Of a stretch of DNA of 32,148 nucleotides, positions 1 through 32,148 are shown piece after piece (position 1 is the first letter of the stretch; each line of letters starts with the position of its first letter). Origin of the DNA: a virus; the IMG/VR virus record IMGVR_UViG_3300031565_000215, positions 1-32,148 of that record, one strand, 5' to 3'. Below the pieces are notes generated by a model that worked only from the letters and a program-made list of their open reading frames with translations, was not told the origin of the DNA and did not search any database. The position numbers were made by a program, and so were the translations under genes.

Positions 1-1
1 A

Positions 2-64
2 GCACGCTGTCCGCCGCACGCGCACGAACCCGACGGAGTTTCCGAGAAAGGACGATTGCGATGA
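2..64 (+). CDS. Possible 3' end of an upstream gene (partial)
   Basis: The frame beginning at base 2 is open until a TGA at 62-64, which overlaps the ATG at 61-63 in the ATGA arrangement used by many gene pairs here. Only about 20 codons are visible, Cys/His/Pro-containing and unrecognisable. The frame of the next gene is also open to the window edge, so this is only a plausible coupling, not a firm gene. Confidence 0.25.
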   Translation, partial: ARCPPHAHEPDGVSEKGRLR

Positions 65-672
65 CCGAAGAACTGAAACCGACGAGCGCGGATGATCCGA
101 GATTCCGCAAGATCGTGGCGAAGGCGGCCGAGGCGCCGGGCGAGAAGGACTCCATCTTCCGCGAGGTCGTGCGGCAGATCGAGGAGATCGAGGAGCGGGA
201 GATGTCGCCGCTGCTGCGCGAGATCGCGCGGACGGCGTTCGACATCGTGTTCGGGCAGTTGTCGTACGCCGACCGGCAGAAGTTCGTGCCGAAGCCCGGG
301 AGCATGGACCGGTACGAGAACGCCATGGACATGGCGGAGGGCGGGGAGAACCAGGAGAACGCACTGCGCGCCATTCGCTGGAATCAGACAGACCTGTTCG
401 ACGTGCTGGTGACGGACCTGCCGAAGGCTCTGGAGGACAACAAACGGATCGCGGTTCGCAGGCTGCTGGACGTGGCGCTCATCGAGGAGGCGATGCGGCG
501 GGCGCCGGCGGATCCGGGACCGGACCTTCGGGTGGGCGACGTCTTCCCCGTGGCGGATGCAAACGCATTCTGGCGGGCAACCTCCAATGAAATTGCACGG
601 CGTCTGAAACGCGGCTGGCGGATGCCGCCACCGCGAAAGCACGAGGAGCCGCCGCAATTGACGGGAACGTGA
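61..672 (+). CDS. Phage protein of unknown function, 203 aa
   Basis: I do not recognise a family. The protein is soluble and charged, with an acidic helical N-terminal third (run of Glu/Arg around residues 38-55), a middle region rich in Asp/Asn, and a basic Pro-rich C-terminus (PPPRKHEEPP). The ATG at 61 is preceded by an AAAGGA ribosome binding site at 45-50, a spacing of about 10. The frame is open further upstream without a better start. It is the first complete gene of a run of small early genes. The gap after it (673-815) holds two inverted repeats rather than a gene. Confidence 0.7.
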   Translation: MTEELKPTSADDPRFRKIVAKAAEAPGEKDSIFREVVRQIEEIEEREMSPLLREIARTAFDIVFGQLSYADRQKFVPKPGSMDRYENAMDMAEGGENQENALRAIRWNQTDLFDVLVTDLPKALEDNKRIAVRRLLDVALIEEAMRRAPADPGPDLRVGDVFPVADANAFWRATSNEIARRLKRGWRMPPPRKHEEPPQLTGT

Positions 673-679
673 ATGAATC

Positions 680-778
680 GCTTCCGGCCCGGCCATGAAA
701 GCCAATGATCTCCAAATGCTCTGTGCCGGGCCGGAAGCCCCCTGCTACGCGCCGTTCAGTAGGACCGGTTTCGGCGCG
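680..778. repeat. Two intergenic inverted repeats
   Basis: A perfect 14-base inverted repeat pairs 680-693 (GCTTCCGGCCCGGC) with 725-738, leaving a 31-base loop. A second perfect 7-base pair, CGCGCCG at 748-754 and CGGCGCG at 772-778, follows immediately. Together they fill most of the 143-base gap between two genes. There is no T-run, so neither is a classical Rho-independent terminator. They could be RNA processing or pausing structures, mobile palindromic repeats, or a structured RNA. Confidence 0.65.
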
Positions 779-815
779 GGCAATGAACCCAACCGGCCAA
801 TCAAGGAGCAGTTTG

Positions 816-1592
816 ATGACAGAAGATCGGAGTGTCTTGATTCTGAGGATCCGCGACGATCATTCGACGCGGGAGCTGGCCATCCGGATGCGAATCCGGA
901 TTCAGAACGGGTGCATGGCACGGGCGCGAAGCCTGCTCGGCTTCAAGATCACGCTTCCGGAACTGGAGCGGACGGCCATTCGCAACTTGGCGGCGAAATA
1001 CATGTCTGCCCTGACGAAGGGCAAGGTGCCGAAGGACGCCGACGCGCGGTTCGTCGAGCTGATGAAGCCGGTGCTGACTGCATCGGTGGGGAGCTCGGCG
1101 GCGTGGGACGCCCTGGCGGCAGCCTGCGAGAAGAAGATGATCGAAGGGGCCGGGCAACTGCCGGTGACGGAGTTCGTGGATTCCGTCCGCGGCTTCGGAT
1201 TGACGGGGCTGGCCATGATCATCGGCGAGGCGGGTGACCTGGGGAACTATGCGAACCCGGCGAAGCTGTGGAAGCGGATGGGGCTGGCCGTGATGCCCGA
1301 CGGCAAGTGCCAGCGCAAGGCGACGGATCCCGCACGGGCGGCCGAGATGGGGTACAGCCCCAGGCGGCGGGCGGTGGTGTATCGCGTAGGCGACAGCCTC
1401 ATCAAGGGCAACAAGGACGGCTACCGCGAGCTGTACGACAGCCGCAAGGCGATGGAACTCGAGCGGCTGCCGGCGGACGCGAAGGGCCGGAAGATGCACG
1501 CCCACCGGCGGGCGCAGCGATACATCGAGAAGCGGCTGCTGAGAGATTTGTGGAGAGCGTGGCGCGGCCATGCCACAAGTGACGCCCAATAA
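816..1592 (+). CDS. Protein with IS110-transposase-like C-terminal (Transposase_20-like) domain, 258 aa
   Basis: Residues about 118-160 (FVDSVRGFGLTGLAMIIGEA followed by GDLGNYANPAKLWKRMGLAV) match the helix-hairpin-helix pattern of the C-terminal Transposase_20 domain (PF02371) of IS110-family recombinases: GxGxxxAxxxxxExGDxxxYxxxxxLxxxxGLA. The N-terminal RuvC-like DEDD domain is missing. The SG of the family's usual (S)SG motif, which carries the nucleophilic Ser, reads DG here (MPDGK, residues 160-164). It is therefore probably not an active recombinase but a DNA- or RNA-binding derivative. The tail has a basic YIEKRLLRDLWRAWRG segment. Start: ATG 816 has AAGGAG at 803-808; the frame is open to 705 but without a ribosome site. 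I recall similar stand-alone proteins in phage-like contigs, function unknown. No flanking insertion-sequence ends are evident. Confidence 0.65.
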   Translation: MTEDRSVLILRIRDDHSTRELAIRMRIRIQNGCMARARSLLGFKITLPELERTAIRNLAAKYMSALTKGKVPKDADARFVELMKPVLTASVGSSAAWDALAAACEKKMIEGAGQLPVTEFVDSVRGFGLTGLAMIIGEAGDLGNYANPAKLWKRMGLAVMPDGKCQRKATDPARAAEMGYSPRRRAVVYRVGDSLIKGNKDGYRELYDSRKAMELERLPADAKGRKMHAHRRAQRYIEKRLLRDLWRAWRGHATSDAQ

Positions 1593-1704
1593 CGCATTGC
1601 CGCGCCGCTCTCCTGATGTTCGGCGATTCCCGCCCGATCTGCCTTTGAACTCATGGCAACCTGACGCGCGATGCGGGCGGGCGGGGATCGATTGATGTTG
1701 CACC

Positions 1705-1778
1705 GCTGCCGGCGGCGGACGCCGCCATGACTCGGGGGTCACCCTGGGAGTTGGTCAGGGACAGTCGCCGCCGGCAGC
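1705..1778. repeat. Long intergenic inverted repeat
   Basis: GCTGCCGGCGGCG at 1705-1717 pairs perfectly with CGCCGCCGGCAGC at 1766-1778 over 13 bases. The enclosed 48 bases contain a shorter GGCG/CGCC pairing and the GGGTCACCC palindrome near 1737-1745. The element lies in the 192-base gap 1593-1784 and ends just before the start of the next gene. The rest of that gap (1593-1704) shows nothing I can name. Confidence 0.6.
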
Positions 1779-1781
1779 AGG

Positions 1782-1826
1782 AAAATGAAAAAGGCAAAAG
1801 GCAAAATGGAAAATGCAAAAAAGGCG
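1782..1826 (+). repeat. AAAATGCAAAATG-type A-rich repeat, copy 1
   Basis: A strikingly A-rich, G/C-poor patch in a high-GC region. It is built from AAAATG, GGCAAAA and AAATGCAAAA units and is related to copies at 4830-4879 and 26215-26246. Here it supplies the start codon and first dozen codons (Met/Lys/Ala-rich) of the gene at 1785. Confidence 0.7.
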
Positions 1827-2126
1827 GAAGAGCTTCGGTGCCGCATTCAGGAACGCGACGACGCCATGTTGAAGCTCGGCCAGGTGACTGCGAAATTGGA
1901 GGAGGCCCAAGCCATGCTCGCAAAGTGCCGCAACCGGTTGGCGCGGATCATGATCGCGGTACATACCGAGTACTCGCCCTTCGAGGCGCGGCTGAGTTAC
2001 ATCAGCCGGCAGGCTGCCGATGGCATCGTGGATGCCGGCGGAGATTACGTAGCCGAAGAGATCAGACGTACCTTGAAAGCGCTCGGGATGGAAAGGCAGA
2101 AATATGCAACGCCAGATACTGGGTGA
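1785..2126 (+). CDS. Small coiled-coil protein, 113 aa
   Basis: The first ~14 residues (MKKAKGKMENAKKA) are encoded by the A-rich repeat. The body from about residue 14 to 55 is a heptad-like coiled coil (EELRCRIQERDDAMLKLGQV and onward), followed by a mixed C-terminal half. Start ATG 1785 has CAGGA only two or three bases upstream; ATG 1806 is an alternative. Its end overlaps the next small gene by 23 bases. I do not recognise a family. The position suggests an early accessory protein. Confidence 0.6.
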   Translation: MKKAKGKMENAKKAEELRCRIQERDDAMLKLGQVTAKLEEAQAMLAKCRNRLARIMIAVHTEYSPFEARLSYISRQAADGIVDAGGDYVAEEIRRTLKALGMERQKYATPDTG

Positions 2127-2307
2127 GAAGCTGTGCCAGGCGGCACGCCGCCGGGTGACGATGTGCGCCGGCAGCGTGATCTTCTCGCTGGAGGTCGCGG
2201 TGCCCTGCGATTGCCAGGCGAAGGCATCCACAGATTACACAGATCGCACAGAGAGGATAAAGGATGATCAAAGAACCGAATCTCAAAAGCATGGCGGCGG
2301 AGCTTGA
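2104..2307 (+). CDS. Small basic protein, 67 aa, C-terminus encoded in a repeat
   Basis: ATG 2104 has AAAGG at 2091-2095 and overlaps the preceding gene. The first 40 residues (Cys/Arg-containing, with CDCQ at 36-39) look like an ordinary small phage protein. The last ~25 residues (KASTDYTDRTERIKDDQRTE) are the translation of the ACAGATTACACAGATCGCAC-type repeat and of the next gene's start region, overlapping that gene by 44 bases. Either the original stop was lost when the repeat arrived, or the protein simply reads through it. Function unknown. Confidence 0.5.
   Translation: MQRQILGEKLCQAARRRVTMCAGSVIFSLEVAVPCDCQAKASTDYTDRTERIKDDQRTESQKHGGGA
2224..2262 (+). repeat. ACAGATTACACAGA-type interspersed repeat
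   Basis: This stretch carries CATCCACAGATTACACAGAT then CGCACAGAGAGGATAA. It resembles, from memory, an intergenic repeat common in several environmental bacterial phyla. Its GAGAGG (2251-2256) is positioned seven bases before the ATG at 2264, so the repeat supplies the ribosome binding site of the following gene. Confidence 0.6.
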
Positions 2308-2629
2308 CCAGCAGATCGAGCTGCTGGGGATCCACGAGTTGCAGAAGCATATGCTGCGCGAGGCGGCGCTGAAAGCGGTCGTGGCGGCGATGACCGAGGC
2401 ACAGACGGACGCGGCACACGCCAAACTGCTCCAGCGGATTCTGCTGGCCTTCCATAGGATTCACAGGACGGCGCTCGCCGGCGATCGCTGCCAGGCCGAA
2501 CGGCTGCTGGAGGTGGCGAGCATCGCCGATCATAATACGATGGAACTAGCGAAGTTGATGCCGGAGGTCCGGCAGTTTCTACCACCCACCCCAGAACCAG
2601 GAGAAGACCATGGCAAATCAGGCGGTTGA
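2264..2629 (+). CDS. Helical protein of unknown function, 121 aa
   Basis: An Ala/Leu/Glu-rich, probably all-helical protein with a Pro-rich tail (PPTPEPGED). ATG 2264 is supported by GAGAGG at 2251-2256. A second ATG at 2291 (MAAEL) is possible but lacks a comparable site. The C-terminus overlaps the next gene by 20 bases, which indicates coupled translation. No motif lets me assign a function. Confidence 0.65.
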   Translation: MIKEPNLKSMAAELDQQIELLGIHELQKHMLREAALKAVVAAMTEAQTDAAHAKLLQRILLAFHRIHRTALAGDRCQAERLLEVASIADHNTMELAKLMPEVRQFLPPTPEPGEDHGKSGG

Positions 2630-3035
2630 AGAAAAACAGCATTGTTCGATTTGCGGCAAGGAGGGCACCGTGATGAGCCTGCAGATTCCGGGCGAGGAGG
2701 CGACGCCGCCGGTCTGCTCGGACTGTTTCGATGAGCGGATGGCGCGGGTGAAGGATGAACTGGCCCGCAAGCCGCAGCGGCTGACGGAGAGCGTGTTGCG
2801 GGAGGAGCTGATGTTCCTGCAGGGGGTGCAGGGCCATCTGCACGAGTGCGAGCAGATGCTGATCGCGTTCATTTCGCGGTGGGCGGGGCGGGCGAAGGGC
2901 CCGCAAACGGAGGTGCGGCAGATGGTGACGAAGGCGTTGGTATCGGTGCAGGGGGCCCAGGCGCGGATCGCACGGACGGCGAAGCCCTGGGCGGACATCG
3001 TGCCCGATGAGGATGGGCTGTTCGTGACGCAATAG
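2610..3035 (+). CDS. Zinc-ribbon-like protein, 141 aa
   Basis: Two Cys pairs near the N-terminus (CSICGK at 12-17 and CSDCFDERM around 36-44) form a likely treble-clef or ribbon zinc site. The remaining 100 residues are helical and Arg/Gln-rich. ATG 2610 has CAGGAGAAGACC directly upstream. A DNA- or protein-binding accessory role is plausible. It is one of about seven short Cys-pair proteins in this window. Confidence 0.7.
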   Translation: MANQAVEEKQHCSICGKEGTVMSLQIPGEEATPPVCSDCFDERMARVKDELARKPQRLTESVLREELMFLQGVQGHLHECEQMLIAFISRWAGRAKGPQTEVRQMVTKALVSVQGAQARIARTAKPWADIVPDEDGLFVTQ

Positions 3036-3053
3036 CGAATCGAAGCGTGGATT

Positions 3054-3104
3054 TGCCACAAAGGCACGTGCGGACGCGGCGTCCGCCGGTCACGAAGAAG
3101 AAAG
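3054..3104 (+). repeat. CACGAAGGGCACGAAG-type repeat interrupted by a palindrome
   Basis: The element begins GCCACAAAGGCACG and ends CACGAAGAAGAAAGGACAGG, as in the copy at 15081-15122. In place of the AAGGG between the two halves lies a 22-base insert containing the palindrome GCGGACGC-G-GCGTCCGC (3070-3086). The same 19-base string GTGCGGACGCGGCGTCCGC recurs at 25269-25287. The distal half supplies the AAAGGA ribosome site for the gene at 3115. Confidence 0.7.
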
Positions 3105-3114
3105 GACAGGAAGC

Positions 3115-3624
3115 ATGCAGATTACGAAGCTGGTGGTCAAGGCCGGAAAGACCGTGGGCAACCCCCACGAATCATACAGCAACCTGCGGAGCGACGTGGT
3201 GATCGAGGCGGTGCCGGATCTCGACGAACACTGGGACCGCAATGCCGGGATGGAGCAGCTCCGGGCGATGCAGGAACAGGCCGATGAGGCGGTCGAAGCA
3301 GAGCTCAGGCGGCGGCTGGGTGCGATCACGCGCAGGAAAGACATGGAATATGTGAGGGATCGGATCGAAAGTGCCGAGCGGGAGATGAAATCGCACTCTG
3401 CGATGGCCGAGAGATTCAGGGCCGATGCGGTTGCAGCGACAAACCAAGACGAGGAAGACCATTACCTTAATCAAGCCGAGGCTCAGGCCGGAATCCTTGC
3501 GCGATTGGCAAACATGATTCTGGAGTTTCGGGCGAGGTTCGCGGCCCTCGAGGCGGGGCAGCCGGATCCGGGTGAGACGCCCGCAGTCGAGATCGGCGAG
3601 GACGAGGACGGCGATCCGGACTAG
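3115..3624 (+). CDS. Coiled-coil protein of unknown function, 169 aa
   Basis: The N-terminal ~40 residues are predicted mixed beta (MQITKLVVKAGKTVGNPHES). A long helical or coiled-coil segment runs from about residue 46 to 140, and an acidic tail ends EDEDGDPD. ATG 3115 follows AAAGGACAGGAAGC from the upstream repeat. The charge pattern (acidic tail, heptads) would suit a scaffold or DNA-mimic type protein, but I cannot assign a family. Confidence 0.65.
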   Translation: MQITKLVVKAGKTVGNPHESYSNLRSDVVIEAVPDLDEHWDRNAGMEQLRAMQEQADEAVEAELRRRLGAITRRKDMEYVRDRIESAEREMKSHSAMAERFRADAVAATNQDEEDHYLNQAEAQAGILARLANMILEFRARFAALEAGQPDPGETPAVEIGEDEDGDPD

Positions 3625-3634
3625 TGGAATTTCC

Positions 3635-3713
3635 GCCCGGGCCGCGCGGCCGCCCCACCGGCGCCGGCCATGCCTGCTCCGGCGTGCGGCTCGTTAGCCG
3701 CCGCGGCCCGGGC
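3635..3713. repeat. Long intergenic inverted repeat with inner hairpin
   Basis: GCCCGGGCCGCG at 3635-3646 pairs perfectly with 3702-3713. Directly inside the right arm is a second hairpin, GCGGCT-CGTT-AGCCGC (3686-3701). The element fills the gap between two genes and has no T-run. The architecture is like the 680-738 and 1705-1778 elements, but the sequence differs. Confidence 0.65.
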
Positions 3714-3751
3714 ACCGCCTTTGAAACGATGAACGAAAGGAGACCAGGCCC

Positions 3752-4168
3752 ATGCTCCACGATGATGACGTGATTTGCGTACAACGGAGAGGTTGCGGTG
3801 TGGGGGTGTACCTGCGGAAGCATGACGGGGGCGTGGGCTTCGTGCGGCGACAGGGTCTGGCGGCGCCCGGCGAGGTCGTGCCCTTCGATTTCGGGCCCGA
3901 GCTGACGGATGGGTGCTACAACCTGGCATACTCGATGCTGTGGGCGTGCTGCCCGCTCGATGCGGGATACTGGCATCGGTGGTTCGCCCAGATGGTGCTG
4001 GAGCCCGAGACGGGCGACCGATGGGAGATCACCGCGGGGGAGGTGCGGGAATTGATCGAGGACGCGGAACGGTTTTATGGGCGCAGCAGCCGGCCGGCGC
4101 GGATGCGTCCGGCAGCAATGACGAGCTGCACGGTGGGCGGCGGCACGCTGACGAGCGATGAGGTCTGA
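3752..4168 (+). CDS. DUF6166-like protein, 138 aa
   Basis: The core (FDFGPELTDGCYNLAYSMLW about residues 46-65, then HRWFAQMVL, then GDRWEITAGEVRELIE) has the layout I associate with DUF6166: FxWGYxGxGPxxLAxxxL, a short insert, then a W-containing strand before a C-terminal helix. This is a resemblance by eye, not a search result. ATG 3752 has AAAGGAGACC at 3737-3746. Such proteins are common among phage and mobile-element small genes, with no known function. Confidence 0.6.
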   Translation: MLHDDDVICVQRRGCGVGVYLRKHDGGVGFVRRQGLAAPGEVVPFDFGPELTDGCYNLAYSMLWACCPLDAGYWHRWFAQMVLEPETGDRWEITAGEVRELIEDAERFYGRSSRPARMRPAAMTSCTVGGGTLTSDEV

Positions 4169-4210
4169 TAGTTCGATTCGACACGAAGGCACGAAGGACA
4201 CGAAGAAGAA
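4169..4210 (+). repeat. CACGAAGG-type repeat, second copy
   Basis: GTTCGATTCGACACGAAGGC continuing into ACGAAGGACACGAAGAAGAA. It shares GTTCGATTC and the CACGAAG units with 15078-15122. Here the 3' end diverges (CCACAGAGCC). It lies between the stop at 4168 and the start of the next gene. Confidence 0.7.
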
Positions 4211-4235
4211 ACCACAGAGCCATAGGATGAAACGA

Positions 4236-4451
4236 ATGAGCCGAACGGGCATTGACTTGATACGGCATATCCAGGACCGGCTGAGCATCCGGGAGGGCGA
4301 ATTGTACTCCCTGCGAATGCAGCTGGCTGCTTGGGATGGTCCGCCACGGGGAGCATGCCGGCGTGGTCTGAGGGGCCTCATTCACAGCCGCCGCAACCGC
4401 GTGCGGAAGCTGCGTAGACAGCTCGAGCGAGCGGAGTGGAGGGGAAAGTGA
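4236..4451 (+). CDS. Small basic helical protein, 71 aa
   Basis: Starting at ATG 4236 the protein begins MSRTGIDLIRHIQDRLSIRE and ends in an Arg-rich helix (RRNRVRKLRRQLERAEWRGK), suggesting a nucleic-acid-binding or coiled-coil peptide. The AGGAT at 4224-4228 is seven bases upstream. The frame continues upstream to ATG 4158, but those codons are just the translated repeat, so the shorter form is preferred. ATG 4227 is an alternative. The stop overlaps the GTG of the next gene. Confidence 0.55.
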   Translation: MSRTGIDLIRHIQDRLSIREGELYSLRMQLAAWDGPPRGACRRGLRGLIHSRRNRVRKLRRQLERAEWRGK

Positions 4452-4615
4452 AACATTGCCAGTGGTGTCTCAAACGAATATGGCCTTGGCAAGCGGCAGT
4501 GAGGATCGATGCTGGCCATGCGCACGGTCGTTGTATCATTCGCGACGTGGAGAGGAGAGGCCTAATCATGCACGATGAATTGAGAGCGTATCTTGAGAGG
4601 GGGGAAAAGTCATGA
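4448..4615 (+). CDS. Very small Cys/His protein, 55 aa, GTG start
   Basis: This short gene is easy to miss. GTG 4448 overlaps the preceding stop (GTGA) and has GGAGGGG at 4438-4444. It reads VKHCQWCLKRIWPWQ, then a HAHGRC segment, and ends LRAYLERGEKS with its TGA at 4613-4615, inside the ATGA of the next gene. The CxxC plus H-x-H-x2-x-C arrangement could bind a metal. Both junctions being tight overlaps is the main support, along with an open 56-codon frame bridging exactly the gap between two genes. Confidence 0.6.
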   Translation: MKHCQWCLKRIWPWQAAVRIDAGHAHGRCIIRDVERRGLIMHDELRAYLERGEKS

Positions 4616-4830
4616 CCTGCGGTCACGCGATGTGGCTGGTGACGGCGGCGGCGATCGTCGGGGCCTGGCTGAACGTGAAGAAACGTCGCAGCGGGTTCGC
4701 GGTGTGGATGCTGACGAATTTGCTCAATGCCGGTTACTGCCTGTGGATCGGGCAGCCGGCCCAGGCGTTGCTGTTCGGCGCGTTCCTAGGGCTGGCGGTC
4801 TGGGGGTGGTGGGGGTGGGGAAGAGACTAA
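4612..4830 (+). CDS. Small membrane protein, PnuC-like, 72 aa
   Basis: Three hydrophobic segments (about residues 6-20, 29-46 and 49-67) are separated by a KKRR loop after the first. The pattern AxxxxWLNVKKRRSGFAVWMLTN and the ending GLAVWGWWGWGRD resemble the small phage proteins related to half of a PnuC/YgjV-type transporter. ATG 4612 overlaps the preceding stop and has GAGGGGGGAAAAG upstream. A holin role is possible from size and topology alone, but I see no endolysin nearby and do not assign it. Confidence 0.6.
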   Translation: MTCGHAMWLVTAAAIVGAWLNVKKRRSGFAVWMLTNLLNAGYCLWIGQPAQALLFGAFLGLAVWGWWGWGRD

Positions 4831-4879
4831 TGAAAAATGAAAAATGCAAAATGAAAAAAGCGGGGAATCCAAAATGAAA
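4830..4879 (+). repeat. AAAATGCAAAATG-type A-rich repeat, copy 2
   Basis: Repeated ATGAAAAATG / AAAATGCAAAATGAAAAA units begin on the last base of the previous stop codon and run into the next gene. The string AAAAATGCAAAATGAAAAAA is shared exactly with the copy at 26215-26246. Confidence 0.8.
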
Positions 4880-5170
4880 AAACGCGGGCAGCCAAGGCCG
4901 CAGATCGGCGAGTACATCAGGCTCAATTGGGATGACGAGCCATCGTGGTACGCGGTGCGCGGCCACGTGGGGCCGGAAGAGGCTCGGGCGACGGTGGCGC
5001 GAGAAGACGACTTCGATAGGGAAAGCCTGAAACCGGGCCGCCACACTCGGGCGCGGTGGCAGTTTTCGCCGGAATATCAACGCGCCGATGGAATTGAGGT
5101 GGTGCTCGCCATCGATGTGAGCGGGCCGGGAACGTTTTCGGTGACGGTGTGCGAGCCGGTGGATGGGTGA
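4874..5170 (+). CDS. Small beta-rich protein of unknown function, 98 aa
   Basis: Begins MKKRGQPRPQIGEYIRLNWD and is beta-strand-like throughout (RARWQFSPE, EVVLAIDVSG, TFSVTVCEPV). ATG 4874 lies at the 3' end of the A-rich repeat, with GGGGAA at 4862-4867 as a possible ribosome site. A start ten codons upstream (4844) would only add repeat-encoded residues. The N-terminal fold looks like a small beta-barrel, but I recognise no family. Confidence 0.6.
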   Translation: MKKRGQPRPQIGEYIRLNWDDEPSWYAVRGHVGPEEARATVAREDDFDRESLKPGRHTRARWQFSPEYQRADGIEVVLAIDVSGPGTFSVTVCEPVDG

Positions 5171-5182
5171 AACGGTGATGCC

Positions 5183-5464
5183 ATGAAAAAGGGAACAATC
5201 GTGGGGCAGTGCCCGATCTGCGGAAAACCGGTGGTGTGGCCGCGGCGGAAATGGTGCTCGGCGAGATGCGGGCGCCGGGCGGGGGTCGAGCTGCAGTCGG
5301 CGGAGCGGCGGCCGTTGCCGGGGCTGGCGCTGCAGCGGGGCACGCGGGCCTGTCTGCGGTGCAACAGGCGATTCATGTCGGATGGGCCGTGGAACCGGAT
5401 CTGTCCGCATTGCGGGCAGAGCGCTGCTCAGGCGGTGCGGACGGTGCGGGTGAGCGGGATATGA
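5183..5464 (+). CDS. Double zinc-ribbon protein, 93 aa
   Basis: Two four-Cys sites are visible: C10-x2-C13 with C25-x3-C29, a YacG-like CPxCGKPVxWxxxxWCSxRC layout, and C57-x2-C60 with C74-x2-C77, a rubredoxin-like knuckle pair. The linker is Arg/Leu-rich. ATG 5183 is used; the upstream ribosome site is weak. It likely binds nucleic acid or acts as a protein adaptor. It immediately precedes the replication gene block. Confidence 0.7.
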   Translation: MKKGTIVGQCPICGKPVVWPRRKWCSARCGRRAGVELQSAERRPLPGLALQRGTRACLRCNRRFMSDGPWNRICPHCGQSAAQAVRTVRVSGI

Positions 5465-5526
5465 TGGGGCGATGACGGGATGACCAAACGGATCGGGGCG
5501 GCAGGCGGGGCACAAGGGCACGGACG

Positions 5527-6114
5527 ATGGGCTACGCGCAAATCGATGAACGATTCTGGGTGGATACCGCCGACTGGCCGCTCCACGCGCGGATGATCTA
5601 CCTCTGGAGCATCGCGAATACGCACGGGCAGCGGCTGTGCGGCATCGGCGAGGTGCCGGACGTGGTGGTGGGGGCCGAGGTGGGGTTCAACGGGGCGCGG
5701 CTCCGCAACGGCTGGCAGTGGCTGGTGGATCAACGCAGGATGCTGCGCGTGGGGCACTGGTATTTCAACTTCGATTGCATCCGCTACAACTGCTGGTATA
5801 CGCACCGGGAGAGCGGGGAGCTGCGGGTGGACCGGAATCACGTGCTGGGCATCGTGAACTATCTCAGGGCCAACAACGTGCCGGCCGAGATCGCACGGGC
5901 GGTGATCGCGGAATATCCAGAGCTGTTCGAGGGTGACCTGGTGAACCAGATCGGGATGGCGAGCGGGATCGGGCCGCGTCCGAAATCACGGCGGATAGGA
6001 GGGGGTGGGGGAGGGGGTGGAGGAGGGGCTCCCCCAGGGGGTGGGAGCACGCGGGGGGAGGGGGTGGGGGCCTCCGGGTACCCGGGTACCCGTCCATCCG
6101 ACCAGCCGTCATGA
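5527..6114 (+). CDS. Putative phage replication protein with N-terminal winged-helix-like domain, 195 aa
   Basis: The N-terminal ~130 residues (MGYAQIDERFWVDTADWPLH, then ARMIYLWSIANTHGQ, then GFNGARLRNGWQWLVDQ) resemble phage replisome-organiser/DnaD-type N-terminal domains, in which W-rich helices form a winged helix. This assignment is by pattern only. After residue ~150 the protein becomes low complexity, with a run of ten Gly (about 158-167) and a Gly/Pro/Ser tail encoded by a G-run tract. ATG 5527 has AAGGG upstream. The stop overlaps an area of palindromes and direct repeats, which fits an origin near its own initiator gene. Confidence 0.5.
   Translation: MGYAQIDERFWVDTADWPLHARMIYLWSIANTHGQRLCGIGEVPDVVVGAEVGFNGARLRNGWQWLVDQRRMLRVGHWYFNFDCIRYNCWYTHRESGELRVDRNHVLGIVNYLRANNVPAEIARAVIAEYPELFEGDLVNQIGMASGIGPRPKSRRIGGGGGGGGGGAPPGGGSTRGEGVGASGYPGTRPSDQPS
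5997..6069 (+). repeat. G-run low-complexity tract (G-quadruplex-prone)
   Basis: At least five runs of four or more G separated by single T, A or short spacers (e.g. AGGAGGGGGTGGGGGAGGGG) lie on the + strand. This satisfies the usual G3+N1-7 quadruplex pattern. It is in frame within the 3' end of the 5527 gene and encodes the poly-Gly stretch. Confidence 0.7.
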
Positions 6115-6182
6115 ACATCCTCCTCCTCAGGAGGTACGTCAGTGTTTGGGGGTGCGGTGGGGACCGTCCATCCGGCCAGCCG
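6076..6182. repeat. Palindrome and direct repeats beside the replication gene
   Basis: GGGTACCC occurs twice in tandem (6076-6083, 6084-6091), making one 16-base palindrome. The 18-base string CGTCCATCCGACCAGCCG at 6091-6108 recurs at 6165-6182 with one change (A to G). With the adjacent G-run tract and the SD hairpin at 6122-6134 this is the most repeat-dense stretch of the early region, and a candidate replication origin or operator. Confidence 0.5.
6122..6134 (+). promoter_or_regulatory. Ribosome-binding site inside a small hairpin
   Basis: CCTCC-TCA-GGAGG forms a five-base stem whose right arm is the near-perfect Shine-Dalgarno AGGAGGT for the GTG at 6142 (spacing seven). Pairing would hide the site, so translation of the downstream gene could depend on ribosomes arriving from the gene ending at 6114. 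Confidence 0.45.
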
Positions 6183-6897
6183 ATCCGTCACGCAGATTTC
6201 GAGGAGACTGACGATGCCGCGTTTTCCACGGTTTCCGCAGGCCACAACGGCTCCGAAAGCCGGCCCGAGCCCGATACAGCCGCAACCTGCCCGCCGCAGG
6301 GCTCCTGCCCGCCGCAGGGCTTCAGCAGGCGGGTCAGCAGGCGGGTCCGATCCACTGCCGGCGTGCTTCTCCGTGGAGCGATGCGAGGGATCGGACGCCT
6401 GTGAGTTCTGCAAAGCCGATTCGCCGTTGATCGAGCGGGGGTGCCGGATGGCGTGCCGAGCGAAGGCGAACGAAAAGGCAGACCTGACGCTCTGCCAGGA
6501 CTTCGGGCACTATGATCCCCACCGGTACCACTGCGTGCAGTGCTGGCGGTCGCGGCCGGGGCACAGCAAATTCGAGTGCAAGGATCTGACGGCGCGCCGG
6601 GCCGCCGAGGCGCAGGCAGTCCGCCAGGAGACGCAGGTGGACCAGGCAAAGGCGGACCTCGAGTCAGCCCAACGGCGCGCGCGGCTGGCAGCGATCCGCG
6701 AGGGACTGCCGGCGGAAATCCAGGCGGAGCTTCGAGAGGCGGCGGAGGCGGCGCTGAACGGATTCATGGCTGCCAAGCTCGCCCGGGAGAAACGGAACGG
6801 GCAACTGATGCCAACGACGCGCATGGCCATCGAGGCCGAGATTGACAAGATCACGGAGATTCGATTCGGCACTGACGAGGAAAGGCCACCTGAATGA
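6142..6897 (+). CDS. Cys-rich protein with helical C-terminal half, 251 aa
   Basis: Residues 1-70 are low complexity and contain two in-frame tandem repeats: PARRRA twice, from 18-base repeats at 6286-6321, and AGGS twice, from 12-base repeats at 6324-6347. The middle (about 75-150) has ten Cys in CxxC-like spacings, e.g. CEFCKAD, HYHCVQCWRS-type pairs and FECKDL, so it probably binds zinc. The C-terminal 100 residues are a charged helix. GTG 6142 has an excellent AGGAGGT. An alternative ATG at 6214 with GAGGAG (6201-6206) would drop 24 residues. It overlaps the next gene (ATGA). Function unknown; the position suggests replication or recombination. Confidence 0.6.
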   Translation: MFGGAVGTVHPASRSVTQISRRLTMPRFPRFPQATTAPKAGPSPIQPQPARRRAPARRRASAGGSAGGSDPLPACFSVERCEGSDACEFCKADSPLIERGCRMACRAKANEKADLTLCQDFGHYDPHRYHCVQCWRSRPGHSKFECKDLTARRAAEAQAVRQETQVDQAKADLESAQRRARLAAIREGLPAEIQAELREAAEAALNGFMAAKLAREKRNGQLMPTTRMAIEAEIDKITEIRFGTDEERPPE

Positions 6898-7472
6898 ACG
6901 AAAAATTGTGGGCGATCATCGATAGAAACTACCAGCTCCTATGGACCCGCACGGAGCTCATGCACAAACGCCTCGCCGAGCTTGAGAACGCAGCCCTCGA
7001 CAAGGCCGCGATCGAAGCCAACACGAACGAAATCACGCAGGAGCTCGCGCGGTTGCGCGAGGAGAATGCAATCCTGGCTGCAGGGGTGGAAGAGCCGCCG
7101 GCAAACCCGTACGGCTACGAGCTGATCCTCGATCTTCACGGCTGCGACAGGTCGACGTTCAATCGGCCGAGTCTGCGGGAGTTCTTCAAAAAACTGTGCA
7201 CGCAGATCGAGATGAAGCGATGCAAGCTGCACTTCTGGGATGATGCCGGCCTACCGGCCGAGCAGTGCCAAACGTCGCCCCATACGAAGGGCACGTCGGC
7301 CGTGCAGTTCATCTTGACGAGCAGCGTCGTCATTCACACGCTGGATCTGCTGGACGCGGCGTACGTGAACATATTTTCCTGCAAGCTGTTCGACCCGATC
7401 GCGGCCGAGCAACTGACCAGGGAATGGTTCGCGGCGAAGGAATGCCGCAGCCGTTTCATTCCGCGAGTATGA
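6894..7472 (+). CDS. AdoMet-decarboxylase-fold (SpeD-like) protein with N-terminal coiled coil, 192 aa
   Basis: Residues 1-63 form a charged helix or coiled coil. From residue 73 (YGYELILDLHGCD) to the end it follows the bacterial S-adenosylmethionine decarboxylase layout (PF02675): GxHxxxDxxGC, a helix, a strand, then the processing site and second repeat. Aligned to the Thermotoga enzyme by eye, pyruvoyl-forming Ser63, His68 and Cys83 correspond to Ser143, His148 and Cys163, with identical spacings of +5 and +15. However, the normal Glu-Ser cleavage pair is Thr-Ser, and the substrate-side HTWPE reads HTLDL. This suggests a different substrate or a non-processed relative. Phage SpeD homologues acting on arginine or ornithine have been reported, so polyamine synthesis is one hypothesis. 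ATG 6894 overlaps the preceding stop. Confidence 0.7.
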   Translation: MNEKLWAIIDRNYQLLWTRTELMHKRLAELENAALDKAAIEANTNEITQELARLREENAILAAGVEEPPANPYGYELILDLHGCDRSTFNRPSLREFFKKLCTQIEMKRCKLHFWDDAGLPAEQCQTSPHTKGTSAVQFILTSSVVIHTLDLLDAAYVNIFSCKLFDPIAAEQLTREWFAAKECRSRFIPRV

Positions 7473-7522
7473 CGGAGATTCGATTCAGGCAATGGGCCGA
7501 AGAGGCCGAGAAAGGACGATGA
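7469..7522 (+). CDS. Possible 17-codon coupling peptide
   Basis: ATG 7469 overlaps the stop of the SpeD-like gene, and the TGA at 7520-7522 overlaps the ATG at 7522 (TGATG). The reading frame (MTEIRFRQWAEEAEKGR) exactly bridges two genes. It may carry ribosomes across the gap, or it may be chance. Confidence 0.25.
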   Translation: MTEIRFRQWAEEAEKGR

Positions 7523-7947
7523 TGAGCAAAAAACGTGGAACGTGTCCGAAGTGCAACCGCGAGGATATGGCGATCATGGCACGCGGGATGTGTGCGACCT
7601 GCTACATGAAGCTGCTGCAAAAGGAAAAGCAGGCTTTGCAGGATAGCGGGCAGGACAGCACTGCGCCAGGAAATCCACCTGCTGGTCTGCCGGCGCCTGT
7701 TCCCATGCTGCCGGCCTCAGATGGCAAGCCGGGACCGTTGATCGAACTTGCCACCGAATTGGTGAGCATCGTCGAAAAGACCATCAAGCTCGCGGAAGAC
7801 TCAATTGCCGCAGGCAACAAGATCGCGGATTCGATTAAACCTCTTCGGCTTCGGTACATCGAACTTCGCGATCAACATAGCAAACTGACGATCAAGGCGA
7901 AGGAAGTCACGGTTACGATCTTGGATGATGATGCAAACGAGGACTGA
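7522..7947 (+). CDS. N-terminal zinc-finger protein, 141 aa
   Basis: Residues 8-28 (CPKCNREDMAIMARGMCATC) form the CxxC-x12-CxxC finger followed by Y, a pattern seen in many small phage proteins. A Pro-rich linker (about 45-70) is followed by a helical C-terminal domain ending acidic (LDDDANED). AAAGGA at 7511-7516 is five bases before ATG 7522, making it better than the ATG at 7519 or the frame's earlier ATG at 7492. Likely DNA-binding; no family assignment. Confidence 0.7.
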   Translation: MSKKRGTCPKCNREDMAIMARGMCATCYMKLLQKEKQALQDSGQDSTAPGNPPAGLPAPVPMLPASDGKPGPLIELATELVSIVEKTIKLAEDSIAAGNKIADSIKPLRLRYIELRDQHSKLTIKAKEVTVTILDDDANED

Positions 7948-8200
7948 GGCGATAAAGCCGAAGCGAAAAATCCGCAACCCGAAAACGAAGGCCGAATGGC
8001 AGGCGGCGGCCGACTGCGCAGAATTTCTGCTCGCGGCCGATTCCTGCAAGCAGTACGGCTTGGTAACCGGCGGGCCAGCCGTGAACGTCGACCGTTGCGT
8101 GGAGATCCTGGAGAAGGCGAAGGCCATGGGCATCGCGCCCGCGCCCGACGCCATCGAGCGCTACGCCAACGCGTGGCAGGAGCAACAATCCCATGGCTGA
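7925..8200 (+). CDS. Small basic helical protein, 91 aa
   Basis: Begins with three consecutive ATG codons (7925, 7928, 7931) overlapping the previous gene by 23 bases. The N-terminus is Lys/Arg-rich (KPKRKIRNPKTKAEWQAAAD) and the rest is helical, with two Cys. No family recognised. The end overlaps the ERF gene by eight bases, linking it to the recombination cluster. Confidence 0.6.
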   Translation: MMMQTRTEAIKPKRKIRNPKTKAEWQAAADCAEFLLAADSCKQYGLVTGGPAVNVDRCVEILEKAKAMGIAPAPDAIERYANAWQEQQSHG

Positions 8201-8873
8201 TGAAAAAGTTCATCCTACGCTGGCCGAGCGGCTGGTGGCCGTACTGGCGCAAACCCAGGCGGTGCCGAAGGCCGGCTACAACGAGCAGCAGCGATACCGC
8301 TATCCGACGATCGGCGGGGTGATGGAGATGGTCCGCGTGGCGTTGGCGGCGCACGGGGTGTTTCTGTGGACCGTGCCTGCCGACGTGCAGTTCACCGACA
8401 TCGCCCGCGAGGGGAAGGCGTCGATTGCGTGCGCTCGGCTGACGGTGACCTTCCGTCTCGAGGATGCGGCGACGGGCGAGACGATGGCGATCGCGTGGCC
8501 GGCCGAGGGGCAGGACGTGGGCGACAAGGCGGTCGCGAAGGCCCTGGCGGCCGCGCAGAAAACCTTCCTGGTGCGAACGTTCCTGCTGCCGTCGCTCGAT
8601 GATGAGCCGGATGCGCCGCCGCAGGCTGGGGGCGCGAGGCCACGGACAAACACCGGACCTGCACGGACGCCGGCCGCCGGGGTCGATCTGCAGACGGGGG
8701 AGGTGAAGACGATCAACGACCGGCAGTTGGCGATGCTTAGGGCGAAGCTGGCGGAGGCGAACAGGAGTGATCTCGAGGCTTGCGAGAAAGCGGGGGTCTC
8801 GGCGCTCAGGCTACTGACGAATGTGCAGCTCGACAAGTTGCTGGATTGGATAGGCCCGAGGAGAAAACCGTGA
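8193..8873 (+). CDS. ERF-family single-strand annealing protein, 226 aa
   Basis: Residues 30-140 show the ERF (PF04404) pattern: YRYPTIGGVMEMVRVALAAH with G then VFLWT, a strand pair, GETMAIAWPAEGQDVGDKAV, and the AAAQKTFLVRTFLLPSLDDE motif that corresponds to the family's SAxTYxRRYxLxxLLGIxxDDD. A Pro/Gly linker (about 140-170) leads to a small helical C-terminal domain ending LDWIGPRRKP. ERF proteins anneal homologous single strands in phage recombination and genome circularisation. ATG 8193 has AGGAG at 8178-8182. The stop overlaps the GTG of the ASCH gene. Confidence 0.85.
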   Translation: MADEKVHPTLAERLVAVLAQTQAVPKAGYNEQQRYRYPTIGGVMEMVRVALAAHGVFLWTVPADVQFTDIAREGKASIACARLTVTFRLEDAATGETMAIAWPAEGQDVGDKAVAKALAAAQKTFLVRTFLLPSLDDEPDAPPQAGGARPRTNTGPARTPAAGVDLQTGEVKTINDRQLAMLRAKLAEANRSDLEACEKAGVSALRLLTNVQLDKLLDWIGPRRKP

Positions 8874-9256
8874 TCGACAAAATGCGGAGAATCGTGAGAG
8901 CGGTGAGTGTGCAGCAGCCATGGGCGAACATGATCGCGGCGGGGAAGAAGACGATCGAGACGCGGACCTGGTGTACCAGGTACCGCGGGGAGCTGCTGAT
9001 CGTGAGCTGCCGGCTGCCGCCAATCCGGCCGGCGGGGTTTGCAGTGGCGCTGTGCAAGCTCGCCGATTGCCGGCGGATGTGCCCGTACGACGAGGCGGCC
9101 GCGTGCGTGGCGTGGAGCAGCTGGCTGTACGCGTGGGTGCTCGAGGACGTGCGCGCGATCGAGCCGTTCGAGGTGAAGGGCCGGCTGGGGTTTTTCAAGG
9201 TCGAGGTGACTGAGGAACAGTTAGCGGCGAAGCCGAAAAAGGAGTTCTGGAGATGA
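8870..9256 (+). CDS. ASCH-domain protein, 128 aa
   Basis: The VSVQQPWANMIAAGKKTIET start followed by RTW and YRGELLIVS is a textbook ASCH (PF04266) N-terminus. A middle strand (FAVALCKLADCR) and the ending WVLEDVRAIEPFEVKGRLGF match the rest of the domain. ASCH proteins bind RNA or modified nucleosides, and some act as N4-acetylcytidine amidohydrolases; the exact role here is unknown. GTG 8870 overlaps the ERF stop (GTGA) and has GAGGAG at 8859-8864. An ATG at 8882 is less well placed. Confidence 0.85.
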   Translation: MIDKMRRIVRAVSVQQPWANMIAAGKKTIETRTWCTRYRGELLIVSCRLPPIRPAGFAVALCKLADCRRMCPYDEAAACVAWSSWLYAWVLEDVRAIEPFEVKGRLGFFKVEVTEEQLAAKPKKEFWR

Positions 9257-9453
9257 CGCTGACACAAATCTACGTGACGATGGCGGCTGAGGCGCTGGAG
9301 CATTCACGGGTGTTCCTGGCAGCCGCAATGAGCTTCGGCGAGGTCAATGAATTCGGGATTCAGCGCGTGCTCGAACTGCAGGAACGGATTCAGATTCTGC
9401 AGGAGGAGTTTCGTGGCGTGTTCCCGTTTCTGCCCGAGAAGGATCTGCAATGA
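9253..9453 (+). CDS. Small helical protein, 66 aa
   Basis: Short amphipathic helical protein (IQRVLELQERIQILQEEFRG near the C-terminus). ATG 9253 overlaps the ASCH stop and follows GGAGTTCTGG. Its own stop overlaps the next ATG. No recognisable family; tight overlaps on both sides support expression. Confidence 0.6.
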   Translation: MTLTQIYVTMAAEALEHSRVFLAAAMSFGEVNEFGIQRVLELQERIQILQEEFRGVFPFLPEKDLQ

Positions 9454-9698
9454 GCCAGCCATTCGCTAATAGGAAGAACGCGCCGTCGATCAACGAGGCT
9501 CGCCGCGTGGCGAAGACGTACGATCTCGATGGCGTGATCATCGTGTTCGTGCGGGGCGATCAGTTCGGCACGGCGAGCTACGGCCGCACGAAGGCGGAGT
9601 GTGCGCGGCTGGCACGGGCCAGTGACGCGATTGTGAAACTCGTTGAGAAGGGCAACCTGGTGATCGCGGATGACGAGGACCAGGGGGATCTGTTTTGA
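9450..9698 (+). CDS. Small alpha/beta protein, 82 aa
   Basis: A predicted beta-beta-alpha core (DLDGVIIVFVRGDQFGTASY then GRTKAECARLARASDAIVKL) with an acidic tail DDEDQGDLF. Proteins of this kind, with a DGVIIV strand and a SYG-T-x-x-x-C helix, recur among phage early genes without known function. ATG 9450 overlaps the previous stop, and the stop overlaps the TTG of the ParB-like gene. Confidence 0.6.
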   Translation: MSQPFANRKNAPSINEARRVAKTYDLDGVIIVFVRGDQFGTASYGRTKAECARLARASDAIVKLVEKGNLVIADDEDQGDLF

Positions 9699-11587
9699 TC
9701 AGCAATCCTCGTATCGGGCAGCAGGTGCAGGTCTGGTACGCGAAACGGACGCGGGCAATGATGCCGCTGCACGGTCGGATGGGGATCGTGGTATCAGTGG
9801 GTATCGGGCGCCCGCGAAATCACTTGGTGCTCGTTGACAACGAGCAGGTCATTGTGCCGGGCGGAAACATCCGGCCGGTGGGCACGGAAACTGAAAGGAC
9901 ACGGATCATGGGCAAGAGGACGAACAAGCAGGGCAGCGTGGCGGCCGATCCATTGACTGGCGTGAAGCAGATAGTGACGCGCGCGCTGGCGGCCCAGGCG
10001 GAGATCGATGCACTGGGGGCCGGTAAACCGGCAATCGCCGAGCAGGTGCGGCTGGAGATGATTCCGCCGCGGGCGATTCAGTTCTCGGCTGACAACACGC
10101 GCGAGGATCCGGAGAAACATCCGGACTGGGCGGAGTTCGCACAGAACGTGAAACTGAACGGAGTGCGCGTGCCGGTGCACGTGCGGCCACAAGCAGGGGG
10201 CAGATGCCCGTTCATCTTGGTGGCGGGCGAGCGACGGATGCGGGCGGCCCACGCAGCAGGCCTGGCCACGGTGCCGGCGGTGGTCCACGAGACGATGACG
10301 GCGGATGACGCGATCGAGCTGACGATCCTGGAAAACTACGGGCGGGAGGATCTGTCGCCCATCGAGCAATCGCGGGGGGTGACGAAGCTGCTGGAACGCC
10401 GGGGCGGCGACATGCGGGCCGTCGCCGCGCTGTTCGGGAAATCGGAGCGGTGGGTTCACCTGCGGGCGCAGCTTCAGAACCTGACGGCGGCTTGGGAGGA
10501 GGCGATACCGGACTATTTCGCGAAGTGGACGATCAGCCACCTGGAGCTGATCGCGCGGCTGCCGGCAGACACGCAGGATGGTGTGCTGATCGAGCTCCGC
10601 GGGGCGTGGGAGCACGATCAATGGAGTACGGAGGAGCTGGAGAACTGGCTGGCCAACAAGCTGATAATGTTGTCGCGGGCGCCGTGGAATCTGGCGGCGG
10701 TAGACGTTGGGGAGCCGGGGGTGCCCTCGTGCCGGTGCTGTGAGCATCGGTCAGGGTTCAAACCGCTGCTGTTTCATCCGGAGGGGGTGACGGAGGCGGA
10801 GATCGAGAAAAATGATCAATGCCTGGATCCGAAATGCTGGAAGGCGAAGATGACAGGCTACCTAGTGCGGCGGTTCGCGGAGGTGAAGGCGGAGCATCCG
10901 GAGGTGGTGACGGTGCGGCAGGAATACCACGAGCCGCCGAAGGAGCTGCGGAAACAGCTCGGCAAGCCCTTGGCGCCGTACACCTACACGAAGGTCAAGA
11001 AGGACACCCCGAAGGCAGTGCTGGCGTTGGTGGTGGATGGGAATGACCGCGGAAAGACGATCTGGATCGACGGCAAGGAGCTGGAGCAGGAGAAAGGCAA
11101 AGGGCGGGGGCCGTCGCCGCAACAACAGAAGGCGGAGCGGGAGGGGCGGCGGATGATGATCGTCGGGAAAATCATGGCGAAGCAGATTCCGAAAGTCAAG
11201 GTGGGCGATCGTGGAATTGAACTGATGCTGCAGGTCTGGCTCGCGTTAAGGGACTATGGCAATCTGGCATCGGGCCTCGCGAGGTTCGGCAAGCTCAAGG
11301 GCAAGGCACTGCTCAGCGCGGCCTGGCAGCAAATCTGCAAGGATATGGAGGACCGGATGGAATACTGCCGCGATCCGAAGTCCATCGAGGCGGTGGGAAA
11401 ACTGTTCGCCCTCGATCTGAGGGAGCTGCGTGAGCAAGCGCTGCGGGAAGTGCCGGAGCCGGAGAAGGGGAAGCCGGGACGCAAGGGCAAGGGCAAGGCA
11501 GAGGCCGCGGCGGTCCCTCAGGATGAGCCGTCGGACGGCGAGGATGATTCGATGGGCGAGGGCGGAGAGGATGGGATCGATGAATAA
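9695..11587 (+). CDS. ParB-like nuclease/partition-fold protein with fused N-terminal module, 630 aa
   Basis: From residue ~118 to 290 this is a ParB-type protein: VAGERRMRAAHAAGLATVPA matches the GERR Box II of ParB/sulfiredoxin folds, followed by a LTILENYGREDLSPIEQSRG helix and an HTH (AVAALFGKSERWVHLRAQLQ). Cys motifs CRCCEH and CLDPKCWKAK (about residues 346-390) match the CxxC/CxDPxC tail of many phage ParB-like proteins. The C-terminus is low-complexity Lys/Glu. Residues 1-71 are a separate module (RGRPRNHLVLVD-like, GGNIRPVG) of a kind I know as a stand-alone short phage protein. TTG 9695 overlaps the preceding stop with GGGGGA upstream. An internal ATG 9908 with AAAGGA is a credible second start. 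Phage ParB-like proteins can be DNA-binding regulators or nucleases; no ParA partner is seen. Confidence 0.75.
   Translation: MISNPRIGQQVQVWYAKRTRAMMPLHGRMGIVVSVGIGRPRNHLVLVDNEQVIVPGGNIRPVGTETERTRIMGKRTNKQGSVAADPLTGVKQIVTRALAAQAEIDALGAGKPAIAEQVRLEMIPPRAIQFSADNTREDPEKHPDWAEFAQNVKLNGVRVPVHVRPQAGGRCPFILVAGERRMRAAHAAGLATVPAVVHETMTADDAIELTILENYGREDLSPIEQSRGVTKLLERRGGDMRAVAALFGKSERWVHLRAQLQNLTAAWEEAIPDYFAKWTISHLELIARLPADTQDGVLIELRGAWEHDQWSTEELENWLANKLIMLSRAPWNLAAVDVGEPGVPSCRCCEHRSGFKPLLFHPEGVTEAEIEKNDQCLDPKCWKAKMTGYLVRRFAEVKAEHPEVVTVRQEYHEPPKELRKQLGKPLAPYTYTKVKKDTPKAVLALVVDGNDRGKTIWIDGKELEQEKGKGRGPSPQQQKAEREGRRMMIVGKIMAKQIPKVKVGDRGIELMLQVWLALRDYGNLASGLARFGKLKGKALLSAAWQQICKDMEDRMEYCRDPKSIEAVGKLFALDLRELREQALREVPEPEKGKPGRKGKGKAEAAAVPQDEPSDGEDDSMGEGGEDGIDE
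9908..11587 (+). CDS. Alternative shorter ParB-like product from an internal start, 559 aa
   Basis: ATG 9908 lies in frame within the long gene and has the standard AAAGGA site (GAAAGGACACGGATC), stronger than that of the TTG at 9695. It would give the ParB domain without the N-terminal module. Either both forms are made, or only one of the two starts is real. Confidence 0.45.
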   Translation: MGKRTNKQGSVAADPLTGVKQIVTRALAAQAEIDALGAGKPAIAEQVRLEMIPPRAIQFSADNTREDPEKHPDWAEFAQNVKLNGVRVPVHVRPQAGGRCPFILVAGERRMRAAHAAGLATVPAVVHETMTADDAIELTILENYGREDLSPIEQSRGVTKLLERRGGDMRAVAALFGKSERWVHLRAQLQNLTAAWEEAIPDYFAKWTISHLELIARLPADTQDGVLIELRGAWEHDQWSTEELENWLANKLIMLSRAPWNLAAVDVGEPGVPSCRCCEHRSGFKPLLFHPEGVTEAEIEKNDQCLDPKCWKAKMTGYLVRRFAEVKAEHPEVVTVRQEYHEPPKELRKQLGKPLAPYTYTKVKKDTPKAVLALVVDGNDRGKTIWIDGKELEQEKGKGRGPSPQQQKAEREGRRMMIVGKIMAKQIPKVKVGDRGIELMLQVWLALRDYGNLASGLARFGKLKGKALLSAAWQQICKDMEDRMEYCRDPKSIEAVGKLFALDLRELREQALREVPEPEKGKPGRKGKGKAEAAAVPQDEPSDGEDDSMGEGGEDGIDE

Positions 11588-12539
11588 AACGAACATCGGC
11601 TGGTGTGCCGTGCCGGGCTACGTGCCGTGCACTGAGCAGCTCGTGGCCGGGTGCACTCCAGTGAGCCCGGCCTGCGATCATTGCTACGCGGCGGCCGGCG
11701 CGTGGCGGATGGCCAACAATCCCAACGAGGCGATCGCAAGCCGCTACCGCGGGCTGGTGACGCGGCAGGGCTGGACGGGGGAAGTGCGGCTGCTGGAGGA
11801 CGTGCTGCTCGAGTACGAGGACCAGGCACGGCACGTCGCGGCTGACCACATCCTCGGCCGCAAGGCCAGGCGCAAACCCCGGTGCATCTTCTGGTGCAGC
11901 ATGGGCGATCTGTTCCACGAGGCCGTGCCGGCGGCGTTCATCAGGCGGGCGTACCGCGTGTTTGCCCTGCTCGCCGATGACATTCATATCGTGTGCACCA
12001 AGCGGCCAGACCGGATCGTGCCCGCACTGTATGGCGAGGGCGATGAAACGCTTCCGGCACAGGAGGGGCAAGCGCTGCCGAACGTCTGGCATCTGACAAC
12101 CGTTGAGAACCAGGAGCAGGCGGAGCGGCGTGTGCCTGAGCTGCTCGCCCTACGTGAGCACGGCCCGTGGCCTGTGCTGGGGGTAAGTTGCGAGCCGTTG
12201 CTGGGGCGGGTAGATCTAAGCGCCATCAGGGCCATGCGGCGATGCCCTCAGAATGCAGCCGCAGGTCATGGTATTCGCACATTGTGCCCATGCAGATCAG
12301 TGGATATGGGCACCTGCAAAGACTCACGACCAGAATGCGGATTGGATTGGGTGATCCTGGGGGGCGAGACGGGCAGCCAAGCTCGGGAGATGGATCCAAC
12401 GTGGCTACTACACATGCTCAGGGACTGCAGGCGTGCGGGCGTGCCGTGCTACCTGAAGCAACTCGGTGACGCTTGGCGGCTGCAGGATCGCAACGCGGTG
12501 CGGCCTGACGAGCACCGCGCCTGGCCAGTGATATGTTGA
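11580..12539 (+). CDS. DUF5131 (phage Gp37/Gp68) family protein, 319 aa
   Basis: The N-terminal cluster GCTPVSPACDHCYAAA (Cys25, Cys32, Cys35) is the family's GCxxxSPxCxxCYA signature and looks like a radical-SAM-type iron-sulfur site. Later blocks KPRCIFWCSMGDLFHEAVP, WHLTTVENQEQAERRVP, VSCEPLLGRVDL and DWVILGGETG are also typical of PF07505. A Cys-rich insert (CPQNAAAG...CPCRSVDMGTCKDSRPEC) between the CEPLL and ILGGETG blocks may bind a second metal. ATG 11580 has GGAGAGG at 11563-11570; ATG 11571 is too close to it. The biochemical role of the family is unknown. The gene ends just before a terminator. Confidence 0.85.
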   Translation: MNKTNIGWCAVPGYVPCTEQLVAGCTPVSPACDHCYAAAGAWRMANNPNEAIASRYRGLVTRQGWTGEVRLLEDVLLEYEDQARHVAADHILGRKARRKPRCIFWCSMGDLFHEAVPAAFIRRAYRVFALLADDIHIVCTKRPDRIVPALYGEGDETLPAQEGQALPNVWHLTTVENQEQAERRVPELLALREHGPWPVLGVSCEPLLGRVDLSAIRAMRRCPQNAAAGHGIRTLCPCRSVDMGTCKDSRPECGLDWVILGGETGSQAREMDPTWLLHMLRDCRRAGVPCYLKQLGDAWRLQDRNAVRPDEHRAWPVIC

Positions 12540-12550
12540 TGCCAACGCCC

Positions 12551-12632
12551 GCCACGCCGCTCGCCAGCACGCAACTGGGACAGCGTGGCAGGCAGCCTGG
12601 GGCCGCCCGCTCCCCTATGCTGCGGGCTTTTT
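12551..12632 (+). terminator. Rho-independent terminator with upstream inverted repeat
   Basis: GCCCGC (12605-12610), an 11-base loop, GCGGGC (12622-12627) and TTTTT (12628-12632) form a classic intrinsic terminator downstream of the DUF5131 gene. A weaker pairing GCCACGC/GCGTGGC (12551-12557, 12583-12589) precedes it. This marks the end of the early operon. Confidence 0.75.
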
Positions 12633-12808
12633 GGGTCCTTCCGAGGGCGGCGGGCGGCGCGGTTTGAAGTATGTTGGGGGGCGGGCGATTTCAGGTTTGA
12701 AAATCTGGTTTCCGCTTCCGCTCTAGGAACGGAATCAGGCTTGGCACCCAAAACGCCAGGTACCGTACCTGACGGCACGCCAGACGGCTTTTCGCAGCAG
12801 GAGAATGT
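12633..12808. repeat. Non-coding stretch with a palindromic repeat
   Basis: No gene is supported in 12540-12808. Besides the terminator it holds a 15-base palindrome CAGGTAC-C-GTACCTG (12757-12771) inside a CAGGCTTGGCACCCAAAACG-type context reminiscent of dispersed palindromic repeats. AGGAG at 12799-12803 serves the next gene. I looked for a sigma70-type promoter here and found none that convinces me, although one would be expected after the terminator. Confidence 0.45.
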
Positions 12809-13333
12809 ATGCCCGAGATCAATGTGAAACCGGAAATAGCGGAAATGGCGCTGGCGAAAATCAAGCCGGCGCCATACAACCCCCGGCAGATCGGCGACGC
12901 GGCGTTTGCGGGGCTGCAGGAATCGATGTCGAAGTTCGGCCTGCTGGACCTGCTGGTGGTGAACAGGCGGACGGGCCGGCTGATCGCGGGGCACCAGCGG
13001 CTGAAGGTCCTGCAGGCGGCGGGCGTCAAGCGGGTGCCCGTCATCCAGGTCGATTTCGACGAGGTGACGGAGAAGGCCGCCAACCTCGCGCTGAACAGCC
13101 AGCAGCTCGCCGGCCAATGGACCGCTGCCCTCGCCCCCCTGCTCGACGAGCTCCGCGAGCAGCTCCCCTCCGACGAATACCTCGCGTTGCGGCTCGAGGA
13201 GCTTCGCGGCGAGATCGCCGCAATGGAAATTCAGATGCCAAAGGACTTCAAAGAATTCGATGAAAGCACAGCCAATGGAATCACGATCTGCAAGTGCCCG
13301 ACCTGCGGTCATGAACATGCTCGTAAGGATTGA
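12809..13333 (+). CDS. ParB/sulfiredoxin-fold protein with C-terminal zinc tail, 174 aa
   Basis: KIKPAPYNPRQIGDAAFAGL, then SMSKFGLLDLLVVNRRTGRL and IAGHQRLKVLQAAGVKRVPV (about 58-77, with GHQRL replacing GERR) match the short phage ParB-N proteins usually found next to DNA methylases and terminases. The C-terminal CKCPTCGHEH (161-170) is a probable zinc-binding tail. ATG 12809 has AGGAG at 12799-12803. It overlaps the methyltransferase gene by 23 bases, so the two are likely coupled. Its exact role (regulatory, nuclease or packaging) is unknown. Confidence 0.8.
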   Translation: MPEINVKPEIAEMALAKIKPAPYNPRQIGDAAFAGLQESMSKFGLLDLLVVNRRTGRLIAGHQRLKVLQAAGVKRVPVIQVDFDEVTEKAANLALNSQQLAGQWTAALAPLLDELREQLPSDEYLALRLEELRGEIAAMEIQMPKDFKEFDESTANGITICKCPTCGHEHARKD

Positions 13334-14432
13334 TGACTACCCAGCACATCTGAATGCCTGCTGGCAAGAACACCTTGCCTCTCACAATCAGAATGCCCCG
13401 ACTGTCATCTCTACCTTCGCCGGCTGCGGCGGATCATCACTCGGTTACAGCATGGCCGGCTTTCATGAACTCCTGGCCACTGACTGGAATGAACCGGCCA
13501 TGCAGACCTTCCATCTGAACTTCCCCGGTATGCCTCTGCTCTGCAGGGATATCGCCAAGCTCTCAGTCGATGATCTCCTCAGGCGAACCGACCTTCAGCC
13601 TGGTGAACTCGATGTCCTCGATGGTTCACCTCCCTGCCAGGGGTTCAGTACCGCCGGCAAACGTGAACTCGATGATCCTCGCAACAACCTGTTCAGGCAG
13701 TACGTCCGACTGCTCACCGGTCTGCAGCCGAAAATCTTCGTGATGGAAAACGTAGCCGGCATGGTCAAGGGCCTGATGCGCCTTGCATTTGTTGAAATCC
13801 TCAGGCAACTCAAGGCAGCAGGCTACCAGGTCTCTGCCCGGCTGATGGATACCATGTACTTCGGAGTTCCCCAGTCACGTGACCGGATGATCTTCATCGG
13901 GGTCCGCAATGACCTCGGCATCATGCCGAGTCATCCGAAGGCTCAGACTGTTCCCGTTACAGTCCGTCAGGCAATCGGAATGCTGCCTCTCGGCATGCCG
14001 GGAAATCATGAGCCTCAGATTATCAAGGCATGGTCAATGACTAAGCCAGGTCAGTCATCCCGCAAGGTCTGCAAGTACGTAGGGTCATTCCAGTCTATCC
14101 GACTCGATCCTGAGAAGCCAAGTTGCGTACAGATCAAAGCGCACTTGAACTGGCATTATGCCATCTGTCGACATGTAACTATTCAGGAGGCTGCCCGGAT
14201 CGGCAGTTTCCCGGACCAATTCAGGTGGGCTGGTGAGAAAGGACGGGCAAAAGATCAGATCGGAAACAGCGTCCCCCCGCTCTTCATGCGGGCGATAGTA
14301 CTGCACCTAAGGCAGAATATTTTAGACAAGATCAAGCCCGGCCAGAAGGCAACCAGGGAAACCACGTGTGCCAAGAAAGAAAAAGCCAGCGGCCCGGCTG
14401 CACGCAAAGCCGGCCGCAAAGCCGGCAAGTGA
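13311..14432 (+). CDS. Cytosine-5 DNA methyltransferase, 373 aa
   Basis: The motifs are in order: STFAGCGGSSLGYSMAGF (motif I, AdoMet binding), DGSPPCQGFS with catalytic Cys109 (motif IV), MENVAGM (motif VI), QSRDRMIFIGVR (motif VIII) and DQIGNSVPP (motif X). The region between VIII and X holds a short target-recognition stretch. It transfers a methyl group to cytosine C5 in DNA, plausibly shielding phage DNA from host restriction. The base composition is visibly more AT-rich than its neighbours, suggesting separate acquisition. ATG 13311 or 13317 could be the start; neither has a strong ribosome site, and translation may be coupled to the ParB-like gene it overlaps. A basic C-terminal tail overlaps the next gene by 65 bases. 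Confidence 0.85.
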   Translation: MNMLVRIDDYPAHLNACWQEHLASHNQNAPTVISTFAGCGGSSLGYSMAGFHELLATDWNEPAMQTFHLNFPGMPLLCRDIAKLSVDDLLRRTDLQPGELDVLDGSPPCQGFSTAGKRELDDPRNNLFRQYVRLLTGLQPKIFVMENVAGMVKGLMRLAFVEILRQLKAAGYQVSARLMDTMYFGVPQSRDRMIFIGVRNDLGIMPSHPKAQTVPVTVRQAIGMLPLGMPGNHEPQIIKAWSMTKPGQSSRKVCKYVGSFQSIRLDPEKPSCVQIKAHLNWHYAICRHVTIQEAARIGSFPDQFRWAGEKGRAKDQIGNSVPPLFMRAIVLHLRQNILDKIKPGQKATRETTCAKKEKASGPAARKAGRKAGK

Positions 14433-15132
14433 GCCCGTCGCCCCGAAGGCGGACGTTGTCGGCATGGCCCGGGCCAAACGTCACGTCGAGCTACTCAAGA
14501 GCATGCAGCGGGGGGAGACGCTGTCGCCTTCCCAGATCCGCGAACTCGAATGCTACGAGTCCGCCGGCAAGGCCGCGCCTGCCGGCACGGGCCCGGGCGT
14601 CTGCCACACGCAGCAGGAGCTTGCCGACTATTTCGAGGTGGAGGCGAGGACTGTGCGGAACTGGGGACGTGGCCGGACGCCGTGCCCGCGCGAGCGGGAC
14701 GGCAGCTACTCGATCAAGGCGGTCACCGAGTGGTACAACAACCGGCGCGGGCATCGGGGTGGCACGGCCCCCACGGTCAGCCAAGAGACCGACCCGGATT
14801 ACTGGGACATGCGGTATCGCCGGGCGAAGGCCTTGATGGCGGAGGACCAGCTCGCGATGCGGCGGGGCGAGTTGGGTCGGCTCGATGCGTGGCGTCGCGA
14901 ATACGGCCGGCAGCTCCAGGCGGGAATCTACCGGCTGCGCGGGCTGGGGGCGAAGCTCGCGGCGGGCCTGCTCGGCCTGCAGCCCCACGAGGTCAAAGCG
15001 CTGATCGACGCGAACACCAACGAGATCGAGCTTGAGTTGCTCGGGAACACGCTGGCCCCGGGGACCGCTGACGAGAGTTCGATTCACCACAAAGGCACGA
15101 AGGGCACGAAGAAGAAAGGACGGAAGAAATGA
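14368..15132 (+). CDS. Terminase small subunit-like DNA-binding protein, 254 aa
   Basis: A Lys/Ala-rich N-terminus leads to a helix-turn-helix-like segment (HTQQELADYFEVEARTVRNW, about 80-99) of the Nu1/small-terminase type, then YSIKAVTEWYNNRR and a long helical domain. Upstream of the GpA-type large terminase this fits DNA recognition during packaging. GTG 14368 follows CAGGGAA. The last ~18 residues (SSIHHKGTKGTKKKGRKK) are the translation of the CACGAAGG repeat, replacing whatever the original C-terminus was. Its ATGA overlap with the next gene lies inside the repeat's 3' edge. Three small genes separate it from the large subunit. Confidence 0.65.
   Translation: MPRKKKPAARLHAKPAAKPASEPVAPKADVVGMARAKRHVELLKSMQRGETLSPSQIRELECYESAGKAAPAGTGPGVCHTQQELADYFEVEARTVRNWGRGRTPCPRERDGSYSIKAVTEWYNNRRGHRGGTAPTVSQETDPDYWDMRYRRAKALMAEDQLAMRRGELGRLDAWRREYGRQLQAGIYRLRGLGAKLAAGLLGLQPHEVKALIDANTNEIELELLGNTLAPGTADESSIHHKGTKGTKKKGRKK
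15078..15122 (+). repeat. CACGAAGG-type repeat, third copy
   Basis: GTTCGATTCACCACAAAGGC followed by ACGAAGGGCACGAAGAAGAAAGGAC. It matches 4169-4210 and, when the palindrome is removed, 3054-3104. It encodes the C-terminus of the small terminase gene and supplies AAAGGA for the gene at 15129. Confidence 0.8.
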
Positions 15133-15494
15133 ATGACATAAGGATCAGTGATGCGGCCAATCTCTGGCTCGGCATCGGCGAACGCGGCATCAGCAGCGAG
15201 ACGATCTTCTCGCACCTCACCGGCGTCCACGTGCTGAATGGCATGTGGCGCTTCGATGGTCCCCATGACTTTTCCGATTGGCGTCGCTGCGAGATGCTGC
15301 TGCAGGCCGTGCCGGAATTCCGCGATCGATTTGCGGAGATGAAAACAGTGTCCCCATTGTGGGCACGGCTGGTCGATGAATGGCCAAGCCTGGCCGAAAT
15401 GTGGCGTGCCGCCGGCGGGGGTGACTACTGCCCGGCGATCACCGCGCGGCTGTTTCAGATCCGTGACGAGGTCCAGAAAGGCGGTGAGAACTGA
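15129..15494 (+). CDS. Phage protein of unknown function, 121 aa
   Basis: The pattern NLWLGIGERGISSETIFSHL, then HDFSDWRRCEMLLQAVPEFR, then SPLWARLVDEWPSL recurs in my memory among phage proteins near terminases and in early regions, without an assigned function. ATG 15129 overlaps the preceding stop, and a ribosome site (AAAGGACGG) comes from the repeat. The stop overlaps the next ATG. Confidence 0.7.
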   Translation: MNDIRISDAANLWLGIGERGISSETIFSHLTGVHVLNGMWRFDGPHDFSDWRRCEMLLQAVPEFRDRFAEMKTVSPLWARLVDEWPSLAEMWRAAGGGDYCPAITARLFQIRDEVQKGGEN

Positions 15495-15775
15495 TGAAAA
15501 GATCACGCCCGCCCGATGGCACCTACATTCCCCTCTGCGGGGACTCCGACGGCCACGTCATTTATGGCCACCTGACCGCCGAGCAGGCAAACGAGATCAT
15601 CCTGCATGAGTACGGCTGCACGATGGATCCCGGCACGTTCGTTCGTTGCTGGGCGCACTGGTCGTTCAGCCGTTGCCCCGACGAGTACGATCAGGAGATC
15701 ATGTTTCACCGGCAACCGGGCCGCGGTCGATTCCCGGTGACTGCCATTGGAGCGTTCCCGTTTGAGGAGGACTGA
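15494..15775 (+). CDS. Small protein of unknown function, 93 aa
   Basis: Soluble, with three Cys and several aromatic residues (RCWAHWSFSRCPDEYD). No metal motif or family is clear. ATG 15494 overlaps the previous stop with AAAGGCGG upstream, and the stop shares a base with the next ATG (TGATG). Tight packing supports expression. Confidence 0.6.
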   Translation: MKRSRPPDGTYIPLCGDSDGHVIYGHLTAEQANEIILHEYGCTMDPGTFVRCWAHWSFSRCPDEYDQEIMFHRQPGRGRFPVTAIGAFPFEED

Positions 15776-16485
15776 TGCCCACGCGGCTGACCACATTCCG
15801 AGCGCTCGATCTGTTCTGTGGTGCGGGCGGCGCCTCGATGGGATTGCATCGGGCGGGTTTCGAGGTTACCGGGGTGGACGTGCGCCCTCAGAAACGATAC
15901 CCATTCCGATTCATTCAGCACGATGCCCTCGAGGTGAATCTGGATCTCGGTGGCCATTTCGATTTCATCTGGGCGAGCCCGCCCTGCCAGCATTATAGCA
16001 CGGCCACGAGTTTGAGCAAAACAAAGGACCGCCATCCCGACCTCATCACGGCCACGCGCTCGCGAATCCGCGCCGGGGCACCCTTCTGGTGCATCGAAAA
16101 CGTGCCTGGTGCGCCCTTGCGCGCGAGTCTGATGCTGTGCGGCCTGATGTTCGGGCTGAAGACACTGCGGCACAGGTTGTTTGAAACCAACTTCCTCGTC
16201 TGGCAGCCGGACCATCCCCGGCACGCAGGGAGCGTGCACGCGGGCGATTACGTCGCCTGCTATGGCAACGGCGGTGGACTCAATGCGCGCCGGCCCCACG
16301 CGCATTGGATCGGAAACAACACACCGGAAAACAACCGCGTTGCCGCCTGGCGCACCGCCATGGGAATTGATTGGATGACGCGCAAGGAAATCTCGCAAGC
16401 CGTCCCCCCGGCGTATGCCGAATGGATCGGCGGGTTTGCGATCATGTACCTGAGATCACGTGAATCCCAAGCATCGAGGATCTGA
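15775..16485 (+). CDS. Short phage cytosine-5 DNA methyltransferase, 236 aa
   Basis: RALDLFCGAGGASMGLHRAG (motif I), WASPPCQHYS with Cys71 (motif IV), CIENVPGAP (motif VI) and RHRLFETN (motif VIII-like) are clear. QAVPPAYAEWIG near residue 210 replaces motif X (GNAVPP). At 236 residues it is much shorter than the first methyltransferase and lacks most of a target-recognition domain, as in a known class of compact phage enzymes. GC matches its neighbours, unlike the 13311 gene. ATG 15775 has GAGGAGG upstream. It lies directly before the large terminase. Confidence 0.85.
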   Translation: MPTRLTTFRALDLFCGAGGASMGLHRAGFEVTGVDVRPQKRYPFRFIQHDALEVNLDLGGHFDFIWASPPCQHYSTATSLSKTKDRHPDLITATRSRIRAGAPFWCIENVPGAPLRASLMLCGLMFGLKTLRHRLFETNFLVWQPDHPRHAGSVHAGDYVACYGNGGGLNARRPHAHWIGNNTPENNRVAAWRTAMGIDWMTRKEISQAVPPAYAEWIGGFAIMYLRSRESQASRI

Positions 16486-18476
16486 TGCCCACTGCCACCG
16501 CCGATCTCCCCGGACTGAAGCTGCCGCGATTCGGCAGCGAACGCGCGGCGGTGGCGGCCATGCGGCGGTCGGCGGTGCCGCCCCGCACGGAGCTGACCGT
16601 TTCGGAATGGGCGGACCAGTTTCGGATTCTCGACAAGTCGGCGGCCGAGCCAGGACGGTGGCGGACGGACCGCAACCCCATCGGTCGCGGAATCATGAAT
16701 GCGTTCACCAATGCGGCGGTTCAGACCATCGTGCTGATGGGCTGCACGCAGTTGATCAAGACGGAGTCGATGCTGAACATGCTGGGCTACGCGATCGACC
16801 AGAATCCGGGGCCGACGCTGTGGGTCTGTCCGCGCGAGGACGATGCCCGATGGTTCGCGTGGAACCGGGCGCGGCCGCTGATCACGGAATGCCCGCAGCT
16901 CCGGCATTACCAGCCGGCGTCGGCCGACGAGTTCAGCACGCTCGAATGGAACCTGATGCCGTGCTTCGTGCGGTTCGCATGGGCAGGCTCGCCGGCGGGC
17001 CTGGCCCAGATGCCGATCCGGTATCTGTTTCTCGACGAGGTCGATAAGTACCCGCTATTCTCAGGCCGCGAGGCCGATCCCATCAGCCTCGCACGCGAGC
17101 GCCAGGGCACGTTCTGGAACGCGAAGACGGTGATCGCCTCGACGCCGACCACGACCTCGGGCAGCATCGTGCGGGAGATGGCGAAAACGCAGGAGCTGCA
17201 CGCGCACATCCCGTGCCCGCGGTGCGGCCGCTGGCAGGTGCTCACGCTGCAGCAGGTGCAGGGCCTGGGGCCGGGCGACCGGCAGTTCTATCCGGCGGAG
17301 CGGATCCGCAACGAGCAGCTCGGCTACTATGAATGCCTGCACTGCCGGCATCACTGGACCGACGGCGAGCGCGTCGGGCAGCTCGCCCGGATCGTCTGGG
17401 CGCCCGAGGGGCACCAGATCAGGCCGGCGGACGCGGCACGCGGGCACGTGGCGTTCGAGCGGGCGGTGGGCTTTCATTTCTGGCGGCTGTACTCGCCGTG
17501 GCCATCAGGCTCGGCTACAGAGATCGGGGCGCAGTGGGCGGAGGCGCAGCGGGATCCGGCGAGGTTGATGAACTTCGTCAACTCCACGCTCGCCCAGCCC
17601 TGGGCGGAGAAGACCGAGGAGAACAAGGCCGATGAATTGAGGCTGAAGATCATTCCCGAGCAGCCGGAGGGTCTGGTGCCGCAATCCGCGATGGTGCTGA
17701 CGGCCGGCGTGGACGTGCAGAAGGATCATTACTTTTTCGTGGTGCGGGCGTGGGGGCCGGACATGGAGAGCTGGCTGATCCGCGCCGCCCGCGTGGAATC
17801 GTGGCGGGCACTCGAGGCGGAGCTGTTTCTGACCGCCTATCCGATCGATGACGGTACGGGGCATGCGGCATCGGGGAAGGCGCTGCTGTTCGTGCGGCTG
17901 GCCTGCGTGGACTCGCGGTACGATACGAAGGCGGTGCACCGGTTCGTCAGCAAATGGGCGGACGTTGCGGCGGCGACGCTCGGCCGTGATCATCTCGTGC
18001 GGCCGTATCAGCTCACGATCCTGGACAAGGACGCGGACGGGAAGTCGGCGAAAGCCGCCCGCAAGGCCTGGCATCTCGACGTGAGCCATTACAAGGACAC
18101 GCTTGTGCGGCTGATTCACAGCGAGCCGGGGGATCCGAGCCAATGGCATCTGTTTGATTCGCCGGGCGACGACTATTTCGGCCAGATGTGCAGCGAGCAC
18201 AAAGTGGTGGTGCGGTCGCGGACCTCGATGAAGACGCGGGAGGCGTGGGTGCCGGTGGAGGCGAACGCGCCGAATCACTACTGGGATGCCGAGGTATACT
18301 GCCTGGCAGCGGCGGACATGCTGCAGGTGCGATCGTTGCGGCCCGAGAATCAGCCGGTGGTCTATCGGCCGGCGGCGGCCAAGGCGAGGGCCGACGCCAC
18401 CGAGCAGCCGCACGCGCCCGAGCCGCGGCAGCGATCCGATGGCGATGACTGGCTCCCTGAAAACCAGGACTGGTGA
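16485..18476 (+). CDS. Terminase large subunit, GpA family, 663 aa
   Basis: GpA-type (PF05876) DNA-packaging motor. VLMGCTQLIKTESMLNMLGY (residues 83-102) is the Walker A region, with Ile91 in place of the usual Gly before Lys-Thr. YLFLDEVDKY (180-189) is Walker B with Asp184/Glu185. ASTPTTTSGS is the coupling motif. Cys244/Cys247 and Cys284/Cys287 form the family's zinc site. The C-terminal nuclease shows AGVDVQKDHYFFVV, CVDSRYDT and HYWDAEVYCLAAADM. It cuts concatemeric DNA and powers packaging through the portal. ATG 16485 is coupled to the methyltransferase stop. The full length is typical for the family. Confidence 0.93.
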   Translation: MPTATADLPGLKLPRFGSERAAVAAMRRSAVPPRTELTVSEWADQFRILDKSAAEPGRWRTDRNPIGRGIMNAFTNAAVQTIVLMGCTQLIKTESMLNMLGYAIDQNPGPTLWVCPREDDARWFAWNRARPLITECPQLRHYQPASADEFSTLEWNLMPCFVRFAWAGSPAGLAQMPIRYLFLDEVDKYPLFSGREADPISLARERQGTFWNAKTVIASTPTTTSGSIVREMAKTQELHAHIPCPRCGRWQVLTLQQVQGLGPGDRQFYPAERIRNEQLGYYECLHCRHHWTDGERVGQLARIVWAPEGHQIRPADAARGHVAFERAVGFHFWRLYSPWPSGSATEIGAQWAEAQRDPARLMNFVNSTLAQPWAEKTEENKADELRLKIIPEQPEGLVPQSAMVLTAGVDVQKDHYFFVVRAWGPDMESWLIRAARVESWRALEAELFLTAYPIDDGTGHAASGKALLFVRLACVDSRYDTKAVHRFVSKWADVAAATLGRDHLVRPYQLTILDKDADGKSAKAARKAWHLDVSHYKDTLVRLIHSEPGDPSQWHLFDSPGDDYFGQMCSEHKVVVRSRTSMKTREAWVPVEANAPNHYWDAEVYCLAAADMLQVRSLRPENQPVVYRPAAAKARADATEQPHAPEPRQRSDGDDWLPENQDW

Positions 18477-18486
18477 AGGATCACGC

Positions 18487-18780
18487 ATGCCCGACGACTG
18501 GCTGCCCGACAACGACGACTATCTGCCGGACGATAATTCCTCGCGGCGGCGCGACGAGCCGGAAAAGCCGCGGCCGCGCGCGGACGGCCACGCGGAGCAG
18601 CAGCCGGATTATCGGTGCATCCGATTCCTGAGCAACCACTGCCCATACTGCGGCAGCGAGAAATTCCGGACCGACCGCACGCAACGGTCGCGGCAGCGCG
18701 TCTACCGCTACCACCGATGCAACGAGTGCGGGCGGCGGTTCAAATCGATCGAGAACCTGACAGAGAAAGGAAAAAAATGA
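18487..18780 (+). CDS. C-terminal zinc-ribbon protein, 97 aa
   Basis: The N-terminal half is acidic and low complexity (MPDDWLPDNDDYLPDD, then an Arg/Glu stretch). The C-terminal half has C-x2-C (CPYCGSEKFRTDRT) and CNECGRRFKS, a ribbon resembling those of phage Ogr-like or Com-like regulators, though I cannot assign one. ATG 18487 has GAAGGA at 18475-18480. The N-terminal DDWLP motif repeats the C-terminus of the terminase gene (DDWLPENQDW). Confidence 0.7.
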   Translation: MPDDWLPDNDDYLPDDNSSRRRDEPEKPRPRADGHAEQQPDYRCIRFLSNHCPYCGSEKFRTDRTQRSRQRVYRYHRCNECGRRFKSIENLTEKGKK

Positions 18781-19016
18781 GTGATGAAAACGTTATGACG
18801 TTCGGCCGGAATTTCACGGGCGAGGTCTGCTCGTGCTGCAGGAAGCAGATCCCCCACGGTGACTACTGCGTGCGGGTGACCGTGCCGGACAGGCCGCCGC
18901 GCGTGATCTGCACGGCGTGCGCGTACGAGGCGGTCGGCGAGATGATCAAGCTCCTGCAGGGCGAGCAGCCCGCAAAACCCAAGGCGACCGAGAAGAAGAG
19001 AGGCAAGACGAAATGA
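18777..19016 (+). CDS. Small zinc-binding protein, 79 aa
   Basis: CSCCRKQIPHGDYCVRVTV and VICTACAYEA provide two Cys pairs plus an extra Cys and a His, a likely treble-clef. The C-terminus is Lys-rich. ATG 18777 overlaps the preceding stop with AAAGGAAAAAA upstream. It is the last gene before a hairpin and promoter. Confidence 0.7.
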   Translation: MSDENVMTFGRNFTGEVCSCCRKQIPHGDYCVRVTVPDRPPRVICTACAYEAVGEMIKLLQGEQPAKPKATEKKRGKTK

Positions 19017-19044
19017 GTGCGAGCAACTCAGGGCGAAATCTGCA

Positions 19045-19076
19045 GCTCCACTCAACACCTGTGTTGGGTGATGAGC
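19045..19076. repeat. Imperfect long hairpin upstream of a promoter
   Basis: GCTCCACTCAACAC (19045-19058), CT, then GTGTTGGGTGATGAGC pair with one mismatch and a two-base bulge. The core CAACAC-CT-GTGTTG (19053-19066) is a perfect dyad. It lies ten bases upstream of the -35 box at 19086, so it could be an operator, or a terminator for the preceding genes (no T-run). Confidence 0.55.
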
Positions 19077-19085
19077 AGCCGTGAC

Positions 19086-19114
19086 TTGCATGCGGGCAGA
19101 TTCCGTGGTAGAAT
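19086..19114 (+). promoter_or_regulatory. Sigma70-type promoter for the nuclease-like moron
   Basis: TTGCAT (19086-19091), 17 bases, TAGAAT (19109-19114), about 20 bases before the start codon at 19133 with GGAGG in between. Both boxes match the consensus at most positions with ideal spacing. This is the clearest promoter in the window. Confidence 0.7.
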
Positions 19115-19132
19115 TCTCGCGGAGGCCATGCC

Positions 19133-19558
19133 ATGCGACTGAATCGTGACGGCAAGCTGTTTCTGCTGGCGGTGCTGTTCTACCTGGTGGTGTTTGCCAT
19201 TCTGGCGATCATGGGCACGGGCTGCTCGCCCAGGCAAGAGGGCGGGCGCGGGGACCCGCCCCTACAATGCCTGCCCGGGATCGTGGACGGGCCATATCGC
19301 GTGCACCGCGTGGTGGACGGGGACACGGTGATCATCGATGGCGTGGGGCCGCTGCGATTCTCGAACATTGATGCGCCGAAGGTCGGCACGCCGGCGGGCG
19401 ACGCCGCGAAGGCCGAGCTGGCCGCCCGGGTCGAGGGCAAGATCGTTGAGATCCGATTCACCCGCAGAAAGAAACCATCCGGCCAGGGCAGTGCCGGCAC
19501 GGTCGTCCGCGATCGCTACGGCCGGTTGCTAGGCCAGATTTTACCGCCTGAAAAATAG
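19133..19558 (+). CDS. Membrane-anchored staphylococcal-nuclease-fold protein, 141 aa
   Basis: A hydrophobic segment (residues 8-28, LFLLAVLFYLVVFAILAIMG) ends at a lipobox-like GTGC31, so it is a likely lipoprotein or membrane anchor. From residue 55, YRVHRVVDGDTVIIDGVGPL and RFSNIDAPKVG match the thermonuclease fold (PF00565). Asp62/Asp64, Arg75, Asp80 and DRYGR (Arg131) are kept, but the catalytic Glu of the IDAPE motif is Lys83. It may therefore be inactive or altered. ATG 19133 follows GGAGGCC. It has its own promoter (19086-19114) and terminator (19594-19618), marking it as a moron inserted between terminase and head genes. A surface role in exclusion is conceivable but not shown. Confidence 0.75.
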   Translation: MRLNRDGKLFLLAVLFYLVVFAILAIMGTGCSPRQEGGRGDPPLQCLPGIVDGPYRVHRVVDGDTVIIDGVGPLRFSNIDAPKVGTPAGDAAKAELAARVEGKIVEIRFTRRKKPSGQGSAGTVVRDRYGRLLGQILPPEK

Positions 19559-19593
19559 CGTGCATTGAACACGCTCGAAACCGCCAATTGAAG

Positions 19594-19631
19594 CCCGCCG
19601 AGGCCCTCGCCCGGCGGGTTGCTCATTTCGC
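19594..19631 (+). terminator. Terminator-like hairpin after the moron
   Basis: CCCGCCG (19594-19600), an 11-base loop, CGGCGGG (19612-19618), then TTGCTCATTT. The stem is strong and the T-tract broken, so termination may be partial. Confidence 0.55.
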
Positions 19632-19670
19632 CTGCATCCTGCGTCATTCCGCGCTGTAGAACGCACATCC

Positions 19671-19699
19671 TTGTGAGACAGACCAATTTATGCGATAAA
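19671..19699 (+). promoter_or_regulatory. Possible promoter for head genes
   Basis: TTGTGA (19671-19676), 17 bases, GATAAA (19694-19699), with TGC directly before the latter (extended -10). Each box matches 4 of 6 consensus bases. It is the most AT-rich patch of the 315-base gap 19559-19873, after the terminator. Nothing else is recognisable in 19700-19860. Confidence 0.4.
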
Positions 19700-19873
19700 G
19701 CAGGGTGACAGGAAAACTGGCAGAATGCGGCCGTGGCGGCTTGGCCGTGCCGGTGCAAGCGGGGTCCTCCTGGGAGTGCAAGCCTCCGACACAAGCCGCG
19801 AGACTCCCCCGTCAGAATGGTTCAACTCCGTTCGCTGCCATCAGAATTGATCTGCCATCCGGAGTTTCGCACG

Positions 19874-20098
19874 ATGTCCGCCACCGATCCAACCAATGCC
19901 GAGCTGCTCGTAGCCGTGCGTGCGGCGATCTACGCGATGATGAGCGGGGGGGCGGTGCAGTCGTACTCCATCGGCGGCCGCAACCTCCAGCGGTGCAGCC
20001 TCGCCGAGCTCCGCGAGCTCGAGAAGCACTACCAGGCACAGGTCGACGCCGGCCGCGGCCGCACCACCAACTATGCCGAGTTCGGAGATTCCGATTGA
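19874..20098 (+). CDS. gpW-like head-tail joining protein, 74 aa
   Basis: The size and pattern (VRAAIYAMMSGGAVQSYSIG, then GRNLQRCSLAELRELEKHYQ) match lambda gpW (PF02831): an N-terminal helix with A-x-x-x-L-x-x-G, a beta hairpin with a G-R turn, and a C-terminal helix. gpW-type proteins plug or stabilise the packaged head and connect the tail. ATG 19874 has GGAG at 19860-19863. The frame is open upstream to 19733, but those codons look non-coding. The stop overlaps the portal start, as in lambda W-B. Confidence 0.8.
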   Translation: MSATDPTNAELLVAVRAAIYAMMSGGAVQSYSIGGRNLQRCSLAELRELEKHYQAQVDAGRGRTTNYAEFGDSD

Positions 20099-21729
20099 CC
20101 ACAGACCGGCAGGAAAACTTCTCGGATCGGGCCGGACGGAAAATCGACAGCGTGATCGGGATCATCGCTCCCCGCCGCGCAATGCGAAACGAAGCCTTCC
20201 GCGAAATGCGAGCGTACGCCGTCAGCAGCTATCGCGGCGCGACGACCGACCGGCAGATGGGCGACTGGCTGCCGGGCGGCGGATCGGCCGACGCCGATCT
20301 GCTGACCGATCTGCCGAAGCTCCGTGAACGCTCCCGCGACCTCCTCCGAAACGACGGATCGGCCGCCGGCGTCGTGAAAACGATGGTAGACTCGGTGATC
20401 GGCACCGGGCACCGGCCGCAGTCGCTGCTGTCCTGGGAGGAACTCGGAATCGCCGAGGAGCAGGCCGAGGAGCTGCAGACGGAGGCCGAACGAATCTGGT
20501 CACGGTGGACTCAGCAGGCGGACGCATCGGAGCACGGCGATTTCTACGACCTGCAGGCGCTCGCCTATCGGCAGTATCTTGAGAATGGCGACGTGTGCCT
20601 GCTGCCGGTGATGCTGGCGACCGGCCGCGGCCGCGAGTTCTCCCTCGCATTTCAGCTCGTCGAGGCCGACCGGCTGAGCACGCCGACCGACAAGCTGGCG
20701 AGCAATGACCTGATTCGCGAGGGGGTCGAGATCGGCTCCTACGGCCAGGCGATGGCGTACTGGATCCGCAGAACGCATCCGGGCGACGTGACGTACTCGG
20801 GCCGATGGCACGCGGGCACGTCGGAAAACTACGTCAGGATCGCGGCCCGCAACCGGTTCGGCCGCCCGAACGTGATTCACCTTTTCCGGCAGCTCCGTGC
20901 GCACCAGTCGCGCGGGGTGCCGCTGCTCGCCCCCACGCTGCTCGTATTCCGGCACCTGAACCAGTATCTCGAGGCGGAGCTGATGGCGGCGCGGATCGCC
21001 GCCTGCTACGCGCTGCTGGTTCGCAGCGAGAACCCCGTGGCCTGGGGCGCGAACACCGCCGACAGCACGAACTCGGCGGGCAAGCGGATGGACAAAATGA
21101 AGCCCGGCATGATCGAATACCTCCGGCCGGGCGAGGACGTGAGCTCGTTTCTGCCGAACCGCCCGAATACCGGCATCGATCCGTTCGTGAAGATGATGCA
21201 ACGGATGATCTCGACGGCGACGGGCAACACGTATTCGCAGGTGTCGGGCGATTTCAGCCAATCATCGTACATCTCCGAACGGCTGGCGCAGCTCGGCGCA
21301 CGGCGCGGCTACGCGGCCGACCGGCGCTGGTTCGACGCGCAGTTCTGCCAGGTCGCCTGGGAGATGGTGCTCGAGGAGGCGTGGCTGCGCGGGATGTGGC
21401 AGGTCGATGATTTCTACGCGCAGCGGCCGGCGTGGACGCGGTCGACGTGGCTGCCGCCCGGCGAGCCCTGGGCCGATGTCGAGGCCGAGGGCAAGGGCGC
21501 CGAGCTCGCGTTGAGAAACAACCTCACCACGTACTCCCGCGAGATCCAGCAGCTCACCGGCATGACCGGCGAGGAGATGTTCCTGCAGCTCAATCGCGAC
21601 CGCAGGCTCGCCCGCAAACTCGACCTGCCGCTCCCCGATGACCAGCCGAATCCAGGCGGCGCGACCTCTGCCACGAAAACCGCCGCCGCTCGATCGACCC
21701 CCGATCAAGGCCCGGAGGCTCAGCCGTGA
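20095..21729 (+). CDS. Portal protein, lambda gpB family, 544 aa
   Basis: Lambda-type portal (PF05136). An N-terminal YRGATTDRQMGDWLPGGGSA, a central AENGDVCLLP-like strand, IHLFRQLRAHQSRGVPLLAP and LLVFRHLNQYLEAELMAARI are family hallmarks. YSQVSGDFSQSSYISERLAQ follows near residue 380. It forms the dodecameric ring at the capsid vertex through which DNA enters. The start is TTG 20095 overlapping the gpW stop, with GGAG at 20083-20086. The frame extends upstream to 19705 only through the gpW coding region in another frame. The last ~40 residues are Pro/Ala-rich. Confidence 0.92.
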   Translation: MTTDRQENFSDRAGRKIDSVIGIIAPRRAMRNEAFREMRAYAVSSYRGATTDRQMGDWLPGGGSADADLLTDLPKLRERSRDLLRNDGSAAGVVKTMVDSVIGTGHRPQSLLSWEELGIAEEQAEELQTEAERIWSRWTQQADASEHGDFYDLQALAYRQYLENGDVCLLPVMLATGRGREFSLAFQLVEADRLSTPTDKLASNDLIREGVEIGSYGQAMAYWIRRTHPGDVTYSGRWHAGTSENYVRIAARNRFGRPNVIHLFRQLRAHQSRGVPLLAPTLLVFRHLNQYLEAELMAARIAACYALLVRSENPVAWGANTADSTNSAGKRMDKMKPGMIEYLRPGEDVSSFLPNRPNTGIDPFVKMMQRMISTATGNTYSQVSGDFSQSSYISERLAQLGARRGYAADRRWFDAQFCQVAWEMVLEEAWLRGMWQVDDFYAQRPAWTRSTWLPPGEPWADVEAEGKGAELALRNNLTTYSREIQQLTGMTGEEMFLQLNRDRRLARKLDLPLPDDQPNPGGATSATKTAAARSTPDQGPEAQP

Positions 21730-23195
21730 ACGAAGAGCAGCACCAGATCACCCGCGTCCTCCAGGCGTTCTACGGCAATGCGTGGCTGATCGAGCCGGCG
21801 AAGTTCGAGGCGATCGCTGAATTCATCGAGGCGCGGGGCTCGGGGGCGTTGCTGGATCCGGAAGAGATTCGCGGTGTCGCCGCCGGGCGACGCGATTCCG
21901 GGCCGAGCGTCCAGCAAGCTCCCCAGGCCATCGGGATCATTCCGATCACCGGCGTGCTCGTGCACCGCACGTATGGCGTCAGCAATTGGAGCGGGGGAAC
22001 GTCGACGGAGCAGGCGGGCCGGACTTTCGATGGGATGATGGCCGATCCATCGATCTCCGCCATCGTGCTCGACATCGATTCGCCCGGCGGGATGGTTGAG
22101 GGCACGATCGAGTTGGCCGACAAGATCGCCGCCGGATCGAACCTTGGCACGAAGCGGGTGGTGGCACTTGCGAATGGCTACGCGGCGAGCGCAGCGTACT
22201 GGATCGGCGTCTCCGCACAGCAGTTTTTCTCTATCCCGAGCGGCGATGTCGGCAGCATCGGCGCTATCGCGATGCACGTGGATCAATCGGGGCTCGACGC
22301 GAAGGTCGGGATCAAACGCACGCTGATTCGAAGCGGCAAATACAAGGGCGAGGGTCATCCCTATGGCCCACTCGAGGACTCCGCCTTGGCAGCCGTGCAG
22401 CAGCGGCTCGATGAAATGTATGCCGAGTTCGTTGACGGCGTGGCAGCCGGCCGGCGCGTTTCACCTGAAACCGTGATCAACGATTTCGGCGAAGGCAGGA
22501 TGGTCCGCGCCGCCCACGCGGCAGCCGCCGACATGATCGACGGCATTCTGACCTTCGATCAACTCATTGGAAAAATCATTGCCACGCCGCGTGGCGAGTT
22601 CATTCGAGTTACCAGCTCGGCAGCAGACGTTCCACGTGGAATCGCCGGCGTTGCCGACACACCCGCCGGCACGTCCGGCAGAGAGGAGCACGAAATGTCC
22701 GTCAAAGATTTGACGCTCGAGCAGCTCCGGACCGAGCGGCCGGACCTGGTGAAATCCATCGAGGATGGAGCCGCGGCCGTGCTCGAGCCGCTGCACGAGG
22801 AATCGCAGGCGGCAGCCGTGACGGCCGCGAAGGCCGCCGGCGTCGCCGAGGGCACGGCCGAGGGCATGGGGCTCGAGCGCGTGCGGTGCGTTGCTATCGT
22901 GGACGCGGCCGCGAAATGCCAGCTCGAGGACACGGCGGCCCCGGTCATCAGCCAGCAGATCGCCGCCGGCGCGGATCCGCGCGACGCGATGATCGTCTTC
23001 CAGGCGGAGAAGATCCGGCAGCTCGCCGCCAGCCAGCCCGAGAAGGTCGGCCCGGCCCCGCCCGATGCGGGCAAGGAAAAGGAAACCGACGTTACCACGC
23101 CCGAGGGCCATCTGGCCGCGGCGCAGGCGTACCAGAAAGAACACGGCGGCTCCCTGTCCGAAGCCCTCCGGGCGACCGCACCGAAGCGGAAGTAG
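21726..23195 (+). CDS. S49-family (SppA-like) prohead protease fused to scaffold, 489 aa
   Basis: Residues ~68-275 are an S49 peptidase (PF01343, lambda gpC class). IVLDIDSPGGMVEG provides the oxyanion loop, Ser155 in ANGYAASAAYWI is the nucleophile, and Lys207 in RSGKYKGEGHPY sits 52 residues on, the spacing of the SppA Ser-Lys dyad. From residue ~324 the C-terminal part (MSVKDLTLEQLRTERPDL onward) is a helical scaffold. As in lambda C/Nu3, the scaffold can also be made from an internal start at 22695. It matures the prohead. ATG 21726 overlaps the portal stop. Confidence 0.9.
   Translation: MNEEQHQITRVLQAFYGNAWLIEPAKFEAIAEFIEARGSGALLDPEEIRGVAAGRRDSGPSVQQAPQAIGIIPITGVLVHRTYGVSNWSGGTSTEQAGRTFDGMMADPSISAIVLDIDSPGGMVEGTIELADKIAAGSNLGTKRVVALANGYAASAAYWIGVSAQQFFSIPSGDVGSIGAIAMHVDQSGLDAKVGIKRTLIRSGKYKGEGHPYGPLEDSALAAVQQRLDEMYAEFVDGVAAGRRVSPETVINDFGEGRMVRAAHAAAADMIDGILTFDQLIGKIIATPRGEFIRVTSSAADVPRGIAGVADTPAGTSGREEHEMSVKDLTLEQLRTERPDLVKSIEDGAAAVLEPLHEESQAAAVTAAKAAGVAEGTAEGMGLERVRCVAIVDAAAKCQLEDTAAPVISQQIAAGADPRDAMIVFQAEKIRQLAASQPEKVGPAPPDAGKEKETDVTTPEGHLAAAQAYQKEHGGSLSEALRATAPKRK
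22695..23195 (+). CDS. Nested scaffold protein from internal start (Nu3-like), 166 aa
   Basis: ATG 22695 is in frame with the protease gene and has AGAGGAG at 22682-22688, six bases upstream and as good as any start here. The product begins MSVKDLTLEQLRTERPDLVK and is Ala/Glu-rich and helical, as expected for a capsid scaffold. The residues before it (VADTPAGTSGREEHE) look like a linker. This repeats the lambda C/Nu3 arrangement. Confidence 0.7.
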   Translation: MSVKDLTLEQLRTERPDLVKSIEDGAAAVLEPLHEESQAAAVTAAKAAGVAEGTAEGMGLERVRCVAIVDAAAKCQLEDTAAPVISQQIAAGADPRDAMIVFQAEKIRQLAASQPEKVGPAPPDAGKEKETDVTTPEGHLAAAQAYQKEHGGSLSEALRATAPKRK

Positions 23196-23263
23196 AGACG
23201 CCCCGGTGGGGCGTCTGAGACGTCGGACCGTCTTCGGTCCGCTGCCACACGGCACGTCTCTAC
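23192..23263. repeat. Branched hairpin repeat after the scaffold stop
   Basis: Outer arms GTAGAGACG (23192-23200) and CGTCTCTAC (23255-23263) pair perfectly. Inside, AGACGCCCC-GGT-GGGGCGTCT (23196-23216) and CGGACCG-TCTT-CGGTCCG (23224-23241) are perfect hairpins, so two folds compete for 23196-23200. The stop codon of the scaffold lies in the first arm. The GTAGAGACG...CGTCTCTAC frame resembles, from memory, dispersed bacterial palindromic repeats. The remaining bases to 23315 hold only AGGAG for the next gene. Confidence 0.75.
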
Positions 23264-23315
23264 CATCGCGTTTTCAGTTTTCGATCCATCATCACCAATT
23301 TTCAGGAGCACTCGA

Positions 23316-24059
23316 ATGAGTCAGCAGAACGATTCAGGGTTCAAGACCTTCCGGGCCACGGCCGCGGTCAGTGCCTGGCACCTCGTCAAGCTCACCGTAG
23401 GCAGCGGCACGGCCGTCGAGCACACGGACGCCGGCGACAGCTTCATCGGCGTCGCCCAACACGATGCCGGCGTCGGCGAGATGGTCACCATCAAGCTGCG
23501 CGGGCTGCACGGGACCTACAAGTGCATGGCGAACGAGGCGATCGTGGCGGGCGCCTCGATCTACGCCGCCGCAACCGGCCACGTGGCCGACTCCGTCACC
23601 GGCTCGATCATCGGCGTGACGCTCGAGGCTGCCGTCGCCGCCGGGGGCGACGTGATCGAATGCCTGCTCGACAACACCGCGCCGTCGGCGATGGACAGCG
23701 ACAACCTGGCCAACGACGACAGCGACGAGGAGGGCGCCATCCCGTTCGTCGTGAGCGCCGTCATCACCAACTGCTTTACCGCCAAGGTGGTCGTCGCCAC
23801 GCTCAAACGCAAGGCGAAGGTCATCGACTGGTGGATGGTATCGCGCGACACCACCGCCTCCAGCATCACGTTGTACAACGGCACCACGAACGCCATGAAC
23901 ACGGCGCTGGCCAAAGGGACCGCCGACGCCACCTTGGTCAGGGGTGCAACCCTCATCGCCGCCTACGACGAAGTCGCCGCCGCCGGCACCATCCAGGTGG
24001 GCGGTGGAACCGCGGCCGCCGCATTCGACATCTTCGTGATGCTCGTCCCAATCGCCTGA
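23316..24059 (+). CDS. Head decoration protein, DUF2190-like N-domain plus beta C-domain, 247 aa
   Basis: Residues ~10-120 (AWHLVKLTVGSGTAVEHTDA, then FIGVAQHDAGVGEMVTIKLR, ATGHVADS, IIGVTLEAA) match capsid-cement proteins of the DUF2190 (PF09956) type. A second beta-rich domain (about 140-247, DWWMVSRDTTASSITLYNG) follows and could project from the capsid. ATG 23316 follows CAGGAG. The position between protease/scaffold and major capsid is that of lambda gpD. Confidence 0.75.
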   Translation: MSQQNDSGFKTFRATAAVSAWHLVKLTVGSGTAVEHTDAGDSFIGVAQHDAGVGEMVTIKLRGLHGTYKCMANEAIVAGASIYAAATGHVADSVTGSIIGVTLEAAVAAGGDVIECLLDNTAPSAMDSDNLANDDSDEEGAIPFVVSAVITNCFTAKVVVATLKRKAKVIDWWMVSRDTTASSITLYNGTTNAMNTALAKGTADATLVRGATLIAAYDEVAAAGTIQVGGGTAAAAFDIFVMLVPIA

Positions 24060-24077
24060 TGAAAGCCGGGCCGGATG

Positions 24078-24130
24078 GATGCCCTGTCCATCCCGTCCAT
24101 TCTGTTCATCGTGTCCATTTACCTGTCCGC
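24078..24130 (+). repeat. TGTCCATCC-type repeat
   Basis: Irregular units CTGTCCATCC, CGTCCATTC, TGTTCATCG, TGTCCATTT and CTGTCC lie in the 120-base gap before the major capsid gene. They resemble, from memory, a short tandem repeat scattered through planctomycete-like genomes. The nearby GAGGAG (24166-24171) serves the next gene. Confidence 0.6.
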
Positions 24131-24180
24131 CGGACTGTGGGGGACGAGCTGGCCGGCCCTGACCTGAGGAGATCGAATCG

Positions 24181-25146
24181 ATGATTCAATACGCAAACCG
24201 AGGAATTCCCCGCGCGGATCTCGGGGCCGCCGCCATGGAGTTCGTGATGAACCAGGCAGATTTCGTGGCCGGGAACGTCCTGCCCGAGCTGCCGGTGCAG
24301 AACAAGTCGGGAAAAATCGCGGTCGTCACCCGCGAGGGCATCACCACCGAGGTGGATGCGAAGCGTGCGCCGAGCGGCGCCTACAACCGCGACAGCTTCA
24401 CGGCCGAAGACCTCGAGTATGCCTGCGAGGAGTTCGGCCTCGAAGGCCCGCTCCCCGATGAGCGCCGGCGCGAGTACGTCAGCGATTTCGATGCCGAGCT
24501 GCTCACCGTCCAGACCACGATGCGCAAGCTGCTGGTGCAGCGGGAGAGACGGGTAGCCGCCGCGGTATTCAACGCCACCACTTGGCTCAGCAGCGACGCC
24601 ACTCTCTACACCGACTGGGCCAGCTCCGCCCCGTGGACGACCGCCGCCAGCGACGCCTACGCCCACGTCGCGGCCGCCAAGGAACAGGTGCGCATCAACT
24701 GCGGCATCGAGCCGAACGCCCTGATCTGCAACCAGACCACGATCAACCGCCTCAAGCAGCTCACCGTGATCAAGGCGGTGATCGCCTACGTGGAACGCGG
24801 GACCGATGCGGCGCTGTTCTCGGCGATCAGCGACCTGTTCGGCCTCCCGAAGATCATCGTTGCCCGGGCCACCACGAACAGCGCCCAGGAAGGCCAGACG
24901 TTCGTCGGCGCGAACCTCTGGTCCAACCTCTACGCGATGGTCGCCGTGGTCAGCGACGCCGGCCCGGCGCCCACGCCCGGCATCGGCCGCACGCCGCTCT
25001 GGACGCCCGACAGCCCCTCGAGCCTGGTGATCGAGTCCTACTATGAGCCCGAGCGGCGGCAGGAGATCTACCGCTGCCGGCACGACGTCGACGAGCTGAT
25101 CGTCGACAAATACTTCGGGCACCTGATGAAGATCGCCCTTGCCTGA
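24181..25146 (+). CDS. Major capsid protein, 321 aa
   Basis: Identified by position (after protease/scaffold and decoration, before connectors) and by an HK97-fold-like pattern: an N-terminal arm (PRADLGAAAMEFVMNQADFV), a long helix (FDAELLTVQTTMRKLLVQRE), a P-loop/beta region, and GLPKIIVARATTNSAQEGQT followed by a C-terminal beta segment ending in DVDELIVDKYFGHLMKIALA. It has no separate delta domain. ATG 24181 has GAGGAG nine bases upstream. It is followed by an unusual cluster of hairpins. Confidence 0.85.
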   Translation: MIQYANRGIPRADLGAAAMEFVMNQADFVAGNVLPELPVQNKSGKIAVVTREGITTEVDAKRAPSGAYNRDSFTAEDLEYACEEFGLEGPLPDERRREYVSDFDAELLTVQTTMRKLLVQRERRVAAAVFNATTWLSSDATLYTDWASSAPWTTAASDAYAHVAAAKEQVRINCGIEPNALICNQTTINRLKQLTVIKAVIAYVERGTDAALFSAISDLFGLPKIIVARATTNSAQEGQTFVGANLWSNLYAMVAVVSDAGPAPTPGIGRTPLWTPDSPSSLVIESYYEPERRQEIYRCRHDVDELIVDKYFGHLMKIALA

Positions 25147-25316
25147 GCTCGCCGCGAGCTGAACGCTCGCATCGCGATTGCCCTGCAATCGTCCAGCGGC
25201 CGTCTTCGGCCGCACGTGCCCGCGCGGCAGGACTCGTCCCCCTGCCGCGCAACTCCAGGACCGGGGCGGTGCGGACGCGGCGTCCGCTGCCGGATGCGGC
25301 ATCCGCATCGCCCCGG
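25146..25316. repeat. Cluster of strong hairpins after the major capsid gene
   Basis: Five perfect stems lie in 171 bases: AGCTCGC/GCGAGCT (25146-25160), GCGGCCG-TCTT-CGGCCGC (25196-25213), GCGCGGCAGG with CCTGCCGCGC (25222-25250), GCGGACGC/GCGTCCGC (25271-25287) and CGGATGC/GCATCCG (25291-25305). The last two are enclosed by CCGGGGCG/CGCCCCGG (25261-25268, 25309-25316), forming a branched structure. The second has the TCTT loop also seen at 23231-23234. Likely transcript 3'-end stabilisation or partial termination. The rest of the gap to 25344 has only the AAGGAT ribosome site. Confidence 0.8.
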
Positions 25317-25344
25317 CAACCTCATTCCCCAAGGATAGCGCCCC

Positions 25345-25716
25345 GTGACCTTCAAGGACCTGATGGACAGCGACGCGCAGGACGTGTTTCTCAACGACGA
25401 CGAGTTCGCCGAGGAGATCACGTACACGCCATCGGTGGGCGACGCGAAAACCATCAAGGCCTGCATCGACCGCGGCACATTCAACGAGCAGGCGGCCCCG
25501 GACGGCTCCCAGACCATCAAAACCGCACGCCTGTGGATCTGCACGGACGCGACCGCAGGCGTCGCGGCTCCCGCGCTGCAGGATACCGTGACGTTCGATT
25601 CGCTGACCTGGGCGGTCCAGGAGATCGACGGGCCGGCCGGCGGCATGGTGCTCCTCACCGTGCGGTCGATCGGCCAGACCGAGAAATCCAACCGCGAGCA
25701 CCGCATCAGGAGATGA
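25345..25716 (+). CDS. Head-tail connector, gpFII-like by position, 123 aa
   Basis: DVFLNDDEFAEEITYTPSVG near the N-terminus, then strands (LWICTDATAG, WAVQEIDGPAGGMVLLTVRS), is typical of the small beta-barrel head-tail joining proteins after the capsid gene. GTG 25345 follows CAAGGAT. Assignment rests on synteny plus the DxFxxxxxFAExxxY motif, so I treat the gpFII label as tentative. Confidence 0.65.
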   Translation: MTFKDLMDSDAQDVFLNDDEFAEEITYTPSVGDAKTIKACIDRGTFNEQAAPDGSQTIKTARLWICTDATAGVAAPALQDTVTFDSLTWAVQEIDGPAGGMVLLTVRSIGQTEKSNREHRIRR

Positions 25717-25719
25717 TCC

Positions 25720-26211
25720 GTGGCAGTGTCGCCCAGCGGGCCAATCTCGAAAGCGTTGAACAACCTCCGCACACTGCTGTCGAACTGTGCGGCGTTCAAA
25801 ACGCTCGTCGGCGCGGCGGACGCGGCGGCGGCACTGGCATCGATCCACCTGGTGGCGGTCGAGAATCCGACCCGGCCGTTCGCGTTGATTGCGTTCGCGG
25901 AGCGGGGCTGCTGGACGGCTCGCAAAAACGCGGGCGGAGCCGGCAACTATTTCCGCGACGAAGGCAGCCTGATGCTGCTGCTCGAGCAGGATGTGGCCGA
26001 GGGCACCAGCACGGAGCCCGACGCCGGACTGACGTTCGCGAACGCGCTCGGCGATATCGCGGCCGACATTCTTGAGCTGGCCGGCACCGGCACGTACCTG
26101 AGCGTGACGGGCGTGCGCGTGGTGCAGGGTCCGCAGCGTTCGCACCGCGACGCCGCCCCGAAGGAGGGCGATTACTACCAGGCTCTCCTCCAGGTCGACT
26201 GGGCGCTGTGA
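25720..26211 (+). CDS. Head-tail or tail-terminator protein, 163 aa
   Basis: A helical N-terminus (ISKALNNLRTLLSNCAAFKT) then alternating strands, with a LMLLLEQDVAEG strand and a DYYQALLQVDWAL ending, as in proteins at this place in siphovirus genomes (tail terminator or connector). No diagnostic motif. GTG 25720 has AGGAG upstream. It precedes an A-rich repeat. Confidence 0.55.
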   Translation: MAVSPSGPISKALNNLRTLLSNCAAFKTLVGAADAAAALASIHLVAVENPTRPFALIAFAERGCWTARKNAGGAGNYFRDEGSLMLLLEQDVAEGTSTEPDAGLTFANALGDIAADILELAGTGTYLSVTGVRVVQGPQRSHRDAAPKEGDYYQALLQVDWAL

Positions 26212-26214
26212 TCG

Positions 26215-26246
26215 AATGCAAAATGAAAAATGCAAAATGAAAAAAG
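26215..26246 (+). repeat. AAAATGCAAAATG-type A-rich repeat, copy 3
   Basis: GAATGCAAAATGAAAAATGC followed by AAAATGAAAAAAGTC. It begins four bases after a stop codon. It shares a long exact string with the copy at 4830-4879. The following GGAGG (26254-26258) is the actual ribosome site of the next gene. Confidence 0.8.
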
Positions 26247-26262
26247 TCGAGCCGGAGGCACC

Positions 26263-26739
26263 ATGCAGGTCAAGACGATGATCAGCTACCAGGTCGCGCC
26301 GGACGCCTTGCCCGGTGAGATGGAGCACGCGGTCGAACGCGAGCTCGGCAGCGTCATCTCCGATCTGTGGTTCAAGACGTTTCTGCCGCGGCATTTCACC
26401 CCGCGGGCCATGTCATTGTACGCCTACACCGCGCGCTCGGCCGAATACCTGAAACGCAAGCTCCGCGTGAAGCACCACCAGGATCCGCTCGTCTGGACCG
26501 GCACGCTGAAGGCGATGGTCACCGGTGCCATCACGGTGCATACGAAACGCCAGACGGCCGAGGGGCGAATGAACGTGCCGCGCTACCTCTATCAGTACCG
26601 CACCACGAAGGTGATGAAAAAGGACAAGGAGTTGATCGCCGTGGCCCCGGGCGAGATGCAGGCGATGACTGATTTCTTGCAGCGGCGGATCGCCGACCGA
26701 ATCGAGCTGGCCCGCGTGCCAGAGGAGATCCTGATATGA
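26263..26739 (+). CDS. Minor tail/neck protein (gpZ-like by position), 158 aa
   Basis: WFKTFLPRHFTPRAMSLYAY, then EYLKRKLRVKHHQDPLVWTG, recurs in phage neck/tail-completion proteins (a HFT-x-x-A core, Y-x-x-R, then K-x-x-x-H-x-x-PLVWTG). ATG 26263 follows GGAGGCACC. The frame continues upstream into the A-rich repeat, where a start would only add MQNEKSRAGGT. The end overlaps the tail-tube ATG. Confidence 0.65.
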   Translation: MQVKTMISYQVAPDALPGEMEHAVERELGSVISDLWFKTFLPRHFTPRAMSLYAYTARSAEYLKRKLRVKHHQDPLVWTGTLKAMVTGAITVHTKRQTAEGRMNVPRYLYQYRTTKVMKKDKELIAVAPGEMQAMTDFLQRRIADRIELARVPEEILI

Positions 26740-27656
26740 GCGTTTCAAACGTGCACGTGCTCTATGCCGTGCAGATCACGAGCGGTGCGTTGCTGGACCA
26801 GGTGGACGACTGGAATTTCAACGCCGGCCTCCGCCACATCCTTGCCGCCGGGGACGGACAAGTCGATCCTACCTACGTTGCGGTGGGCCTGCAGGAGCCG
26901 ACGATTTCATTCTCGACGACCGCCATCGCGACGGCCCTGGGGGCCTGCGGGATCAGCGGCTTGGCGATCGCAGCGGCGAACGCGCTCATCGCGTGGCTCC
27001 AGAAAACCGCCGAGGGCGGCACGCGGGCGAGCGGCGCGAATCACATCAAGGCGGTCATGAACAAGGGCATCCTCGTGCCGCGGCAGTTGACGGCGAACAG
27101 CGACGGCTCGCTCGCGCGCCTGGCGTTCGATGCGATCGCGACGTACGACGGCACCAACCTTCCGTTCGTGCTCACCAGCTCGCAGGTATTGACCGGCGCG
27201 CCGGCCGTCGGCGAGGGATTCGTGGCCGGGCCGGTCGCGGTGAACGGCACCACGCTCAACGGCGTGCAATCGATCACCATCGATTTCGGCCTGCAGGTCC
27301 GCACGGTCAGCGGCGACGGCCAGACCTATCCGACGTACTGCTACGTGGCGAGCCGGCAGCCGTCGATCCGCGTGGCGGTGCTCGATCCATCGATCTTCAC
27401 CACGCTGGACCTGAGCGGCGCGGCACAGTCGGGCACCAACAGCATGGTCTACCTTCGCAAGGTCGACGAGGGCGGCACGCGGGTGGCGGACGCAACCGCC
27501 CAGCACATCAGCTTCAGCATCGACGAGGGCCACATTCACGTGAGCGGCATTCGCGGCAGCCAGGGGCAGGAGATCGGCAGCGAGGTGCTGATCACGCCCA
27601 CCTGGGACGCGGCGGCCGCCATCATGGTGATCAACGCGGCCACGGCAATCAGTTAA
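26736..27656 (+). CDS. Probable major tail tube protein, 306 aa
   Basis: Beta-strand-rich with Gly/Thr/Ser repeats (e.g. LNGVQSITIDFGLQVRTVSG, then SRQPSIRVAVLD and GHIHVSGIRGSQGQE). It sits between the connector genes and the chaperone/tape-measure pair, the place of the tail tube. No motif is decisive. ATG 26736 overlaps the preceding stop (ATGA). The protein lacks signal or membrane segments. Confidence 0.65.
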   Translation: MSVSNVHVLYAVQITSGALLDQVDDWNFNAGLRHILAAGDGQVDPTYVAVGLQEPTISFSTTAIATALGACGISGLAIAAANALIAWLQKTAEGGTRASGANHIKAVMNKGILVPRQLTANSDGSLARLAFDAIATYDGTNLPFVLTSSQVLTGAPAVGEGFVAGPVAVNGTTLNGVQSITIDFGLQVRTVSGDGQTYPTYCYVASRQPSIRVAVLDPSIFTTLDLSGAAQSGTNSMVYLRKVDEGGTRVADATAQHISFSIDEGHIHVSGIRGSQGQEIGSEVLITPTWDAAAAIMVINAATAIS

Positions 27657-27673
27657 CGTGACGGGTTAATCGA

Positions 27674-28456
27674 ATGGCTTCATTTCTCTACTTCATCCCC
27701 GGCATCGCCGGGGTGACGCGAGCGGACATCGAGCGCGTCGGCCTGGGCGCGATCTTCCCGGACCGCCTCCCCGCGTGGTGCGGCTGCGAGCACGGCCCGG
27801 GCGGGCTTGCCGGCGTGGTCTGCGTCGCGCCGCGAATCGAGGAGCTCGGCGGCGCCGCCCCGAAGCACGGGTATTTTCCCGCGAAACAGACTTGGGTGCC
27901 ATCCCCGTCAAAAACGTGGTGGATCGGCTACGAGACCGCCGCGCGCCCGCGTCCGCAGGACCTGCACCGCCCCGAGATGATCGCCGGCTACAACGTGCGG
28001 CTGGAGGACGGCAACGAGTGGCTGGTACCGGTGGCGCGGTCGATCCCGCGCGGCTCGATCCTGCCCCGGCGGATGAGCCTCGGGCCGAACGGCGAGATCG
28101 TGTGGGAAGCACTCCCGCGGTTCGCGGCGTTCTCCGCGCTCGCCGAGGAGGCCTGGCTCGACTACCGCCGCGTCAACGGCTGGCTCGAGCCGGACGAGGC
28201 GGCCCTCGAGATGACGCATGACCGCGCACGCGACGTGGCGGTCGCCGCACTCGCCATGAACTATCGAGTCGGCCTCGTCGAGCTCGCTGTGCTGCAGGTG
28301 CTCAGCACCGCGAACATGATCGAGGTGCTCGACGCGATGATCGACGTGCCGGCGTTCGTCGCGGCCGCCCGCCGCGCCGCCGAGCAAAAAAAAAACAGCG
28401 ACCCAACGACCACCCCCGATGGCTGCAGTTCCAACGATGGATCACCGGCCGCCTGA
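27674..28456 (+). CDS. Probable tail assembly chaperone (zero-frame product), 260 aa
   Basis: Position between tail tube and tape measure is that of lambda gpG. N-terminal 175 residues are beta/turn-rich (MASFLYFIPGIAGVTRADIE, VSRNEWLVPVARSIPRG-like strands), and the C-terminal region (NYRVGLVELAVLQVLSTANM, then EVLDAMIDVPAFVAAARRAA) is helical. It ends with EQKKNSDPTTT and a 20-residue low-complexity tail read from codons after a run of ten A (28386-28395). The A-run is the slippery site for a -1 shift (see separate entry), which would replace this tail. ATG 27674 has only a weak upstream site. Sequence alone does not prove the chaperone family. Confidence 0.65.
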   Translation: MASFLYFIPGIAGVTRADIERVGLGAIFPDRLPAWCGCEHGPGGLAGVVCVAPRIEELGGAAPKHGYFPAKQTWVPSPSKTWWIGYETAARPRPQDLHRPEMIAGYNVRLEDGNEWLVPVARSIPRGSILPRRMSLGPNGEIVWEALPRFAAFSALAEEAWLDYRRVNGWLEPDEAALEMTHDRARDVAVAALAMNYRVGLVELAVLQVLSTANMIEVLDAMIDVPAFVAAARRAAEQKKNSDPTTTPDGCSSNDGSPAA

Positions 28457-28506
28457 CTGGCTACTGGCCGACGATGACGGATCTGACGTGGGAATCGGAG
28501 ATCTGA
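28386..28506 (+). other. Programmed -1 frameshift site and extension of the tail chaperone gene
   Basis: The A10 run places A AAA AAC (28390-28396) in the zero frame (CAA AAA AAA AAC), a canonical X XXY YYZ slippery heptamer. After a -1 slip reading resumes at 28396 and gives 36 more codons, rich in Trp, Arg and Gln (PRWLQFQRWITGRLTGYW in part), ending at TGA 28504-28506. That is one base before the tape-measure GTG at 28508. The product would be 277 aa. This is the lambda G/GT arrangement. Transcriptional slippage or a homopolymer sequencing error would produce the same join. Confidence 0.75.
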
Positions 28507-28507
28507 C

Positions 28508-29932
28508 GTGTCCGGCGACAGCGTAACATTTCGCGTAGCAGCCGACACCAACGAGGCGGTGCAGGCGTACTACCGGCTGGTGCAGGTGCAGAAGGAATCG
28601 GAGCGGGCGGCACGCGAGCAGTCCCGCGCCACCCGCGAGGCGGACCGTGCAGCCCGCGAGCACGCGCGGTCAGTTAACCAGATCGCGGGTGCGGCCCGTT
28701 CGGTACTCGGCGCGTTCGGGGTCAGCCTCGGGATCGCCGGGGCCGTGAGCCTGATCAATCGCGGCGTCGAAAAATGGAAGGAACACATGGACGGCGTGGC
28801 CAGGTCCACGCGGGCCGCGATGAACGAGCTGATCGCGTTTTCGCAGGTGCAGGAGCCGGGCACGCTGGGCGTGCGGGCGCGAGCGGTCGCGAAGATGGGC
28901 ACCGAGTTCGGATTCACGCCGGCGGAATCATTGGCATCGTTTCAGGCGGTGCAGTCGCAGCTCGGCGGAAACTACGCGCAGGCGCAGGCCGCCTTCCGCG
29001 AGATCGGCGCACTGCGCCGGGCCGGCGTGCCGATGGAAGCCGCACGCGACGCCGTACTCGTGGGCATGGGGCTCGGCTACACCCCGGGCCAGGCGGCACG
29101 TGCGGCGTACGCAGCCGGCAAGCTCAGCTCGCGCACCCCGGCCGACATCGCCGGGCAGGCGGGCATCGGCCTCGTGCCCTATCGCGGGATCGGGGGCGGC
29201 ATGGAGACCGGCTACGCCATCATGGCTCAGCTCTCGTCAGTGGTGCCCACCGGCGAGCTCGGCACGTACACCGCACGGGCGGCGACGGGCCTGACCGACG
29301 TGAAATTCTGGCGGCGGCTCGGCATTCGCGACCCCGGTGCGGATCCCCTGGCTCAGCTCGAAATGTTGGCCGGGCGCGGCATCACTACGCAACTAGCCCT
29401 CGAAAAACGCGGCATGACCGAGATTCGCGAGCAGCGATCGCTGTCCATCCTGCTCGCCGATCTCCCGGGCCTCCGCAAACGCATCCAGGACCTGCGGGCC
29501 ATGGTTGCCCAGCCGGGGCTGCTGCCCGGCGAGCTGGCCGAGGCCGAAACTCAGCTCCCGCAGCTGCGCATCGGCCGCCAGATCATGCAGGTGGAACAGC
29601 AGATGGAATTCGAGCGGGCACTCGGCCTGGAGGCATTGCCGGCATCCGAGCGGGACCTGATGCTGGCTCAGCGCGCGTTGGTGCTGCAACGGCAGGGCAA
29701 GGGCTGGCTAGTTGGCGAGAAAAAACGCGCCGGCGGAGTGGCCTGGTGGCTCGGCACGGGATACATGGGTGGCGGACCGACGCCCGCAATGCTGGCGGAG
29801 CCCGGCACACAGTCGGAACCGGCCGCGAAGGTGGACCGGCTGATCGACTCGCTCGACCGCAACACGCGGGCGACCGACGCCAACACGCCCTCGCCGGCCG
29901 GGGCCGCTCGCAACGCACCGGGAAATGAATGA
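28508..29932 (+). CDS. Tail tape-measure protein, 474 aa
   Basis: The N-terminus (SVTFRVAADTNEAVQAYYRL, then an Arg/Glu-rich coiled coil to residue ~60) is the usual tape-measure start. It is followed by a hydrophobic segment (VLGAFGVSLGIAGAVSLI, about 67-84) and long Ala-rich helices, with Gln/Glu-rich coiled coils (EAETQLPQLRIGRQIMQVEQ) near residues 345-370. At 474 residues it is short for a siphovirus, implying a short tail. GTG 28508 has CGGAG at 28496-28500. It lies inside one of two ATCTGACGTG copies (28481-28490, 28501-28510). Confidence 0.8.
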   Translation: MSGDSVTFRVAADTNEAVQAYYRLVQVQKESERAAREQSRATREADRAAREHARSVNQIAGAARSVLGAFGVSLGIAGAVSLINRGVEKWKEHMDGVARSTRAAMNELIAFSQVQEPGTLGVRARAVAKMGTEFGFTPAESLASFQAVQSQLGGNYAQAQAAFREIGALRRAGVPMEAARDAVLVGMGLGYTPGQAARAAYAAGKLSSRTPADIAGQAGIGLVPYRGIGGGMETGYAIMAQLSSVVPTGELGTYTARAATGLTDVKFWRRLGIRDPGADPLAQLEMLAGRGITTQLALEKRGMTEIREQRSLSILLADLPGLRKRIQDLRAMVAQPGLLPGELAEAETQLPQLRIGRQIMQVEQQMEFERALGLEALPASERDLMLAQRALVLQRQGKGWLVGEKKRAGGVAWWLGTGYMGGGPTPAMLAEPGTQSEPAAKVDRLIDSLDRNTRATDANTPSPAGAARNAPGNE

Positions 29933-30312
29933 TGGCCAGCATCGCCGGATACACAATGCTGTTCCTGACGGGGCCGGTGGGCCGGCCGGGCATGGCCACG
30001 GAGCCGATCACGCGGCCAGGAGTGGACGGCACGGCCTTCCGCGAACTCGGCCTGCGATGCGAGCCATTCCTGATGACCTCGCTGACGGATCTGGACGATG
30101 CGGCCGACGTGGCGGCCGAGTTGAATCTGTACGCGGCGTTGAAGGGCACCCTGGTGACGGTGATCGATGACCACGGGAACACGTGGACGAACGTGATGGT
30201 GCTCGACGTGCAGCCGATCCAGACGCAGACGATCGGCGTCTCGGCCGGCGGGCTGGCCACGACGCCCACGAAGCTGATCACGGCGCGATGGACGCTGCAG
30301 GCGACGGAGTAG
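29932..30312 (+). CDS. Tail protein downstream of the tape measure, 126 aa
   Basis: Beta-rich protein with an RPGVDGTAFRELGLRCEPF segment followed by a helix and VTVIDDHGNTWTNVMVLDVQ strands. The RPGxDGxxFRxLGxRxxPF pattern appears in phage tail-tip proteins I recall, with no precise role. Adjacent ATGs at 29929 and 29932 both overlap the previous stop; 29932 is chosen for spacing to GGGAAA. Probably a structural tail or baseplate component. Confidence 0.6.
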   Translation: MASIAGYTMLFLTGPVGRPGMATEPITRPGVDGTAFRELGLRCEPFLMTSLTDLDDAADVAAELNLYAALKGTLVTVIDDHGNTWTNVMVLDVQPIQTQTIGVSAGGLATTPTKLITARWTLQATE

Positions 30313-30324
30313 GAGACCGACAGA

Positions 30325-30801
30325 ATGTTTTATCACGCACCGGAGATCACAACGCGGCGGCTGATCAACACCCTGTGGCAGAAAGCCGTAAACCGCGACT
30401 GGTCCACGGCGTACAGTGCCAACGGGATCGCGATGTCACACGTTGACACCTGGAACGTCGATTACAGGCATCCGATTCCGTGGGCCGGGTCCATCCTCGG
30501 GATAGCGGTCTGGACGGCCTATGGCTCGCTGATCAGCGCGGGCACACTCGACGTTCACTTCGGCACGTTGAGCAAAAACAATGGGTTCACCGAGAAAGGC
30601 GTCGCCAATCAACTGCTGGCGGTGGCCGACGCAGGCTCGGTGTTTGCCTGGAATACCATCACGTACGCGCGCGGCCTCTACACGTTCAGTGCCGGAGAGT
30701 CCCTCGGCGTGCAGCTCGATTACAATGCCGTGAAACTCGGCGCAGCATCATCGGCGAACCGGCTGATCCAGGTAGAACTGGCCCTGGAAATCAACGTCTG
30801 A
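30325..30801 (+). CDS. Structural protein, beta-rich, 158 aa
   Basis: A Trp/Tyr/Ser-rich beta protein (TWNVDYRHPIPWAGSILGIA, HFGTLSKNNG, AGESLGVQLDYN, RLIQVELALEINV), probably part of the tail tip or a fibre-associated protein. ATG 30325 follows GGAGACCGACAG. I recognise no family; assignment is by location after the tape measure. Confidence 0.55.
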   Translation: MFYHAPEITTRRLINTLWQKAVNRDWSTAYSANGIAMSHVDTWNVDYRHPIPWAGSILGIAVWTAYGSLISAGTLDVHFGTLSKNNGFTEKGVANQLLAVADAGSVFAWNTITYARGLYTFSAGESLGVQLDYNAVKLGAASSANRLIQVELALEINV

Positions 30802-30812
30802 AAGGAGCAGCC

Positions 30813-31037
30813 ATGACCATCACGATCGACGAATTGGAACAGTTGCAGGAGCGGCTCATTGCCCGCAAGGCCCTTGAGGCCCGGCTGCCCGAGATCGAGC
30901 GCGAGCTGAACGTGCTCGCCGCAGGCATGCCCGCCATCGATGCGGACGTTGGCGATGCCGGCGGCGCGGCGGCGAATCTGGTTGCCGCCCGAGCGCTGAT
31001 CGCATCGGCACGCGCCAAACTCAAACGGCTAGGCTGA
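30813..31037 (+). CDS. Small coiled-coil protein, 74 aa
   Basis: An N-terminal coiled coil (IDELEQLQERLIARKALEAR, then LPEIERELNVLAAG) and a second Ala-rich helix ending SARAKLKRLG. ATG 30813 is preceded by AAAGGAG. The size and helical content suit a chaperone or small structural linker between tail genes. No family. Confidence 0.65.
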   Translation: MTITIDELEQLQERLIARKALEARLPEIERELNVLAAGMPAIDADVGDAGGAAANLVAARALIASARAKLKRLG

Positions 31038-31066
31038 CCTGGCCCTTTCTCCGCGAGGACGCTCAC

Positions 31067-31861
31067 ATGGCTGGTAATAGAATTTATCAGGAGATCGGCG
31101 ACCGGGATCTCAGCAGCCTGACTAAGCCGGTGCTCATGTACCAGCTGACGGGCAGCTGGCCGCGCTCGGTGCAGGCGGTGGTGTTTTTCGGCTCCGATGC
31201 CAAACCGCTCTTCGGCACGGCCGGTGTGTGGACACTCGAGTTCGACGTGCAGCGAGCCCCTGATGCCGGCTATCACTTCAATGTCGGAAGCTACGAGTTG
31301 CCCGCGTTTCCGCTCCTGTGGATAGCCAGCCCGGAGATCATGCTCGAGCCGGGGGACAGGCTCGTCATCGCTGCCGCCTCCCCGAATGCGGAAGACTACA
31401 GCGTGGGGGTGACGGCGAATCTGTACGACGTCACCATCGCCCTGCCGGCGGCTGGCCCCGGTGCATCCGGCGGCTTGCCGACTGCGAACGCAGACAACTG
31501 CGTCATCGGCGTCGCGGGCACGGTCAAGACGTTCGACGCCCTCAAGCTCGTGAGCGACTGGCAGGTGATCCCCGGCGCGAATTACGACGGCAGCACGCTC
31601 CGTGTGGCGGCGGCCCTCTGCCATCACGGGCAGGTGGTGGGCGGGGCGAGCCTGTCGGCCTGCACGTTCCAGGTTTACACCGCCGCCGGCGTCGCCCAGG
31701 GCGCAGTGATCACCGGCACGAAGGACGCGACCGGCTACCATTTCACCGGCACGCAGGCGACCGAGGCCCTGCAGGCGAACCAGATATACGTCCTGCACGT
31801 CGCGTTCACCTACGGCGGAGTGACCTATCCGTTCCGCGTGCCGATGCCGCTGAACGCCTGA
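31067..31861 (+). CDS. Probable tail-tip or fibre-associated protein, 264 aa
   Basis: Two halves, each beta-rich: residues 1-125 (YQLTGSWPRSVQAVVFFGSD, AGYHFNVGSYELPAFPLLWI, LEPGDRLVIAAASPN) and a Gly-rich linker (AAGPGASGGLP) leading to a second domain (about 140-264). The second has repeated TFQVYTAAGVAQGAVITGTK strands resembling immunoglobulin-like/carbohydrate-binding modules. Start ATG 31067 has GCGAGGAC. Function by location only: possibly receptor contact. Confidence 0.55.
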   Translation: MAGNRIYQEIGDRDLSSLTKPVLMYQLTGSWPRSVQAVVFFGSDAKPLFGTAGVWTLEFDVQRAPDAGYHFNVGSYELPAFPLLWIASPEIMLEPGDRLVIAAASPNAEDYSVGVTANLYDVTIALPAAGPGASGGLPTANADNCVIGVAGTVKTFDALKLVSDWQVIPGANYDGSTLRVAAALCHHGQVVGGASLSACTFQVYTAAGVAQGAVITGTKDATGYHFTGTQATEALQANQIYVLHVAFTYGGVTYPFRVPMPLNA

Positions 31862-31870
31862 GGATGATCG

Positions 31871-32148
31871 ATGCACCTGCGGCTGCCAACCCAACTGACG
31901 GTCTTCGTGCGGGCGCAGGCGGTGCACGCCGGCGGCACGCTGGAGCTGCGCGGGCAGGTCGCCATCGGCCCGGCCCTGGCGTCGGCCGCGATCACGATGC
32001 TCGAGCCGGTGCAGCTCGACGCCCGCACCTGGCGCGTGAGCTGGTTCTATCCCGCCCAGGACCCCACGTTCTACGTCTACCGCGACGGCGTGCTGCTCGG
32101 CTCCACGCAGCAGACCTGGTGGGATTTCGTGCTCGGCTCGGGCGAGGG
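31871..32148 (+). CDS. Tail/fibre gene, 3' end beyond the window (partial, 92+ codons)
   Basis: ATG 31871 has GAGGAT (31859-31864) and opens a frame that continues to the window end. The visible part begins MHLRLPTQLTVFVRAQAVHA and is beta-rich. It contains FYVYRDGVLLGSTQQTWWDF, a pattern like the strands of fibronectin type III or Ig-like domains common in phage fibres. The gene is cut, so its size and role are unknown. Confidence 0.65.
   Translation, partial: MHLRLPTQLTVFVRAQAVHAGGTLELRGQVAIGPALASAAITMLEPVQLDARTWRVSWFYPAQDPTFYVYRDGVLLGSTQQTWWDFVLGSGE

Follow-up and report, generated by a model that had tools for sequence, protein, structure and literature searches.

A phage SpeD homologue from a DUF3326-linked clade, probably a pyruvoyl-dependent decarboxylase of a substrate other than AdoMet

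The viral DNA analysed here (the window, 32,148 bp of record IMGVR_UViG_3300031565_000215) carries a gene for a homologue of the S-adenosylmethionine decarboxylase (AdoMetDC) SpeD, designated P0001 (Table 1). The ATG of this open reading frame overlaps the stop codon of the upstream gene (ATGA), and the overlap together with GAGGAAAGG 8 nt upstream supports the assigned start and hence the N-terminal extension of the protein. An internal GTG start at 7086 (Val65), which would drop the N-terminal helix, was rejected because its Shine-Dalgarno sequence is unconvincing, whereas one is present for the assigned start. Residues 3-63 are modelled as one long helix, in line with the coiled coil of 63 residues recognised by the first-pass annotation. 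Close relatives start a few residues ahead of the YG-ELILDLH strand, and the helix is private to the window phage; our guess is that it would most likely serve oligomerisation or docking. Pfam confirms the ERF and ASCH genes that had been noted nearby. Further along the window lie a gene for a DUF5131 (Gp37/Gp68-like) protein, which in the viral locus L383 directly precedes DUF3326, two genes for ParB-N domain proteins and two C5-methylase genes.

Table 1. Features of the P0001 gene and of neighbouring genes in the window.
Feature	Position	Strand	Basis
SpeD/AdoMetDC-fold pyruvoyl decarboxylase homologue P0001, 192 aa (predicted)	6894..7472	+	ORF, Pfam, PHROG, model
Shine-Dalgarno-like GAGGAAAGG, 8 nt 5' of ATG	6877..6885	+	sequence
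N-terminal helix, residues 3-63, predicted coiled coil	6900..7082	+	AlphaFold model; missing in close relatives examined
AdoMet_dc domain, residues 77-191	7122..7466	+	Pfam PF02675, E 4.1e-13
Thr142-Ser143, predicted self-cleavage site and pyruvoyl serine	7317..7322	+	Ser in 238/238, Thr in 131/238 relatives
His148, equivalent of T. maritima His68	7335..7337	+	kept in 236/238
Cys163, equivalent of T. maritima Cys83 (proton donor)	7380..7382	+	kept in 238/238
ERF gene	8193..8873		Pfam
ASCH gene	8870..9256		Pfam
ParB-N domain protein	9695..11587		
DUF5131 (Gp37/Gp68-like)	11430..12539		E 2e-47
ParB-N domain protein	12809..13333		
C5-methylase gene	13260..14432		read from sequence only
C5-methylase gene	15775..16485		Pfam, E 5e-12

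P0001 belongs to the AdoMetDC superfamily: the AdoMet_dc model scores 50.1 bits against a curated cut-off of 25, and phrog_3125 ('S-adenosylmethionine decarboxylase') matches with E 6.7e-13. An AlphaFold model built with 45 clade members (pLDDT 92.6) has the AdoMetDC fold and finds Thermotoga maritima AdoMetDC (1vr7/1tlu) as its best PDB matches (E 5e-9 to 7e-9; TM, normalised by target length, 0.82-0.84); with the A. aeolicus enzyme included, the top matches to the domain span E 5e-9 to 4e-8 and TM 0.78-0.84 by target. Matches to Rab and ribosomal proteins were set aside as chance. P0001 shares with the class 1b enzyme of T. maritima the fold and the canonical spacing of Ser143, His148 and Cys163, but at ~22% identity it lacks the Glu-Ser and HTWPE motifs. 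Thr142 precedes the serine and the histidine motif reads H148-T-L-D-L, so that the Glu before the pyruvoyl serine and the Pro of HTWPE, the marks of a genuine AdoMetDC, are both absent; the score against the AdoMetDC equivalog TIGR03330 is 25.3 bits, a third of the cut-off of 75.65. The earlier proposals of a SpeD match, of a triad at T. maritima spacing and of common descent with AdoMetDC are thus borne out by family match, fold and triad conservation.

A single-sequence search of viral and genome contigs returned no close relatives of P0001, because the peptide patterns missed the conserved stretches. A few hundred relatives were fetched with the degenerate pattern RTNRAYATHTTY... (covering [IV]-[ND]-I-F-S-C-K-x-F-D), complemented by an alignment-based scan. 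Among 238 distinct domains the serine and the cysteine are present throughout and the histidine in all except two (Table 1), so that the outcome which the first-pass annotation had named as refuting its reading, a Ser143 that homologues do not share, did not occur. Before the pyruvoyl serine, 131 of the domains have Thr and 100 have Glu. Within the clade of the window protein (45 aligned sequences) Ser143, His148, Cys163 and nine further columns are invariant; the triad and Thr-Ser are kept while the remainder diverges to ~30% identity. Thr-Ser is therefore no lesion: it marks a large group and is normal for this branch of the family. The first-pass annotation had called the motifs changed, which is correct relative to AdoMetDC (Thr142, HTLDL) but misleading here, where Thr-Ser is usual; a phage-specific loss of the motifs is not supported. 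In one viral contig (L233, 3576-5438) a window-type SpeD domain ends an open frame of ~620 aa, and Ser replaces Thr before the pyruvoyl serine.

The Thr-Ser group, which has an SH-aLRT support of 100 in a tree built from 143 domains, splits into an HF (96) and an H[TASC]L (90) subclade. The window protein sits in the latter, which a careful tree search recovers as monophyletic (100/100). The HF subclade holds SpeDC-type proteins of Anaerolinea, Sumerlaeota and Omnitrophota (Omnitrophica), and proteins of this kind were shown to be pyruvoyl L-ornithine decarboxylases, known as SpeDC (Li et al. 2023, PMC10407285). When more outgroup rows are added, the window subclade nests within the HF group, with a long stem branch. 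The window protein thus belongs to a well-supported clade that either is the sister group of the pyruvoyl ornithine decarboxylases or lies among them. No characterised member of this clade was found in the literature.

Phage-borne SpeD homologues with ornithine decarboxylase (ODC), arginine decarboxylase (ADC) or AdoMetDC activity have been described (LBP, UCP01-04, HTVC201P and phiN3; PMC9992855) and are, like P0001, homologues of AdoMetDC that have diverged or been neofunctionalised. The tree included HTVC201P and the phiM12/phiN3 type but neither LBP nor UCP01-04. The pelagiphage HTVC201P enzyme, a characterised arginine decarboxylase, falls outside the window clade, as do the phiM12/phiN3 proteins, all on long branches. 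The phiM12 and phiN3 proteins are the closest named-phage matches to P0001. An E. coli speD mutant regains spermidine with the SpeD of Sinorhizobium phage phiN3 (PMC9992855), and the phiM12 protein, 99% identical to it, has DS and AHFCDV at the motifs. Loss of HTWPE alone is therefore not decisive against an AdoMetDC, and P0001 could in principle be a true AdoMet decarboxylase with divergent motifs. We regard this as very unlikely: the protein lies far under the equivalog cut-off, its clade is separate from the Glu-Ser types on the tree, and several genomes that carry clade members also have their own canonical SpeD and SpeE, others having no convincing SpeE. In Microcystis phage MaAM05 (L414) two adjoining SpeD genes are followed by speE, possibly a complete phage spermidine module.

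In the nearest bacterial relatives the gene after SpeD encodes DUF3326 (PF11805). Of the distinct window-type loci, 43 extend far enough downstream to be judged, and in 33 of these the gene follows SpeD directly on the same strand; many or most of the loci are on metagenome-assembled contigs, in which binning errors are possible. The two genes are usually separated by a few bases or overlap, with up to 790 nt between them in a few loci. Downstream of the other SpeD types DUF3326 was found in none of 181 loci (ODC-type (HF) 0/71, Glu-Ser 0/93, remaining 0/17). The Fisher p of 5e-31 treats loci as independent, which their kinship weakens, and the motif classes were set after the data had been seen. 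Independent of these classes, a reverse scan from DUF3326 found SpeD within 5 kb in 55 of 70 distinct viral loci. Of 12 genomes tested from bacteria or archaea, every one holds DUF3326; among 14 control genomes, one does. The ten clade loci that have no partner are scattered on the tree, with at least nine changes by loss or separation. Apart from SpeD, DUF3326 alone is common to more than four of the clade loci; the pairing thus persists in surroundings that have little else in common.

DUF3326 itself is patchy, being found in 10/392, 1/399, 4/396 and 3/395 genomes of four phylum samples, each including its seed genome; it also occurs in cyanobacteria. Named phages and plasmids gave no DUF3326 match with the queries tried, and for this reason no cultured phage model was found. 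In the literature searched, subscription literature excluded, only two papers mention the family. Its structural model has no PDB match below E 1e-3; a lumazine-synthase fold was set aside, the match being partial and weak (E 2.3e-3, TM 0.55, rmsd 7). The window record, which may be incomplete, holds no DUF3326, and the partner was therefore not visible to the first-pass annotation. Neither was any polyamine gene recognised among the window genes scanned, and the earlier suggestion that polyamines serve DNA condensation or base modification finds no specific support.

The position of SpeD beside DUF3326 can be taken by other enzymes. Fifteen of the 70 viral DUF3326 loci have no SpeD; eight of these have an adjacent gene of the phosphatidylserine (PS)-decarboxylase family, two one of the ornithine-cyclodeaminase family and five neither. 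The PS-decarboxylase homologues paired with DUF3326 (L340-L344, L348, L351 and L336) keep the Gly-Ser site near the C-terminus. In two bacterial loci (L322, L326) the order is PtuA-PtuB-PLP decarboxylase-DUF3326, with a carboxynorspermidine-decarboxylase-like (NspC-like) enzyme in the SpeD position (TIGR01047, E 1e-100 and 2e-78, under the equivalog cut-off), and in two others (L324, L325) an Orn/Lys/Arg-type decarboxylase (OKR_DC_1) adjoins DUF3326. Mapped on the DUF3326 tree, the labels change twice for NspC, twice for PS decarboxylase and once for OKR. Since four unrelated decarboxylase families fill one position, decarboxylation is the likely function of this slot; the refilling also suggests that a single compound links the decarboxylase with DUF3326, as product or substrate of the latter. 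In an Aminicenantes genome (L331, L332) two further genes for DUF3326 have NRPS (condensation-domain) genes or very large genes as neighbours, a setting that would, as a weak hint, fit DUF3326 making an amino acid.

These substitutions also bear on the earlier alternative of a non-catalytic relative, in which P0001 would have a structural or regulatory role and bind a partner through its coiled coil. The helix found only in the window phage and the missing DUF3326 partner would suit such a role, but it would not predict replacement of SpeD by decarboxylases of other folds, nor does it fit the retention of the whole triad and Thr-Ser amid divergence elsewhere. We disfavour it and consider it hardly probable.

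The main rival takes P0001 for an ordinary pyruvoyl decarboxylase of L-ornithine (or arginine) that increases putrescine (or agmatine) during infection, in the way published for other SpeD homologues of phages; the DUF3326 of relatives would then simply use or modify either product. P0001 resembles SpeDC in fold, in Ser/His/Cys, in the Thr before the pyruvoyl serine and in conserved Gln and Tyr, and its clade is sister to or within that group. Of the four residues diagnostic for SpeDC (Gln, Thr, Phe and Tyr; PMC10407285), in columns assigned by the present analysis, P0001 has three (Gln138, Thr142, Tyr157). Ornithine decarboxylases and one arginine decarboxylase are known from phages (PMC9992855), and OKR-type enzymes take the place of SpeD beside DUF3326. 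However, the Phe that follows the histidine in SpeDC is Thr149 in P0001, followed by Leu, so that the full set is not present; this position is Thr, Ala, Ser or Cys in most members of the clade, which stands on a long stem branch. The neighbours differ as well: those of SpeDC are SpeD/SpeE, CASDH/CASDC or HSS, that of the window clade is DUF3326, which no ODC-type locus had. The characterised phage arginine decarboxylase groups elsewhere, and replacement by PS-decarboxylase and NspC-like enzymes fits free ornithine poorly. On balance we consider this alternative rather unlikely.

P0001, a member of a clade whose normal partner is DUF3326, thus probably decarboxylates an amino-acid substrate other than AdoMet by means of a pyruvoyl group. 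The first-pass annotation had likewise suggested a neofunctionalised pyruvoyl decarboxylase, a reading that the conserved triad, the clade joining the characterised ornithine decarboxylases and the decarboxylase substitutes support over that of an AdoMet enzyme; a non-catalytic protein is not supported by the same conservation and substitution. The proenzyme would cleave itself between Thr142 and Ser143, and Ser143 would turn into the N-terminal pyruvoyl group, which is expected to form a Schiff base with the alpha-amine of the substrate. After loss of CO2, Cys163 would reprotonate the intermediate and the amine would be released. In most relatives this reaction may be one step of a two-enzyme pathway, with DUF3326 probably supplying the substrate or acting on the amine that is formed. 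The window phage, with the decarboxylase alone in its record, would need a substrate from the host or a DUF3326 located outside the record.

In bacteria the pair is linked to the antiphage system Septu (PtuA-PtuB); the window itself gave no PtuA or PtuB match to the queries. Window-type SpeD and DUF3326 lie directly behind PtuA-PtuB in five loci (L290, L293, L296, L299 and L328), and PADLOC identifies the upstream genes as PtuA and/or PtuB in L114, L135/L293, L148/L290, L108/L299, L322, L326 and L328. Septu operons to which a decarboxylase gene and DUF3326 have been added are found at L290, L293, L296, L299, L328, L322, L326 and L114, the contig of the last ending after SpeD. PADLOC has no model covering P0001 or DUF3326, and a link between Septu and SpeD was not found in the literature searched (again excluding subscription literature). 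A gene for an MfnB-like furan-forming aldolase (PF04476, E 1e-37 in L299) precedes the operon in L299, L296 and L114; as a general partner MfnB was rejected, since it is present in only 3 of 12 genomes, though each time within the SpeD-DUF3326 neighbourhood. Two further operons (L292, L294) combine window-type SpeD and DUF3326 with a glutathionylspermidine-synthase-like ATP-grasp ligase, in L294 also with PspA, and resemble the polyamine-linked PSP operons described in PMC11237479. At L327 (5086-9567) SpeD-DUF3326 lies between guanylate-cyclase-domain/TPR and HNH/TPR proteins, with no PADLOC match.

New in this contribution are the DUF3326 linkage of the SpeD clade and the replacement of SpeD in its slot by other decarboxylases. 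The almost constant pairing of SpeD and DUF3326 in phages and bacteria points to an undescribed two-step amine pathway. Tentatively, and with less confidence than in the decarboxylase assignment itself, we propose that DUF3326 and an interchangeable decarboxylase (SpeD, PS-decarboxylase, NspC or OKR) may form such a two-enzyme pathway carried by phages, which bacteria may have wired into Septu operons, with MfnB as well in some genomes. There the amine could act as a trigger or cofactor, or protect nucleic acids by modifying them; of this pathway the window phage would have kept the decarboxylase only. A SpeD homologue in a phage is commonly taken for a polyamine gene; the DUF3326-linked clade points elsewhere. 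The repeated refilling of the decarboxylase slot with unrelated enzymes makes a specific chemical role for DUF3326 testable, and the recurrence of SpeD-DUF3326 in Septu operons of several bacterial phyla bears on small-molecule chemistry in phage defence and in phages.
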